A program made the translations under genes and the position numbers. The notes below the pieces were generated by a model, which made no database searches, was not told the origin of the DNA, and was given only the letters and a program-made list of their open reading frames with translations. A stretch of 64,000 nucleotides of DNA from Acidithiobacillus caldus ATCC 51756 (GTDB taxonomy: Bacteria; Pseudomonadota; Gammaproteobacteria; Acidithiobacillales; Acidithiobacillaceae): positions 503,549 to 567,548 of the forward strand of contig NZ_CP005986.1 of the NCBI RefSeq assembly GCF_000175575.2, read 5' to 3'. This document shows, in pieces, positions 1 through 64,000 of the stretch (positions within the stretch are counted from its first letter, which is position 1; each line of letters opens with the position of its first letter).

Positions 1-1
1 C

Positions 2-550
2 TGGAAGGCCGAGGGCTATTCCATCCTCTTGGGCGCCGGCGATACCTTCCGCGCCGCCGCCGTCGAGCAGCTCACGGGTTGGGCCGAGCGGGTCCAGGTA
101 CCCGTCATTGCCCAGGGTGCCGGCGCCGATAGCGCTTCCGTCCTGTACGATGCCTATGCGGCGGCGCGCGCACGCGGCATCGACCTCGTCATTGCCGACA
201 CCGCCGGACGTCTGCACACCCAGGGTCACCTCATGGAAGAGCTGAAGAAGGTCAAGCGGGTGCTAGCCAAGCAGGATCCCGGCGCGCCGCATCAGATCTG
301 GCTGGTGCTCGATGCCGGTACCGGGCAGAATGCCCTCCAGCAGGTACGGCAATTCCACGAGGCGGTGGGTTTGACGGGCATCTGCATCACCAAACTCGAC
401 GGCACCGCCAAGGGTGGCGTGGTGGCGGCGGTGGCCAAGGCCCTGCCCCTGCCCATTCGCTTCATCGGCGTCGGTGAAGGGGTGGAGGATTTACGGCCTT
501 TCTCGGCGGAGGCCTTTGTCGACGCCCTCGTTGCGGAGACCGGATCGTGA
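2..550 (+). CDS. ftsY: FtsY, SRP receptor GTPase (3' part only)
   Basis: C-terminal part of the signal-recognition-particle receptor, which docks SRP-ribosome complexes at the inner membrane. The gene is cut by the window edge, so the N-terminal membrane-targeting region and the P-loop are outside. What remains is most of the NG GTPase domain: the GDTFRAAAVEQL segment, the DTAGR (G3) motif, TKLDGTAKGG (G4 region) and the closing GVGEGVEDLRPF segment shared by FtsY and Ffh. HLMEELKK and GLTGICITKLDGT favour FtsY over Ffh. The stop overlaps the start of ftsE, giving the usual ftsY-ftsE-ftsX order. Confidence 0.96.
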   Translation, partial: WKAEGYSILLGAGDTFRAAAVEQLTGWAERVQVPVIAQGAGADSASVLYDAYAAARARGIDLVIADTAGRLHTQGHLMEELKKVKRVLAKQDPGAPHQIWLVLDAGTGQNALQQVRQFHEAVGLTGICITKLDGTAKGGVVAAVAKALPLPIRFIGVGEGVEDLRPFSAEAFVDALVAETGS

Positions 551-1215
551 TCGAGTTCATCAATGTCACCAAACACTACCCGGGACGGCGGCACGTCCTG
601 CGCGAGATCAATCTACGCTTGCCCAAGGGCGAGATGGCGCTGCTCACCGGACCTTCGGGTGCGGGCAAGAGCACCCTGTTGAAGCTCCTCACCCGTCTGG
701 AAGACGTCAGCCACGGCACCCTGATGGTGGGTGGCGTGGATCTCGCCACCCTCAAGCGTCGCCACATCCCCGCCTATCGTCGGCGCGTCGGGGTGGTCTT
801 CCAGGATCACAAGCTGCTCATGGATCGGGACGTCTACAGCAATGTCGCCCTCACCCTGCAAGTGGCCGGGGTGCCCCCCCGGCAGATCGAGAGCCGGGTA
901 CGGGCGGCACTGGAAAAGGTCGGCCTCGGTGACCGTCTGCGCGAGCTGCCGGCGACTCTGTCCGGTGGCGAGCAACAGCGGGTCGGCATCGCTCGGGCTA
1001 TCGTCCACACCCCGGAAATTCTGCTGGCGGACGAACCCACGGGTAACCTCGACCCGGCCCTGAGCGATGAGATCCTCGATCTTTTCCGGGATTTTCATCG
1101 CCACGGCACAACGGTCCTCGTCGCCACCCACGACGCCCGACAGATAGCGCGACTCGGCCTGCCGGCCCTGCACCTGGAGCAAGGCCGCCTGCATGCTCCC
1201 AAGGAGTTCTCATGA
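547..1215 (+). CDS. ftsE: FtsE, cell-division ABC ATPase
   Basis: ATPase of the FtsEX complex, which couples ATP binding at the septum to activation of cell-wall hydrolases. It has 222 residues, normal for FtsE. Walker A is GPSGAGKS (about residues 35-42), the ABC signature is LSGGEQQRVGIARA, and Walker B is ILLADEPTG followed by the H-loop ATHD. The GTG start overlaps the ftsY stop (GTGA) and the end overlaps the ftsX start (ATGA), so translational coupling is likely. Confidence 0.97.
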   Translation: MIEFINVTKHYPGRRHVLREINLRLPKGEMALLTGPSGAGKSTLLKLLTRLEDVSHGTLMVGGVDLATLKRRHIPAYRRRVGVVFQDHKLLMDRDVYSNVALTLQVAGVPPRQIESRVRAALEKVGLGDRLRELPATLSGGEQQRVGIARAIVHTPEILLADEPTGNLDPALSDEILDLFRDFHRHGTTVLVATHDARQIARLGLPALHLEQGRLHAPKEFS

Positions 1216-2117
1216 ACCTGCACCTGCGCCTGGATGCCCTGCGCAATGCCCGCGACACACTCCTGCGGCAACCCCTGGCGACCCTACTGACGGTATTGGC
1301 CCTGGCCATCGTGCTGGCGCTGCCCGTGGGCCTTTTCACCGCCTTGAACAATCTGCAGCTGCTCCTCGGCCAGTGGCGTGATCAGGCGCAGATTTCCCTG
1401 TACCTCCACAAGGATGCCAGTGCCGCCGAGGTGGCCAAGCTGCGCGATCGCGTCGCCCGTGGCGCGGGGGTGGTGGCCGTACACTACATCAGTCGGGAAG
1501 AGGCGCTGGCGGATTTCGAGCGCAGCGCCGGTATGCAGGCCGCCGTGGATGTTCTGGGCGAAAATCCGCTTCCGGCCTCTCTGGTGGTGGAAATCAATCC
1601 CCTGGCCCAGAGTTCCGCCGATCTCGATGCTCAGGTACGTTCCTGGGCCAAGGAGCCCATCGTTGCCAGTGCTCAGTCGGATCTCCATTGGGTCGCCCGT
1701 CTGCAGGCGATATTGGCGCTGGGTACACGGGCAGTGTGGATCCTCGCGCTGCTTCTGGCCCTGGGGGCAGTACTCGTCATGGGCAATACCATCCGTCTGC
1801 ACATCGCCCAACGGCGCGATGAGATCGATATCGCCTCCCTGGTGGGGGCGACGCGCAGTTTCATCCGTCGTCCCTTTCTCTACCAGGGACTGATTCAGGG
1901 CCTCCTGGCGGGAGCTCTGGCCTGGGCGGTGGTGGCCATCGCCATCCTGAGCCTGCAGGGGCCCGTCGATCGCTTGGCGGCCCTGTATGGCACCCACTTC
2001 AGCTTGGTGGGTCTGCGTCCGGCCCAGGGTTTCGCACTCATCGCCATCAGCGCATTCCTGGGTTGGCTCGGCTCGCGCATTGCCGTCGGTCGGCACCTCG
2101 ACCATACTTTCTCTTGA
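1212..2117 (+). CDS. ftsX: FtsX, cell-division permease-like protein
   Basis: Membrane partner of FtsE, 301 residues. One membrane segment lies near the N-terminus (about residues 25-45), followed by a periplasmic loop that in known FtsX proteins contacts murein-hydrolase activators. Three more hydrophobic segments occupy the C-terminal third, including the conserved GATRSFIRRPFLYQG region. Its ATG overlaps the ftsE stop by four bases. About 140 bp separate it from rpoH, the same neighbour as in Escherichia coli. Confidence 0.95.
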   Translation: MNLHLRLDALRNARDTLLRQPLATLLTVLALAIVLALPVGLFTALNNLQLLLGQWRDQAQISLYLHKDASAAEVAKLRDRVARGAGVVAVHYISREEALADFERSAGMQAAVDVLGENPLPASLVVEINPLAQSSADLDAQVRSWAKEPIVASAQSDLHWVARLQAILALGTRAVWILALLLALGAVLVMGNTIRLHIAQRRDEIDIASLVGATRSFIRRPFLYQGLIQGLLAGALAWAVVAIAILSLQGPVDRLAALYGTHFSLVGLRPAQGFALIAISAFLGWLGSRIAVGRHLDHTFS

Positions 2118-2255
2118 AAGCCTGGCGGCGCGTCCCCATATCCCAAAAGCGTTATTGGGTGGGCGGATTCCGGACCTGGTGTCGGAGAAAGGCCGGAAAA
2201 CTATCGGTCGCTGCAGGGGTCTAAAGCGCGTGAGCGATTTGGGAGGAACGGATTC

Positions 2256-3113
2256 ATGAACGATTTGGTAATGACGCAGCGCGATCTGGCAACCGTCGAC
2301 GGGATGGCGGCCTATCTGCGTTTCGTCCACGCGCAGCCCGTATTGAGCGTGGAGGAGGAGCGCAGACTCGCCCGTCGTCTGCGCGATGAGGACGATGTGG
2401 ATGCGGCCAAGCAGCTGGTGCTCAGCCACCTGCGCTTCGTGGTGCGGGTGGCACGGGCCTATCGGGGCTATGGCCTGCCCGAGGCGGACCTCATTCAGGA
2501 AGGCAACATCGGCCTCATGAAGGCGGTCAAACGGTTCGATCCGGAGCAGGGGGTACGCCTCGTCTCCTTTGCGGTGCACTGGATCAAGGCGGAGATGCAC
2601 GAGTTCATTCTGCGAAACTGGCGCATCGTCAAAGTCGCCACGACCAAGGCCCAGCGCAAGTTGTTCTTCAACCTGCGCTCGGCGCGTCAGAGCAGTGGAT
2701 GGCTGGGCCAGGAAGAGAGCGCAGCCATAGCCGAAGATCTGGGTGTGTCGCAGGAAGCCGTGCTGGAGATGGAAGGGCGCATGGCCGGGCAGGATTATTC
2801 CCTCCAGTACGAAAGCGACGATGAGGAGGGGCACGGTCGCACGCTGGAACTGGAGGATCCTGGCGAGTCCTCCGTCGAGGCGCTCATCGATCGCGACTGG
2901 GACCAGCAGCGGCAACGGGGTTTGCGGGCAGCACTCCAGAGTCTTAGTGAACGGGACCGGTACATCATTCAGAACCGGTGGCTCAGTGACGATCCCAAGA
3001 CCCTGCAAGCTCTGGGAGAAGAGTTGGGGGTATCGGCCGAGCGGGTACGCCAGCTGGAAAAAAGCGGTATGGAAAAACTGCGTAGTCGCCTGCTGGAATA
3101 CGTTCCGGCATGA
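2256..3113 (+). CDS. rpoH: RNA polymerase sigma-32 factor RpoH
   Basis: Heat-shock sigma factor, 285 residues. It shows region 2 (core binding and -10 recognition, ending in SFAVHWIKAEMHEFILRNWR), the RpoH-specific box around TKAQRKLFFNLR that separates it from RpoD and RpoS, and a C-terminal region 4 helix-turn-helix (LGEELGVSAERVRQLE). A strong Shine-Dalgarno sequence (GGGAGGAA) precedes the ATG. The hslVU protease genes a few kilobases away are classic members of the RpoH regulon, but I did not identify a heat-shock promoter for them. Confidence 0.97.
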   Translation: MNDLVMTQRDLATVDGMAAYLRFVHAQPVLSVEEERRLARRLRDEDDVDAAKQLVLSHLRFVVRVARAYRGYGLPEADLIQEGNIGLMKAVKRFDPEQGVRLVSFAVHWIKAEMHEFILRNWRIVKVATTKAQRKLFFNLRSARQSSGWLGQEESAAIAEDLGVSQEAVLEMEGRMAGQDYSLQYESDDEEGHGRTLELEDPGESSVEALIDRDWDQQRQRGLRAALQSLSERDRYIIQNRWLSDDPKTLQALGEELGVSAERVRQLEKSGMEKLRSRLLEYVPA

Positions 3114-3442
3114 GCGCGGGTTTGCTCTTCCACATCGATGAGCCGGGCCGCTGGCCCCAGCTCTTCGCGAATCTGCGCAACGCTCGGGCAGCCGATCCCG
3201 ATGTGTCCTTGCAGGTGGTTGCTAACGTGTCCGCGCCGGTGGCGCTCTGGGCCATGGGGCGCTGGCGCGACGAGTGCGAAGTCCTGGCCCGTGGTGGGGT
3301 GGACTTTGCTTTTTGCCAAAACAGCCTCGACGCCCTCGGCCTCGACTCGCAGACCCTGCCCGCGGGTACGCGCGTCGTCGCAGCCGGGGTGCTTGCCCTG
3401 GCGCAGGCCCAGCAACGGGGCTGGAGCTACCTCAAACCCTGA
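3110..3442 (+). CDS. DsrE-family-like protein
   Basis: Small protein of 110 residues whose start overlaps the rpoH stop (ATGA). It resembles the DsrE/DsrF fold: an N-terminal strand, a stretch like VVANVSAPVALW, a central single cysteine (DFAFCQNSL, about residue 70), and a closing LPAGTRVVAAGVLALAQAQQRGW. In sulfur oxidisers this cysteine carries persulfide in sulfur-transfer relays. Here the role is inferred from the fold and that cysteine only. Coupling to rpoH suggests co-expression. Confidence 0.7.
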   Translation: MSAGLLFHIDEPGRWPQLFANLRNARAADPDVSLQVVANVSAPVALWAMGRWRDECEVLARGGVDFAFCQNSLDALGLDSQTLPAGTRVVAAGVLALAQAQQRGWSYLKP

Positions 3443-3541
3443 TTCCACGCCCTATTTCCGAGCCGTGTCGCGCGTATTTCGCTGCGCGGCACCGCTTTTT
3501 GCCGATCGCAGCGCGACTATTGGCACCGGGCGGGTCTTTGG

Positions 3542-3572
3542 TTGGACAAAAAAGCACCGCGCGTGTTAGTAT
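3542..3572 (+). promoter_or_regulatory. possible promoter of the mscS-like gene
   Basis: TTGGAC at 3542-3547 and a weak -10-like TTAGTA/TAGTAT at 3566-3572 are spaced by about 18 bp. A short hairpin CCCTG-A6-CAGGG follows at 3577-3592, before the ATG at 3607. The -10 box is poor, so this is only a candidate. Confidence 0.35.
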
Positions 3573-3606
3573 CTATCCCTGAAAAAACAGGGAGATAGTC
3601 GTTATC

Positions 3607-4686
3607 ATGCCGATATCCTTGGTGCAATCGGGTATTATTATCCTTGTTTCTGTCGTGCTGCTTGTGCTGATCCAATGGGCGATACGCAGAAGCAGCGCCA
3701 CGAAAATAGGGCGCTGGTTGGGCGGACTCCTGCAGGTCGTGGTCGTCGTGGCTGCTGCACTTAGTCTTGCCATGGTCTGGCATCTCTTGCCGCAACGCTT
3801 TCTGGGCCTTGCGGAGAAGTACTTCATCGACGGTTTCACGGTCAGCGGCGTGCAGGTCAATCCGCTGCACATCGTCATCGCTGCCGTCCTGCTGGTGATC
3901 CTGTTTCGGGTCATCGATCGCCTGGTGGCACGGCTCGACAGTTTCCTCGGGATATTCGCCCTGGATTCGGGAGCGCGCTATTCCTTGGTCATGCTCACCA
4001 AGTACGTCGCCATCATTCTCAGCGTGGCCATCTGTCTTGCCATTGCAGGCATCCCCCTGGGCAAGTTTGCTCTCATTGCCAGCGCCCTTTCGGTGGGCGT
4101 GGGCTTTGGCCTGCAGACCATGGTCAACAATTTCGTTTCGGGCATCATCCTCATCTTTGAACGTCCCATCAAGGTGGGCGACTGGATAAAAGTGGGGAGC
4201 GCCGAGGGTTACGTCAAGAAGATCAGCATCCGCTATACCCTAATCATGACCTTCGACCGTACCGAAGTGTTCGTGCCCAACTCCGAAATCATCTCGGGAC
4301 AGGTGACGAACTGGATGTATTCCAACAGCGTCCTGCGCCTCATGCTGCCCTTTACGGTGAAGCACGATGCGGACTTGCCGAGGGTGAAGGAAATCCTGGT
4401 GGACGTGGCGCGCAAGCATCCGGACGTGATGCAGGACGACCCCAGCATCATTCCGCCGTCGGCCCTCATACTGGACGTCAATACCAACGGCGTCATGGTC
4501 TATCTGCGTGTCTACATACAAGATTGCAACAAGTCCTTCAATGTGCAGACGGACTTGCGCGCGGCGGTGGTGGAGGCGTTGCTGGCAAACGGAGTTCCTC
4601 TGGCGCACCAGCAACAGGATATCCACATGGTCAGCTCGCAGCTCGAGCCCTATCCGGGCCTGCAGGCTCCGTCGGCCGCCGCCTGA
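3607..4686 (+). CDS. MscS-family mechanosensitive channel
   Basis: Inner-membrane channel of 359 residues, probably relieving turgor after osmotic downshock. The first ~150 residues hold several hydrophobic segments. These are followed by the MscS pore helix region (ALSVGVGFGLQTMVNNFVSG), the conserved IFERPIKVGDWIKVG beta domain, and the cytoplasmic alpha/beta domain around VPNSEIISGQVTNWM. The C-terminal SQLEPYPGLQAPSAAA tail is short and probably disordered. It stands alone between the rpoH pair and the convergent hslU. Confidence 0.93.
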   Translation: MPISLVQSGIIILVSVVLLVLIQWAIRRSSATKIGRWLGGLLQVVVVVAAALSLAMVWHLLPQRFLGLAEKYFIDGFTVSGVQVNPLHIVIAAVLLVILFRVIDRLVARLDSFLGIFALDSGARYSLVMLTKYVAIILSVAICLAIAGIPLGKFALIASALSVGVGFGLQTMVNNFVSGIILIFERPIKVGDWIKVGSAEGYVKKISIRYTLIMTFDRTEVFVPNSEIISGQVTNWMYSNSVLRLMLPFTVKHDADLPRVKEILVDVARKHPDVMQDDPSIIPPSALILDVNTNGVMVYLRVYIQDCNKSFNVQTDLRAAVVEALLANGVPLAHQQQDIHMVSSQLEPYPGLQAPSAAA

Positions 4687-4758
4687 GCGCGGCCCGATCC
4701 CTCGCGGCCGCGGGCGAAGCGCAGGCCCATGGCCGTCTGGGCGAGGGGGGTCGCCCGG

Positions 4759-6090
4759 TCACAGAATGTAGCGGGAGAGATCCTCGTCGGCGGCGAGATC
4801 GCCCAGGCGCGCGTTGACGTAGTCGGTATCGATGGTGATCTCGCCGATGCCAGCGTCGGGCGCGCGAAAGGCGAGGTCTTCCAGAAGACGCTCCATAACC
4901 GTGTGCAGGCGGCGCGCGCCGATATTTTCCACACCTTCGTTCACCTGCTGGGCAATCTCGGCAATGCGGCGGATGCCGTCGTCGGTGAAGCGCAGTTCGA
5001 CCTCGTCCGCCGCGAGCAGGGCGGTGTACTGACGCACCAGAGCGTTTTCGGGTTCGCGCAGTATGCGCTCCAGGTCTGCGGCACTCAGGGCCTGAAGCTC
5101 GACGCGGATGGGTAGCCGCCCCTGAAGTTCCGGGATGAGATCCGAGGGCTTGCTCAGGTGAAACGCTCCCGAGGCTATGAACAGAATGTGATCGGTCTTG
5201 ACTACGCCATAACGGGTGCTCACATTGGACCCTTCCACCAGCGGGAGCAGATCCCGCTGCACCCCCTCACGGGAGATGTCCGGGCCGCTCTGGGCGTTGT
5301 TACGGGAGGTAACCTTGTCGATTTCGTCGATGAAGACGATGCCGTCCGCCTGCAGACGTTCCAAGGCCGTACTGCGGACCTCGTCCTCGTTCACCAGTTT
5401 GGCGGCTTCCTCATCGCGCAGCAGCGTCCGTGCTTCGGCAACGCTCACCTTGCGCCGTTGCGTATTGTGCGGCGCCATACGCGCAAATAGATCGCGCAGT
5501 TGTGCTCCCATTTCCTCCATCCCTGGGGGCGCCATGAACTCGACACCGGGCCCTTTACTGGCGCGGATCTCGATGTCGATTTCCTTGTCGTCCAGCTTGC
5601 CTTCGCGCAGCATCTTGCGGAATTTCTGCCGGGTATTCTCGTCCTGACGCGGCAGGCTGGCATCGCGCGGACCCGGCAGAAGCGCATCGAGGATACGTTC
5701 CTCGGCCAACTCCTCGGCGCGCAGGCCCACTGCCTGCTGGCGCTCGTTGCGCACCAGATTGACCGCAATTTCAGCAAGATCGCGGATGATGGACTCCACA
5801 TCCTTGCCCACGTAGCCCACCTCGGTGAATTTAGTGGCCTCGACCTTGATGAAGGGCGCCTTGGCCAGCTGGGCCAGGCGTCGCGCAATCTCGGTCTTGC
5901 CAACGCCCGTGGGGCCGATCATGAGGATATTCTTGGGCGTGATCTCCGCGCGCAGATCCCCGCTCACCTGCGCGCGCCGCCAGCGGTTGCGCAGGGCGAC
6001 GGCCACCGCTCGCTTCGCCTCATCTTGGCCGACGATGTACTTGTCCAGCTCCTGGACGATCTCCCGCGGAGTCATTTCACGCATGCTCAC
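4759..6090 (-). CDS. hslU: HslU, ATPase of the HslVU protease
   Basis: AAA+ unfoldase that feeds substrates to HslV in the cytoplasm. The protein starts [17 protein letters not shown] and shows Walker [14 protein letters not shown], the pore motif GYVGKDVES, Walker [10 protein letters not shown] and the C-terminal [15 protein letters not shown] region; length about 443 residues is normal. I chose the GTG at 6090, which overlaps the hslV stop (GTGA) and has GAGGAG just upstream; an ATG at 6084 is the alternative. Much longer in-frame extensions lie inside hslV and are unlikely to be used. Confidence 0.96.
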
Positions 6091-6629
6091 GACAACTCCT
6101 CGACACTGTGTTGCTGATTGGTGTAGATGCAGATGTCGGCGGCGATGACCAGAGCCCGCTCGGCAATCGCGCGCGCCGACAGCTCGCTGTGTTCCAGTAG
6201 CGCCCTGGCAGCGGCAAGGGCATAGGGCCCGCCGGAACCGATGGCGATGATGCCGTATTCCGGCTCCAGGACGTCTCCCTGACCAGTCAGAATCAGGCTC
6301 TGCTGTCGATCCGCCACGGCCAGCATGGCCTCCAGGCGGCGCAACACCCGATCGGTACGCCACTCTTTGGCAAGCTCCACTGCCGCCTTGGCCAGCTGCC
6401 CAGGATGCGCCTTGAGCTTGGCCTCGAAGCGCTCCAACAGGGTAAAGGCATCGGCCGTGGCGCCGGCAAAGCCCACCAGAACGTCGGCTTCCAGACGCCG
6501 CACCTTACGGGCATTAGCCTTCATCACCGTATTGCCAAAGGTCACCTGTCCGTCTCCCGCCATCACCACGTTCTGCCCGCGGCGCACGGACAGGATGGTG
6601 GTTCCGTGCAGATCCAAATTCTGAGACAT
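6087..6629 (-). CDS. hslV: HslV, threonine peptidase of HslVU
   Basis: Proteasome-like peptidase subunit of 180 residues. The catalytic threonine is expected at HG|TTILSV (about residue 10), after a short propeptide that would be removed. Other typical segments are [37 protein letters not shown] and the C-terminal [10 protein letters not shown]. The start overlaps the xerC stop (TGATG) and the stop overlaps hslU, so this is one translationally coupled operon. Confidence 0.97.
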
Positions 6630-7582
6630 CAGCGGTCCTCCTTGGGATTTTGCCGGGGTGGGGCGCGATGGGCGCGCGGGTGGGCGCTGTCGTAGACCGC
6701 CGCCAGGTGTTGGTGATCCAGGTGGGTGTAGATGGCCGTCGTGGCAATACCTGCGTGACCCAAAAAATCCTGGACGGCGCGCAGATCGCCACTGGACTGC
6801 AGCAGATGACTGGCGGCACTGTGGCGGAGGGTGTGGGGATGCAGCGCCTGTCCCAGTCTGTCGCGCCCCCAGCCATCGACGATGCGTTGGACGCTGCGCA
6901 CCGACAGGCGACCACCGCGCTGGTTGAGAAAGAGGGCCTTGACCTCGGCGGCCGCCACGGCCGCGCGAGCCGGCAGATAGGTCCGCAGCGCGGTCAGCGC
7001 CACCTGGCCCACCGGCACCATCCGTTCCTTGCCGCCCTTGCCGAAAACCCGCAACCAGGAGCCGGCCAGATCCAGATGGTCCAGATCGATGGCGACCAGT
7101 TCGGACACGCGCAGGGCGCTGGAGTAAAGCAGTTCCATCATGGCGCGGTCGCGGGTCATGGCGAAGTGGGTCTGCGCAGTGGCCGGTTGGGCGGGGCCAC
7201 CGTCGGACGACGTCGGCCCATCCAGTAATTGTTGCGCCTGATCCACCGTCAGCCAGTCTGGAAAATGCTGTTCGAGTTTTGGCAGACGCAAGTAACGACT
7301 GGGGTCCGGCAGTTGCGGATGTTGGCGCTGCAGGTGTCGGTAGAGTGCGCGCAGCGCCGCAAAACGTCGCCGCAGGCTGCGTATGGCCACGCCTCGCGCG
7401 CGCTCACGGCGGATAAAGTGACGCAGATGCTCCGCTTGTACCGACTCGATGTGATCGATGCCCTGTTCCGCCAGAAACTCCTGCCACAGGTGGAGGTCCG
7501 CGCGATAGGCCGAGGCGCTGGCGGGCCGATAGGCCTGGGTCAGAACCGTGTCAAAGTCGGCAATGATCTCGGCTACGCGCAC
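6629..7582 (-). CDS. xerC: XerC-type tyrosine recombinase
   Basis: Site-specific recombinase of 317 residues that resolves chromosome dimers with XerD. The N-terminal SAM-like core-binding domain covers about residues 1-90. The catalytic domain shows SALRVSEL (Arg), GKGGKER (Lys), [14 protein letters not shown] (His-x-x-Arg), [14 protein letters not shown] (His) and the nucleophilic Tyr in that last motif. Location between DUF484 and hslV matches xerC rather than xerD or a phage integrase. Confidence 0.94.
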
Positions 7583-7588
7583 GCTGGG

Positions 7589-8278
7589 CTACCCACCTTC
7601 CGCCTTGGGCAGGGTGCAGCGGTCCAGGGCCGCACTCACCAGCCGGCCAATCTGCTCCAGCAGGTCACTACCCGCATCTGCCCCGTAGCGGTCCGGGTGC
7701 TGACTGCCCAGAACGATGCCGCCGCTCAGACAGCTCCCGTCCAGCGGGATGATGGCAAAGGAGCGCAGACCAGCGCCAGGCGCCTCGAAGAGTCGCCGCC
7801 GCAGATCCGGGTGCAGTTCGAGACCCGTCCGCGCCCCGGCGATGGCCATGGCCAGCAGCGGCCGACTCCGTTCCGCTTCCAGTGCCACTGCCCCCGTCAC
7901 CGGAAAATCGCTGTGCGCCACGAGCCAGGCTTGCTGCTCCACCTGAAAGACCTCACTCAGGTGACGCCGGGTGAGTTCCACCACGGCGATACAGTCCTGG
8001 GCCCGCAGGAGGGCCATGGCGAGGTCACTGAGGTGACGCGCCAGCACGGCATTTTGCTGTGCCGCGCCCAGGAGCGCGGCGATGCGCTGCTGCAGCAGGA
8101 GGTTTTCCTGGCGCAGCGCCTGCACCTGCCGCTCCAGGAGGGAACTGGCCGAACCGAGGCCGAGGTGGGGCAAGGTGATCTCCGTCAAAAGCTCCTCTTC
8201 GGTCCAGAGGAACTCGGGATGCTTGCGTAAAAAGGCACGTACCTGCTGCGCGTCGTCGTCTCGCGGAGTTTCGCTCAT
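7589..8278 (-). CDS. DUF484 family protein
   Basis: Cytoplasmic protein of 229 residues of the DUF484 family, found between dapF and xerC in many proteobacteria and predicted to have a GAF-like domain. It begins with a helical segment ([16 protein letters not shown]), then a short coiled coil rich in Leu/Gln (about residues 45-70), then the GAF-like part ending in [17 protein letters not shown]. Its ATG overlaps the dapF stop (ATGA). Its biochemical role is unknown. Confidence 0.9.
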
Positions 8279-9147
8279 ATGGACTCCAGGCCTTGCCAGA
8301 CCCCGTCGAAGACTACTCGCGCCGGCCCCGTCATCCGCAGGTGCTGCCCGGGGCCCGGCCAATGGATCTCCAGGGAGCCGCCCGGCAGTTCGACGCGCAC
8401 CCGCTCCCTGAGAGCACCCCAGCCGCGCCCGGCCACCACCGCCGCACAGGCGTTGCTGCCGCAGGCGAGGGTCTCGCCGGCGCCCCGCTCCCAAGTGCGC
8501 AGACGCAGCGCATGTGGGCTGACGATTTCCATGAAGCCGACATTGGTGCGTTCGGGGAAGGCCGGGTGGTGCTCCAGGAGCGGTCCAATCTCTGCCACCG
8601 GCGCTCCCCGCACGTCCTCGACCCGTAGCAGGGCGTGGGGATTGCCCATGCCCACGGCGGCGAGTTCGATATGGTCCTGCCCGAGGTCCAAACGGTAGTT
8701 GTTGGCCGCTGCCGGCGCGCGGAAGGGAATGTCTGCGGGATCCAGACGGGGTACCCCCATATCCACGGTAACGGTGCCGTCGTCGTGCACCTGCAGTTCC
8801 AGCGGGCCCGAAGCGGTTTCCACCCGGATGCTGCGCTTGTCCGTCAGTCCGGCGCGGCGGACGAATAGCGCAAAGCAGCGGGCGCCATTGCCGCATTGTC
8901 CCACCTCGCCGCCGTCGGCGTTGAAGATGCGGTAGCGGAAGTCGCAGTCTGGGCTGGAAGCGGGTTCCACCAGCAGGATCTGATCGCAGCCTATACCGTA
9001 GTGGCGATGGGCAATACGCTGGCAGGTCTCGGGATCCAGCAGAAAATTCCGACGCACACCGTCCAGCACCACGAAGTCGTTCCCAAGCCCCTCCATTTTG
9101 GTGAAGGGCCAGCGGCATTCCAGAAGGCGTGGAGAGGCGTCGGACAT
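8275..9147 (-). CDS. dapF: Diaminopimelate epimerase DapF
   Basis: Converts LL- to meso-diaminopimelate for lysine and peptidoglycan synthesis. The two catalytic cysteines lie in [10 protein letters not shown] and ACGSNACAA. The entry segment [15 protein letters not shown] is typical. At 290 residues it is slightly long because of an N-terminal extension ([13 protein letters not shown]); the internal ATG at MEGLGND would give the standard length. First gene of the dapF-DUF484-xerC-hslV-hslU operon. Confidence 0.96.
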
Positions 9148-9343
9148 GCCTGGAGTCTAGCAACGTCCTGCGCATCTGCCCAGAGTCCGTTGGCGCGGGC
9201 GCGGTAGATGGCGTTGCCCGTGCCGGCTCGAATCTTGCGGGAGCGAGACCCCTGGTCTGGCTTGCCTTGATCCCACGGACGCTCTGGCCTAAGGTTAAAA
9301 CCGACTAGACGGTATTTCTTGAGCTCTGGCACTGGAGGCAATC

Positions 9344-10258
9344 GTGAAAACCGGTTTTCTGGGACTGGGACGGATGGGGGCAGGAATGGCCGCGCGTCTC
9401 CTTGCGGTGGCGCCGGACCTGAAGGTGTACAATCGCAGCGCGCAGGCCACCCGTGTGTTGGCGGAGCAGGGTGCGACCGTCGCCCGAGAGGTTGCCGATT
9501 TTGCCGATTGCGATCTGGTTTTTACCATGGTGGCGGACGATGCGGCCGAGCGCGATCTCACCCTGGGGCCAGGGGGCCTGGCCGAAACCCTTCCCGCGGG
9601 GGCCATCCACGTAGCCTGTAGCACCATCGGCGTGGACTGCGCGCGGGCCTTGGATGCGGCCCATCGCCAACAGGGTCAGTCCTATCTGTCCATGCCGGTC
9701 TTCGGTCGACCCGACGCTGCAGCAGCGGGCAAACTTTTTCTCGTGGCGGCGGGGCCAGCGGCAGTCTTCGATGCCATTGCTCCGCACCGCGAGCGCCTCG
9801 GACAGCGGAGCTTCTTGCTGGGAGCGCAGCCGGAGCAGGCCAACCTCGCGAAGCTCAGCGGCAACTACCTCATTGCCACCGTCATCGAATCCCTCGGCGA
9901 GGCCATGGCCCTGGTGGAAAAGGGCGGCATCGATCGCCACGCCTACTTGGAGTTGCTCACCAGCACGCTGTTCGACGCGCCGGTTTACCGCAACTACGGC
10001 AAGCTCATTGCCGACCGCCAGCAGCGACCGGCGGGCTTCGCCCTCCCCCTGGCGCAGAAGGATCTGCGCCTGGTCCTCGCCGCGGCGGAAGCGCTGGCGG
10101 TGCCGCTACCTTTCAGTGGGCCGCTGCGCGACCGCTTCTTGCACCTCGCCGCCCAAGGTTACGGGGATCTGGACTGGTCCGCTCTGGGTGTGGCTGCCGC
10201 CGAGGCCGCTGGCCTGCCCCATGCCCTGGACCCGCGGCCCGGACCGGGAAATGCCTAA
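9344..10258 (+). CDS. NAD(P)-dependent oxidoreductase, 3-hydroxyisobutyrate dehydrogenase family
   Basis: A 304-residue member of the beta-hydroxyacid dehydrogenase family. It shows the Rossmann motif GLGRMGAGMAARL at the N-terminus and the conserved catalytic lysine region AKLSGNYL, followed by the all-helical C-terminal domain. The GTG start has GGAGG seven bases upstream. The substrate cannot be read from sequence; glyoxylate/succinic-semialdehyde reductase-type activity is one possibility. It diverges from dapF across a ~200-bp intergenic region and is followed by an SDR gene. Confidence 0.88.
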   Translation: MKTGFLGLGRMGAGMAARLLAVAPDLKVYNRSAQATRVLAEQGATVAREVADFADCDLVFTMVADDAAERDLTLGPGGLAETLPAGAIHVACSTIGVDCARALDAAHRQQGQSYLSMPVFGRPDAAAAGKLFLVAAGPAAVFDAIAPHRERLGQRSFLLGAQPEQANLAKLSGNYLIATVIESLGEAMALVEKGGIDRHAYLELLTSTLFDAPVYRNYGKLIADRQQRPAGFALPLAQKDLRLVLAAAEALAVPLPFSGPLRDRFLHLAAQGYGDLDWSALGVAAAEAAGLPHALDPRPGPGNA

Positions 10259-10315
10259 GGCCAGGAATCCCGAACGTCAACACATCGATCATCCCAGCCA
10301 ATGGAGGATTCGTCC

Positions 10316-11050
10316 ATGCACATGCAAGATCTCACAGGAAAGGTTGCGGTAGTGACCGGAGCATCCAGCGGTATCGGTGTGGCAGCCGCGCGTCTGCTAG
10401 TGGCCGAAGGAGTGCGGGTGGTGCTGGCGGCGCGACGGCGCGATCGCCTGGAGGCCCTGGCCCGTGAGCTGGGTGACGCGGCGCTGGTCGTGCCCACGGA
10501 CGTCCGTGATCCCAAGGCCATCGAGCAGCTCTTTGCCACGGTCCAGCAGCGGTACGGTGGCCTCGATCTCCTCTTCAACAATGCTGGCCTCGGCTACAAC
10601 GGTCCCTTTGCCGAAAGCCTCCCGGAAGAGTGGCGGGAGACCATAGAAGTGAACCTCTACGGTGTATTGCACTGCACCCAGGCCGCCATCCCCCTGCTCC
10701 GCGGGCGTCCCGGCGCCATGATATCGACGGTGTCCAGTGTGGGGGGGCGTTATGGTCTACCCGGCTGGTCCGTCTACAACGCCACCAAGTTCGCCGTGGT
10801 GGGTTTTCACGACGCCTTGCGCAAGGAACTGGGACCCGAGGGCATCCGCGTGGCCCTCATCGAGCCCGGCGCCGTGTGGACGGAGTGGGGCTTCAAGGTT
10901 CCAGAGGAGGCCATGCGGCAGCGACGGCAGGAACTCGACGCCCTGCATCCCGAGGATGTGGCCCAAGCCCTGGTGTATAGCTTTGCCCAGCCGCCGCATG
11001 TGCTCGTCGAAGAGATCCTGGTGCGCCCGGTCAAGCAGATCGTTCCCTGA
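10316..11050 (+). CDS. Short-chain dehydrogenase/reductase
   Basis: Classical SDR of about 244 residues: the cofactor motif TGASSGIG near the N-terminus, NNAG in the middle, catalytic Ser in STVSSVGG and the YNATK catalytic Tyr/Lys pair. The ATG at 10316 is preferred over an in-frame ATG at 10301 because GGAGG lies nine bases before it. LVVPTDVRDP suggests a variable cofactor preference. Substrate unknown. It follows the dehydrogenase gene by ~60 bp on the same strand and may be co-transcribed. Confidence 0.9.
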   Translation: MHMQDLTGKVAVVTGASSGIGVAAARLLVAEGVRVVLAARRRDRLEALARELGDAALVVPTDVRDPKAIEQLFATVQQRYGGLDLLFNNAGLGYNGPFAESLPEEWRETIEVNLYGVLHCTQAAIPLLRGRPGAMISTVSSVGGRYGLPGWSVYNATKFAVVGFHDALRKELGPEGIRVALIEPGAVWTEWGFKVPEEAMRQRRQELDALHPEDVAQALVYSFAQPPHVLVEEILVRPVKQIVP

Positions 11051-11062
11051 AGGGATGAGGGC

Positions 11063-11296
11063 TCACTGGCCCTCGGCAAGGCGGGCGACGGCACCGTTAT
11101 GGGCATACTGGCAGGACATGGTCTTTTCCCGCTGCGGCTTCTCCCGACACCAAGCCAATTCCTTGGCCGTCTGTTCCGGATGATGCTGGTACCAACCCTG
11201 GGTTTTACCGCCATAGGGACCCTGCTTGAAAAACATGGGTGCCAGTGAAAGGGCGACGACCAGCGCAACGATGGCCGCGTAGATCCACTTTTTCAT
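11063..11296 (-). CDS. Small membrane-anchored EexN-like protein
   Basis: A 77-residue protein with one N-terminal hydrophobic segment (about residues 4-22). Its small outer domain carries HHPEQTAKELAWC and MSCQYAHNGAVARL. The pattern His-Pro-Glu ... Leu-x-Trp-Cys ... Cys-x-x-Ala ... Ala resembles the EexN/TrbK-like entry-exclusion lipoprotein family often found as isolated small genes. No lipobox is evident, so it may be an anchored rather than lipid-modified protein. No conjugation genes are nearby, so a role in entry exclusion is doubtful. Confidence 0.55.
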   Translation of the reverse strand: MKKWIYAAIVALVVALSLAPMFFKQGPYGGKTQGWYQHHPEQTAKELAWCREKPQREKTMSCQYAHNGAVARLAEGQ

Positions 11297-11385
11297 GCCA
11301 TTCCCTCCACCGATTGGGTGCTCTTGCCCAGGGCTCCAGTATAGTAGGACTCCCGTCGGCAGACCTAGGCATCCCCCGAGTCAAG

Positions 11386-11417
11386 CCAAAGAAAAAGGCC
11401 CGGCGTGAACCGGGCCT
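11386..11417 (-). terminator. Rho-independent terminator after tRNA-Gln
   Basis: Read on the reverse strand: a 7-bp GC stem GGCCCGG/CCGGGCC with a 6-base loop, followed directly by TTTTTCTTT. It lies about 10 bp past the tRNA 3' end. Confidence 0.85.
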
Positions 11418-11428
11418 CGCGCTCATCT

Positions 11429-11502
11429 TGGCTGGGGGACGTGGATTCGAACCACGGTTAGCGGAGTCAGAGTCCGCTGTCCTACCGCTAGACGATCCCC
11501 CA
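11429..11502 (-). tRNA. tRNA-Gln (CUG anticodon)
   Basis: Reverse-strand cloverleaf with a 7-bp acceptor stem (TGGGGGA/TCCCCCA), D-arm with GCGGTAGG, anticodon stem GCGGA/TCCGC holding loop CTCTGAC (anticodon CTG), T-arm GGTTCGAATCC, and an encoded CCA. Length 74 nt. Confidence 0.95.
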
Positions 11503-11692
11503 ATGAGGGGCAGAGCATAGCCAGCGGTACCCAGATCTGTCAATCCTGTGTACGAGTCCACCCCTTGGGCACTCCTCCCTCGCCAAAGCAGTGCCACAGG
11601 TTTCTGAACCTATGCATCCTATCCAGGCAGCCCTGCTGCGGCCCGAGTGGGCGCTCGGCGCGGTGCGTTGTAAAACAGATGTTGTGAAAATG

Positions 11693-11721
11693 TTGCAAAA
11701 AGGTTTGGCCGGTGCTATAAC
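11693..11721 (+). promoter_or_regulatory. Sigma-70-type promoter of the porin gene
   Basis: TTGCAA (11693-11698), a 17-bp spacer and TATAAC (11716-11721). A small inverted repeat GTTGT/CAAC follows at about 11729-11744 and a very strong Shine-Dalgarno (GAGGAGGAG) precedes the ATG at 11767, consistent with an abundant outer-membrane protein. Confidence 0.75.
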
Positions 11722-11766
11722 TCTCACCGTTGTACTTTAACAACGGCTCATGAGGAGGAGCTTGTC

Positions 11767-13002
11767 ATGAAGAAGAATCTCGTAGCTTTCGCGGTTGCGG
11801 CAGCCGTTCTGGTGCCCGGCGTCGCCCTGGCAGCGGATAGTTCCAACGCCGATACCGGCCCGGTGTTGTACGGCTATGCCCAGATCACCGGCAGTAATCA
11901 GTTCGGCACCCATGGTCCCGAGGGGCTCATTTTTGGCGCCCACCGTATCCGTTTGGGCGTCAAGGGCGAGGCTGTTCCCGGCGTGTCCTACAACTTCCAG
12001 TACAAGTGGGATGGTGCCTGGATGAGCGGTGGCTCCCTCGCTGGTGCCGCTTCGGCATTTCCGGGTGTAGACGGTCAGTCTGGTGTTCAGGAAGCGGAGA
12101 TCAACTTCGGCTTCGTTCCCGCACTTCAGCTTGAGGTGGGTAAGTTCCGTGTGCCCGTGGGCCTGGAGCGTACCCAGTTCAGCGGTAACAACCTTTGGTT
12201 CATTCAGCGCTCCATGAATCAGTCCCTGGGTGCCGATCGAAGTGCTGGTGCCGCTTTCCACAGTCCTAACGTCATGGGTACCGGTATCTACTACAAGATC
12301 GGCATTTTTGACAACCATTCCTTGGATGGTAGCAACGCCTTCAGTGATTTTGGAACGAATGCTCTCAACGCTAAAAACGTAGGGTATCCCTTCGGTTCCG
12401 GGCAGACCCGGGTTGGCGGCGTCCTGACCAATGGCAGCGGCAAGTATCTTTTCGCTGGCATGCTTGGGTACAAAATGAGCCCGCTGTTGAACGTGGAACT
12501 GTCCGGCGCTCGTGCCGATACGAATTTGTCCGGTCCCGGCTACGCCAACCAGATTGATGCTTGGAACCTGGGTGTCAACGGTGGGTTGATGGGTATCAAG
12601 TACATGGCGGAGTACAGCCGTGTGAATAGCTACGGAGGTATCGAGGGCTTGCGTGGCAGCGATTGGTATGTAGCCCTTGCCGCCAACCTGCACGAGATGA
12701 CCCTCACCCCGGATTGGCTGGATATCGAGCCGGCGGTGCGTTTTGAACGCTTTGACTATAGGGGTACCGTCGGCAGTGGCGTCCCCGGCAATATCAATGG
12801 TGCGTACCTCAATAACACCACCATTGGTGTCAACTATTACGTTAACCCCAACAATCCTCACGCGGCCGAGGTGCAGTTGAATTACATTGTTCCTACTGGT
12901 GCATCTGGCTATCGAGCACAACTGGCGGCGGGTAAGAACTACGCCCCGGCAAATGCCTATCTTTACAACACCCTCGCCCTGCAGTTCCAGGCCGGCTTCT
13001 GA
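11767..13002 (+). CDS. Outer-membrane porin, phosphate-selective porin O/P-like
   Basis: A 411-residue porin. It has a clear signal peptide (MKKNLVAFAVAAAVLVPGVALA) and a beta-barrel with many alternating aromatic and glycine residues. VGKFRVPVGLERTQFSGN is typical of the OprO/OprP family, and the protein ends in Phe (QFQAGF), the usual barrel-assembly signal. The gene stands alone between its own promoter and terminator. Codon use looks optimised, with few rare codons. It would form a trimeric diffusion channel; substrate specificity for phosphate cannot be assumed. Confidence 0.88.
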   Translation: MKKNLVAFAVAAAVLVPGVALAADSSNADTGPVLYGYAQITGSNQFGTHGPEGLIFGAHRIRLGVKGEAVPGVSYNFQYKWDGAWMSGGSLAGAASAFPGVDGQSGVQEAEINFGFVPALQLEVGKFRVPVGLERTQFSGNNLWFIQRSMNQSLGADRSAGAAFHSPNVMGTGIYYKIGIFDNHSLDGSNAFSDFGTNALNAKNVGYPFGSGQTRVGGVLTNGSGKYLFAGMLGYKMSPLLNVELSGARADTNLSGPGYANQIDAWNLGVNGGLMGIKYMAEYSRVNSYGGIEGLRGSDWYVALAANLHEMTLTPDWLDIEPAVRFERFDYRGTVGSGVPGNINGAYLNNTTIGVNYYVNPNNPHAAEVQLNYIVPTGASGYRAQLAAGKNYAPANAYLYNTLALQFQAGF

Positions 13003-13050
13003 CTTCATTCAGAGAAGCTTGGGTGTGATCCTGGGTGCACCAGCACCCTC

Positions 13051-13080
13051 AACCGCCCCCTTCGGGGGCGGTTTTCTTTT
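13051..13080 (+). terminator. Rho-independent terminator after the porin gene
   Basis: Stem AACCGCCCCC/GGGGGCGGTT with a TTC loop, then TTCTTTT. Located about 50 bp past the porin stop. Confidence 0.9.
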
Positions 13081-13272
13081 GTCGATCCCGCTCATTCGGG
13101 CTACATCGGCTGGAGTCGTGACTGGTGCTGGGTTATATTGTTTGTCATCTTTTTTGCTGCTCATCGCCGTGGGGAGGCCATGTTCTGCGGTCGTAACCTA
13201 GTGGTCCGCGCAAGGATCGACGAGTACAGCCCGTCGCTTCCCCATTTGTGGGGTAGAGTCAGTCCCTAGCCC

Positions 13273-16050
<2,778 letters not shown>

Positions 16051-16128
16051 GGCGGTTTTGTGACCGGACCCGCGCCTTCGGTTAAAGCCGGAGACGGTGC
16101 TGGCGGCTGAATGGGTGAGCGGCGTGCT

Positions 16129-17250
16129 TCAGGGTTTGGCCCAGAAAACCCATAGCGTGCCGTCCGCATGGAAACGGTATAGCCCATCCATGTAGCCCAG
16201 AGCGAAAAGGGCAAGGGCGTTGTCGTAGTAGTGTGGCCCAAAACGGTTCTCCGAGGGGTTCCAGGCGGCGTAGATCCGGTCGGACAGGCGCTCTCGTGCC
16301 GAGGTGTCGCCAAGCTGGCGCAGGTAGGGCAAGAGCGCGGCGGCGAAGCCCGGCGGGCCATGGCCCGAGGTCTTCCCGTCGAGGGTATCGACCTGTTCGG
16401 GTACGGGGGCACCTTTTTCCACGAGCATTGCCATGCCCCTGAGGGCGTGGAGTATGGCCAGGTTCACGGCATCCCGCGCGCTCATTCCCGCCCACAGGTA
16501 GCAACGGATGGCGTTATAACTTCCTTCAGGGCCCTGGGGGGCGACCGCAAAGCCTCCGTGATTGCGAAGCACGAACCAGTCGGGCGCGAAACCATGCGGG
16601 TCGGCAAAGGTAAAAAGACGCGGTAGACCACCGTAGATGGCCGACCATGGTCCCGCCCGATCCCAATGGGCAAGTCCAGCCAGGACAAAGGGGGGAAGAT
16701 AACTCGGGTTGACGACGAATCCATCGTCCACGCGCCAATAGGGGCCGTCTCCCGGCGTGAGGACGGGCCCCCACCCGTTCAGGTGGACGACTTCGTGCCG
16801 CTCTATCTGCCGCAGCAGTCCTTGGGCAATCGTGGCATAATGCGGGTCGTGCCAGAGTGAGGCCGCCGAGAGCAGCGTGTATGCCAGCCACAGATCGGCG
16901 TCGCTGGCCGATTCCGAGCTCAGTGGACCCCAATGACCATCCGCGGCGCGTCCCCAGCGCCAGATGGGCAGGTGCCGAGATAAATCTCCGCGAGCCAGGT
17001 TGTTCTGGGTCCACTGGAGAATCCGCTGGAACAGTACGCGGTCATTGGCCACCAGGGCAAAGAAGAGACCATAGGCCTGTCCCTCGGAAGTCGTGATGCC
17101 GCCGTCCAGAGGATCGATGACACGACCCTGGGTATCCATGAAATGGTTTTGGAATCCGTGCCAGAGATTCGTCCACGTGGGTGGTCCGGCGCGGGCGTCC
17201 ATGCTGCAGGACAGGAGCAGCAGGCCGATCAGCACGACTCGTCGTATCAC
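16129..17250 (-). CDS. bcsZ: Periplasmic cellulase BcsZ (GH8 endoglucanase)
   Basis: Endo-beta-1,4-glucanase of cellulose operons, about 373 residues from the GTG at 17250. That start gives a clean signal peptide (MIRRVVLIGLLLLSCSMDARA) and begins 20 bp past the bcsS stop. GH8 features include TSEGQAYGLFFAL with the catalytic-acid Glu, SASDADLWLAYTLL with a conserved Asp, and SYLPPFVLAGLA. A longer in-frame reading begins with TTG inside bcsS and is less likely. It trims or releases nascent cellulose in the periplasm. Confidence 0.9.
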   Translation of the reverse strand: MIRRVVLIGLLLLSCSMDARAGPPTWTNLWHGFQNHFMDTQGRVIDPLDGGITTSEGQAYGLFFALVANDRVLFQRILQWTQNNLARGDLSRHLPIWRWGRAADGHWGPLSSESASDADLWLAYTLLSAASLWHDPHYATIAQGLLRQIERHEVVHLNGWGPVLTPGDGPYWRVDDGFVVNPSYLPPFVLAGLAHWDRAGPWSAIYGGLPRLFTFADPHGFAPDWFVLRNHGGFAVAPQGPEGSYNAIRCYLWAGMSARDAVNLAILHALRGMAMLVEKGAPVPEQVDTLDGKTSGHGPPGFAAALLPYLRQLGDTSARERLSDRIYAAWNPSENRFGPHYYDNALALFALGYMDGLYRFHADGTLWVFWAKP

Positions 17251-17269
17251 CGCCGGCGTGCGCGGGTGA

Positions 17270-17995
17270 TCAAAAGCTCTTGCTGAAAGACAGTCCAGCG
17301 TAGCCACTGTTGGCAAGGCCAGATTGGAAACTCACTCCGCCGGCTAGTCCCAGTTGCCAGCCGGAAAAAGGCCCGATTTGCGCAAACAGGCCAACCTGGT
17401 GGATCCGATAATTCGGACCACCCTGAATGATCCCCTCCGGGCCGAGTTCGAGGCTTGGGCCAAGGCGCCATTTCCCGCGCCAATCCGTCCAAAAAGACGC
17501 TTGGCCGAAGCTGTAGCTGTCTATTCCCGCCACGGACCACCGCCGGCTCAGGCGGAAATCCCACTGCAATTGTGGGGTGAAGGTCCAGACCGCGCCCTGA
17601 GGTTTGGGGCGCGCGGCTCCAACCACCGAACTGGGTTGGGCGTTGAAATTGGCGTAGCCCACGGCGCCAGACAGGCTCCAACCCAGGTTTCCGAGGACGC
17701 TGGCGTAACCGATACCTAGGTTGCCGCCAGGCGCCTGGGTCGTGACATCCTGGGCAGGGAAGCCCGTGGTGTAGCGATAGCGAAGGTAACTGACAAAACC
17801 CGAGACGTACCATCCTTGGCCCAGACGGGCGCCGGGCAGGGGTTGAATGCCGCCGAGGTAACTATAGCTGCTGTAGGCTCCCCACTGCGTGCCGCCCAGC
17901 AAGAGGGTGTCGGAACCTGCCTGGGCGAGACCGGGCACAGCCCAGAAAGCAGCGAGGACGAGGGCAAGGCGGGGGGCCGAGCGGGGCGTTGGCAT
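17270..17995 (-). CDS. bcsS: BcsS-like outer-membrane cellulose biosynthesis protein
   Basis: About 241 residues with a signal peptide (MPTPRSAPRLALVLAAFWAVPGLAQA) followed by an amphipathic beta-strand-rich region ending in Phe (SFSKSF). The YSYLGGIQPLPGARLGQGWY and YVSGFVSYLRYRY pattern resembles the BcsS family. The ATG at 17995 has GAGGAG 11 bases upstream and sits 16 bp after the bcsB stop; a longer frame entering bcsB is not needed. No BcsC (TPR-barrel exporter) is encoded beside it, so BcsS may be the outer-membrane component here. Confidence 0.78.
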   Translation of the reverse strand: MPTPRSAPRLALVLAAFWAVPGLAQAGSDTLLLGGTQWGAYSSYSYLGGIQPLPGARLGQGWYVSGFVSYLRYRYTTGFPAQDVTTQAPGGNLGIGYASVLGNLGWSLSGAVGYANFNAQPSSVVGAARPKPQGAVWTFTPQLQWDFRLSRRWSVAGIDSYSFGQASFWTDWRGKWRLGPSLELGPEGIIQGGPNYRIHQVGLFAQIGPFSGWQLGLAGGVSFQSGLANSGYAGLSFSKSF

Positions 17996-18011
17996 GAAAC
18001 AGGACTCCTCA

Positions 18012-20549
18012 TCAGCTCCAGTAGGGGTAGGGTGCTGCGTCCCGGGCTTCTGTGCGGCGCCGGGGATACACGCGTCGATATCGCGGATCCTCGACGGCGG
18101 CGTGCCAGCCTCCAGAGGCCGCGCGGGTACGGAAAGTCTGTTGGTAGAGTAGGGCCGTCGAGCAGGTTGGTGCCCCACTGCCGCGCACATCCGTTAAAGG
18201 TTCAGATACCGGAATCGCTTGGCTCTGCGCGGAAGGCGCAGTAGTGAGCGGGGGTGTCTGTAGGGAGCGTACGTTTTCTGCTGCCAGCGGCTCGGCCTCT
18301 GCCATTTCTGCGCGTTGACGCCGCCGCGCGTACTGACGTAACGCAGAGCGTGAGGCCAGGACGAAAAGCAGGCCGAAGAACAGCAGCACGGCAAGACTGA
18401 TCCAGGGGTGCCGGGAGACCCAAAGGGCAAGACCGCCGCGTACGCCAAAGGTGCGGAATGGGGTCTCGCTCAGACCCAGGGTAAAGATGCGGTCGCTGCC
18501 GACGCGCCACCAGGCCAGGTTGCCCTTGAGTTGGGCCCACGGGCCGTACTGAACCAGAGTCTGGGTCGCCTGCTGGAGCTTTTGCGGATCCCCTGCGGTG
18601 AGCAGCACGCGGGTCTTGGCTCCCGTCCGCCAAATGCGCAAGAAGGCTAGGTCACCATTATCCTCCGCATCCCAGTGTATGCGGGCGTGCGCTCTTCGGG
18701 CGGGCACCGGTTCTTGCAAAAACGCCAGCAAGCTGTGCTCGGGATGGACGCTGGCCACCTCAGGCTCCTCCTGAAACAAGGCGTCACGACCACCGGGGAT
18801 CCGGTCCCAGGCCCCCTTTCCCTGGAGCGTTCCGACGTAAATGTCTGCAGTGGGCAAGGGTTTCGACTGGGCAACGAAGCGTGCCGGCAGCGGGCGCCCC
18901 GCCGCCTGGGCGAGCTTGCCCAGCAGGGTCATGGCTGCGGAGACATTGGCGGCACGCAGGCTCGAGCCCTGCACGGTCAGCTGCTGGCCTTGCCCATTGA
19001 AGGGATAGGCAGCCTGGGCGAGGGGAGCGAGATCTGGCTGGCGCGCCCGCAGTCCACCCCCCATCCACTGGAAGACGGAATCGCCGTAGACGGTGACCCA
19101 GAGATTGCCCAAGAAGAAGGGCCGACAGTCGCCACCATTGCTCTGAGGTACGAGCACGGGTTCCAGGTGGATGGCGTTCCAACCCGGATGCAGGATGGTA
19201 GGCGGAAGGGTGACGGTATAATCGCTGTAACGCCCCCCCTGGGGGTTGTTCAACGGGATGGAATCCAGGGCGTTGCCGTTGACCACGACGTTGAGTGCCG
19301 ATTGCGGCGACATGCCCGCAGCGTAGGCCAAGTGCAGACGCAACTGTGCCTTGCGCTGCCAGCCACCATTCCAGAGGCGCAAATCGAAGGATGCTGGATC
19401 GTAGCCCGTACGCGTCTGGGTCGTAAAACCGAGGTCACTAAGGGCGAAGGCATCGTCGGAGAACTCCGCCACCCCCTTCGGCGGTAGTAAGTTCTTGCCG
19501 GGCGGAAAGCGGACATCGTGCACACTGGCCTGCGTCAGCGGTGGCCAGAGAACGGCGGGATCGGCGAAGGCGTGAGCGAGCTCCACCAGGGGCTTCCCTT
19601 GCCCTACAAGGGCCACACCCACGTGGTGCGGGTGGCCTGGCCAGCGCAGGATACGCAACGCCGGCACGTCGGTGGATACCCGTACCTGCGCCGAGCGCAG
19701 CAGCGGCTCCAGCGTGTTCGGGTTACCCACGAACAAGGCCGTTTGCATGGTCGTTGCCGGCTCCTGCAACCATGCCTGCAGGTGTTCTGCGCTGAAGCTC
19801 TGCGCACGCACGTCCACGGGAAGATACTGGTAGCGCAGTGCCGCACCTTCCACGGCCAGGACTGTGGCCTCCCAGTACCCAGGATGGTTGTCATCGGTAT
19901 AGAAGAGCCGAAGGTGCCCATTAGCCGTCGTCTGCGCTGGGTCAAAGATCTGGCCGAGATCGGAGAGATTCGGCTGCCATACCGTCGGTGTCAGTTTCAG
20001 GGTCAGACTCGAGTCCTTCAATTGGACCTGACTCCAGATCTGTGGTGCGATGGGGTGCTCGCAACGCAAGGTGTAGTGCTGTGCAGCGCGTAACTCGATC
20101 GTATTGAATCCTGAATGAAATAACGTCCCATCCAAAGCCAGCTTCTGGAAAATGGGACCTCGGTTACCCGCGAGGGAAAACTGGCCGGCGACCTGTCCGT
20201 TGACGAGGACTACCATCCAGGATTGCGCGTTCAGCGCTGCTGAGGGGGTTACGTGGAGCTGCAGGTCGGCTCCCACGACCTTCTGTCCGTATCCCAGAGG
20301 CACTGGGATGTCCAGGTGCGTATCGGTGTAGCGCAGTGTCGCCTCTGCGCGCCCCCCGAGAAAGTAGGCGAGGGAATGCCGCACGGTCTGACCAGTTTGC
20401 GCAGCATCGGCAACCTCGGCCGCTGGCGCCTTGCCCGCAGTGCTGGGGCTCTCGGCAGCAAGCAGGAAAGATGGCTGGACGGCCAAACCGAGGCCCAGGA
20501 GCAGTACCAGTATGTGCAGCAGAGTGCCCCGTCTTCCCCGAAGATTCAC
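18012..20549 (-). CDS. bcsB: Cellulose synthase subunit BcsB
   Basis: Periplasmic, membrane-anchored partner of BcsA, about 845 residues. The GTG at 20549 overlaps the bcsA stop (GTGA), has AGGA eight bases upstream and gives a signal peptide (LLHILVLLLGLGLAVQPSFLLAAES). Typical BcsB features are jelly-roll carbohydrate-binding and flavodoxin-like domains, including the GDCRPFFLGNLWVTVYGDS stretch, and a single C-terminal transmembrane helix (WISLAVLLFFGLLFVLA). An unusual cytosolic tail of ~110 residues rich in Ala, Arg and Pro follows that helix. Order bcsA-bcsB-bcsS-bcsZ. Confidence 0.92.
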   Translation of the reverse strand: MNLRGRRGTLLHILVLLLGLGLAVQPSFLLAAESPSTAGKAPAAEVADAAQTGQTVRHSLAYFLGGRAEATLRYTDTHLDIPVPLGYGQKVVGADLQLHVTPSAALNAQSWMVVLVNGQVAGQFSLAGNRGPIFQKLALDGTLFHSGFNTIELRAAQHYTLRCEHPIAPQIWSQVQLKDSSLTLKLTPTVWQPNLSDLGQIFDPAQTTANGHLRLFYTDDNHPGYWEATVLAVEGAALRYQYLPVDVRAQSFSAEHLQAWLQEPATTMQTALFVGNPNTLEPLLRSAQVRVSTDVPALRILRWPGHPHHVGVALVGQGKPLVELAHAFADPAVLWPPLTQASVHDVRFPPGKNLLPPKGVAEFSDDAFALSDLGFTTQTRTGYDPASFDLRLWNGGWQRKAQLRLHLAYAAGMSPQSALNVVVNGNALDSIPLNNPQGGRYSDYTVTLPPTILHPGWNAIHLEPVLVPQSNGGDCRPFFLGNLWVTVYGDSVFQWMGGGLRARQPDLAPLAQAAYPFNGQGQQLTVQGSSLRAANVSAAMTLLGKLAQAAGRPLPARFVAQSKPLPTADIYVGTLQGKGAWDRIPGGRDALFQEEPEVASVHPEHSLLAFLQEPVPARRAHARIHWDAEDNGDLAFLRIWRTGAKTRVLLTAGDPQKLQQATQTLVQYGPWAQLKGNLAWWRVGSDRIFTLGLSETPFRTFGVRGGLALWVSRHPWISLAVLLFFGLLFVLASRSALRQYARRRQRAEMAEAEPLAAENVRSLQTPPLTTAPSAQSQAIPVSEPLTDVRGSGAPTCSTALLYQQTFRTRAASGGWHAAVEDPRYRRVYPRRRTEARDAAPYPYWS

Positions 20550-22903
20550 GTGAGTTCCTTTGTCTTGCCATGGCGGAGCGTTCTGCCCATCGCGCCGTAT
20601 GCCAAATCCCAGAGGTTTCGCAGTTGCCACCACAGGTTTTTCGATCCCTCGATCACGGCAAGTACGGCAATGTGTGCCAAAGCTCCCAGAATACTCTTTC
20701 CCTGGTGACGGCGGTCCAGGTTTTCCTGCAGTCGAGCGCTGTCGCCAAAGGCGAGATCGACGGCGTAGCGCTCATCTTGAATGTTGGCAAACCGGTATGC
20801 TAGGCCGAGATGCAGGTGTTGCTTGCGGGGTCCCCACTGCCGATTTTCGATCCGTGCCTGGAGCACCTTGCCGTCGGCAAACCGGAGGGTAACGATGGCA
20901 GCTTGGTGAAAAAGGTCCAGGGCCCGCCGGCGCGTTGCTGCGTCCAGCTCCGAAAAGCCAATGTCGACGCCGATACCCAAGCGAGAACCGTCACTGGCAC
21001 GGGCCCGAAAGGGACGACCTTCCACCCACAGCACCAGTTCCTCGTCGAGCCACGCTCGCGGTTCGCTGCGTCGTTGTGGCTTTTCATAGAGGACACCAAG
21101 AGCCGCAAGGAGAAAGAGGAGGTCCAGCGTCGCCCAGATCATGACAAAGGCAATCGCGCCGTGCATGGAGGGACTGGCTTGCCAGCGCCAAACCCCGGCC
21201 ACGAGGCTCGCCGTCGTGATCGCCAGCAAAAGATAAAAGGGCCGGGATAAGGAAGAAATGAAATGGCTGTCCAGACGTTCACCCTTGGGCGTGACCTGGA
21301 AGGAGGGCGAGCGCGGGCGCCTCAAGACCCGGAAGATCCCCTGGGTGACATAGATACTTTGGATGGTCTCGTACACCTGCGAGATGAAAGGCCAACGCAC
21401 CTCGCGATAGTAGAATTGGGTGCTCACCAGGGAGGCCAGATAGTAGGGACCAGCGTAGGCCAGCAGTTGGCCGGCGGTGGTATCGCAGAGGTCGAGTCCG
21501 AAAATGAGATAGGCCGGCGGGGCGAAAAAGAGCAGGAGCCGGGCTACGGCAAAACCCCAGTAGGTCGCAAAATTCGTATACAGGAGCCGCTGCACGAAGT
21601 GCAGATTCTTCTGTAGCCACGGATTTTTCAGGAGAAATATCTGCAGCATGCCCTGACCCCAGCGTACCCGCTGGACGATGAGACCGGAATAGGTCTCGGG
21701 CTGCAGCCCAGAGACCATGGGACGGTTGAGGTAGGCCGTGCGATAGCCAAGACCAATGGCATCGAGGGTGGTTTCGGCATCCTCCGTAATGGTCTGGCCA
21801 GCAATGCCGCCGACCCGGTCCAGAGCTTCTCGCCGCAGCACGGCAGCGGAACCACAGAAGAAGGAAGTCCCCCAGAAGTCTAGGCCAGGCTGCATGACGG
21901 TATAGAACAGCTCGTTTTCGGCGGGGGTCTCCCGAAAGATCTTGAGGTTTCGCTCGACGGGGTCTGGCGTGACAAAGTTGTGGGGTGTCTGGAGCAGAAA
22001 AAGTTTGGGATCGTTCCGGAAGAAAGGTACCGTATTCACCAGGAAGTCGCGTGTGGGAATGTGATCGCAGTCGAGCACCAGAACCAGGGTGCCGCTGGTT
22101 TTGGTCAGGGCATGGTTGAGGTTCCCCGCCTTGGCGTGCTCGTTGCGGGCGCGGGTGAGGTAGCGGGCGCCCAGTTCCGCCGCCATGTCCTGGAGTTCGC
22201 GGGCGCGGCGGTGCGCCGCGGCGGCTTTGACGGGATCCTTGTCCTTGCATTTCTGTTCCGTACCACCGTCGTCCAGGATCCAGACGGTAAAGCGATCTTT
22301 GGGGTAGAGCATCTGCGTTGCCGCCAAGATGGTGGGCCGCAGAACCGAAGGATCCTCGTTGTAGGTGGGTACGAAGACGTCCACCGTCGGCAGGGCGGGG
22401 TCTGCCAGATCGCAGGGCAAGGGCGTCCGCTGCAAGGGTTGCGCGTTGATGAAATGGCCAAAGACAAAGGTAACGAAGCCGTAGATTTCCACGGCAAACA
22501 GAAGCAGTCCAGCGAGGCTGGAAGCTAGACCGTAGCCAAAAGGAAGCGTCTCGGTGGCACGCCAGTAGAAATAACGCAGGGCCAGGGCAAGACTAGTGAA
22601 CACCAGGAAAAGGCGCAGCCAGGGAAGCAGTACCGAATCCTTGGGCAGGCGAAGCCGCCAGAAGTAGCTGAGAGACAGGGCTCCCAGCAGGGCAAAAGCG
22701 ATGGTGGTCTGACCCTCCTCCGAAAGAGGAAGGCTGACGAAGATGGCAAGAGGAAGCAGGCTCAGCAGCCACCAGAAGCCGGAAGGCCAAGCACTTGCCA
22801 AGGTCTGCTGGGCGGACCCCAAATCCCTACCCACCGGCGTCAAGACGACATCGGCTTGCCAAGGTGGGAATCCGTTGCACCTCGTCCCAACGGATACCGG
22901 CAC
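20546..22903 (-). CDS. bcsA: Cellulose synthase catalytic subunit BcsA
   Basis: Membrane GT2 enzyme of 785 residues polymerising UDP-glucose to beta-1,4-glucan. Motifs are DDGG (211-214), DCD (278-280), TED (373-375) and QRVRW (411-415), flanked by several transmembrane helices. A C-terminal PilZ domain carries RRSEPR (611-616, RxxxR) and DGSRLG (638-643, DxSxxG), so c-di-GMP activation is expected. The start is a GTG with only a weak ribosome-binding site; a nearby start cannot be excluded. First gene of the bcsABSZ operon, about 135 bp downstream of a tRNA-Arg on the same strand. Confidence 0.94.
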   Translation of the reverse strand: MPVSVGTRCNGFPPWQADVVLTPVGRDLGSAQQTLASAWPSGFWWLLSLLPLAIFVSLPLSEEGQTTIAFALLGALSLSYFWRLRLPKDSVLLPWLRLFLVFTSLALALRYFYWRATETLPFGYGLASSLAGLLLFAVEIYGFVTFVFGHFINAQPLQRTPLPCDLADPALPTVDVFVPTYNEDPSVLRPTILAATQMLYPKDRFTVWILDDGGTEQKCKDKDPVKAAAAHRRARELQDMAAELGARYLTRARNEHAKAGNLNHALTKTSGTLVLVLDCDHIPTRDFLVNTVPFFRNDPKLFLLQTPHNFVTPDPVERNLKIFRETPAENELFYTVMQPGLDFWGTSFFCGSAAVLRREALDRVGGIAGQTITEDAETTLDAIGLGYRTAYLNRPMVSGLQPETYSGLIVQRVRWGQGMLQIFLLKNPWLQKNLHFVQRLLYTNFATYWGFAVARLLLFFAPPAYLIFGLDLCDTTAGQLLAYAGPYYLASLVSTQFYYREVRWPFISQVYETIQSIYVTQGIFRVLRRPRSPSFQVTPKGERLDSHFISSLSRPFYLLLAITTASLVAGVWRWQASPSMHGAIAFVMIWATLDLLFLLAALGVLYEKPQRRSEPRAWLDEELVLWVEGRPFRARASDGSRLGIGVDIGFSELDAATRRRALDLFHQAAIVTLRFADGKVLQARIENRQWGPRKQHLHLGLAYRFANIQDERYAVDLAFGDSARLQENLDRRHQGKSILGALAHIAVLAVIEGSKNLWWQLRNLWDLAYGAMGRTLRHGKTKELT

Positions 22904-23037
22904 TGCGCCAACCCCATGTCTGCCCGTATCTCAACCATCGCTCCCGTCGGTTATCGCTGATGATGTAATTGGCGGTCCTACCCGCCGGTACGAGGACCCT
23001 GTGCCAGCCGCGCAGAGCACTGGGTGCATCGAGTCAA

Positions 23038-23113
23038 TGGTGCCCCGAACAGGAATCGAACCTGTGACCTACCGCTTAGGAGGCGGTTGCTCTATCCACT
23101 GAGCTACCGAGGC
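23038..23113 (-). tRNA. tRNA-Arg (CCU anticodon)
   Basis: Reverse-strand cloverleaf: starts GCCTCGG, D-arm TAGCTCAGTGGATAGAGC, anticodon stem CCGC/GCGG with CCT anticodon in the loop, T-arm GGTTCGATTCC, ending GCACCA with encoded CCA. Length 76 nt. tRNA-Arg genes are frequent integration sites, but I see no integrase or attachment repeat here. Confidence 0.94.
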
Positions 23114-23166
23114 CTGGGGCAAAGTCTATCCGAATTTTCATGGCCATAGAAAGGGTTTGGGAAGGT

Positions 23167-24174
23167 TTACACCGTCAGCACGGCGAACACCGCGTAAAGT
23201 AGGCCAAAGATCAGAAATTGCCGAGGGCGCAAGGCCTGTCCACGGCCGATGAGCCAGGCAAGATATAGCGCTGCCATCAGGGTCACGGTGACGCTGACGA
23301 TGACCTGGCTCGAAGGACGCCAGTCCGTCAGGGCTATGCCCAAAGCCGGTAGGAGCGATCCCTGAAAGACCATGGCGCCGGTGATGTTGGCAAAAGCCAG
23401 CGTGTCCTTGCCGCGCCGTATCCAGAGGATACTGTTGATTTTCTCCGGGAGCTCCGTGGCCAGTGGGACGATGAGCATGGATAGGACCAGGGCAGAGATC
23501 CCGAGCCAGTGGGATAGATGCTCGACGCCGCGCACGAAGAGTTCCGCACCGAAAACGATAGCCGCCAGACCCACGGCGAGTTGGAGAAGGATGCTGGGCA
23601 GTCGTTCTCCCAGCCTGAGGCGCTGCAGGTAAAGGGGCGCGCCGGCTTCGGTGTCGTGGCCGCAAGCGACGAGGGCAGCGGAGGCACGGACGGTCTGGAG
23701 GACGTAGAGGAAGTAACAGACAACGAGAACCAGGGCGACGCCAAGGCGCAGTAGACTCCAGTGGGCCGGCAGGAACAGCGTTCCGACACCCAGGCCGAAG
23801 CAGAGGATGAACCACGAACTGTCCCGCCGGAGACCGCTTTTTTCGGGCTGCAATGTGCCGCTCCAGCCTCGCTTACCGGCAGCGAACAGGGCCATGAGAA
23901 AGAGTGCGAGGGTGGACAGCATCAGCGGCGCGCCGAGAATCGCCCCGACGCCCACATCGGACCCCAGGGCGACGTTACCGCTGGCCGCACCAGCGAGGAT
24001 GGCAACGACGGGGACCATGGTCTCGGGCAAGGCCGTGCCCACGGCGGCGAAGACGGAGCCCGTGACCCCCTCAGATATGCCCATGCGTTCGCCGAGATGC
24101 TCCAGGGCGTTGGTAAAAAGTTCTGCCCCCACGAGGATGACCAGCAGCGCTGCCAGCAATAATACAAAGTCCAA
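23167..24174 (-). CDS. Sodium/calcium exchanger-family membrane protein (CaCA)
   Basis: Inner-membrane protein of 335 residues with about ten hydrophobic helices arranged as two inverted halves. Each half carries an acidic-residue motif of the CaCA family: GTALPETMVPVVAI in the first and VPLATELPEKINSI in the second. It would exchange Na+ or H+ for Ca2+ or another cation. The CaCA signature glutamates are present, so function is likely. It sits alone between tRNA-Arg and a divergent gene. Confidence 0.82.
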   Translation of the reverse strand: MDFVLLLAALLVILVGAELFTNALEHLGERMGISEGVTGSVFAAVGTALPETMVPVVAILAGAASGNVALGSDVGVGAILGAPLMLSTLALFLMALFAAGKRGWSGTLQPEKSGLRRDSSWFILCFGLGVGTLFLPAHWSLLRLGVALVLVVCYFLYVLQTVRASAALVACGHDTEAGAPLYLQRLRLGERLPSILLQLAVGLAAIVFGAELFVRGVEHLSHWLGISALVLSMLIVPLATELPEKINSILWIRRGKDTLAFANITGAMVFQGSLLPALGIALTDWRPSSQVIVSVTVTLMAALYLAWLIGRGQALRPRQFLIFGLLYAVFAVLTV

Positions 24175-24347
24175 GGAACGCTCCCAAAGCTGTATGTGGT
24201 AAGGATGCTTATGGACGCATCATTGCCGATCCAAGGAAGCAAGGCAATATGCAACGTGCGTGTCGCGATCGTTCCCTTGCGGCGCGCATCGCGGCGTCTG
24301 CCATTTTACGCTATGCTGCACGGAGTGATGGCAAGGCAGGACTGGGC

Positions 24348-24968
24348 ATGCTGGAGCTCTGTAGCTTCTTCGATCGCAAGATTTTCTACCTCGAGGGAGG
24401 TAGCGAGACGCCTGCCGTCTTCTACATTGCAGACCGCGATGCCGGTGGCGTTCTCATCAATGCCCCGCGCCACGATCCGAATTTGCTGGCGCGGTTGGAG
24501 CAGTTGGCGCCCTTAAAGGTGCTCTTTTTGCCGAGTCGCTTTGGTGCGCAGGATGTGGACGCCTGGCGAGCTGCGGGAGCGCGCCTGGTGGCCCAGCCGG
24601 CGGAGGCGCGTAGCCTCGGCATCGAGTTGGACGTGCCCCTCGACAGCAAGCTGCGCCTGACGCGCACCATCGACTTCCTGCCCATGGCCGGGCGCACCGC
24701 CGGGAGTTGCGCTCTGCGCCTGCGCAACAAGCCCGGAGTCGTCTTCTTTGGACCAATCCTCGAAAATGACGAGCCCGATGCCTGGCCCACGCTCGTGCCG
24801 CACGACGACGATCAGTCCTGGGAAAATCGCCTGTTTGGCAGTCTCGGACTGCAGGATATCGCCTTTGAGTACGCCTTCACCGACCGTTTCCAGCCCCATC
24901 GCAGCCCCTTCGGTCCCGGTGCCGATCGGGCCATTGGCGCACGACTGGCACAGCTGCTGGAAGACTAG
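24348..24968 (+). CDS. MBL-fold-like protein lacking metal ligands
   Basis: About 206 residues from the ATG at 24348 (an in-frame upstream start at 24249 would add 33 unlikely residues). The outline follows the metallo-beta-lactamase fold: FYLEGGSETPAVFYI, GGVLINAP, VLFLPSRFGAQDVDAW, then MAGRTAGSCALRL and GVVFFGP. Where the family has HxHxDH there is SRFGAQD, and the later ligand histidines (PGHTxG, FxGD) are also replaced. It is therefore probably non-catalytic or binds something else. It lies ~80 bp upstream of the DEAD-box helicase gene on the same strand. Confidence 0.6.
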   Translation: MLELCSFFDRKIFYLEGGSETPAVFYIADRDAGGVLINAPRHDPNLLARLEQLAPLKVLFLPSRFGAQDVDAWRAAGARLVAQPAEARSLGIELDVPLDSKLRLTRTIDFLPMAGRTAGSCALRLRNKPGVVFFGPILENDEPDAWPTLVPHDDDQSWENRLFGSLGLQDIAFEYAFTDRFQPHRSPFGPGADRAIGARLAQLLED

Positions 24969-25047
24969 TTGCGCGGCCGCGCTGCATTTTTGGGCGTAGA
25001 TCGCGTATAGTGCGGACCGGATTCCTCCCTAGGGACAGGTGTTTTTC

Positions 25048-26886
25048 ATGGGTACCGAGACTGCGCTGAGTTTTTCCGATTTTGCCTTGGCCGAGCCCCT
25101 GCAGCGGGCAGTGCGAGAGATTGGCTACGAGCAACCCTCTCCCATCCAGGCGCAGAGCATTCCGCCGCTCCTGGCTGGGCGCGATGTCATCGGCCTTGCC
25201 CAGACCGGCACCGGCAAGACTGCCGCCTTTGCGCTGCCGCTCCTCAGCCGGGTGGATCTGTCCCTGCGCTTCCCTCAGATTCTGGTGCTGGCCCCCACGC
25301 GCGAGCTGGCCATCCAGGTTGCCGAGGCCATGCAGAGCTACGCCAAGTTTCTGCCCGGTTTTCACGTCCTGCCCATCTACGGCGGTCAGTCCATGGGTCT
25401 GCAGCTCAAGCAGCTGCAGCGCGGAGTGCAGGTGGTCGTGGGCACACCCGGGCGTATTCAGGACCATCTGCGCCGTGAGACTTTGAAGCTCGATCGCCTG
25501 CAGGCGGTGGTTCTCGATGAGGCCGACGAAATGTTGCGCATGGGCTTCATCGACGCCGTGGAGGAGATCCTCAAACACACGCCGACGCAGCGCCAGGTGG
25601 CCCTTTTTTCGGCCACCATGCCCGAGGCCATCCGCCGCATCGCCCGTACCTACCTGCGCGACCCTCTGGAAATCCGCATCAAGAGTACCACCAGCACCGT
25701 GGCAGCCATTCGCCAGCGCTACTGGCTGGTGAGCGGTACCCACAAGCTCGATGCCCTTACCCGTATTCTCGAGGTGGAGGACAGCAACGCCTGGATCATT
25801 TTTGTGCGGACCAAAACCGCCACGGTAGAGCTGGCGGAACGCCTCGAGGCGCGCGGTTATGCCTGCGGTGCCCTCAATGGCGACATGACCCAGGCCATGC
25901 GCGAGCAGACCATCGAGCGGGTCAAATCCGGTAGCCTCGATATCGTCGTCGCCACCGATGTGGCCGCCCGCGGACTGGATGTGGAGCGGATCACCCACGT
26001 CATCAACTACGATATTCCCAACGATACGGAAGCCTACGTCCACCGCATCGGACGCACGGGGCGTGCCGGGCGCAAGGGTGAAGCCATTCTCTTCGTGGCG
26101 CCGCGCGAGCGTTACCTCTTGAAGGCCATCGAAAGGGCCACGGGCCAGCCCATCGAGCCCATGCATCTGCCGAGTCTGGAGGACGTGGCGGATCGGCGCA
26201 CGAGCCAGTTCAAGGAACAACTGACCACCGTCCTGGAAACGGAAGACCTGGATCGCTTCGCGTCCCTGGTGGCGGAATACCAGAGCGAGCAGGAGGTATC
26301 CTTGGAGCGCATTGCCGCCGCCCTCGCTTTTCTGGCCCAGCGCGACAGGCCGCTGGTGCCCGATGCGCCGCCCGCCGTACCGAGTCTCGACAAGGCCCCT
26401 GGCCCGCGTGGTGCGCGTCGCCTGGAAGAGCGCAAGGAAAGGGCACCCAGAGAGCGGGCTGCGGCGGGAGAAAACCGTCCAGACGATACGCCCATGATCC
26501 TCTATCGCCTTGCCGTGGGGGAGAGCCATGGGGCGCAGGTCAAGAACATCGTCGGCGCCATTGCCAATGAATCGGGACTGCCCAGTCGCCTGATCCGCAA
26601 GGTCCAGGTACACGACGATTACAGCACGGTTGAGCTACCGGCGGACTTGGATCGCGGTATTCTGGAGCACTTGCAGAAGGTCTGGGTGGCGGGACGTCCT
26701 CTGCAGATTGCCGTCGTCGGTACGGCGGAGCGGGCACGGACCTCGTCGACCAGGCGCAGCGTTAGCCCAAAGGCCGATGCAAGACCCGTGTTGTCGGTGC
26801 GCAAGAGCACCCCTGAAGATGGCAGGACGGACGGCAGGGAGGTCAAAAAACCTTCGCGGCGCAAGCAGGAGCGGGACAAGCGCTGA
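25048..26886 (+). CDS. deaD: DEAD-box RNA helicase DeaD/CsdA-like
   Basis: ATP-dependent RNA helicase of about 612 residues acting in ribosome assembly and cold adaptation. Motifs are AQTGTGKT (I), PTRELAIQ (Ia), TPGR (Ib), DEAD (as VVLDEADEML, II), SAT (III), VATDVAARGLDVE (V) and HRIGRTGRAGR (VI). A C-terminal DbpA-type RNA-binding domain follows (VKNIVGAIANESGLPSRLI) with a basic tail. I prefer the ATG at 25048, which has AGGGACAGG upstream, over the GTG at 25039. A cold-shock protein gene follows convergently. Confidence 0.94.
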   Translation: MGTETALSFSDFALAEPLQRAVREIGYEQPSPIQAQSIPPLLAGRDVIGLAQTGTGKTAAFALPLLSRVDLSLRFPQILVLAPTRELAIQVAEAMQSYAKFLPGFHVLPIYGGQSMGLQLKQLQRGVQVVVGTPGRIQDHLRRETLKLDRLQAVVLDEADEMLRMGFIDAVEEILKHTPTQRQVALFSATMPEAIRRIARTYLRDPLEIRIKSTTSTVAAIRQRYWLVSGTHKLDALTRILEVEDSNAWIIFVRTKTATVELAERLEARGYACGALNGDMTQAMREQTIERVKSGSLDIVVATDVAARGLDVERITHVINYDIPNDTEAYVHRIGRTGRAGRKGEAILFVAPRERYLLKAIERATGQPIEPMHLPSLEDVADRRTSQFKEQLTTVLETEDLDRFASLVAEYQSEQEVSLERIAAALAFLAQRDRPLVPDAPPAVPSLDKAPGPRGARRLEERKERAPRERAAAGENRPDDTPMILYRLAVGESHGAQVKNIVGAIANESGLPSRLIRKVQVHDDYSTVELPADLDRGILEHLQKVWVAGRPLQIAVVGTAERARTSSTRRSVSPKADARPVLSVRKSTPEDGRTDGREVKKPSRRKQERDKR

Positions 26887-26944
26887 GACCTGGCAAGGGC
26901 GACTGTGATGGCAGGCGGGGAGCGTCGTGTGGCGGGCTAAGGAC

Positions 26945-26979
26945 AAATAAAAACCGGCCAGCCAAAGCACAACCGGTAA
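26945..26979 (-). terminator. Possible terminator downstream of the cold-shock gene
   Basis: On the reverse strand a stem ACCGG/CCGGT, extendable with G-T pairs, is followed by TTTTTATTT. A second, stronger hairpin GGGCGGC-TTGC-like loop-GCCGCCC lies at about 27012-27029 but has no T run. Confidence 0.5.
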
Positions 26980-27045
26980 AGCAACTGCAGTTCCAACTGT
27001 GTTCCCCTGAGGGGGAGGGCGGCAAGCGCCGCCCTGCACGGATTC

Positions 27046-27249
27046 TTAGGCCCGGCGTACCTTCTCAGCCTGCAGACCCTTGGGGCCGCGGGTCACTTCA
27101 AAACTCACCCGCTCACCCTCGGCGAGGGTCTTGAACCCAGTGCCCTCGATGGCGGAGTGATGCACGAAGACATCTTCCTTGCCATCTTCCGGCGTGATGA
27201 ACCCAAACCCCTTGCTGTCATTGAACCACTTCACTGTACCAACCGCCAT
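27046..27249 (-). CDS. Cold-shock domain protein
   Basis: A 67-residue single cold-shock domain: [18 protein letters not shown] with RNP1 (KGFGFI) and RNP2 (VFVHHSAI). It binds single-stranded RNA/DNA. The ATG at 27249 gives exactly the family length; longer frames upstream are untranslated leader. Its stop faces the end of deaD. Confidence 0.95.
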
Positions 27250-27582
27250 GTTACACCCCAGATAATCAAAGATGGCCGAACTGGCCATGGACAAGCATGG
27301 CACAGCGAGCCCGGCGAAGCAAGGAAATGTCTGCATTCACCACGCTCCGGCGCAGCGATCCTAGACACCCGCCGCCATCTGCAGTCGTGCGATGCTGCGG
27401 TCCACATCGCGCGTGTACCGTCTACCACTTTTACATCGGGATTGACGCGCGCAACTCAGGATTTTGCCTCCTGGTAGCGGCTTGGCCTATCGCTGCCATC
27501 GGGACGTGAAGGCAAAACCACTATGTGCTGCCTATGCTGCCTGTGCTATCCTCGCGCGAGGATCATAAAGGAGAAATTGCAC
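27250..27582. other. Intergenic region between divergent csp and fapF-like genes
   Basis: About 330 bp without a gene. It must hold the long 5' leader of the cold-shock gene (reverse) and the promoter of the outer-membrane gene (forward). I see no convincing -35/-10 pair. A 16-bp perfect palindrome is annotated separately. Confidence 0.6.
27548..27563. promoter_or_regulatory. 16-bp perfect palindrome before the fapF-like gene
   Basis: ATCCTCGCGCGAGGAT reads the same on both strands and ends four bases before the AAAGGAG ribosome-binding site. It could be an operator or, in RNA, a hairpin masking that site. Function inferred only from symmetry and position. Confidence 0.45.
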
Positions 27583-28650
27583 ATGCTTACGTCTCGCAAG
27601 CAGCAACTGGGAGTGTTGCTGATATCTTCGTCGCTGATGATCTGGACTCAGGCCTACGCCGATGACGGCACAACCCTCAAGGCGCCGCCGGAGTCGGCCA
27701 GCAAGAAGGCCATCCTGCAACAGAATACGGATTTTTTCTATAACAAGATTACCCTGCAATCCAGTGCGTCTTACGCCTATTCCGATTCCAATACCATCAA
27801 CCTCAACGGCTTCCTGGCCCTGGGAGCGATCTTTCTCGGTAATATCAACGTCTCCAAAGTCAAATCGAGTATCTATACCTTTACGGAATCTGCTTATTAT
27901 CCCATCAACAATCGCCTGCAGTTGGTGCTGAACGTTCCCATCGTCTACCGCCAGAGTACCTACGAGATCGGCGGTGTGAACTTTGCCTCGAATACTCAGA
28001 GCGAGGCGACGGTCACCTCGGGTGGTCCCCGCCTGGGCGACGTCAGTTTTGGTGGATATTACCAACTCCTCAACGAGAGCAAGCACTGGCCGAGCCTCAC
28101 CGCGAGCCTGTTGGTCACCGCTCCGAGTGGTGTCAGCCCGTACGGTATCAAGGTCTATCAGCCGGATCCGAACAACACCAATCTGCAGGTACCCACCAAA
28201 CTACCCACGGGTAATGGCGTCTGGACCATCACTCCGGGGCTCTCTTTCGTCTCCACCTCGGACCCGGCCATTTTCTTTGGCAGTATCAACTACTATTACA
28301 ACCTGCAGAAAACCTTTTCCGATATCAGCACACAGCAGGGTGTGGTGCAACCGGGCCAGGTGCGTCTGGGTAACGCCTTTCAGTACAGCCTGGGTGTGGC
28401 CTACGCCCTCAACGACCGTCTGAGTATCAGCACTTCTTTTGCGGATCGTATCCAGGACCAAACCGAAGTGCGTGCGCTGGGAGGAGCTTTCACCCCCATC
28501 GTCGGCAGCGGTGCCAATGTGGCCGTCGCTAATTTTGGTCTCACCTACGCCTTTACCCAGAATACTTCCTTGATCATGAACCTGGGCATTGGACTAACCA
28601 GCAGTGCTCCCAATTTTCAGTTGACGGCGACCATCCCCTATAACCTGTGA
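27583..28650 (+). CDS. Outer-membrane beta-barrel protein, FapF-like transporter candidate
   Basis: About 355 residues. The ATG at 27583 has AAAGGAG ten bases upstream and gives a signal peptide (LGVLLISSSLMIWTQAYA). After a short soluble stretch the protein becomes an amphipathic beta-barrel beginning SSASYAYSDSNTINLNGFLAL and ending TATIPYNL. The LNGFLALGAIFLGNI segment, the NVPIVYR region and the overall plan resemble the transporter family that includes FapF, the pore exporting Fap amyloid subunits. Proximity to fapB/C/D/E-like genes supports this. Alternative: a generic phenol-degradation-meta-type barrel. The gene is on the opposite strand to the rest of the Fap-like set. Confidence 0.6.
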   Translation: MLTSRKQQLGVLLISSSLMIWTQAYADDGTTLKAPPESASKKAILQQNTDFFYNKITLQSSASYAYSDSNTINLNGFLALGAIFLGNINVSKVKSSIYTFTESAYYPINNRLQLVLNVPIVYRQSTYEIGGVNFASNTQSEATVTSGGPRLGDVSFGGYYQLLNESKHWPSLTASLLVTAPSGVSPYGIKVYQPDPNNTNLQVPTKLPTGNGVWTITPGLSFVSTSDPAIFFGSINYYYNLQKTFSDISTQQGVVQPGQVRLGNAFQYSLGVAYALNDRLSISTSFADRIQDQTEVRALGGAFTPIVGSGANVAVANFGLTYAFTQNTSLIMNLGIGLTSSAPNFQLTATIPYNL

Positions 28651-28731
28651 CCCGCCTCGCGCAACGGTGGTGCTCCGAGCGTATGGCGGGGCACCGCCGT
28701 CGCACGCATTCCATCCTGTCGGGGAGCGGGC

Positions 28732-30183
28732 CTAGAAGGGGATGGACAGATTGGCCTCGATGTAGCTTCGGTGATATCCCGGGCCGCCGCCGTAGGCGTT
28801 GGCGATCTGGCTGTAGCCACCCGTCAGACTCACGGCGCAGTACGGTGCGACCAGGCCACTCAGGGTGCCGAAGAAATCGCGGACGCCGGAGGTGGTACCG
28901 TCTATGGTTTGGGAGCCGAAGCCAGAGTAGAAGCGCAGTGTCCAGTAGGGCGAAAATTTCTGCACGTAAACCAGATAGCCGATGGCCTCGCGGTAGTTAC
29001 GCGGATTGAAATAGCCGTCGTACGGGACCACGCCGCTATGGTACTGACGATAGTAGCCTTGGATACCCAGACTCACCGGCCAGCGCCCGAGGCTCAGGAA
29101 CTCGGGCGTCGCTTTGATGACGACGCCGTCGCGCTGATTGCCATCGGAGAAGGCCTGATGAAAATAATCGGCCCCGACGGTACCGACATTCCGTAGCCGA
29201 TAAAATCCGCCTGCATCTACAGTGTTCACCAGGATATGGTTCTGAACCGCCGTAAAGGTGCGGATGGGCTGACGATCCACGCCAAGATTCAGGCCCCAGC
29301 TGTCCGCCGGCGTGTAATAGAGTTGGGAGTCCACCGTCCCATAGGTCCAGTGTCCCGATGTGCCGATACCGGCGTTGACGCTGTATTGCCAATTGCGATT
29401 CAGCGTGCTGCTCCAGCCGCCGCGGATCGCGCTCAGGCCGACTTGTCCCGCCGTATCCGTGATCTGCGTCTGCTGATAGCCCAGTTGCCAGAAGGTTGGA
29501 TTCAACTGGGGATCGCTCAACAGCTTGCCGGGCCAGAGGACGTCCGCAGAGTAGATCTGATTGATGTTGTGGTCGATATCGCTGCTGTAGTGGATACCCA
29601 CGTTTACCTTGGGGGCAAGGCCATACTGCACATAGCTGTGGGCGTAGCGATAGAGTGCCTTGAGCCAGTCGGGGCCGGGATACGCGCCATCCGGCGCCGC
29701 GTCTTTGAGATCCTCTGCGCCCAGCACATTCCAGCCCAAAAGGTTGGCGGCAATGGCAGCCTGCAGCGCGGCTTCGTGACTGATATTGCGGTAGGGTGCG
29801 GCGGTATCGTAGGCCTCGCGCGGTCGTCCCACACCAATAAGGGCACGGGTGAGTCCGACGGCCATGGTTTTCCGGTCGGCCTCCGAGTGCGCGATGGCCA
29901 ATCCTTTGCGATAGCTGTACTCGGCCTGGTGCTCATTACCCAGCCACAGCGCCGCGTAGCCCTTGCCGGCGAGGGCGGCGACCCGATCGGAATCGTAGCG
30001 CGTGGGGTCGACAGCGATCTCATCCAGGGCGCGCTGGAAAGCCTTGAGGGCTTCTTGCGGGTGATTGGCATCGAGGGCAGTGCGACCCGCACGGATGGAA
30101 TGGGCGGGATCCGCTGCTGCCACGGCAGTGGTCGCCATCAACAGAGCCCCCAAAAGCAATTCACGTGGGAGCCGGGTGTTCAT
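28732..30183 (-). CDS. TPR/beta-barrel outer-membrane protein, polysaccharide exporter-like
   Basis: A 483-residue secreted protein. Signal peptide (LLLGALLMATTAVAAA), then about 130 residues of TPR-like helices (HPQEALKAFQRALDEI, GYAALWLGNEHQAEYSYRKGLAIA), then a long beta-rich region ending IEANLSIPF. This layout (helical repeats plus C-terminal barrel) is that of PgaA- and BcsC-type exporters, though it is shorter than either. Its ATG overlaps the stop of the upstream glycosyltransferase (ATGA), which strongly implies a dedicated synthase-exporter pair. Confidence 0.75.
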   Translation of the reverse strand: MNTRLPRELLLGALLMATTAVAAADPAHSIRAGRTALDANHPQEALKAFQRALDEIAVDPTRYDSDRVAALAGKGYAALWLGNEHQAEYSYRKGLAIAHSEADRKTMAVGLTRALIGVGRPREAYDTAAPYRNISHEAALQAAIAANLLGWNVLGAEDLKDAAPDGAYPGPDWLKALYRYAHSYVQYGLAPKVNVGIHYSSDIDHNINQIYSADVLWPGKLLSDPQLNPTFWQLGYQQTQITDTAGQVGLSAIRGGWSSTLNRNWQYSVNAGIGTSGHWTYGTVDSQLYYTPADSWGLNLGVDRQPIRTFTAVQNHILVNTVDAGGFYRLRNVGTVGADYFHQAFSDGNQRDGVVIKATPEFLSLGRWPVSLGIQGYYRQYHSGVVPYDGYFNPRNYREAIGYLVYVQKFSPYWTLRFYSGFGSQTIDGTTSGVRDFFGTLSGLVAPYCAVSLTGGYSQIANAYGGGPGYHRSYIEANLSIPF

Positions 30184-31613
30184 TTGGTCCCCCAGGTCTT
30201 ACCCAGACGCAGCACCTCCGAGGCGTAGCCGGCGATGGAGGCCGGACTCATCAGCAGCTGCGATAAGAATACATAGAGAAACATGCCGCGAAGGTTCTTG
30301 CGTACCTTCAGGCCACGCTCCTTGAACATGCGCCTTTGGACGATGAAGATGACGAGATTATTGAGACCAGCTAGAGGAATGAGCAAAAGCGTAATGGGCC
30401 CGGCGATGAGAAAGAAACCAAAGAGTGCGGCGATGACCCCGGGTACGAAGAACAACAGATAGCTCACGTCCAGAAAGGGGAAGAGCAGATTGACCAGGAC
30501 GAATTGCAGGGTGATGCGGGGCGTCAGGAGGATTTCTGGGTGCGCGCGTAGCGCCTCGAACATTCCGCGCGCCCAGCGGCGCCGCTGGCGAAAGAGTTGG
30601 CGATAGGTTTCGGGGACATTGGTGAAGACGACCGCATTTTCGGCATAGCCGATCCGGTACCCCTTGCTCAGCATACCCCAGGACAGGACGATATCCTCGC
30701 CCACCACCGGCGCCCAGCCACCCAGCTCGAGAAGGACCGATTTCTCGTAGAGGGAAAATGCGCCCTGAGCCACCAAAGTGCCCTGATATAGGCTCTGGAT
30801 GCGTTTGACGATGGCAATACCGTGGAAATAGTCCCACTCCTGCAGCCGCGTGATCCAGCTTTTGCGGGAGTTGCGCACGGCGATGGCGCCGGCGACGGCA
30901 GCGGTGTTGGAGGGATCGCAGAGGTAACGTCCCACCAGATAGCGCAGGGCGTCCTTATACAGAAAGGTGTCCGCATCCACGGTGATCACGAGATCGTGGC
31001 GGGCGTGGTGCAGGCCGGTGTTTAGGGCGCTGGCCTTGCCGCCATTGACGGGTTGGCGCACCAGCCGCAGGCGTGGATCCACCACGGCCTCTACTTGCGC
31101 CGCTGTCTGATCCTGGGAGCCATCGTCGATGACGATCACTTCCAGGTCGCCTTGGTAGGACTGGGACAGCACCGAGCGCAGGGTGTCGGTAATGGTGTGT
31201 TCCTCGTTGTAGGCGGCAATGAGTATGCTGACCGGAGGGTAGTGGGCGATTTCAGCCAGTGCCGGCCTGCGATCCAGAAGGGTGCTGAAAAACACGAAGC
31301 TCGATATGTAGCCCGGCAGAATGGCCACCCCCAGAATGATGAGGATGGTCAGGACCGGCCCGATGACGTTATCCAGATTGTCTATCCAGGGTAGGGCGAT
31401 CCAGAAACTGAACAGCACCCAGAGCACTGCACCAATCTGGGCAAGCACGAACTTGATCGTCACGGGTATGTATAGGGGTGGCTTGCGTTCATGGATCTGA
31501 GTGCCACCGGGGGCCCTCCGATCGCTATCCATCGCAAGAGACCTGGAACCGGCCGGTTCTGCTGTCCAGGCGTGCGCTCCCTCTCCCAGTCGTGTAGAAC
31601 TCTCGTTATTCAT
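30180..31613 (-). CDS. Processive GT2 polysaccharide synthase, PgaC/IcaA-like
   Basis: Inner-membrane glycosyltransferase of 477 residues. Two N-terminal transmembrane helices (about 52-110), a cytosolic GT-A domain with DDG (163-165), DAD (213-215), GED (305-307) and QRRRW (343-347), then three or four C-terminal helices. These are hallmarks of processive synthases of PNAG, hyaluronan or similar polymers. No deacetylase (PgaB) or PgaD-like gene is adjacent, so the polymer is unknown. It overlaps the exporter gene and lies 110 bp downstream of the fapE-like gene on the same strand. Confidence 0.85.
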   Translation of the reverse strand: MNNESSTRLGEGAHAWTAEPAGSRSLAMDSDRRAPGGTQIHERKPPLYIPVTIKFVLAQIGAVLWVLFSFWIALPWIDNLDNVIGPVLTILIILGVAILPGYISSFVFFSTLLDRRPALAEIAHYPPVSILIAAYNEEHTITDTLRSVLSQSYQGDLEVIVIDDGSQDQTAAQVEAVVDPRLRLVRQPVNGGKASALNTGLHHARHDLVITVDADTFLYKDALRYLVGRYLCDPSNTAAVAGAIAVRNSRKSWITRLQEWDYFHGIAIVKRIQSLYQGTLVAQGAFSLYEKSVLLELGGWAPVVGEDIVLSWGMLSKGYRIGYAENAVVFTNVPETYRQLFRQRRRWARGMFEALRAHPEILLTPRITLQFVLVNLLFPFLDVSYLLFFVPGVIAALFGFFLIAGPITLLLIPLAGLNNLVIFIVQRRMFKERGLKVRKNLRGMFLYVFLSQLLMSPASIAGYASEVLRLGKTWGTK

Positions 31614-31658
31614 GATAGTAATTCCTTATATTATGACGTAACGCTTCTCCCATGCAGT

Positions 31659-31680
31659 GAAAGCCCCACGGGGGGCTTTC
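31659..31680 (-). repeat. Hairpin between the fapE-like and GT2 genes
   Basis: Perfect 9-bp inverted repeat GAAAGCCCC/GGGGCTTTC with a 4-base loop. There is no T run on either side, so it is more likely an RNA-processing or attenuation structure than a simple terminator. Confidence 0.55.
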
Positions 31681-31723
31681 AGACGACACCTGGGATGACG
31701 CGGTATCCGCGATTACCTTGCCA

Positions 31724-32485
31724 TCAGGGTTGTGGCACCTGCGGCATGAGCGCCGGCGCCAACTGGGCGATATTGATACTCGGGGTTTTGGCTGGGTCCA
31801 CACCCAAGGTGAGCTTCATGCTATTCTGGATGGCATTGAGGTTGCTCTGTACCTGAGCCATCTGGAAAATGCCATTGCTGCCAATACCCTGCTGGATGGT
31901 GTTGGCACCATTGCCCACGAGCATGGAGAGCTGACCGGGTGCGACGGTCATGGTGACATTGCCCGTTTGGGTCGTGCCGTAGTTGCTCATGACGTTTACT
32001 CCAGCCGGGGGCGCGCTGGTGGAGGGCGCGCCCTTGATCACGTTGAGACTCATGCCGTTCTGGACGGAATTGTCGTTGCCACCGATCTGAATGGCCTGGG
32101 TTACACCCTGAATGTTCTGCAGGCCGGAGCCGTCCATGTGGCTGGCCGGATTAGCTACCTGCCCCGGTATGGTGCCCTGGGTGCTGTAGGTTATGGTGGG
32201 CATGAAGGTCGTACCGTTGCTATTGAGGGCAACGTTGAGGTTGCTGCTCATGCTCATGGGTGTTTTGCCAGCGGTACTGGTCCAGTTGGTCTGCATCTCC
32301 ACCCCAAAATACACGATCTTGCCGCCGATGACGCCCTTACCCACGACCTTGGCGAGCACGGGATCCGGAACAGTAGGACCAGCGATGGGGCTTCCGGGCA
32401 CCAGAGTCTGAGCCAAGGCAGCGCCAGTGGGAAGCAAACACAGACCAGTCACAACGAGAGACGATTTCCAGCTTAAAGTGTGCAT
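31724..32485 (-). CDS. FapE-like secreted protein
   Basis: A 253-residue secreted protein with signal peptide (LVVTGLCLLPTGAALA), no cysteines in the mature part, and high Asn/Gln/Ser/Thr content. Its first half holds LAKVVGKGVIGGKIVYFGVE; the second half has GLQNIQGVTQAIQIGGNDNS, which resembles amyloid-associated proteins. Position after the C39 protease gene and before the end of the set matches FapE, an extracellular minor component. Homology is judged by eye and position. GAGGAA precedes the ATG. Confidence 0.6.
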   Translation of the reverse strand: MHTLSWKSSLVVTGLCLLPTGAALAQTLVPGSPIAGPTVPDPVLAKVVGKGVIGGKIVYFGVEMQTNWTSTAGKTPMSMSSNLNVALNSNGTTFMPTITYSTQGTIPGQVANPASHMDGSGLQNIQGVTQAIQIGGNDNSVQNGMSLNVIKGAPSTSAPPAGVNVMSNYGTTQTGNVTMTVAPGQLSMLVGNGANTIQQGIGSNGIFQMAQVQSNLNAIQNSMKLTLGVDPAKTPSINIAQLAPALMPQVPQP

Positions 32486-32503
32486 GATGGCTTCCTCGAT
32501 ATA

Positions 32504-33214
32504 TCAAAAGTATTTGGCGACATCGTAACCAAAATGAGCAGGTTGCAGCGGAACTTTGGGTAATTGACCATGCAAAAGGCGCATGGCACTGGGTGCTTCT
32601 ACCGGGGTCAACAACACGGAGTTGGGCTCAAAGCCCTTTCCAAATACGGCAAAGACGATCTTGTTCCAATCCTTCAGGAACTGCGCCTTGGGCATGACCC
32701 GATTGCCCAGGGCGGGATCGGCCAGGTAGACGTGCTCCGGGCCGGTTTTCTCCAGTACTACAAAATGCTTATAGCCCCCAAGATCCAGCAAGACGATGAC
32801 GGGGATGTGAATGTTTTCTAGTTCTGCGGGCGTTACCACATAGCCCTCGCCTTTTAGTCCGATTTTTTCCACGTAGCGTTTCAAATCCAACAAGGAAAAG
32901 CCGACTTTCTTGACCTCCTCGGGATTGCTGACGGTGAATAGTCCCTTCATCACCGACTCTTCCGTCACATCCTGGCCAAAGCCGTACTTGAGGATGGTGG
33001 CAAGGGATGCCGCGCCACAGGAAAAATCCGTGTGCTGGCGCACCACGTGGATGAAGTGCATTCCCACCATGCTGCGTATGGGAATGTTCAGCACGCCGGC
33101 ACCGGGGATGACGTTGCCGAAGGGTGCTGCGAATAGGGGGGAACTCTGCAGCATCAAAGTCGCCGCAATACTGCCGGCGCCCAGGATCTGAAAAATGGTA
33201 GACCGTAATACCAT
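32504..33214 (-). CDS. C39-family peptidase, FapD-like
   Basis: Papain-like C39 protease of about 236 residues. The ATG at 33214 has GGGAG seven bases upstream and yields a hydrophobic N-terminus (LGAGSIAATLMLQSSPLFAA) that could be a signal peptide. Catalytic residues are Cys66 (TDFSCGAASLATIL), His150 (YKHFVVLEK) and Asp166 (LADPALGN). Stand-alone C39 proteases occur in Fap loci as FapD, needed for subunit processing or export. It follows the major repeat protein and precedes the fapE-like gene. Confidence 0.8.
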   Translation of the reverse strand: MVLRSTIFQILGAGSIAATLMLQSSPLFAAPFGNVIPGAGVLNIPIRSMVGMHFIHVVRQHTDFSCGAASLATILKYGFGQDVTEESVMKGLFTVSNPEEVKKVGFSLLDLKRYVEKIGLKGEGYVVTPAELENIHIPVIVLLDLGGYKHFVVLEKTGPEHVYLADPALGNRVMPKAQFLKDWNKIVFAVFGKGFEPNSVLLTPVEAPSAMRLLHGQLPKVPLQPAHFGYDVAKYF

Positions 33215-33232
33215 GGCAGGCTCCCGTCGATC

Positions 33233-33267
33233 AAAACCGAAAACTGCCACCCCCGCGGGGGTGGCAG
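33233..33267 (-). terminator. Strong hairpin between the fapC-like and fapD-like genes (attenuator)
   Basis: An 11-bp perfect stem CTGCCACCCCC/GGGGGTGGCAG with a 2-base loop (33244-33267). On the reverse strand it is followed by TTTTCGGTTTT, the layout of a Rho-independent terminator. It lies 13 bp after the fapC-like stop and 30 bp before the fapD-like start, so partial read-through would give more structural subunit than processing proteins. Confidence 0.75.
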
Positions 33268-33279
33268 AGACCAAGTGGA

Positions 33280-34611
33280 TTACTTGGTCGCGCTGGCGAT
33301 GGCCAGGGTGTTGACCTGCTGGTTGCCGTTGCCGGTAGCCACGTTCAGGCCGATGTTGCCGGAAGCGCCGGCGAGGGCGTTACCACTGACTTCGCTGTTG
33401 TACATGGAGCCGACGGTCTCACCGCCATTGTAGTAAGCCACCTGCTGGACAGGAGCGGAGGCGTTGCCCATGGCCTTGGGCGAGGCGATGGAGGCCATGG
33501 CCAGACCGTTCTCCTGCTGGTTCTGCGCACCGGCCACCACGTTGATGGCGATGTTGCCAGAGGCATTCTGGGCGGCGTTGCCATTGACAGTCGCGCTATC
33601 CTGCACGCCGGTGTCCATGGTGCCGTTGCCAGCAGCCAGCTGGTTGGCACCGGCCGTCGCGTCGGCGTAGTCGGTGGTGCTGTTCTTGGCGTTGCTGGTG
33701 GCGCTCAGAGCGGTGTTGTTGCTCTGCTGGTTACTGTTGCCGGAGGCCATGTTGGCGCCGATGTTACCGGAGGCACCTTCCAGCGCGTTGCTGCCCAAGC
33801 CAGCCGCGTTGTTGACGTAGGACCAATTCCACCAGTAGTGGCTACCCTGGGTGGTACCATCCAGAGCCATGGTCTGGGTCGCGCTCACATTGGCCGTGGA
33901 GCCGATGGGATAGCCCTCGCTGTCGTCATTGGCCGCAGTGGCAATGGCCAGGCTGTTGCTCTGCTGGTTGCTGATGCCCGCTGCTTCATTGACGCCGATG
34001 TTGCCACTGGCATTGCTCAGGACGTTGCCGTAGAGGCCCGTCTCATTGCTGCCGCGAACCTCGTAACCGTAATTCAAGTTGCTGTGGTTGCTGTTCAGCA
34101 TGGAGGTTTGCCCAGCGTTTACTCCGGCATTGGCGTAGTCGGAGTACTTGGCAGAAGACGCCGCCATGTTGTTGCCCTGCTGGTTGAAGATGCCAGAGGT
34201 CATGTTGACGCCGATGTTGCCAGAGGCACCCTGGAGGGCGTTACCGATGAAGTCAACGGCATTGGCACCGTTCATCACCTGCCAAGCATAATCCAGAATC
34301 TCAGCCTGACCGGCAGTGACGTTGGCATTGGAGGCGGCCGCGTCGTCGATGTTGGTGTTGGAGGACAGGGCGCCGGCATTGGCCTGCTGGTTCTGAGAGC
34401 CGGTGGCGATGTTGAAGCCGATGTTGCCGCTGGCGTTCTGGCCCGCATTGTCCGTGAGGACGGCATTGCCGGTGGCGTTGAACATGGAGCCTTGGTAGTT
34501 CATAGCGCTGGTCTGACCATTGCTGACACTCGCGCCAGCGAAAGCCAAGGGGGCGGCCACGAGGGCAGCGACGGCGATGGCGATGGGGCTTAACTTACGG
34601 ATGCTGTTCAT
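33280..34611 (-). CDS. Fap-like amyloid subunit with six repeats (fapC-like)
   Basis: A 443-residue secreted protein with signal peptide (AIAVAALVAAPLAFA), no cysteine, rich in Ala/Asn/Gly/Ser/Gln. Six copies of the motif ASGNIGxNxxxGxxNQQxN begin at residues 60, 129, 201, 280, 350 and 416, spaced 66-79 residues. A second weaker motif with Gly-Gln or Thr-Gln followed by Leu/Met recurs between them. The GxNxxxGxxNQQxN pattern is the Fap-type repeat of Pseudomonas FapB/FapC. Unlike the described FapB/C it lacks a C-terminal CxxC. The repeats probably stack into cross-beta fibrils on the cell surface. AGGAGAG precedes the ATG. Confidence 0.8.
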   Translation of the reverse strand: MNSIRKLSPIAIAVAALVAAPLAFAGASVSNGQTSAMNYQGSMFNATGNAVLTDNAGQNASGNIGFNIATGSQNQQANAGALSSNTNIDDAAASNANVTAGQAEILDYAWQVMNGANAVDFIGNALQGASGNIGVNMTSGIFNQQGNNMAASSAKYSDYANAGVNAGQTSMLNSNHSNLNYGYEVRGSNETGLYGNVLSNASGNIGVNEAAGISNQQSNSLAIATAANDDSEGYPIGSTANVSATQTMALDGTTQGSHYWWNWSYVNNAAGLGSNALEGASGNIGANMASGNSNQQSNNTALSATSNAKNSTTDYADATAGANQLAAGNGTMDTGVQDSATVNGNAAQNASGNIAINVVAGAQNQQENGLAMASIASPKAMGNASAPVQQVAYYNGGETVGSMYNSEVSGNALAGASGNIGLNVATGNGNQQVNTLAIASATK

Positions 34612-34800
34612 GGTACTCTCCTATGGTGAGGTATGGACTGACGGTTCAACTACTTCACTGCTTGCTACTGCAACGCTCCGGGCGCGACCCCGAGAGCGAA
34701 ACTGTTTGCCGAGGCATTGCCTGAACCCGATACCTGGTTCACCTGGGCAATGCCTCCGGCGCCTTTGAAGGCGGTCGCTGCGACCGCAACGCTGGTGACT

Positions 34801-34808
34801 TCTTCCTT
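34801..34808. repeat. Target-site duplication, left copy
   Basis: TCTTCCTT immediately outside the left end of the IS1595 element; identical to 35786-35793. Eight bp is the usual duplication length for this family. Confidence 0.93.
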
Positions 34809-35785
34809 CATGCCTGTTAACCTTTCTCAGCAACAAGCCGGACCGGGATATGTTCCATACAGGCATTGAGCAACCTCAGGGGCAGTTCTGGCTCCCAGAA
34901 ACGGCGATTGAAGCGATAGACAAACTCGTTCAGATATTCCTGCAGATATTTGCCGGATACCCCATGGAATGTGCCCAAAAGAAAGGCCTTGAGGTTACCA
35001 ATGGCGATGTGTACCCACGGCAACCACTCGTCCACCTGATGCGGTTTGGTCACGCGCCCCTCATGCTCTTGGCTCTCTCCGAGAACTCGCAGCGCTATTA
35101 AGCCGTCGGTGCGGGTAGGTTGCTTGGGGCGCAAGCGTCGCCGCGCGAATTCGCGAATCCGGTCGGCAGAGACCGAAGGCGTCGTCTCGATGGCAATAAA
35201 GCCCGCCTTCTTGCCCCGGTTTTCCACGGCAACCAAGATCGGTGTTTTGCCTTCGGCCCCTCGACCGCTCTTCCCCCCAGACCGGCGTCCACCGACAAAG
35301 GCATCGTCCAACTCTACCAGCCCTTCCAAGCGATACAGACTGTCGCGATCGCCCATGGCGCGGCGCATGCGGCGCAACATCCGGTGAGCCGTGATCCAGG
35401 AGACCCCAATCTGCTTCGACAGCCGCAGGGCGGACAATCCGCCCTTGTCGCTCGCCATCAAATAGATGGCCAGGAACCATTGCACCAGGGGCACATTGGA
35501 CGAATGAAAAATTGTGCCGGCCGTCACCGAGGTCTGATGGCGACAGTGCCCGCACTGAAAGAGTTTTCGTCCGGCGATCCAGTATCCGCGGTCATGGCCG
35601 CATTTCGGACATCGAAACCCCTCGGGCCAGCGCTTTTGTTTCAGCGCCTCCAAGCAGGCCTCTTCCGTGCCAAACCGCGCTTGCCACTGCAAGAGGTTCG
35701 TCGCTTCAGCTTTCATCTCAGACCTCCTTTCTCTATGCCTCACAGAGAGTTAGAGCTTGATTGCTGAGAATGATTCAGAGGCATG
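34809..35785 (-). mobile_element. Complete IS1595-family insertion sequence (977 bp)
   Basis: Bounded by matching terminal inverted repeats. Both ends begin CATGCCT, diverge for a few bases, and share TTCTCAGCAA about 15 bases in. Flanked by 8-bp direct repeats. Carries one transposase gene in the same orientation as the interrupted operon. The intact ends, intact gene and identical duplications indicate recent insertion and a potentially active element. Confidence 0.94.
34817..35716 (-). CDS. IS1595-family transposase
   Basis: DDE-type transposase of about 299 residues from the ATG at 35716, with GGAGG nine bases upstream. An N-terminal zinc ribbon of the IS1595 type (CPKCGHDRGYW ... FQCGHCRHQTSVTAGTIFH) is followed by the catalytic core: ELDDAFVGG, a second Asp near TDGLIAL, and the conserved C-terminal NLKAFLLGTFHG and LNEFVYRFNRR. 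The stop codon lies inside the left terminal repeat. No frameshift or internal stop is seen. Confidence 0.93.
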   Translation of the reverse strand: MKAEATNLLQWQARFGTEEACLEALKQKRWPEGFRCPKCGHDRGYWIAGRKLFQCGHCRHQTSVTAGTIFHSSNVPLVQWFLAIYLMASDKGGLSALRLSKQIGVSWITAHRMLRRMRRAMGDRDSLYRLEGLVELDDAFVGGRRSGGKSGRGAEGKTPILVAVENRGKKAGFIAIETTPSVSADRIREFARRRLRPKQPTRTDGLIALRVLGESQEHEGRVTKPHQVDEWLPWVHIAIGNLKAFLLGTFHGVSGKYLQEYLNEFVYRFNRRFWEPELPLRLLNACMEHIPVRLVAEKG

Positions 35786-35793
35786 TCTTCCTT
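35786..35793. repeat. Target-site duplication, right copy
   Basis: TCTTCCTT immediately outside the right end of the IS1595 element. In the interrupted gene it reads AAGGAAGA, i.e. Lys-Glu plus two bases, in the same frame at both copies. Confidence 0.93.
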
Positions 35794-36306
35794 TGTGGTC
35801 TTGTTCAGGGTGCTGCCCGAGATGCTGGGCAGGCTGGTGGCTAGCACCGCGTTGGTCACAGGCTGTGACGCGCCGAGGACGATGCCGAGCTGATTGCTCT
35901 CGCGGTTGGCGGAACCTGCAGCCTGATTGATGGCGAGGATGCCCGTCGCATTGTTGAGGGCGTTGCCGGTGATCTGCGTGCTCTGGCTGGTCACGGACGG
36001 GCTGCCAGACTTGACTTGGTTCTTCTGCACGACGGCATCCGGTGCGTTCACACCCTGGCCGTTGGGGCTCATGATGACGCTGGCGACGTTCGCTTGCAGG
36101 TTATCGTTGCCCGCAGCCAGATTGGCCATGGTTGCGCCGCGCACGTTGCTCATGGCGTTGTCGGAGATGATGGAGCTCAGGGAATTGCCCAGTACCGCTG
36201 GAGCAGCGTAGAGCATGGGGCTCACCGACCCGGACAGCAGGGCGATGGCGATTCCGATAAAGCGTTGGCTGGACATGAATCGTTCTCCCGGATGTGTGCG
36301 GAAACC

Positions 36307-36615
36307 CTATTGACCGACGCGCATGGAGGCACTTTGCAGGTTGGCGCCGCCACTTTGCATACTGATGCTGTTACCCCCCTTACCTTGAAGCTCATCCCAG
36401 AGCACGACACCGTTGCCGTTTTGGTGGATGAGTTTGGGGAGGTTCACGGGGATCCCTTTACCGTTGACTTGGGCCAGGTGCTGGTTGTTGAGCGCTTCGG
36501 CCTGGATTCCCGGGAGTGCCGGGGCGGCGACGCTGGCGATGCTCCAACAGGCGGTACTGGCGGCGGCTAGGAGCATCCACAGTCGGCTTCTGGAACGGTG
36601 CATCTGGAGCAGCAT
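36307..36615 (-). CDS. Small secreted protein, first gene of the Fap-like operon (fapA position)
   Basis: About 102 residues from the ATG at 36615, with TTGAGGA eight bases upstream. The N-terminus is a signal peptide (LWMLLAAASTACWSIASVAA). The mature ~70 residues hold HLAQVNGKGIPVNLPKLI and end in GGNSISMQSGGANLQSASM, which has the alternating Ser/Gln/Asn look of an amyloidogenic segment. A GTG at 36642 is possible but would lie upstream of the expected sigma-54 transcription start. I do not recognise a family; the label FapA is by position only. Confidence 0.6.
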   Translation of the reverse strand: MLLQMHRSRSRLWMLLAAASTACWSIASVAAPALPGIQAEALNNQHLAQVNGKGIPVNLPKLIHQNGNGVVLWDELQGKGGNSISMQSGGANLQSASMRVGQ

Positions 36616-36648
36616 GGCGAAGTCCTCAAGATGGTTCGCCACTACCTT

Positions 36649-36665
36649 AGCAAGCGCCGTGCCAA
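36649..36665 (-). promoter_or_regulatory. Sigma-54 promoter of the Fap-like operon
   Basis: On the reverse strand TTGGCACGGCGCTTGCT, a full match to the sigma-54 consensus TGGCAC-N5-TTGC(A/T) with correct GG/GC spacing. Transcription would begin about 12 bp past the -12 box, near 36638, about 23 bp before the ATG of the small secreted protein. Confidence 0.9.
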
Positions 36666-36830
36666 AGGGATAAGGTGCTGAAAATTCTGGTGTAGAGCCT
36701 CGTCTCCCGGGTGCGGGGACGCCGTGGGGGTTTCATTTTTGAGACGTCGCCGTGGCGCGGCGTGCGCTCAGGCTCCGCAAAGCGATGGTTTTCCTTTGGG
36801 AATCCATCGGATAGCAAGCGGCAGTCGGTG

Positions 36831-36852
36831 TTTGTAAAGCATGCGATACAAA
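36831..36852. promoter_or_regulatory. 22-bp dyad, candidate activator binding site
   Basis: TTTGTA, two bases, GCATGC, two bases, TACAAA: a dyad whose arms and centre are perfect. Its centre is ~203 bp upstream of the predicted start of the sigma-54 promoter, a usual place for an enhancer. A looser inverted repeat CGATGG/CCATCG lies at about 36783-36809. Binding by the adjacent VpsR-like activator is inferred. Confidence 0.5.
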
Positions 36853-36919
36853 TGCCGCCTCTCGCCGCTAAGTGCTTATATGGAAGAGAACTTGCACTTG
36901 TACAGGCGGGGTGGATGGT

Positions 36920-38320
36920 TCAGCTTTTCTGGGTCGGCGGGGTGATGCCGTGCTTTTCCATCAATCGGTACAGCGAGACCCGGGAGATCTGCAGTTGTTC
37001 GGCGGCGCGGGTGACGCTGCCCAAGTTGTCCGCCAGGGCCGAGCGGATGGCGTCGCGCTCCGCCAGGTCGCGCGCTTGGTTGAGGGAAACGCGAATGCGG
37101 GAATTGCGGCGCCGTTCCAGGCCAAGGTCGGCGGCGGTGATGAGGAACTTGTCGCACATGACCATGGCGCGGCGCACGCGGTTGATGAGCTCGCGGATGT
37201 TTCCGGGCCAGTCGTAGTTGGCCATGATCTGCAGGGCATCTTCGCTGAAGCCCTTGACGCGCTGGCCGCGCTCGTCGGCAAAGCGGTTGAAGACGTACTG
37301 GGCGAGCAGGGGTATGTCGCCCTCGCGATCGCGCAGCGGCGGCATCCGGATCTGCAGGACATTGAGGCGGTAATAGAGGTCTTGCCGGAAGTTGCCCAGC
37401 TGTATGGCTTTTTCGAGATCGACGTGGGTAGCGGCCAGCACGCGCACGTCCACCGCGATGTCTTCGCGCCCGCCCACGCGCTGAATGGTCTGCTCCTGCA
37501 GGAAACGCAGCAGATTGACCTGCAGGTCCAGGGGAAGGTCGCCGATCTCGTCCAGGAAGAGGGTACCGCCCGAGGCGCTTTCGATGCGCCCGATCTTGCG
37601 CTCGTGGGCACCGGTGAAGGAGCCCTTCTCGTGGCCGAAAAGCTCGGAGTGGATGAGATTGGCGGGCAGCGCGCCGCAGTTGACGGCAACGAAGGGGCCG
37701 TCCTTGCGGCTGGAGCGCTCATGAATGGCCTGGGCGGCCAGTTCCTTGCCGGTGCCGCTCTCGCCCGTAATGAGTACCGGGGCATCGGTGGAGGCGACCT
37801 TGCGTATGTCCTGGTAGATCTGCTGCATCACCGGGCTTGCGCCCACCATCTCCACTTCCTTGCTGGCGCCGGGTTCGTGTGGCGCTATATACAGGGCGTC
37901 CTCGGCAATCTCGGCCATCCCTGCAGCGTGGCCCAGGATCACCAGGAGCCGGGCGGTGTTGATGGGCTGCGTGTGATAGTCGTAAAAGGCACTGCCGATG
38001 AGCTTGCGGATGCTGGTGTCTTCCAGGGCCTTGCGCGGCAGCAGCGCAATCCAGCGCAGGTGGGGGTGGTGGGCGATGATGGACTCGATCTTCTGACCGC
38101 TGGTGAGGAGATCCTTTTCATCGAAGCCGATGACGGCGGCGGCTGGCCGGATTTTGCTCAGGGCGCCAGGGGCGTCGTCGATGTGGGCGGCGAAGGACAT
38201 GCCCCAGCCCGCGGATTCCAGCTCGGCCAGGGAGCTGGCGATGATGGCGCGGGGACCGACGTAGAGGAGGCTGCGGGCAACTGCGGTGGATTGCGCGCGG
38301 GGACTCCGTTTTGCTGCCAT
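36920..38320 (-). CDS. VpsR-like sigma-54-dependent activator
   Basis: A 466-residue enhancer-binding protein. Residues 1-150 form a receiver-like domain of the VpsR type, ending FYDYHTQPINTARLLVILGHAAGMA, and lacking an obvious phospho-acceptor context. The AAA+ domain has Walker A GESGTGKE (186-193), GSFTGA (233-238, a variant of the sigma-54-contacting GAFTGA) and Walker B TLFLDEIG (253-260). A Fis-type helix-turn-helix closes the protein (VTRAAEQLQISRVSLYRLM). Known VpsR binds c-di-GMP and activates matrix genes; that is inferred here. AAAGGAG precedes the ATG. The gene is upstream of, and same-strand with, the sigma-54 promoter. Confidence 0.88.
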   Translation of the reverse strand: MAAKRSPRAQSTAVARSLLYVGPRAIIASSLAELESAGWGMSFAAHIDDAPGALSKIRPAAAVIGFDEKDLLTSGQKIESIIAHHPHLRWIALLPRKALEDTSIRKLIGSAFYDYHTQPINTARLLVILGHAAGMAEIAEDALYIAPHEPGASKEVEMVGASPVMQQIYQDIRKVASTDAPVLITGESGTGKELAAQAIHERSSRKDGPFVAVNCGALPANLIHSELFGHEKGSFTGAHERKIGRIESASGGTLFLDEIGDLPLDLQVNLLRFLQEQTIQRVGGREDIAVDVRVLAATHVDLEKAIQLGNFRQDLYYRLNVLQIRMPPLRDREGDIPLLAQYVFNRFADERGQRVKGFSEDALQIMANYDWPGNIRELINRVRRAMVMCDKFLITAADLGLERRRNSRIRVSLNQARDLAERDAIRSALADNLGSVTRAAEQLQISRVSLYRLMEKHGITPPTQKS

Positions 38321-38413
38321 TACGACTCCTTTGGCCCTTGTCCTTGTCGCGCTAGATTAGTCGAAAAGGTCACCGTCGACAAAGGAGTGCGAGCGGTCTT
38401 CGGGATCTGCAGG

Positions 38414-40627
38414 TCAGAAGTTGAGGGGATCGACGTCCACGACCCAACGCACACGCCGACTCTCGGGGCGGGTGCCAAGCTGCGGCAGCCAGTGTTTCAG
38501 GGCGCGCTGGAGCTCGCTGCGACGGGCTGCCTCGAGCCAGAGCTCGGCGCGATGAAAGCCGGCACGGCGTTCGAGGAGGCTCGGAAAGGGACCGCTGATC
38601 TCGAGCCCGGACGGTGCCCGCTCAGCCGCGGCCGCCAAGAAGCTCTGTACGCGATCGAGGCGATGGGCTTCGGCACGTAACAATGCCAAGGCACGAAAGG
38701 GCGGCAGCCGGGCCACGCGGCGTTCTTCGAGCAGGTGCTGGGCGATGGCGGTGTAATCGCCAGCCTGCAGGAGCGCCAGCAGCGGATGCTCGGGGACGTG
38801 GCTCTGGAGCAGGGCCCGACCAGGCACACTGCCGCGTCCGGCACGTCCTGCCACTTGCAGGACGGTCTGGGCCAGTCGTTCGGTGGCCCGAAAGTCGGCA
38901 CTGAAAAGGCTCTGGTCGACGTTGACGATGCCCACCAGAGTCACCCTGGGAAAATGGTGTCCCTTGGCGAGCATCTGGGTGCCGATAAGGATGGCCGGGC
39001 CGCTGTGATGGACCTGGGCCAGCACTGCCTCCAACTGACCAGTCTGGGTAATGCAGTCGCGATCGATGCGTAACACCGGGACCCCCGGGAAGCGTTGCCC
39101 CAGGTAATCCTCCAGCTGCTCGGTACCGGCACCCACGGGGCGCAGGTCGACGCTGGCGCACTGGGGACACTGATGGGGATGCCCCTCTTCATGCCCACAG
39201 TGGTGGCAGCGCAGGCGGCCGGCTTGGCGATGCCAGGTCATGGGGGCGCTGCAACGTGGGCAGAACAGGGCGCTGCCGCAATCGTGGCACAGGAGTGCCG
39301 GGGCGTAGCCGCGCCGGTTCAGAAAAAGCAGGACCTGATGCCCGGCTTCCAGGGTCTGGGTACAGGCCTGCAGCAGATCCACGGATAGGCCAGCCTGCAG
39401 GAGGCGCCGCCGCATGGGCAGGATGGTCATGGGGGGCAGGTTCATGGCGGTGGCGCGTTGACGCAGCCTCAGGTGCCTATACTTGCCGATGTGAGCGTTA
39501 TGCAGGCTTTCCAGTGAAGGTGTGGCAGAGCCGAGGACGATGGGTATGGACTCCAGCTGTGCGCGCCGGATGGCCAGATCCCGAGCCGAGTAGAGCCAAC
39601 CGCTCTGCTGCTTGAAGGAGGGGTCGTGCTCTTCGTCGACGACGATGAGGGCGGGTCGGGCCAGCGGCAGGAAGAGTGCGGACCGGGTGCCGACGATGAG
39701 ACGGATCCGACCGCTGCGCGCGCCCTGCCAGACGCGCAGGCGTTGCGCCTCACTCTGGCCGGAGTGGTAGCTAGCCACTACCGCGGAGCCGAACCGGGCG
39801 CGGCAGCGTTCCAAAAGCTGCGGCGTCAGACCGATCTCCGGCACCAAAAAAAGCACTTGCTGACCTGCTTCTAGATGGGAGCGGGCCGTTTCCAGATAGA
39901 CCTCGGTCTTACCGCTGCCCGTCACCCCGTCCAGCAGAAAGACGGAAAAATCGCGGGCAGCGCGCAGCGCGGTCACGGCGTCGCGCTGTTCGGGGTGGAG
40001 CGCATGGGGTGAGGACTGCAGGTCGAGGACCGGTGCCGGCGCATCCTCCGCGCGCAGCCAGCCGCGGGCGAGCAAACTCGGCAGGGCCGGGCGCAGTGCT
40101 GCCGGGAGCTCCTGTCGGCCCAGCGGTCCCGCCTCCCGTAGTAGCTGCAGCAGAGCCGTCTGGCGCGGCCCCAGGCGCGTCGCGGCGTCCGGGCTGGGTT
40201 CGTTGCAGGCGTACCTGGGAGCTTCCCCGCTGGTCAGCGGACGCCCGCGGCAGAGCAATGCCGGCAGTGCCGTGGCCCAGACCTCCCCCAGAGGGTGCTG
40301 ATAGTAGCTGGCGCCAAAGTGCAGAAGGCTTTGGAGGGCGGGAGTCAGCAGGGGTTCGTCGTCGAGGATGGCATCGATGTCCTTGAGCGTCGTCCCGGCG
40401 GGCTCGAGGCCGTAGCCCACGACGATGCCGATGCGGTGACCGCGACCAAAGGGTACGCGTACCCGCGTGCCCGTGGGCGGCGGCGGTGTCTTGCAGCGGT
40501 AGGAGAAGGTTTGCCGCAGCGGCGCAAAGACGGCGACCTCCAGCGTGCAATCCGTTTGCGTGATGGTCTGTGTGCAGAGCCGTGACAAAGGGCGAAAGTC
40601 ATTGTCATCCTTGAGCTTGCTTGCCAT
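38414..40627 (-). CDS. priA: Primosomal helicase PriA
   Basis: Replication-restart helicase of 737 residues, normal for PriA. N-terminal 3'-DNA-binding domain (EVAVFAPLRQTFSY), Walker A GVTGSGKTEVYL, DEEH box (IVVDEEHDPSFKQ), SATPSLES (motif III), and the zinc-binding insertion with eight cysteines in CxxC pairs (CHDCGSALFCPRC ... CHHCG ... CPQC). The C-terminal helicase motifs include GTQMLAKGHHFP and QVAGRAGR. No overlap with neighbours. Confidence 0.96.
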   Translation of the reverse strand: MASKLKDDNDFRPLSRLCTQTITQTDCTLEVAVFAPLRQTFSYRCKTPPPPTGTRVRVPFGRGHRIGIVVGYGLEPAGTTLKDIDAILDDEPLLTPALQSLLHFGASYYQHPLGEVWATALPALLCRGRPLTSGEAPRYACNEPSPDAATRLGPRQTALLQLLREAGPLGRQELPAALRPALPSLLARGWLRAEDAPAPVLDLQSSPHALHPEQRDAVTALRAARDFSVFLLDGVTGSGKTEVYLETARSHLEAGQQVLFLVPEIGLTPQLLERCRARFGSAVVASYHSGQSEAQRLRVWQGARSGRIRLIVGTRSALFLPLARPALIVVDEEHDPSFKQQSGWLYSARDLAIRRAQLESIPIVLGSATPSLESLHNAHIGKYRHLRLRQRATAMNLPPMTILPMRRRLLQAGLSVDLLQACTQTLEAGHQVLLFLNRRGYAPALLCHDCGSALFCPRCSAPMTWHRQAGRLRCHHCGHEEGHPHQCPQCASVDLRPVGAGTEQLEDYLGQRFPGVPVLRIDRDCITQTGQLEAVLAQVHHSGPAILIGTQMLAKGHHFPRVTLVGIVNVDQSLFSADFRATERLAQTVLQVAGRAGRGSVPGRALLQSHVPEHPLLALLQAGDYTAIAQHLLEERRVARLPPFRALALLRAEAHRLDRVQSFLAAAAERAPSGLEISGPFPSLLERRAGFHRAELWLEAARRSELQRALKHWLPQLGTRPESRRVRWVVDVDPLNF

Positions 40628-40766
40628 GCCTAAAAAATAGGCAGAGATAACTCATTGAAAAACCGATAGTAAAAAATTTCCCTTGGCGGATCAGCAGGAT
40701 CGACGGTGGAGACTTCCAGGCAAACGAGACTGTGTATAAGTTTCCGTTCATGAACGGCCCTTCCGT

Positions 40767-41627
40767 TCAGTGCGCGAGACCGGCGCTGATGCCCCAGAAG
40801 ATCACCAGCCCGACCCAGTTGTTGTGGAGAAAGGCGCGCAGGGCGGCGTCGCGATCGCCGTCGAGCCAGCGCTGCTGAAAGGCCATGAGCAGGGCCGCTG
40901 CGCTGAGCCCGACCCAGAAGGGCCAGTGCAGGTTTTGGTGCAGGCCGATGGCGGCAAGGATGACGATTGCCGCCGCATCGAAGAGTGCGATGGCCAGCCA
41001 GTCGAAGCGGCCGAAAAGAATGGCGGTGGAGCGCACACCGGCCTTGAGGTCGTCCGGGCGGTCGGACATGGCGTAGGCGGTATCGTAGGCCATGACCCAA
41101 CAGAAGTTGGCAAGCATGAGCCACCAGGCAAGGCTCGGTACCCGATCCAGGACCGCGGCGAAGGCCATGGGAATACCGAAGGAAAAGGCGATACCCAGGA
41201 AGGCCTGGGGCAGGTGCGTGAAACGCTTGAACAGGGGATAGGCGATGCTGATGGCTACCGCCGGCAGTGCCAGGAGGATGGTGAGGCGATTGAGAAAGGG
41301 CAGGAGTGCTGCGGCCAGAAGCAGGAGCAGGATGAACAGCACCAAGGCCTCACGCCGGGTGATCTGGCCAGCGGCAAGGGGGCGCTGGCAGGTGCGGGCC
41401 ACCTGACGGTCAAAATCGCGATCGAAAAAGTCGTTGATCACGCAGCCTGCGGCACGCATGAGCCAGGTACCCATCGTGAAAATCAGAAAAAGTCCAAGGG
41501 GGGGATTGCCGCCGGCAGCGAGCCACAGGGCCCAGTAGGTTGGCCAGAGCAGCAGGAGCACGCCTATGGGGCGATCGATACGCATCAGGGCGGCGTAGGC
41601 GCGCAGTTTGTCGGGGTGGGCAAGCAT
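40767..41627 (-). CDS. ubiA: 4-hydroxybenzoate polyprenyltransferase UbiA
   Basis: Membrane prenyltransferase of about 286 residues attaching the polyprenyl chain in ubiquinone synthesis. First aspartate motif NDFFDRDFD, second SDRPDDLKAG, and seven or more hydrophobic helices. The ATG at 41627 follows the ubiC stop by two bases, giving a ubiC-ubiA operon; much longer in-frame extensions overlap ubiC in another frame and are rejected. A 14-bp palindrome CCGTTCATGAACGG lies just past the stop (40743-40756). Confidence 0.95.
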   Translation of the reverse strand: MLAHPDKLRAYAALMRIDRPIGVLLLLWPTYWALWLAAGGNPPLGLFLIFTMGTWLMRAAGCVINDFFDRDFDRQVARTCQRPLAAGQITRREALVLFILLLLLAAALLPFLNRLTILLALPAVAISIAYPLFKRFTHLPQAFLGIAFSFGIPMAFAAVLDRVPSLAWWLMLANFCWVMAYDTAYAMSDRPDDLKAGVRSTAILFGRFDWLAIALFDAAAIVILAAIGLHQNLHWPFWVGLSAAALLMAFQQRWLDGDRDAALRAFLHNNWVGLVIFWGISAGLAH

Positions 41628-41629
41628 CG

Positions 41630-42148
41630 TCAGTTCCTTCCCCGCCCACGCCAGGTGGGCAGATCCGGCAGGAAGTGCTCTATGACCAGTACCCGGGTAT
41701 TGCCGCGCCACAACAGGGAGTGGCGCCACCAACGCCGGTTCTGGCCCCAGGCCGGGGTACAGTGGATGTGCAAGGGCCCCCGGCGCAGGCGCCGGTGACG
41801 GAAGAGGGTGTTGCCGATGGGGCGGCTGCCGTGTCGCGTCAGCGGTCGCAGACCCCGCCCAATGGCGTTCAGCGCAAAGCAGGTACGTGCGCGGATGGCG
41901 GGGTGCCGTGGATCGGGACCGTGCAGCAGGACCTCCCGCCAGAAGACGGCACTCCGCCGACCGAGGCCCAGCCATCTGGCCTCCGCAGGGCTAGGGCGAC
42001 TGCGACCGCTGGCCAGCAGCTGCGCGCGCGGCCAGTGCGGGTCCGAGCCATAGGCGCGACGCAGGGCGGCGGTGAGGGAGGCGGGCAAGGCAAGCCAAGG
42101 CCAGAGCCCTCGGGGTCCGTAGCGGCGGGGTTGGAGACGCGATCGCAT
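41630..42148 (-). CDS. ubiC: Chorismate pyruvate-lyase UbiC
   Basis: Releases pyruvate from chorismate to give 4-hydroxybenzoate, the substrate of UbiA encoded directly downstream. It has 172 residues. Typical features are VFWREVLLHGPD, the ARTCFAL segment, RPIGNTLF and the C-terminal GNTRVLVIEHFLPDLP. Very arginine-rich, in line with the high GC of the region. Confidence 0.9.
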   Translation of the reverse strand: MRSRLQPRRYGPRGLWPWLALPASLTAALRRAYGSDPHWPRAQLLASGRSRPSPAEARWLGLGRRSAVFWREVLLHGPDPRHPAIRARTCFALNAIGRGLRPLTRHGSRPIGNTLFRHRRLRRGPLHIHCTPAWGQNRRWWRHSLLWRGNTRVLVIEHFLPDLPTWRGRGRN

Positions 42149-42292
42149 GGGCTCGGATATTCCAGACTTTTGTCCACAGGGTCAATCGTGGACCGCTTCC
42201 GTGCTCGGCTCTGGCGCGATGGTGCGCGAGGGGCGAGAATAGGCAGAAATCGCAGGGTTCTGGGGGCATCCGTGGTCCATTCCAGCACGTCC

Positions 42293-43270
42293 ATGACATC
42301 GACGAAGGCGCAGCCCGTCGGCAGCCTTGGGCACCCCCATGGGCACGACCATCACCAGCACCGCCATGGGCACAATGTGGCCGGCGGTGGGCGCGCTCTG
42401 CTCTGGAGCCTTCTGCTCATTCTCAGCTACGCACTCATCGAAGCCGTGGCTGGCTGGCGTGCCGACTCCATGGCGCTCCTCGGCGATGCCGGACACATGC
42501 TCACCGATGGCGTGGCGCTGGGCCTGGCGGCTCTGGCGGCGCGCCTGGGACAGCGTCCCCCATCGCCGCGCCACAGTTTTGGTCTGGGACGCGTGGAGGT
42601 GCTGGCGGCGGTTTTCAACGTGCTACTGATGTTGGGTATCGTCTCGGCCATCGGTGTCGAGGCCGTGCGCCGTCTGCTGTACCCAGAGGCGGTGGATGGA
42701 CCCGTGGTCATCGGCGTTGCCGCCTTCGGTTTTCTCCTGAACCTTGCCATCGCCCTCCTGCTCATGAAGGAGGCGCACTCCTTCAACCAGCGTGCGGCCC
42801 TGTTGCACGTACTCGGAGATCTTTTGGGTTCCTTGGCTGCCATCGTCGCCGGTGTGGTCATCGTCAGCACCGGCTGGGATCCCATCGACCCCATCCTGTC
42901 GCTCTTCATCGGCGCACTGATCCTCTTTTCCAGTTTGCGGCTGCTGCGCGAGACCATCCACGTGCTTCTGGAGGGGACGCCACGCGGTGTGCAGTTGGAG
43001 GCGGTGGGTAAGGCCATGGCGGCGGTGCCCGGGGTGGAATCCGTGCACGATCTGCACATCTGGGCCATCGCCAGTGACCGCCTGGCCCTGTCGGCGCACC
43101 TACAGTTGCGAGAGCTTGCGCTCTGGCCGGATATCCTCAGTCGGGAGCAGGAGCTCTTGGCGGAGCACTTTGGTATCGCCCACGTCACCCTGCAGCCGGA
43201 GCTGGACCAACACCCGCTGCGGCGCTGGGCCGAGGCTCCGACCGACCTGCTCAGGCGTCCGGATGCCTGA
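42293..43270 (+). CDS. Cation diffusion facilitator (CDF) metal exporter
   Basis: Inner-membrane Zn2+/Co2+/Cd2+-type efflux protein, about 325 residues. A His-rich N-terminus (HPHGHDHHQHRHGH) is followed by six transmembrane helices with the metal-site signatures SMALLGDAGHMLTDG and HVLGDLLGS, then a cytosolic domain (GVESVHDLHIWAI). I use the ATG at 42293; a GTG at 42272 with an upstream G-rich stretch is also possible. It overlaps the end of the convergent methyltransferase gene by 20 bp and diverges from ubiC. Confidence 0.92.
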   Translation: MTSTKAQPVGSLGHPHGHDHHQHRHGHNVAGGGRALLWSLLLILSYALIEAVAGWRADSMALLGDAGHMLTDGVALGLAALAARLGQRPPSPRHSFGLGRVEVLAAVFNVLLMLGIVSAIGVEAVRRLLYPEAVDGPVVIGVAAFGFLLNLAIALLLMKEAHSFNQRAALLHVLGDLLGSLAAIVAGVVIVSTGWDPIDPILSLFIGALILFSSLRLLRETIHVLLEGTPRGVQLEAVGKAMAAVPGVESVHDLHIWAIASDRLALSAHLQLRELALWPDILSREQELLAEHFGIAHVTLQPELDQHPLRRWAEAPTDLLRRPDA

Positions 43271-43832
43271 GGGAAAAGCGGTCTACCCGTGCCGGCGGTA
43301 GATTGCGCCAGATGAAGTGGCGGCCATCGTGCACGAACACCTGTGGGATTATCGCCTGACAGGAGCTTCTGGAGTGGTAGGTGAACTGGATGAACACGGT
43401 GCCGGCGCGGCCGATGGCGGGGAACTGGTCCAGAATCTGCTGCACCAGGGAGCTTGGCATACTGCGCAGCGGCAGGCTGGAAACGATGGCGCGGGCAGGG
43501 CCGCGCTGGTGGAGGTAGTCGCCAAGGCGCGCAGCGTCGCCCTCGATGACCTCGACCCCCGGGAAGCGCTGGCGCAGGTGGGCGACCATGCGAGGGGAGC
43601 GTTCCACGAGAACGAGGTCCGCTGGCGCGATACCGCGTTCCAGGAGCGCGCGGGTCACGGGCCCAAGGCCGGGCCCGAGCTCCAGCACCAGGCCTTCACC
43701 CTCGGGGACCAGGGCCGCCATCTTGCGGGCGAGGTAGGGGGAGCTGGGAAAAACGGCGCCGATGGCGCGGGGGTCGCGCAAGAATTCGCGGGTGAAATGC
43801 CAGAAGCCGGGTCTGCTGGGGGTCGTGCTCAT
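43251..43832 (-). CDS. SAM-dependent methyltransferase, phospholipid N-methyltransferase-like
   Basis: A 193-residue class I methyltransferase. The opening [23 protein letters not shown] is typical of the PmtA/rRNA-dimethylase-like group acting on phosphatidylethanolamine; the SAM motif is [19 protein letters not shown]. The late motif [10 protein letters not shown] takes the place of the catalytic NLPF/Y-type motif. Phospholipid substrate is inferred from similarity. Stands alone between CDF and glgC. Confidence 0.75.
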
Positions 43833-44062
43833 GCGGTTCCTCGTCTTCGGACCCGCCGCTGCGGGAGTCTGTTGAGACTAGCACGGCGGCGCCCAGGCGT
43901 CTTCATTCTGGCCTTGCCAGCCTCGCTGTCCTTCGGTTAACGTCAGCGTGGGCGCTCAGGCGTTTGGCCAGGCCTAGCCGGGGGGTTGCCGCTGAGAATA
44001 GGCAGCACAGGCTATACTGTGTTCAGAAGCTTGCATTGGGACGCAATGGGAGGAGGGCTGCC

Positions 44063-45373
44063 ATGTCTGAGGATGGAATCACCGGTGTCGCCAACTCCCC
44101 GCGCTTCGTCAGTAATCTGACCAAGAACTCCCTGGCGCTGGTCCTCGCCGGGGGGCGCGGCAGTCGTCTGGGACCGCTCACGGACTGGCGTGCCAAGCCG
44201 GCGGTACCTTTCGGCGGCAAGTTCCGTATCATCGATTTCTGTCTGTCCAACTGCATCAACTCCGGCATCCGCCGGGTGGGTGTCCTGACCCAATACAAGG
44301 CGCACAGCCTCATCCGCCACCTGCAGCTCGGCTGGGGTTTCTTGCGCGGCGAATTCAGTGAATTCATCGAGATTCTGCCCGCCCAGCAGCGTATGAACAC
44401 CGGCTGGTACAAAGGTACTGCCGACGCCATCTTCCAGAACATCGACATCCTGCGCGCGCACCGGCCCCGCTATGTGGTGATTCTGGCGGGCGATCACATC
44501 TATCGCATGGATTACGGGCAGATGTTGGCCGAGCACGTGCAGACCCAGGCGGATATGACCGTAGCCTGTATCGAGGTGGGTCTAGAGGAGGCGCGCAGTT
44601 TTGGGGTGATGTCCGTCAATCATGAGGATCGGGTGGTGGCCTTCACGGAGAAACCTGCCGAACCCGTCCCCATTCCCGGGCAGTCCGATCGCGCCCTGGC
44701 CAGTATGGGCATCTACGTCTTCAATACGGATTTCCTGTACGAGCAGTTGATCCGCGATGCCGACGATCCGCAATCCAGCCACGACTTTGGTCACGACCTC
44801 ATTCCCTACATGGTGCCGCGCTATCGGGTGATTGCCCACCGCTTTCGCCACAGCTGCATTTCCAGCGCCGGCAGTGGCAACCCGCAGCGCTGTTATTGGC
44901 GGGATGTGGGTACCATCGATGCCTACTGGGCGGCGAACATCGATCTCGTGCACGTCACACCCGATCTCGACCTCTACGACAGCCGCTGGCCCATCTGGAC
45001 TTATCAGGAGCAGTTGCCGCCCGCCAAGTTCGTCTTCGACGACGAGGGCAGACGCGGTGTGGCCCTGGACAGTCTGGTGTCGGGAGGCTGCATCATCAGT
45101 GGTGCCACCGTCCGGCGCTCCCTGCTCTTTTCCAACGTGCGCGTCAACGATGGCAATACCCTGGTGGAGGATTCGGTGATCCTGCCCAACGTGCGCATGG
45201 GGGAGGGCGCACGGCTACGCAAGGTGGTGGTGGAGAAAGGCGCCATCATTCCACCGGGGCTCGTGGTGGGTGAGGACCCGGTGGAGGATGCCCGGCGTTT
45301 TCATCGGACTCCCGGTGGCGTCACCCTCATTACCCCGGAATCTCTGGGGCAACAACTGCACTTCGTGAGATAA
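44063..45373 (+). CDS. glgC: Glucose-1-phosphate adenylyltransferase GlgC
   Basis: Makes ADP-glucose for glycogen synthesis. About 436 residues from the ATG at 44063, which has GGGAGGAGGG upstream. Nucleotide-binding motif [16 protein letters not shown], the [16 protein letters not shown] region, GDHIYRMDY and the C-terminal left-handed beta-helix ([22 protein letters not shown]). A TATACT (-10-like) lies at 44013-44018 without a good -35. First gene of a four-gene glycogen set. Confidence 0.95.
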
Positions 45374-45376
45374 GCC

Positions 45377-47083
45377 ATGCCACCGGCCCGGGCCTTGCAC
45401 GTCATACTCTGCTGGCACATGCATCAGCCCGACTACCGGGATGGCCATGGCGAGTACCGGTACCCGTGGACCTATCTGCACGCCTGCAAGGACTACACCG
45501 ATATGGTGGCGCACCTGGAGGAGAACCCCGCGGCGCGGGCGGTCTTCAACTTCGTCCCGGTGCTGGTGGAGCAGTTGCAGGATTATGTCGAGCAGTTTGC
45601 CGAGGGCCGCTTCCGTGACCCACTGCTTCGCGTCCTGGCCAGCGAAGATCTCGAGAACCTGGCGGCGGATGTCCGCCACTACCTGCTGGAGCAGTGTTTT
45701 CGGCTGGATCGAGAGCACATGCTCAATCCCTTTCCGGGCTTTCGCCGCCTATACGAGCTTTGGCAGTTCATTCGCCAGGACGCCAGCGAAATGGTGGATT
45801 ACCTGTCGGTGCAGTATGTGGCCGACCTGGTGGTCTGGTATCACCTGGCCTGGACCGGCGAGACCGTGCGGCGGCAGACACCCCTGATTCAGGAACTCAT
45901 GGCCAAGGGCTCGGGCTATAGCTGGGAAGATCGGCAGAACCTGCTGCGCTGCATCGGCGATCTCCTCGCGGGTCTCTTGCCCCGCTACCGGGCGCTGGTA
46001 GCCAGTGGCCGCATCGAGATCTCCACGACCCCCTACGAGCACCCCATTGCTCCTCTGCTGCTGGATTTTGCCGCTGCCCGGGATGGTGAGCCCGATGCCC
46101 AGCTGCCCAACTGTCCAGCCTATCCCGGTGGTGAAGCGCGCGTGCATTGGCAGGTGGATGCGGCTCTCGACCGGCACCGTCAGGATTTTGGGATGCCGCC
46201 ACAGGGCCTGTGGCCGGCGGAGGGCGGTATCTCTGCCCCCTTCGTGGAGATTCTGGCGGGCAAGGGTCTGCAATGGACCGCCACCGGCGAGGGGATTCTC
46301 GCCCGCAGCCTAAGTCGCAGCGAGGCCGGCGATGCGCCCGCCCGGGAACGTCACGACTATCTTTACCGTCCCTACCGCCTGCGTGGCGAGGGACCGTGGA
46401 TATTCTTCCGCGACGATGCCCTGTCCGATGCCATCGGCTTCGACTACAAAAGCTGGTTTGGCCACGATGCCGTCACCGATTTCGTCCAGCGTCTGGAAGC
46501 CATCTGGCGGGCCACGGAAAATCAGGCCTTCCCGGTGGTGAGCATCATCCTGGACGGAGAGAATGCCTGGGAGTACTACCCCTACAACGGCTACTACTTC
46601 CTCTCCGAACTCTACCGCGCCCTGGCCAATCACCCCCACCTGCAACTCTGCACCTTCCGCGATTTTGTGCGCGATCATCCCGAGGCCTACGCGGTTCTGC
46701 CGCAGCTGGCCGCTGGCAGCTGGGTCTACGGCAGTTTTTCCACCTGGATTGGTGATCCTGCCAAAAACCGCGCCTGGGATCTGCTCTGCAGTGCGAAGAA
46801 GGCCGTGGACGAGCACCTCCCGGCCCTTGCGCCGGAACAGCAGAACCGAGTACGCAAGCAACTGGCCCTGTGCGAGGGCTCGGACTGGTTCTGGTGGTTT
46901 GGGGATTACAATCCCGCGGAGTCCGTGCGCGATTTCGATCGCCTCTATCGCGCGCATCTGCGCGAGCTGTATCGCCTTCTTGGCCTCGCCGCGCCGGCGG
47001 AGTTGGATCAGCCCATCAGCCAGGGTGGAGCGCCGGCGGAAGCGGGAGGCACCATGCGCCGAAGCCACCATCAAGGAGACTGA
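45377..47083 (+). CDS. Glycoside hydrolase family 57 protein
   Basis: A 568-residue GH57 enzyme (alpha-amylase/alpha-glucan-acting). N-terminal VILCWHMHQPDYRD is the GH57 motif 1 (HQP). Other motifs are STTPYEHPIAPLL, GLWPAEGGIS with a Glu at the nucleophile position, and ILDGENAWEYYPYNG with an Asp for the acid. It starts three bases after glgC and ends next to the second GH57 gene. It could be a branching or debranching enzyme; the exact activity cannot be read from the sequence. Confidence 0.88.
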   Translation: MPPARALHVILCWHMHQPDYRDGHGEYRYPWTYLHACKDYTDMVAHLEENPAARAVFNFVPVLVEQLQDYVEQFAEGRFRDPLLRVLASEDLENLAADVRHYLLEQCFRLDREHMLNPFPGFRRLYELWQFIRQDASEMVDYLSVQYVADLVVWYHLAWTGETVRRQTPLIQELMAKGSGYSWEDRQNLLRCIGDLLAGLLPRYRALVASGRIEISTTPYEHPIAPLLLDFAAARDGEPDAQLPNCPAYPGGEARVHWQVDAALDRHRQDFGMPPQGLWPAEGGISAPFVEILAGKGLQWTATGEGILARSLSRSEAGDAPARERHDYLYRPYRLRGEGPWIFFRDDALSDAIGFDYKSWFGHDAVTDFVQRLEAIWRATENQAFPVVSIILDGENAWEYYPYNGYYFLSELYRALANHPHLQLCTFRDFVRDHPEAYAVLPQLAAGSWVYGSFSTWIGDPAKNRAWDLLCSAKKAVDEHLPALAPEQQNRVRKQLALCEGSDWFWWFGDYNPAESVRDFDRLYRAHLRELYRLLGLAAPAELDQPISQGGAPAEAGGTMRRSHHQGD

Positions 47084-49093
47084 ATGCCCTCTGCGACCCC
47101 CCTGCTCCTGGGAGTACATGCCCACCAGCCCATCGGCAATTTCCCCGAGGTCATCGACGATGCCGTGGCGCGCTGTTATCACCCCTTTCTCGAGGTCTTG
47201 TCGCGCTACCCGGAGTTCCCCTTCGCCGTGCACATCAGCGGCTGGTTGCTGGGCTACCTGCTGGAGCACCACCCGGCCACCACGGCGCTGCTGGCGGACA
47301 TGGTGGCGCGCGGCCAGACGGAGCTGGTGGGCGCCGGCGATACGGAACCGGTGCTGGCGGCCATCCCCTACGTGGACCGAGTGGAACAGGTGGAGGCCAT
47401 GAGCGAGCGTCTGGAGCAGGCCTTTGGGGTGCGCCCCCGTGGTGCCTGGCTGACGGAGCGGGTGTGGGACCCCAGTGTGGTGCCGGCTCTGGTGGACGCC
47501 GGCATCCACTACGTGATGGTGGACGATTACCACTTCCTCTGCGCCGGGGTGGCGCCCGAGGCCCTGGGCGGCTTCTATCGCACGGAAGAAAACGGCCAGG
47601 CCATCGACGTATTTCCCATTGCCGAGCGCCTGCGCTACCTGCTGCCTTTTTCCGAGGCGAGTCAGGCCGTGGCCGAGATCGGCGGGCGTGCCGGGCAGGC
47701 GGCCATCTATTTCGATGACATCGAAAAATTTGGTCTCTGGCCCGAGACCCACGACTGGGTCTATGGTCGCGGCTGGCTCGAGCAGTTCATCCAGGGTGCC
47801 CTTGCCCACGAGGGTATCGTCCCCATGCACTACAGCGATTTTCTGGCGCAGCAACGACCCATGGGGATCGTCTATCTGCCTACGGTGTCCTACTCCGAGA
47901 TGAACGCCTGGACCCTGCCGGCGGCGACAGCGCGCCAGTATGAAGCCCTCCTTGCGCAGGAGCGCGACGCCGGCCGTCTGGGTGCGCGCAAGGCCCTGAT
48001 TCGTGGCGGCATCTGGAAGAATTTCCTGAGTCGCTATCCCGAAGGCAACTGGATGCACAAGCGGATGCTACAGCTGTCGGCGCGTTTTCACGCGCTGCCC
48101 AGGCGGCGTCAAAGCCCGGTCATGCGCGCTGCCCTACACGCGGCTCAGGCCAACGATGCCTATTGGCATGGACTGTTTGGCGGCATCTACCTGCCCCATC
48201 TGCGCCGGGCGGTCTATCACGCCCTGCTGACCCTGGAGTCGGCTTTGGATGGGGTGCGGAAACGACCGACCCTCACGGCCCTCGACATCGATCTGGATGG
48301 TCGCGAAGAGTGGCTCTGCCACGATGCCGAAGCCCAGATCATCGTTGCCCCGGAGCCCTTCGCCAGCATCGTCGAGTGGGACCATTACGGCCGTCGCCAC
48401 AACTTTGCCGATACCCTGGCGCGGCGGGACGAGGCCTACTATGAGAAGATCCGCCAGGGTGCGAGCACGGTGGCGCCGGAGCACGGAGGTATCGTCTCCG
48501 CCCACGACCGGGTGAGCTTCAAGACCCAGATCGGTGCCGAGGATCTCGTTTTCGACGATATCCCCTGTCAGAGTTTCATCGACAGCCTGGGGGATGTCCG
48601 TCTGGAGTACCGCATGGACGGTGAGAACAAGGGGCTGCGTTTTGTTGCAAGCCGCGCTCCGAGTCACCTGGTGCACAAGGCCTACCAACTGCGCCGGGGG
48701 GTCCTGCAGGTGGATTATCGACTCACGCCGCAGGACGCGGGCACGGGGGAAACGCGCTTCGCCACCCGACTCTATCTGGCCATGCCCAGTTGCGACGGCC
48801 CCGGCGGACGGCTGCTGGTGGACGACATCTTGCAGGGCGGTCTGGGCAGCCCGGCTGCGGGGGCTTCTGCAAGCCGTATCGTTCTGGAGGACGACGTCCT
48901 GGGTGGGCATCTGGAATTACGGATCGACCGACCCGTTACCTGGCAGGCTCGCCCGCACTGGACCATCTCCCAGTCCGAGGCCGGTTTCGAGCGTATCATG
49001 CAGGCGCTGATACTGGATTTGCACTGGCCAGTGGCGCTGGGTCAGGAGTGGACCTGCGTGTTGACGGGGAGGGTGGAAGGTCATGGCGGATAA
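47084..49093 (+). CDS. GH57 4-alpha-glucanotransferase or alpha-amylase
   Basis: A 669-residue GH57 protein with the typical (beta/alpha)7 domain plus C-terminal beta-rich DUF1925/DUF1926-type domains. Motifs: GVHAHQPIGNF, GAGDTEPVLAAIP, WLTERVWDPS (nucleophile Glu), YFDDIEKFG (acid Asp) and MNAWTLPA. The ATG directly follows the stop of the first GH57 gene. This domain layout matches 4-alpha-glucanotransferases, which remodel glycogen chains. Confidence 0.88.
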   Translation: MPSATPLLLGVHAHQPIGNFPEVIDDAVARCYHPFLEVLSRYPEFPFAVHISGWLLGYLLEHHPATTALLADMVARGQTELVGAGDTEPVLAAIPYVDRVEQVEAMSERLEQAFGVRPRGAWLTERVWDPSVVPALVDAGIHYVMVDDYHFLCAGVAPEALGGFYRTEENGQAIDVFPIAERLRYLLPFSEASQAVAEIGGRAGQAAIYFDDIEKFGLWPETHDWVYGRGWLEQFIQGALAHEGIVPMHYSDFLAQQRPMGIVYLPTVSYSEMNAWTLPAATARQYEALLAQERDAGRLGARKALIRGGIWKNFLSRYPEGNWMHKRMLQLSARFHALPRRRQSPVMRAALHAAQANDAYWHGLFGGIYLPHLRRAVYHALLTLESALDGVRKRPTLTALDIDLDGREEWLCHDAEAQIIVAPEPFASIVEWDHYGRRHNFADTLARRDEAYYEKIRQGASTVAPEHGGIVSAHDRVSFKTQIGAEDLVFDDIPCQSFIDSLGDVRLEYRMDGENKGLRFVASRAPSHLVHKAYQLRRGVLQVDYRLTPQDAGTGETRFATRLYLAMPSCDGPGGRLLVDDILQGGLGSPAAGASASRIVLEDDVLGGHLELRIDRPVTWQARPHWTISQSEAGFERIMQALILDLHWPVALGQEWTCVLTGRVEGHGG

Positions 49094-50030
49094 TCTGTGT
49101 ATCGGCGTCGACGTTGGCGGCACCAACCTGCGCTTCGGGGTTTTCCGTGGGGCGGAGTGCCTGCGTTGTGTGCGACGCGAGGTCGATCTGCGCCAGCGCT
49201 GCGCGGCGGCCAGCGATGCCGAGGCCGCCCGGGAAATCGTGCTCACGGCCCTTGGCGAGGGCATTCACGAGCTCCTGCCGGATTTTCCCGAGGTGGCGCG
49301 GGTGGGGCTAGCCTTTCCGGGCTTCGTCGATCACGACGGGGTGCTGCTCAAATCTCCAAATATTCCCCAGTTGGAGAATTTTGCGCTGCAAAGGGAACTG
49401 GGGGAGCGTCTTGGTCTGCGGGTCGTTGCCGAGAACGACGCCAACGCTGCGGCCTACGGGGAGTTCTGGGAAGAGCGGCAGGTGCATCCGGAGTTGCAGG
49501 ACCTCCTTTACGTGGGTTTGGGTACGGGTGTGGGAGGCGGCTGGGTGCATCACTGTCGGCCCTGGCGCGGTGCGCACGGGGCGGCCATGGAGATTGGTCA
49601 CCTCATCGTGGTCCCGGGGGGACGACGCTGCGGTTGCGGTAATCAGGGTTGCCTCGAGCAATACGCCTCGGCGCGCGGCGTGCAGGCCAGTTACGTGGAG
49701 GCCACGGGCACCGCGCCGGAACCCGCCGTCATCGCTCAGATGGCGCGTGACGGGCATGCCGAGGCCCGCGCGGCCTTTGCCTTGGCTGGGCAGTGTCTGG
49801 GACAGGCCCTGGCCCACGTCCTCAAGGTGGCCGATATCGGGCTGCTGCGCGTGGGTGGCGGGCTCAGTGCGGCCTGGGACTGTTTTGCCGAGGATTTTCT
49901 GGCCCGTCTCGATCAGGACCTGATCCCGGCCTTGCGCGGGTCCGTCGAGGTCAAGCGCGGCAATAACGACGACCTGGCGGGCATGCGCGGCGCGGCACTG
50001 CTGGCCAACGACGACCCCCGCCGCCCCTAA
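49083..50030 (+). CDS. ROK-family glucokinase
   Basis: Phosphorylates glucose released from glycogen. 315 residues; phosphate motif IGVDVGGTNLRFGVF, sugar-binding ENDANAAAYGE, EIGHLIVVP and the ROK zinc motif CGCGNQGCLEQYAS. The ATG overlaps the end of the GH57 gene by 11 bp, closing the glycogen operon glgC-GH57-GH57-ROK. Confidence 0.9.
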   Translation: MADNLCIGVDVGGTNLRFGVFRGAECLRCVRREVDLRQRCAAASDAEAAREIVLTALGEGIHELLPDFPEVARVGLAFPGFVDHDGVLLKSPNIPQLENFALQRELGERLGLRVVAENDANAAAYGEFWEERQVHPELQDLLYVGLGTGVGGGWVHHCRPWRGAHGAAMEIGHLIVVPGGRRCGCGNQGCLEQYASARGVQASYVEATGTAPEPAVIAQMARDGHAEARAAFALAGQCLGQALAHVLKVADIGLLRVGGGLSAAWDCFAEDFLARLDQDLIPALRGSVEVKRGNNDDLAGMRGAALLANDDPRRP

Positions 50031-50138
50031 AACGATGACGCTTAGAACGATGACGCTGGCGGTCTTACTCCCATCGCCCCTGCGCTTGGTCCCCGGGGTC
50101 GCAGATCCCGGTGCTGTGGGGGGTGCTGCGTCCTGACG

Positions 50139-50963
50139 GTGCGTATCGGTGTCTTCGATTCCGGTCTGGGTGGACTGAGCACACTGCTCGCCTGCCTGCG
50201 TTATCTACCCTCGGCGGAATACCGGTTTTTTGGCGATGTGGCCCACGCCCCCTATGGTGACAAGGATCCCCAAGTGGTGCGCCGGTGGACGGCCGAAGCC
50301 TATGAGCGATTCCTGGCGGCCGGAGTGGATGCCGTGGTGCTCGCCTGCAACACCGCCACCAGCGCGGCTGCCGCACCGCTGCGGGAGCAGTCGCCGGTGC
50401 CCATCCTGGGGCTCGAGCCGGCCATCAAAAAAGCCCTGGATGTGGAGAGCGGGCCCATCCTGCTGCTGGCAACGACCCTGACGGTTCGGGGGGATAAGCT
50501 GCGCGCCCTGCTGCAGCGCATGGATGGGGCCCAGCAGCGGGTGCGTGCCGTGGCCTGCCCCGGCCTGATGGAGATCGTCGAGGCACAGACGACCGACTGG
50601 CGGGCTCAGGCCGAAAGCTACTGGCGGGAGCGCCTGCTACCGCACTTCGTGGAGTTGCGACCCAAGGGCCTGGTTCTGGGTTGCACCCATTATTGTTGGT
50701 TGGAGGATGCGTTTCGGGATTGGGTGGGACCCGGCTGTCGGGTGTACGACGGGAACGATGGTCTCGCCCGCCATCTGTGGCGACGCCTGTACGGCACCGA
50801 GGCACCTGCCCCCGGTGCGCTTCCCCAGGTTGCTCGGGTCCAGCTGGAGTTCAGTGCCAAGCGGGAGGAAAAGACCCAGCAGGCCAGCGCTTGGCTAGCT
50901 AGCCGCGGAGTGCTGGTGGAGCGGGCAGGGATGGCCCGCCCGCGTCCCCTCACTCGAGGCTGA
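50139..50963 (+). CDS. murI: Glutamate racemase MurI
   Basis: Supplies D-glutamate for peptidoglycan. 274 residues; IGVFDSGLGGLSTL, the two catalytic cysteines in LACNTATS and LGCTHYCWL, and AHAPYGDK. The start is GTG. It ends 14 bp inside the end of a convergent small gene. Confidence 0.93.
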   Translation: MRIGVFDSGLGGLSTLLACLRYLPSAEYRFFGDVAHAPYGDKDPQVVRRWTAEAYERFLAAGVDAVVLACNTATSAAAAPLREQSPVPILGLEPAIKKALDVESGPILLLATTLTVRGDKLRALLQRMDGAQQRVRAVACPGLMEIVEAQTTDWRAQAESYWRERLLPHFVELRPKGLVLGCTHYCWLEDAFRDWVGPGCRVYDGNDGLARHLWRRLYGTEAPAPGALPQVARVQLEFSAKREEKTQQASAWLASRGVLVERAGMARPRPLTRG

Positions 50964-51276
50964 CCCCCTCCTTGGTGAGACGGACACCGTATTTCTTCGC
51001 CTGCGACTCACCCTGCTCGTAGGCCAGTTCGGCAAGCTTCTGCGCGTGCTCGGCCTTGGCCACGGCCTCGTCGTACTTGCCGGCCTTGTACGCTGCCTCG
51101 GCCGCTTCCAGGAGCTTGGGCGTGGCAAGCCACTGGTAGTGGATGGCCTCGGTCTTGGCCATGGCGGCCTTGGCGCTGTTGATGGCCTGCTGCGCCTGTG
51201 CCGCCGTGGCGGCCACGGCGTCCATACCCCACAGCAGGGCACCGGAAGCGAGCAGAGCGAGCATGAGACGTTTCAT
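50950..51276 (-). CDS. Small periplasmic helical protein, DUF4398-like
   Basis: About 108 residues from the ATG at 51276, which has AAAAGGAGG upstream. Signal peptide (LMLALLASGALLWGMDAVA) then a single long Ala/Lys/Glu-rich helical hairpin (KLLEAAEAAYKAGKYDEAVAKA), resembling DUF4398 proteins. Probably periplasmic; function unknown. A longer upstream frame is not supported. Confidence 0.65.
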   Translation of the reverse strand: MKRLMLALLASGALLWGMDAVAATAAQAQQAINSAKAAMAKTEAIHYQWLATPKLLEAAEAAYKAGKYDEAVAKAEHAQKLAELAYEQGESQAKKYGVRLTKEGVSLE

Positions 51277-51474
51277 GTGAACCTCCTTTTTACGGGGACG
51301 ATAGGCTGCCTTGTGCGGCGACCCTGCAGGAATCGTTCCCGACCGGGCTGTCTCGCAGATCCGCGTAGCGATAGCCCTTGTCTTCACGTGCAAGGGGGAT
51401 TCTGGCCGAATCCGTCCAGTTTCCACCGCCTATTTCGGCCCCCTCGGGGCAAGCATCGCGATGCGGTGGGGGTG

Positions 51475-52764
51475 TCATGGGATTCCCCCCATGACCAATA
51501 CGGCCGTAGCGTGGATGAGCACGCCAACGCACCCCCCCACCAACGTGCCGTTGATGCGGATGTACTGCAGGTCGCTACCGATTCCGTCCTCCAGCAGCCG
51601 CACCATATCCGCCGTCGGCCAGGCGTCGATGGTGGCGATGATGTGCTGCTGCAGGTTTTCCTGAACCGCGGGTGCCAGTGAACGGGCGCTGTCGAGGAGA
51701 TAGGCATCCAGTGCAGCGCATAGGCTGCTCTGCGTATCCAGCCAGTGTGCGACCTGTCCGAGAAAGCCGACGATGGCGCGCCGCAGCCGGGAATTGGGTG
51801 AGGCGAGATCGTCACCCAGCCAATGCCAGAGATCCGCGACGATGGCGTCGACATAGCTCAGCACGGCCGGATCGCTCAGGATGCGTTCTTGCCAACGCTG
51901 GATGTCCGCCTGCCAGTCCGGATCCTGCTGGAGGCGCATTGCCGTGCGCCCGACCCAGGCATCAAAGGCCAATCTTCGGGGGTGCTCCGGGTCGACACTG
52001 ATCTCCGTCAGGAGTTCGTGCAGGGCGCGCACCAGGTTGCGGGATAGATTGTGGGACAGGCTGCTCGGGTCGACCACGCTGCCCAGCCACGAGAACAGGG
52101 TGGGATAGGCCCGCTCCAGCAGCGTTTCGATCTGCTCGGCGAGTTGTTCCTGTACCGACGCGCGGGAGAGCCAGTCTTGCAGCTGATGGATGCCCTCGTC
52201 CAGCAGTTCCTGGTGGCGACCTCGGGCGGTCAGCATCTGCATCAGCTTGCCGAGCCAGGGACCGAGATCCAGGGTCTGCAGCTGGCGACCAATGGACCCG
52301 CGCAGGGCGCTGCGAAAAGGCTCGACACTGCCCGTGTCCAGACTGCGCTGGAGCAGGGACAGCAGTTGCTGGGCCACGAGGTGCCGATGACGCGGGCTGT
52401 GTAACCAGCGCGCCAGGCGCGCAGCCGGATTCTGTCGCGCAAGCATCTGGACCAGCGCCTCCGTCTGCAGAAATTGACTGCGGATGAAGGTGGCTAGACG
52501 ACGGCTGAGACGCTCACGCTGGCGGGGCAAGATCGCCGTGTGCGGTATGGGCAAGCCCAAGGGATGGCGAAACAGGGCGACCACGGCAAACCAGTCTGCC
52601 AGGCCGCCAACCATGGCGGCCTCGGCAAAAGCCCCCGTCCAGGCAAAGGGACCCTGCATGCCACGCCAGGCCGAGAAGAGAAAGAGCAAGGTAGCCGCCA
52701 GCAGGAGAGCCAGGGCAATGCGACGGCTGCGGCGTAGCGGCGTCGGTGACGGCGCCGCGTTCAT
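51475..52764 (-). CDS. DUF445 family membrane protein
   Basis: About 429 residues from the ATG at 52764 (an alternative start at 52809 adds 15 residues). An N-terminal helix, the conserved EAAMVGGLADWFAVVALFRHPLG segment, long amphipathic helices, and a C-terminal GTLVGGCVGVLIHATAVLVMG membrane segment are the DUF445 signature. Function unknown. Confidence 0.85.
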   Translation of the reverse strand: MNAAPSPTPLRRSRRIALALLLAATLLFLFSAWRGMQGPFAWTGAFAEAAMVGGLADWFAVVALFRHPLGLPIPHTAILPRQRERLSRRLATFIRSQFLQTEALVQMLARQNPAARLARWLHSPRHRHLVAQQLLSLLQRSLDTGSVEPFRSALRGSIGRQLQTLDLGPWLGKLMQMLTARGRHQELLDEGIHQLQDWLSRASVQEQLAEQIETLLERAYPTLFSWLGSVVDPSSLSHNLSRNLVRALHELLTEISVDPEHPRRLAFDAWVGRTAMRLQQDPDWQADIQRWQERILSDPAVLSYVDAIVADLWHWLGDDLASPNSRLRRAIVGFLGQVAHWLDTQSSLCAALDAYLLDSARSLAPAVQENLQQHIIATIDAWPTADMVRLLEDGIGSDLQYIRINGTLVGGCVGVLIHATAVLVMGGIP

Positions 52765-53092
52765 GGGTGATCCTGCGCGGGTATCCGGGGCGGACGGATC
52801 CAACGCCACAGGGCTCGATGGCTGCGGCAGGTGCAGGCGGTCGCACAGCCACGTCTGTGCAGCCGCTGTGGATTGGCCCGAAGACGGTCATTCATGGCGC
52901 TAGCATAGCACTGCCGCTCGGGCGGCAGTATTCGTCCAGCGAACTGGGTACGCATGGCGCTGTGCCGAGGATGGACGCGGCCACTGCAGCGGTCCGCGGC
53001 GGGATCCTGCCCCAGCAGCGCGAACCCCTTGTGCGCCAGGCCTCATCTCTGTCATGGTTGAGGAGCCCTGTGTTTGCGTGAGTCTTTTTGTC
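52765..53092. other. Intergenic region between DUF445 and selO
   Basis: About 330 bp between divergent genes. I see no RNA gene, repeat or clear promoter. Some annotations may place the selO start at 53054. Confidence 0.5.
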
Positions 53093-54589
53093 ATGCCCGT
53101 AGCCGGTCTTCCCTGGCCCGTCCCCTTTGAGCACAGTTTTGCCGAGCGTCTGCCGGGTTGCTACCAGCCTTGGCAGCCCGCTCCCGTGCCGGCGCCGCGC
53201 CTCGTGCTGTTCAACCGAGCCCTGGCAGAGCAGCTGGGACTTGGTGATGTCGCGACGCCGCTCCTGGCCGAATTCCTCTCGGGCCGGCAGCTACCACCGG
53301 GGGCCCGACCCATCGCCCTGGCCTACGCCGGACACCAGTTCGGTCATTTCAATCCGCAGTTGGGGGACGGTCGCGCCTTGCTCCTGGGGGAGATTCGCGA
53401 TACCAGCGGCCGATTGTGGGATCTCCACCTCAAGGGTTCCGGAGCAACCCCCTTTGCCCGCGGCGGCGATGGCAAGGCCGCGCTCGGGCCGATGCTGCGC
53501 GAATACCTCATGGGCGAGGCCATGACGGCCCTTGGCATCCCCAGCACCCGGGCTTTGGCCGTAGTGGCCACCGGCGAGGCTGTACAGAGGGAACGCCCCC
53601 TACCGGGCGCCGTGCTCAGTCGGGTGGCGAGCAGCCACATCCGGGTCGGTACCTTCCAGTTTCTGGCCGTACGGGACGACCTCGCGAAACTCCGCGATCT
53701 GGCGGACTACACCATCCAGCGCCACTATCCGCAATTGCGCGCCGAGGCCAATCCCTATCTTGCCCTGCTGCGGCGGGTACTGGAGGGCCAGGCGGAACTC
53801 ATCGCCCGGTGGCAGGCCGTGGGCTTCATCCACGGTGTGATGAATACGGACAATATGAGTATTGCCGCAGAGACCATCGATTACGGTCCCTGCGCCTTCA
53901 TGGACCGATACGACCCCGCTACGGTGTTCAGTTCCATCGACCACGGTGGCCGCTATGCCTATGGCGAGCAGCCGCGCATCGCCCAGTGGAATCTGGTGCG
54001 GCTGGCCGAGTGTCTGGTGCCCTTGGTGGACGATACGGACGAGGAGCATGCCATTGCCCTGCTCACGGAGGAACTCAACCGCTTCCCGGACGTCTTTGCC
54101 CGGCATTGGCAGCGGATCTTTGCCGCCAAACTCGGTCTGCGCCCATCGTCAGCGGGTGTGGACGAGGTCACGGTGTCCCTGATTCACCGCTTTCTGGAGC
54201 TCCTGCAGAAAGAAGCCGAGGACTTCACCTTGGCTTTTCGGCGTCTGGCGAGTCATCTGCGCGGGACGGACGAGCGCGACTTGGGCCTGGAGCCCATACC
54301 GGCCACCTGGGATCCGTGGCTGCAAGACTGGCAGCGCCACATCGATGCGACGGGGGAAGATCGGCGACGAGTGGCAGCGCGCATGGACGCCTGCAATCCC
54401 ATCTACATTCCGCGCAACCATCTGGTGGAGGAGGCGTTGGCGGCGGCGCAGTTCGCTGGGGACCTCGGACCCCTGCAGGCATTGCTCGCACGCCTCGAGG
54501 ATCCCTACACTGCCCGTGCCGACAGTATTCGCTACAGTCAGCCCATGCCGACGGACTGGGGACCCTACCGGACCTTCTGCGGTACCTGA
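53093..54589 (+). CDS. selO: SelO-like protein adenylyltransferase (YdiU family)
   Basis: Pseudokinase-fold enzyme that AMPylates proteins, about 498 residues from the ATG at 53093; an ATG at 53054 would add 13 unusual residues. Conserved segments are YAGHQFGHFNPQLGDGRA, HLKGSGATPFARGGDG, SHIRVGTFQF and GFIHGVMNTDNMS, with the catalytic-loop-like Asn and Asp. No good ribosome-binding site is visible. Stands alone upstream of the miaB operon. Confidence 0.9.
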   Translation: MPVAGLPWPVPFEHSFAERLPGCYQPWQPAPVPAPRLVLFNRALAEQLGLGDVATPLLAEFLSGRQLPPGARPIALAYAGHQFGHFNPQLGDGRALLLGEIRDTSGRLWDLHLKGSGATPFARGGDGKAALGPMLREYLMGEAMTALGIPSTRALAVVATGEAVQRERPLPGAVLSRVASSHIRVGTFQFLAVRDDLAKLRDLADYTIQRHYPQLRAEANPYLALLRRVLEGQAELIARWQAVGFIHGVMNTDNMSIAAETIDYGPCAFMDRYDPATVFSSIDHGGRYAYGEQPRIAQWNLVRLAECLVPLVDDTDEEHAIALLTEELNRFPDVFARHWQRIFAAKLGLRPSSAGVDEVTVSLIHRFLELLQKEAEDFTLAFRRLASHLRGTDERDLGLEPIPATWDPWLQDWQRHIDATGEDRRRVAARMDACNPIYIPRNHLVEEALAAAQFAGDLGPLQALLARLEDPYTARADSIRYSQPMPTDWGPYRTFCGT

Positions 54590-54658
54590 GCCTGGACACC
54601 GGGGCCCGCCCTTGTCAAGCATCGGCACGCCCCCTATCATCTGTCCTCGGGTAGCGGC

Positions 54659-56020
54659 GTGAGACGAGCATTGCAGCACTTATATATCAAGACCTTCGGT
54701 TGCCAGATGAACGAGTACGACTCGGAGCGCATTGGCGAGCTCCTGGCGGCGAGTCACGGTCTACAGCTGGTCGACGATCCCGCTCGCGCCGACGTACTGG
54801 TGCTCAACACCTGTTCCATCCGCGAAAAGGCCGAGGACAAGGTCTACACCCAGCTGGGTTTCTGGCGGCCCTTCAAGGAAAGTCGTCCCGAGGTGATCAT
54901 TGCCGTGGGAGGCTGCGTGGCCAGTCAGGAGGGAGAATCCCTGCGTCGGCGCGCGCCCTTCGTCGACATCGTCTTCGGTCCCCAGACCCTGCATCGCTTG
55001 GCGGATATGCTCGATGCCTGCCGTGCCCAGCGCCAGCCGCAGGTGGATCTGCGCTTCCCCGAGCTCGAAAAATTCGATCGCCTGCCCCAGCGTCCCGGGC
55101 GCGAGGGTCCGACGGCCTTCGTCACGGTGCAAGAGGGCTGCGACAAATTCTGTACGTTCTGTGTGGTGCCGCATACCCGCGGGCGCGAGTTCAGCCGGCC
55201 CATGCCCGATATCCTGCGCGAGGTGCGCCAGCTGGTGGATCAGGGGGTGCGCGAGGTTACCCTGCTGGGGCAGAACGTCAATGCCTATCGCGGGGCCACC
55301 GGCCTCATTGGCGAGGGTGACCTTGCCGAACTGCTGGAGCGTCTGGCGCGCATCCCCGATCTCCTGCGTCTGCGCTACACCACCTCCCATCCCAATAACC
55401 TGGACGATCGCCTCATCGCCGCCCATCGCGACATCCCCATACTTGCCGCCCACCTGCACCTGCCGGTGCAGAGCGGTTCCGATCGGATTCTGCGGCGCAT
55501 GCACCGCAAGCACAGCGTCGCCAGTTACCTGGACAAGATTGCGCGGTTGCGGGCGGCGCGCAGTGACATCCGCATCTCCTCGGATTTCATCGTCGGCTTC
55601 CCGGGTGAGACGGATGCCGATTTTGCCGCGACCCTGGAGCTCATCGAGGCGGTGCGCTTCGATCAATCCTTTTCCTTCAAGTACAGTCCGCGCCCCAATA
55701 CGCCGGCGCTGAAGCTCAAGGACAGCGTTCCCGAAGGCGTCAAGGACGAGCGGCTGGCGATATTGCAGGGGCGGATCCATGGCCTTGCCCGGGCCTACAG
55801 CGAAGCCCTGGTGGGCACAGTCCAGGACGTGCTCGTCACCGGTCCCTCGCGCCGGGATCCGTGCGAGTGGACGGGCAAGACCTCCTGCAATCGTTCCGTC
55901 AACTTTGCCGGACCCGCCAACCTCAGCGGCCAGATGCTGCCCATACGGATAACCGCTGCCCTGGCCAACAGTCTGCGGGGCGAATGGGAGCCCTCGGCGG
56001 CTGTCCGTCGGGCAGGCTGA
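54659..56020 (+). CDS. miaB: MiaB, tRNA-2-methylthio-N6-isopentenyladenosine methylthiotransferase
   Basis: Radical-SAM enzyme of 453 residues. The N-terminal cluster ligands are Cys in TFGCQMN, NTCSIRE and GGCVASQ; the radical-SAM motif is CDKFCTFC; a C-terminal TRAM domain ends the protein. Start is GTG. The stop overlaps the phoH ATG (TGATG), starting the miaB-phoH-ybeY-corC-lnt operon. Confidence 0.96.
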
Positions 56021-57012
56021 TGGCAGCAACGGAGCCCCCCAGTAGCGGCGCCACGACCCAGGCAGAGTTCATCGCCGACCTCGCCACCTCGACGCAGTTG
56101 GCGGAGATGGCGGGGCAGCTGGACAGCCATCTGAAGCAGATCGAGGCGCAGTTGGGGGTGATCGTCCTTCCCCGAGGCAGTCACTTTCACATCAGTGGAC
56201 CCGCCGAAGCCGTGCAGGCCGCCCAGCAGGTCTTGTTGCAACTCTATCAACAGGCGCGCCAAGGACGCAGTCTCAGCGCCCAGTGGGTACACCACAGTAT
56301 CCAGGGTGCGCGCCTCGACGCCGAGGCAGTCCAGGCTGGAGACGTCGGTGCCGGCGTGCAGACGCGCAGGGGCGTCGTCCACGGTCGGGGCGTGCGCCAG
56401 CGCCGCTATCTCGATGCCATCCGCCGCAACGACCTCACCTTTGGCATCGGCCCGGCGGGCACGGGCAAGACCTATCTGGCCGTGGCGGCTGCCGTGGAAG
56501 CACTGAGTCAGGAGTCGGTACAGCGTCTGTTGCTGGTGCGCCCGGCGGTGGAGGCCGGGGAGCGCCTGGGCTTTCTGCCCGGCAGCCTCAGCGAGAAGGT
56601 CGACCCCTACCTGCGTCCCCTCTACGACGCCCTCTACGAGATGCTCGGTTTCGAGAAGGTCAGCAAGCTCCTGGAGCGTCAGGTCATCGAAGTGGCACCC
56701 CTGGCCTACATGCGCGGGCGCACCCTCAACGAGGCCTTCGTGATCCTGGACGAAGCCCAGAACACGACGCCCGAACAGATGAAAATGTTCCTGACGCGTA
56801 TGGGCTTTGGCGCCAAGGTGGTGGTCACCGGCGACGTCACCCAGGTGGATCTGCCCCGCGGCCAGCCCTCGGGACTCGTTCAGGCCGTCGAGATCCTACG
56901 GGGTATGGCCGGGGTGGAGATGATCTTCTTCCAGAGCGCGGATGTCGTCCGCCATCCCCTGGTGGCCCGCATCGTCGAGGCCTACGACCGCACTGTCGAG
57001 ACGGCCTCGTGA
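56020..57012 (+). CDS. ybeZ: PhoH-like ATPase (YbeZ)
   Basis: A 330-residue PhoH-family ATPase. Walker A GPAGTGKTYLA, Walker B AFVILDEAQN, and the N-terminal KH-like stretch before it. It pairs with YbeY in rRNA maturation. The start overlaps the miaB stop, and the end overlaps ybeY (GTGA). Confidence 0.95.
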   Translation: MAATEPPSSGATTQAEFIADLATSTQLAEMAGQLDSHLKQIEAQLGVIVLPRGSHFHISGPAEAVQAAQQVLLQLYQQARQGRSLSAQWVHHSIQGARLDAEAVQAGDVGAGVQTRRGVVHGRGVRQRRYLDAIRRNDLTFGIGPAGTGKTYLAVAAAVEALSQESVQRLLLVRPAVEAGERLGFLPGSLSEKVDPYLRPLYDALYEMLGFEKVSKLLERQVIEVAPLAYMRGRTLNEAFVILDEAQNTTPEQMKMFLTRMGFGAKVVVTGDVTQVDLPRGQPSGLVQAVEILRGMAGVEMIFFQSADVVRHPLVARIVEAYDRTVETAS

Positions 57013-57518
57013 CGCCCGCCCTGCGCCTCTACCGCCGCGTGGACGAGAGCCTCGAGCCGGATCTGCCGCCACCGCCGGGGCAGCGCCTCTGTCGCACCGC
57101 CATTGCCGCGGCCTTGACCGTGCCCTCGCCGCGGCTGGCCAACGGCGACGGAGTCCGCATTGGGCTCAGTCTCGCCTTTGTGGGTGCCGCCGCCATGGCC
57201 GAACTCAATGGCCAGTTCCGGCAGCGGCCCTATCCCACCAACTGCCTGTCCTTCCCGACACCATCCGGCGCGGGCCCCTATCGTCAGGACTTTCTGGGCG
57301 ATATCGTCCTCGCCCCCGCCATCGTGCTGCGGGAAGCGGTAGAGCAGGGCAAGCGGCCTGCGGACCACTATCGTCACCTGCTCATCCACAGCACCCTTCA
57401 TCTCCTCGGCTTCGATCACGAAGAGGCGGCAGAGGCCGCCGAGATGGAAGCGCTGGAAACCCACTTGCTGGCCCAAATGGGTGTGGCCGACCCGTATCAG
57501 AACCCCGACCATGAGTGA
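57009..57518 (+). CDS. ybeY: Endoribonuclease YbeY
   Basis: A 169-residue metal-dependent ribonuclease for 16S rRNA maturation. The zinc motif HSTLHLLGFDH fits HxxxHxxGxxH; TNCLSFP is typical. The GTG start overlaps the phoH stop; the end overlaps corC by 8 bp. Confidence 0.95.
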   Translation: MTPALRLYRRVDESLEPDLPPPPGQRLCRTAIAAALTVPSPRLANGDGVRIGLSLAFVGAAAMAELNGQFRQRPYPTNCLSFPTPSGAGPYRQDFLGDIVLAPAIVLREAVEQGKRPADHYRHLLIHSTLHLLGFDHEEAAEAAEMEALETHLLAQMGVADPYQNPDHE

Positions 57519-58389
57519 AGACCGAAGTAGCCCCGAGCGCTCGCGCAGTTGGTGGGCGCGTTTTACCCAATCCCTGCGCGGGAACGTGGAAGATCAGGAC
57601 ACCTTGCTGGATCTGATCCGTGAAGCCGGCGAGCGTCAGGTCATTGATGCCGAGGCGGCGCGGATGGTGGATGGCATTTTCCGCATGGGTGAACTCAGCG
57701 TGCGCGATGTGATGATCCCACGCGCCCAGATGGAAGTCATCGAGTTGGACCTGCCCATCCCCGAGATCATCGCGCGGGTGGTGGAGGTGGGGCACTCCCG
57801 TTTTCCGGTGGTGGGCAACGATCGCGACGATGTGCGCGGCATTCTGCTGGCCAAGGATCTCTTGCGCGCCTGCGGTCAGGGGCAGGAGCCGCCCCGGCTG
57901 ACGGAGTTACTGCGGCCCGCCACCTTCATCCCCGAGAGCAAGCATCTGGATCATCTGCTCTACGAGTTCCGCACGGGTCGTCACCACATGGCGCTGGTGG
58001 TGGATGAGTACGGTGGCGTTGCCGGACTGATCACCATCGAGGATGTGCTGGAGATCATCGTCGGCGAGATCGAGGACGAGTACGACATTGAAGAAGACGT
58101 GATGGTGGTGCCCCGTGAGGATGGCGATTTTCTCGTCAACGCCGTGATCACCCTGCCGGAGTTCAACACCCAGTTCCATACCAACCTGGACGACGAGTAT
58201 GCCGATACCTTGGGTGGCTGGCTGAGCAACCGCCTGGGGCATGTACCGCGGGTCGGTGAGGTGGTGATGGTGGACGGCCTGCGCCTGGAGGTCCTGCGGG
58301 CCGATCGTAAGCGGGTTCAGATCCTGCGTTTGAGCCTCCCGCGCGCAGCACGTGAGGTGGAGGTGATGGCGCCTGCGGAACCTTCCTGA
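57511..58389 (+). CDS. ybeX: CorC/YbeX-type CBS-domain transporter-associated protein
   Basis: A 292-residue protein with two CBS domains (from SVRDVMIPRAQMEVIEL and MALVVDEYGGVAGLITIED) and a C-terminal CorC/HlyC domain (FNTQFHTNLDDEYADTLGGW). Associated with magnesium/cobalt homeostasis and ribosome maturation. Overlaps ybeY and precedes lnt by about 45 bp. Confidence 0.93.
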   Translation: MSEDRSSPERSRSWWARFTQSLRGNVEDQDTLLDLIREAGERQVIDAEAARMVDGIFRMGELSVRDVMIPRAQMEVIELDLPIPEIIARVVEVGHSRFPVVGNDRDDVRGILLAKDLLRACGQGQEPPRLTELLRPATFIPESKHLDHLLYEFRTGRHHMALVVDEYGGVAGLITIEDVLEIIVGEIEDEYDIEEDVMVVPREDGDFLVNAVITLPEFNTQFHTNLDDEYADTLGGWLSNRLGHVPRVGEVVMVDGLRLEVLRADRKRVQILRLSLPRAAREVEVMAPAEPS

Positions 58390-58435
58390 TGGCCGATTAT
58401 CGGAGAGAGTGGCACAACCGGGAGACGGGATTCGG

Positions 58436-59962
58436 ATGGCGGCATCGGGAAGCGTGACGGTACAGACCAAGGCGCGACCAGGCACGGCCTGGCGCGTGCT
58501 TTTGGCGATGTTCATGGGCGCGCTCTGGCCCTTGGCCTTTGCCCCCTTCGATTATGCCTTTCTGGCCTTCGTGCTTCTGGCGGGATTGTTCCTGGTGAGT
58601 GCCCATGCCCGCAGCGCCAGGGCCGCAGCGGGCATGGGCTACGCCTTCGGCTTTGCTGCCTTTGCGGCGGGAACCTACTGGATCGCCATCACCCTGCACA
58701 ATTTTGCCCACATGAGTTGGGTGCTTGCGGGCGCTCTGGTGGCGCTGCTGGCGGCGTACTGTGCCATCTATCCGGCTTTGGCCTTGGGGCTTGCCCAGCG
58801 CTTCTTTCCCGGAGCGACGCGCTGGCTGGCGTTGCCGGTGCTTTGGGTCCTTGCGGAGTGGGCCCGGGCCCGGTTCGCCACGGGCTTCCCCTGGCTTGCC
58901 ACCGGCTACACCCAGACGCACGGTTTTCTCGGCGGTCTTGCCCCCTGGTTGGGACAATATGGGGTTGGGCTTGCCACGGCCTCGGTCGCGGTAGCGGCTG
59001 CCTGGGCCTGGACGCGCCGTCGCGACGCCCGCGCGCTGTGGACGGCCACCTCCATCGTGCTGCTGATCTTTGCCCTGGCCCTCTTCGCGGGCACGGTTCG
59101 CTTTACCCATCCCCAAGGCACGGCGCTCAAATTCCGGCTCCTCCAGGGCAACATCCCCATCTCCGAAAAGTGGAACCCAAAGCGGATAGACGCCATCCTC
59201 ACCCGCTACGCCCGGCTCATTGCCGCGTCACCGCCGGGCACGCAGCTCATCGCCCTGCCGGAAACGGCCTTTCCCATCTTCCAGACTGAGATACCTGGCC
59301 TCATCGCCCATCTTCAGGACTGGTCGGCACAGCATCACGCCACGCTCATCATTGGGATTCCCGAGGCCAGCCACGGCAAATACTACAATGCCGCCATGGA
59401 AATCCGCGGGCACGAGCCAATGCGCTGGTACCGCAAGCAGCATCTGGTGCCTTTTGGCGAATACATCCCCTTCCCAACCATTCTCGGTCCCATCGTCCAC
59501 GACTTCCTGCCGGGGCTCGGCAGCTTCACTCCGGGGGATGGCAGCTCGGTCCTGCCCGTGGACGGGCAGAAGGCGGGTATGAGCATCTGCTATGAGGAAT
59601 CCTTCTCCCGCGATGTGCGCAAGGGTGTGGTGGAAGGTGCGAACTTTCTGCTGAATATCAGCGACTACGCCTGGTATGGCCACAGCATTGCCTCTGCCCA
59701 AAGCCTGCAGATGGCAGCCATGCAGGCGCGGCAAGAGCAAAAACCCGACCTGCGGGCCACCAACACCGGCATCACCGCCGTCATCGCCCCCAACGGCCGC
59801 GTCCTGGCGAGTCTGCCCCAGTTCGTCGAGGCGGGACTCGATGGTGTCGTGCAGCCCATGGCGGGTACCACCCCCTACGGGCGTTTCGGTTCACGGCCTT
59901 TTCTCGCGCTATCCTTCGCCATCTTGGCGCTGGCGTGGTGGCGAAGGCGTCCGAGCTCCTGA
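58436..59962 (+). CDS. lnt: Apolipoprotein N-acyltransferase Lnt
   Basis: Inner-membrane enzyme acylating the N-terminus of lipoproteins, about 508 residues. Six hydrophobic segments precede the nitrilase-like domain, whose catalytic Glu-Lys-Cys lie in LPETAFP, YRKQHLVPFGEY and SICYEESF. The ATG at 58436 follows GGGAG; a GTG at 58409 has a poorer context. Last gene of the operon. Confidence 0.95.
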   Translation: MAASGSVTVQTKARPGTAWRVLLAMFMGALWPLAFAPFDYAFLAFVLLAGLFLVSAHARSARAAAGMGYAFGFAAFAAGTYWIAITLHNFAHMSWVLAGALVALLAAYCAIYPALALGLAQRFFPGATRWLALPVLWVLAEWARARFATGFPWLATGYTQTHGFLGGLAPWLGQYGVGLATASVAVAAAWAWTRRRDARALWTATSIVLLIFALALFAGTVRFTHPQGTALKFRLLQGNIPISEKWNPKRIDAILTRYARLIAASPPGTQLIALPETAFPIFQTEIPGLIAHLQDWSAQHHATLIIGIPEASHGKYYNAAMEIRGHEPMRWYRKQHLVPFGEYIPFPTILGPIVHDFLPGLGSFTPGDGSSVLPVDGQKAGMSICYEESFSRDVRKGVVEGANFLLNISDYAWYGHSIASAQSLQMAAMQARQEQKPDLRATNTGITAVIAPNGRVLASLPQFVEAGLDGVVQPMAGTTPYGRFGSRPFLALSFAILALAWWRRRPSS

Positions 59963-60204
59963 GCCTGGTGGAGCTTTGGACGGCGGCGCCTGGATCGGCG
60001 CCATTGGCAAAGATCGACTAAATTATCCCTATCCATGCCGTGGTGGTGGAGCCGCTGAGTGCATGGGGGCTTGTCCGCACGGCGGGCATGTGCCGCAGCT
60101 TGGGATGAGGTCTCTGGGACCGCATTCTGCGCCGTCCTCGCGCGGCGGCCGTGGCCAGTGTCCGGGGGCAAGGAACCGGTAGCTGACCTCACAGGGGAGG
60201 TGGC

Positions 60205-61434
60205 GTGGCTCTGTTCGGTTTCGGGAAAAAGAAATCGCGCGCGACGGAGCGCGCTGCCGGGCGTGGCGTCGACCATCCCGCAGACCGCGCTGCAGCGCCG
60301 TCCGTGCCAACCTCCGCCTCCGTCGCCCCCAGTGCAACCGTGACGATGCCGGCGGTCCCCCAGGAAAATGTCGAGATCTCCGTCGAGGATTTGCTTGCCG
60401 AGGCCGATGTCTACTGGACCTACGGTCGCTTCTCCGAAGCCCTGCCCCTGTATCGCTGGTGGCTGGAGACCACGGGTGCCGGAACGCCTTTCCATGAGGG
60501 AAAATCCCTGCAACTGAAGGTAGCCCGCAACGCCGTGGATGCCGCCACCCAGGCCCAGGACTTCGCGCAGAGCGTGCAGATCCTGAAGCACCTGCAAGCA
60601 GCGGGATATCCCGAAAGCTTTCTGGCAGGCTGGGGGTTGATGGCTCTGCGCATGGATCCGGGTAATTTCGAGCTCATCGGCTTTTGTAACCAGTTCGAAG
60701 GAATCGGCGACGATATCCAAGGCATCATCAAAAAGGAAGAGCTGCGCAAGGAAAGCGCTGCCGAGAAACGCGCCCGGCTATGGAAACGCAATCAACTGGA
60801 TGCAAATCGCGCTGTCGTGCAGAAAGGCGGCAGGTTATCTCGTCTGACCTGGGATTTTGTCGACCGCGGAAGAGACCTGCTGGCTGCGGCCGTAGCCCAG
60901 ATCGACGATCCCGAGCGCGCCATGGCCCTGGCGGCCATCGCCATGACACCGGTCCAGATGAATCCCGAAGAACGGCAAGTGCTTGCCACCATGGGTGGTG
61001 CTGGCCTCCTGGAGGACGATGCGGGTGGACTCGACCCCGCCTTCAATGCCGAAGCCTTTGCCGCACTCTATGAGCGCATGGTGGCCGAGGTCCTCAGTCA
61101 TCCCCGCAATCTCGGCGTGCAGTCCGAGCTGCTGCGTATCCTGCACGACGAAGGGCTGTTGCAGGATTACGCCCGCTGGCTGCTCTACCTCTTTCTGGTA
61201 CTCTTTGCCTCGGGCAACGCCGGCCGGGATTTGCGCACCCGCTTACTTGCCGCAGGTAAACTGCTGGGACCACACCCACTCTGGGATCTATTGGCCAGTC
61301 GTCCAAACTGGGAACAATTAGAGGCGTGGCGCTGCCAATACACCGTGCCCGAGCCCGCACAGATCTGGCAAGGCATCAATCCCCACTACCGAGACCTCAT
61401 CCAGGAACGGGATAGGCAATTGGATGGCATATGA
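60205..61434 (+). CDS. Hypothetical protein with helical repeats
   Basis: A 409-residue cytosolic protein I do not recognise. Basic N-terminus (LFGFGKKKSR), a Pro/Ala/Ser-rich linker (about 20-50), then helical segments such as VEDLLAEADVYWTYGRFSEALPL that look like TPR units; the rest is alpha-helical with conserved-looking Trp residues. The GTG start has GGGGAGG upstream. It lies ~240 bp after lnt and next to an insertion sequence, so downstream partners may have been lost or displaced. Confidence 0.65.
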   Translation: MALFGFGKKKSRATERAAGRGVDHPADRAAAPSVPTSASVAPSATVTMPAVPQENVEISVEDLLAEADVYWTYGRFSEALPLYRWWLETTGAGTPFHEGKSLQLKVARNAVDAATQAQDFAQSVQILKHLQAAGYPESFLAGWGLMALRMDPGNFELIGFCNQFEGIGDDIQGIIKKEELRKESAAEKRARLWKRNQLDANRAVVQKGGRLSRLTWDFVDRGRDLLAAAVAQIDDPERAMALAAIAMTPVQMNPEERQVLATMGGAGLLEDDAGGLDPAFNAEAFAALYERMVAEVLSHPRNLGVQSELLRILHDEGLLQDYARWLLYLFLVLFASGNAGRDLRTRLLAAGKLLGPHPLWDLLASRPNWEQLEAWRCQYTVPEPAQIWQGINPHYRDLIQERDRQLDGI

Positions 61435-61556
61435 CCGCTGTAAGGAAGCCGAATTCCGGCGCAGGGCCTCTGCCATAAGCCCGTCCGGTGCATTTAGGAC
61501 GGTGATGAAAAAGTCGATGGTATAATGGGCAAAATGGCGCAGCGGGAGTTGGGAAG

Positions 61557-62612
61557 ATGCGTGGAGCCAAGGTAGAGACCCAAGGGTTGTTCAGCTACGT
61601 TTCCCCGGAGCAACGGGTGCCCCAGGATCATCCGCTGAGAGCGATCCGGGCTATCGTGGATCGCTCCCTGGCGGAGATGGATAGCCACTTCAGCACGATG
61701 TACTCGACCTACGGTCGCCCCTCCATTCCCCCGGAGTTTCTCCTGCGGGCACTACTGCTGCAGGTGTTTTACAGCATCCGCTCGGAACGGCAGCTAATGG
61801 AGCAACTCAACTACAACCTGCTGTTCCGTTGGTTTGTCGGTTTGGGAATGGACGACGAGGTCTGGGTGCCCACGGTCTTCACCAAGAATCGGGATCGATT
61901 GCTGGATCACGGGACGGTGCGGGAATTCTTCCGCTCCGTACTGGAACAGGCCCGCGGCCAGAATCTGCTTTCCGAAGAGCATTTCTCCGTCGATGGCACC
62001 CTGCTGGAAGCTTGGGCTTCGCAGAAGTCCTTCCAGCCGAAAGATCCTGAGGACCGTAAGGGCGATGGCTCCGATTTCCGCGGCCAGTCGCGCAGTAACG
62101 AGACGCACGCATCGGTGACCGACCCCGATGCCCGGCTCTACAAAAAGGCGCCCGGCGAAGCTTCCCGCTTGGCCTATCTTGGGCATGTGCTCATGGACAA
62201 TCGCCACGGACTCATTGCCGCCGAGCAGGTCACCACCGCCGACGGTACGGCGGAAGTCGAAGCAGCCGTCCAACTCGTGGACGATCTGGGCGGGAATCAG
62301 CGCATCACCCTCGGTGCCGACAAGGGCTATGACCGCCACGGCTTCGTCCAGAATCTCCGGGATCGGAATGTGACCCCGCATGTAGCGCGCAAGCGCAAAG
62401 GCTCGGCCATCGACGGGCGCACCACCCGCCACGCCGGTTACGCGATGAGCATCCACGTCCGGCGCCGGATCGAGTCCATCTTCGGTTGGATGAAGACGGT
62501 GGGAGGGATGCGGAAAACCCGATTCCGTGGCTTGGAACGGGTCGGTCTGCACTTTTCCTTGGTCACTGTCGCCTACAACCTGGTCCGCATGGCGCGACTG
62601 GGAGTGGCTTGA
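61557..62612 (+). CDS. IS5-family transposase
   Basis: DDE transposase of 351 residues: an N-terminal DUF772-like region (VSPEQRVPQDHPLRAIR), FSVDGTLLEAWAS with the first Asp, LGADKGYDRHGF with the second, and a C-terminal RRRIESIFGWMKTVGG with the Glu. No internal stop or frameshift. Confidence 0.93.
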   Translation: MRGAKVETQGLFSYVSPEQRVPQDHPLRAIRAIVDRSLAEMDSHFSTMYSTYGRPSIPPEFLLRALLLQVFYSIRSERQLMEQLNYNLLFRWFVGLGMDDEVWVPTVFTKNRDRLLDHGTVREFFRSVLEQARGQNLLSEEHFSVDGTLLEAWASQKSFQPKDPEDRKGDGSDFRGQSRSNETHASVTDPDARLYKKAPGEASRLAYLGHVLMDNRHGLIAAEQVTTADGTAEVEAAVQLVDDLGGNQRITLGADKGYDRHGFVQNLRDRNVTPHVARKRKGSAIDGRTTRHAGYAMSIHVRRRIESIFGWMKTVGGMRKTRFRGLERVGLHFSLVTVAYNLVRMARLGVA

Positions 62613-62699
62613 TGGGATTCGTGCGTCCGGAATCCGTTCAAGGGCTACCCAAATCTGAGAAAAACAACAAAACAGCTGCGCCCGCGCCTGTTTCCCGGG

Positions 62700-62740
62700 G
62701 TCTTTTGACCGAATATCCCGATCAAAAGAGATTTTTCAAT
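62700..62740 (+). terminator. Terminator of the IS5 transposase gene
   Basis: Stem TCTTTTGA/TCAAAAGA separated by about 14 bases, followed by GATTTTTC. About 90 bp past the transposase stop. Confidence 0.65.
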
Positions 62741-62756
62741 ATTTTTTCAGCGACCT

Positions 62757-63107
62757 TTTAGGGCTACCCCCGAAGGTGTCGCGGTCGCGCTGATGGCGAT
62801 TGCGGCAGAGCTTATGCGCCTGTAATATGATCGGGAGAAGTGGTTGGTTAAGACTGGAAGCGGTCGTTCGGATAGGTTGGAGCATATTCATGCTTGACGG
62901 GACGGGCTTGGAGGGACAGATCCATCGTTTGGTCTCGTGTGGGGGGATGGCATGAAGAGCGCCGTTAATACAATTGGTTATGGTTGAATTGGGAAATGGT
63001 GCATGGGACACAATGATGCATTCCGTCTGGTGTTTATCACTGTGGATACCAATGTGAGGCCGGTGATACCATCCGAACATTCATAAAAATCCGATCAAAG
63101 GCTGGAA
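62757..63107. other. Gene-free region before the glycosyltransferase
   Basis: About 350 bp, lower in GC than the surroundings, with no convincing coding frame or RNA gene. AGGGCTACCC occurs at its left edge (about 62759) and again at 62640, a 10-bp direct repeat 119 bp apart across the IS end. It probably holds the promoter of the next gene, though I cannot point to it. Confidence 0.5.
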
Positions 63108-64000
63108 GTGGCTGCAGACCATCCCGAGGTATCCCTGGTCGTACCCTGTCATAATGAATCAGGCAATGTCTCGGCTCTCTATGAGCGCGTCCTGGCCGTC
63201 ATGGAGCAAACGGGGAAATCCTGGGAGCTGGTATGCGTTAACGACGGCAGTAGAGACGATACCTTGGATCGCCTCCTTGCTCTGCACAGCCAGGATACTC
63301 GGGTGGTGGTCATCGACCTATCCCGGAATTTTGGCAAAGAAGCCGCCTTAACCGCTGGACTAGATCATGCCCGGGGAGACTGCGCTATTCCACTTGATGC
63401 CGACCTCCAGGATCCACCAGAACTCATCCATGAGCTTCTCGAAAAGTGGCAAGAGGGCTACGACGTCGTCAACGCCGTGCGCCTATCGCGAAAGGGAGAG
63501 TCGTGGCTCAAGCGCGCAAGCGCCCACGCCTTCTACCGGTTCATCAATCGAATGAGCGACATACCGATACCCGAAGACACGGGAGATTTTCGGCTGCTTT
63601 CCCGCCCGGTGTTGGAAGCATTATCGCAACTCCCAGAGCGTCGCCGCTTCATGAAAGGACTGTTTGCCTGGGTCGGCTTCCGAACGACAGCCGTGTACTA
63701 CCACAGAGAGCCCCGCCTGTCCGGAACCACCACCTGGAACTACTGGAAGCTGTGGAACTTTGCTGTGGAGGGGATCACATCCTTCAGCAAGGTGCCTCTG
63801 CAGCTTGCTGCACATATGGGTTTGATCGTGTCGGGTCTGGCATTCCTCTACGCGGTCTATCTCATCATCGGAACCCTGGTGTATGGAAACCCGGTCAAGG
63901 GCTATCCATCTATGATGGTAACGGTTCTATTCCTAGGTGGAGTGCAGCTGCTGGCACTAGGGGTAATGGGGGAGTATCTGGGCCGCATATACGAGGAAAG
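63108..64000 (+). CDS. Polyprenyl-phosphate glycosyltransferase, DPMS/GtrB-like (5' part)
   Basis: A GT2 enzyme cut off by the window end (297 codons visible). From a GTG at 63108 the protein reads VSLVVPCHNESGNVSALYERV, with NDGSRDDT, LDADLQDPPELI and DTGDFRLLSR of the dolichyl-phosphate-mannose synthase/GtrB group. Two C-terminal hydrophobic segments follow (about residues 236-260 and 270-290), ending MGEYLGRIYEE. Such enzymes load a sugar onto undecaprenyl phosphate for surface-polysaccharide or O-antigen modification. No usable ATG lies upstream. Confidence 0.85.
   Translation, partial: MAADHPEVSLVVPCHNESGNVSALYERVLAVMEQTGKSWELVCVNDGSRDDTLDRLLALHSQDTRVVVIDLSRNFGKEAALTAGLDHARGDCAIPLDADLQDPPELIHELLEKWQEGYDVVNAVRLSRKGESWLKRASAHAFYRFINRMSDIPIPEDTGDFRLLSRPVLEALSQLPERRRFMKGLFAWVGFRTTAVYYHREPRLSGTTTWNYWKLWNFAVEGITSFSKVPLQLAAHMGLIVSGLAFLYAVYLIIGTLVYGNPVKGYPSMMVTVLFLGGVQLLALGVMGEYLGRIYEE

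Follow-up and report, generated by a model that had tools for sequence, protein, structure and literature searches.

Probable recent insertion of an IS1595-family element in the fapB-like amyloid gene of Acidithiobacillus caldus ATCC 51756

The Fap-like locus and its neighborhood

The window, by which we mean the whole 64,000-nucleotide stretch of DNA that was analyzed from Acidithiobacillus (now Fervidacidithiobacillus) caldus ATCC 51756, contains a set of genes resembling those of the Fap amyloid system. They run on the minus strand in the order fapX-fapB-fapC-fapD-fapE, followed by a glycosyltransferase gene and a PgaA-like gene, while fapF lies on the plus strand. The fapB gene is split by an insertion sequence (IS) flanked by target site duplications (TSDs). 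The features are as follows.

36920 to 38320, minus strand: VpsR-type sigma-54 activator gene (Pfam Sigma54_activat and VpsR), adjoining the operon
36650 to 36664, minus strand: sigma-54 type -24/-12 site, TGGCACGGCGCTTGC, upstream of fapX
36307 to 36615, minus strand: fapX, first gene of the operon, coding for a small exported protein; upstream of fapB in 16/16 relative loci
35740 to 36276, minus strand: truncated fapB open reading frame, 178 aa, made of FapB residues 1-163 and 15 residues from the IS
35786 to 35793: TSD copy TCTTCCTT on the 5' side of fapB
34809 to 35785, minus strand: IS1595-family IS, 977 bp, its transposase co-directional with the fap genes
34817 to about 35716, minus strand: IS transposase, 299 aa, with an ATG at 35716 preceded by AAAGGAGG
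34801 to 34808: TSD copy TCTTCCTT on the 3' side of fapB
34665 to 34808, minus strand: detached 3' piece of fapB, with the third amyloid repeat and the stop codon
33280 to 34611, minus strand: fapC-like major fiber subunit gene, intact, 443 aa (NF058558, 151 bits, cut-off 195)
32504 to 33274, minus strand: fapD-like C39 peptidase gene, intact (NF058616, 204 bits, cut-off 330; Pfam Peptidase_C39)
31724 to 32485, minus strand: fapE-like gene, intact (NF058559, 77 bits, cut-off 250)
27523 to 28650, plus strand: fapF-like outer-membrane amyloid transporter gene, intact (NF058560, 346 bits, cut-off 700)

The first-pass annotation had described the split gene as Fap-like amyloid, and the profile searches agree, the best NCBIfam matches of the respective genes being FapB, FapC, FapD, FapE and FapF. 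All of these scores fall below the curated equivalog cut-offs, which makes "Fap-like" the safe term. FapC carries six repeats of the form GNI..N...G..NQQ.N. No gene of the locus matches the NCBIfam profile for FapA. In its place sits fapX, which has no match in Pfam or NCBIfam and is a candidate functional substitute for FapA.

A site matching TGGCACGGCGCTTGC lies upstream of fapX in 14 of the 16 relative loci, and the VpsR-type activator is a neighbor in several relatives, where it is 68-95% identical. This arrangement suggests that Fap is likely under sigma-54 control in the Acidithiobacillaceae, with the VpsR-type activator as a possible regulator of the operon.

An IS1595-family element within fapB

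The boundaries of the element and its TSDs agree to the base with those given in the first-pass annotation, and its assignment to the IS1595 family is likewise borne out. The transposase scores 193.4 bits against NF033547 (IS1595; cut-off 75) and 92.2 bits against the Pfam domain DDE_Tnp_IS1595 (PF12762; cut-off 27), with an N-terminal zinc ribbon, Zn_ribbon_IS1595 (PF12760; 62.5 bits), at residues 25-70. It is the sole gene of the element, which carries no passenger gene, and an alternative GTG start at 35743, upstream of the ATG, overlaps the stop codon of the truncated fapB. Its two ends, CATGCCTGTTAACCTTTCTCAGCAA-CAAGC and CATGCCTCTGAATCATTCTCAGCAATCAAGC, can be aligned across 31 columns as imperfect inverted repeats of about 30 bp.

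The duplicated 8-mer occurs three times on the plus strand of the 64 kb, the third occurrence being at 27173. Ten full copies of the IS are present in the ATCC 51756 genome, all 100% identical, and six of them, including the one in fapB, are flanked by perfect 8-bp TSDs. Together with the other nine copies, the five other TSD pairs exclude chance as the origin of this IS-like structure. The genome consists of replicons of 2,778, 171.8, 27.5 and 9.8 kb (PMC3826726, Table 1), and its megaplasmid holds two full copies.

The element was not found in the closely related metagenome-assembled genome (MAG) Acidithiobacillus sp. KMB_Bin03 (G001, with ATCC 51756 as G000). Within A. caldus, the comparison covered plasmids rather than chromosomes: on the SM-1 megaplasmid and a second A. 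caldus plasmid no full copy was found, only an 80-nt relic (87.5% identity), and the insertion is probably strain-level. A near-identical copy (99%, full length) lies in a genome from a different genus of the family (G022:C1:2634572-2635548, L076), which indicates that the element travels between genera and points to recent horizontal transfer.

The broken gene and its joined reading frame

The insertion falls after codon 163. The truncated reading frame keeps the signal region and repeats 1 and 2, while repeat 3 (residues 173-203) lies wholly in the 3' piece, where the first-pass annotation had placed it; this piece has no signal peptide of its own. Fusing the flanks through one copy of TCTTCCTT yields a frame that stays open for 208 codons up to its stop codon, as had been proposed, with no further lesion; the residues run ...NKTTKE before the joint and EVTSV... 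after it. Against NF058557 (FapB; cut-off 190) the truncated gene scores 41 bits and the intact FapB of G001 scores 60. An AlphaFold model of the intact orthologue had a mean pLDDT of 38, too low for use. The truncated FapB would be at best partly functional.

An uninterrupted gene in a close relative, which the first-pass annotation had pointed to as a check, is present in G001, whose FapB has 208 residues and reads KTTKEEVTSV across the joint, identical to the restored sequence. Besides G001, open FapB homologues span the insertion site at 15 loci (16 in all). The three-repeat homologues measure 206-224 aa, and two-repeat forms of 141-146 aa occur in one sister genus. The same annotation had named degraded flanks around a shared disruption, or homologues that naturally end at the insertion point, as findings that would speak against its reading; among the 16 open relative loci no homologue ends there, and the flanks are not degraded. 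Compared with G001, the 3' piece of ATCC 51756 shows seven silent and five replacement differences in 45 codons and no frameshift.

Conservation within FapB is highest in repeat 3, which has a mean pairwise identity of 0.81 as opposed to 0.64 for repeat 1 and 0.57 for repeat 2 and is kept even in the two-repeat forms of the sister genus. Between ATCC 51756 and G001, fapB has a dN/dS (omega) of about 0.13, a sign of purifying selection and thus of a gene that has been in working order over most of its history.

Two side issues arose from these comparisons. Silent-site constraint in repeat 3 was considered as a regulatory signal and rejected, since it is low in the G000-G001 pair only (0.20 vs 0.65 and 0.85 in the other repeats), whereas over all pairs the value is 0.66 vs 0.68 and 0.87; a recombination tract is the more likely source. 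Between the end of fapB and the fapC leader (35830 to 34546, IS excluded), identity to G001 is 88-98%, as opposed to about 58-82% in the flanking segments, and this stretch may be such a tract. Separately, a two-repeat Acidithiobacillus FapB has been recorded, along with a proposal that FapC self-nucleates (Dueholm et al. 2013, PMC3792158). Explaining that record as an IS artifact is unneeded, as the FapBs of the sister genus genuinely have two repeats.

Age and nature of the insertion

The identity of the IS copies, the perfect TSDs, the two other A. caldus plasmids lacking a full copy and the undecayed 3' piece together indicate a recent insertion, in agreement with the first-pass annotation. 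We therefore regard an ordinary, recent IS1595 insertion, leaving a natural fapB mutant in which the downstream fap genes are still transcribed, as a highly probable account of the locus. An active element would have entered fapB, the gene for the minor amyloid subunit, in the type strain ATCC 51756T; FapB now stops 15 residues inside the IS and loses repeat 3, and fapC, fapD, fapE and fapF are intact. Transcription would still reach the fap genes beyond the IS, either reading through from the sigma-54 promoter or starting in the co-oriented IS, and ATCC 51756 would be a natural fapB mutant rather than a cell with the operon off. In reversibility the lesion would be no different from any other TSD-flanked IS, for which precise loss may occur at low frequency. 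Against this account, the natural FapB of the sister genus has two repeats, so a two-repeat FapB could work, but repeat 3 is kept there.

Published proteomics bears on transcription past the IS. In vesicles of ATCC 51756, FapD and FapF are abundant and FapC was not found (PMC10853474); the absence of FapC may be biological or may reflect amyloid insolubility. The loci reported there (FapF Acaty_c0525, FapD Acaty_c0529, FapC Acaty_c0530) have a numbering that fits the gene order of the window, FapD being matched to Acaty_c0529 by that order. If, as we assume, the cultures used for sequencing and for proteomics do not differ at fapB, the abundance of FapD, which is encoded downstream of the IS, means that the operon is not off in its entirety. 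FapD could also be expressed from an internal promoter, although none was identified. A search for outward promoters or terminators in the IS gave terminators at chance level and, in the region, one promoter-like site that lies beyond the IS on the wrong strand.

Lesions in other fap loci and the loss of Fap

Lesions are not confined to ATCC 51756. Of the 17 fap loci compared, which come from 16 genomes, four are damaged, by four IS insertions and one multi-gene deletion in total. In G026, fapD is interrupted by an ISL3-family element (L063:6699-8018) with the 8-bp TSD AAAAAATT, and the joined flanks are open through to the fapD stop. At one locus of G018 (L068; 4742-6059 and 9050-10220), fapC carries an ISL3 element with the TSD AATAGCTT and fapF an IS630 element at a TA target; the second fap locus of that genome (L069) looks intact. 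In G001 (L025:11924-12264), fapC ends after about 104 codons, fapD and fapE are missing and the glycosyltransferase gene comes next, with fapB and fapF intact; G001 is a low-coverage MAG, so this loss could partly be an assembly error. ISL3 copies above the cut-off, full or nearly so, number 18 in G018 and 20 in G026.

These lesions bear on the idea that Fap is costly or unused in many acidithiobacilli and that the operon is repeatedly inactivated by active IS elements, the fapB insertion being one instance that became fixed in culture or in nature. Such adaptive or relaxed loss is compatible with the ordinary insertion favored here, to which it adds a cause, and we hold it to be possible, at somewhat less than an even chance. 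In its favor are the lesions at 4 of the 17 loci, which occur at about the neutral rate: at the IS density of ATCC 51756 (90 transposases per 2,778 kb; PMC3826726), about 2.7 insertions are expected in 17 x 5 kb in the absence of selection vs four observed, which is no excess. The purifying selection on fapB (omega about 0.13, G000-G001) speaks against it, and adaptive and neutral loss are not separable by these data. Overall, the pattern fits ordinary recurrent loss of fap genes that are often dispensable.

Altered function and switching

A second alternative grants the insertion a functional effect: a two-repeat FapB would be secreted, and the co-directional IS would uncouple fapCDE from sigma-54 control. 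The FapB of the sister genus, with its two repeats, the two-repeat FapB and FapC self-nucleation of Dueholm et al. (PMC3792158), the orientation of the transposase with the operon and the expression of FapD are all consistent with it. Nevertheless, the natural two-repeat proteins keep repeat 3, the very repeat lost in ATCC 51756, and the minus strand of the IS shows no outward promoter consensus, although acidithiobacilli may use other promoter types. We consider this alternative unlikely.

The first-pass annotation had further proposed that the lesion could act as an on/off switch for a surface fiber subunit. On such a view, the IS would enter and exactly leave the gene often enough to turn a surface amyloid off and on. 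This part of its reading is unsupported, and we judge phase variation of this kind very improbable. The TSD and the frame are perfect and the target encodes a surface fiber subunit, but any TSD-flanked IS meets the same description, five other copies of this IS among them; exact excision restores the frame at any TSD in any gene, and this restoration therefore carries no information on regulation. In the one assembly compared, neither an excised copy, nor a second allele, nor an excision function was seen. What keeps the idea alive is the record of reversible IS mutation in acidithiobacilli, where an ISAfd1 insertion at the rus operon yielded revertants and an ISAfe1 mutation in pstC2 was depleted under selection (PMC10322971). 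Depletion of a mutant, however, is not excision, selection was strong in the documented cases, and those cases belong to other IS families (ISL3, IS701, IS256); our literature search found no link between the IS1595 family and precise excision or phase variation. FapD, whose gene lies downstream of the IS, is expressed in ATCC 51756, and the lesions of relatives in other fap genes, unrelated and either irreversible or caused by IS elements, fit decay better. In a broader version, active IS1595, ISL3 and IS630 elements would share the fap operons of the Acidithiobacillaceae as a hot target, their arrival and loss would determine the amyloid phenotype within sub-populations, and the fapB insertion would represent one position of a biofilm switch that works at the population level; this deserves hardly any credence.

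Significance for work on the type strain

The mechanism is ordinary; the value of the finding is that the type strain used in Fap-related work carries a truncated fapB. ATCC 51756 has served in biofilm and vesicle studies that put Fap amyloid forward as an adhesin (PMC10853474), and conclusions on A. caldus Fap based on this strain call for verification in strains whose fapB is intact. At the same time, the strain offers a natural test of the need for the FapB subunit: with its fapB naturally broken and six repeats in its FapC, the proposed self-nucleation of FapC without FapB (PMC3792158) becomes directly testable.

Comparison with known systems

As judged from its sequence, the element that splits fapB is a typical IS1595-family member, sharing with known (ISXO2-like) elements the transposase domains, imperfect terminal repeats, an 8-bp TSD and a length of about 1 kb. 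A parallel is reported from Staphylococcus epidermidis, in whose ica operon IS256, likewise an IS with an 8-bp TSD, sits in a biofilm gene; its precise excision is said to have been demonstrated. Closer to A. caldus, the switching of ISAfe1 (IST1) and ISAfd1 in A. ferrooxidans and A. ferridurans resembles the fapB case in that an IS inactivates a conditionally useful operon. It differs in that those elements belong to ISL3 or IS701, strike iron oxidation or phosphate genes and were seen to revert or to be depleted, whereas the fapB insertion is known from one assembly.

Compared with the fapABCDEF operon of Pseudomonas, the locus shares the contiguity of fapBCDE, the canonical gene order and the construction of FapB and FapC from related repeats. 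In contrast to that operon, it is without a recognizable fapA, begins with the unrelated fapX, has a detached fapF and encodes a FapC with six repeats instead of three. A missing fapA and a split fapF are common deviations among Fap systems, and Acidithiobacillus is placed among the divergent Fap-bearing genera by Dueholm et al. (PMC3792158).
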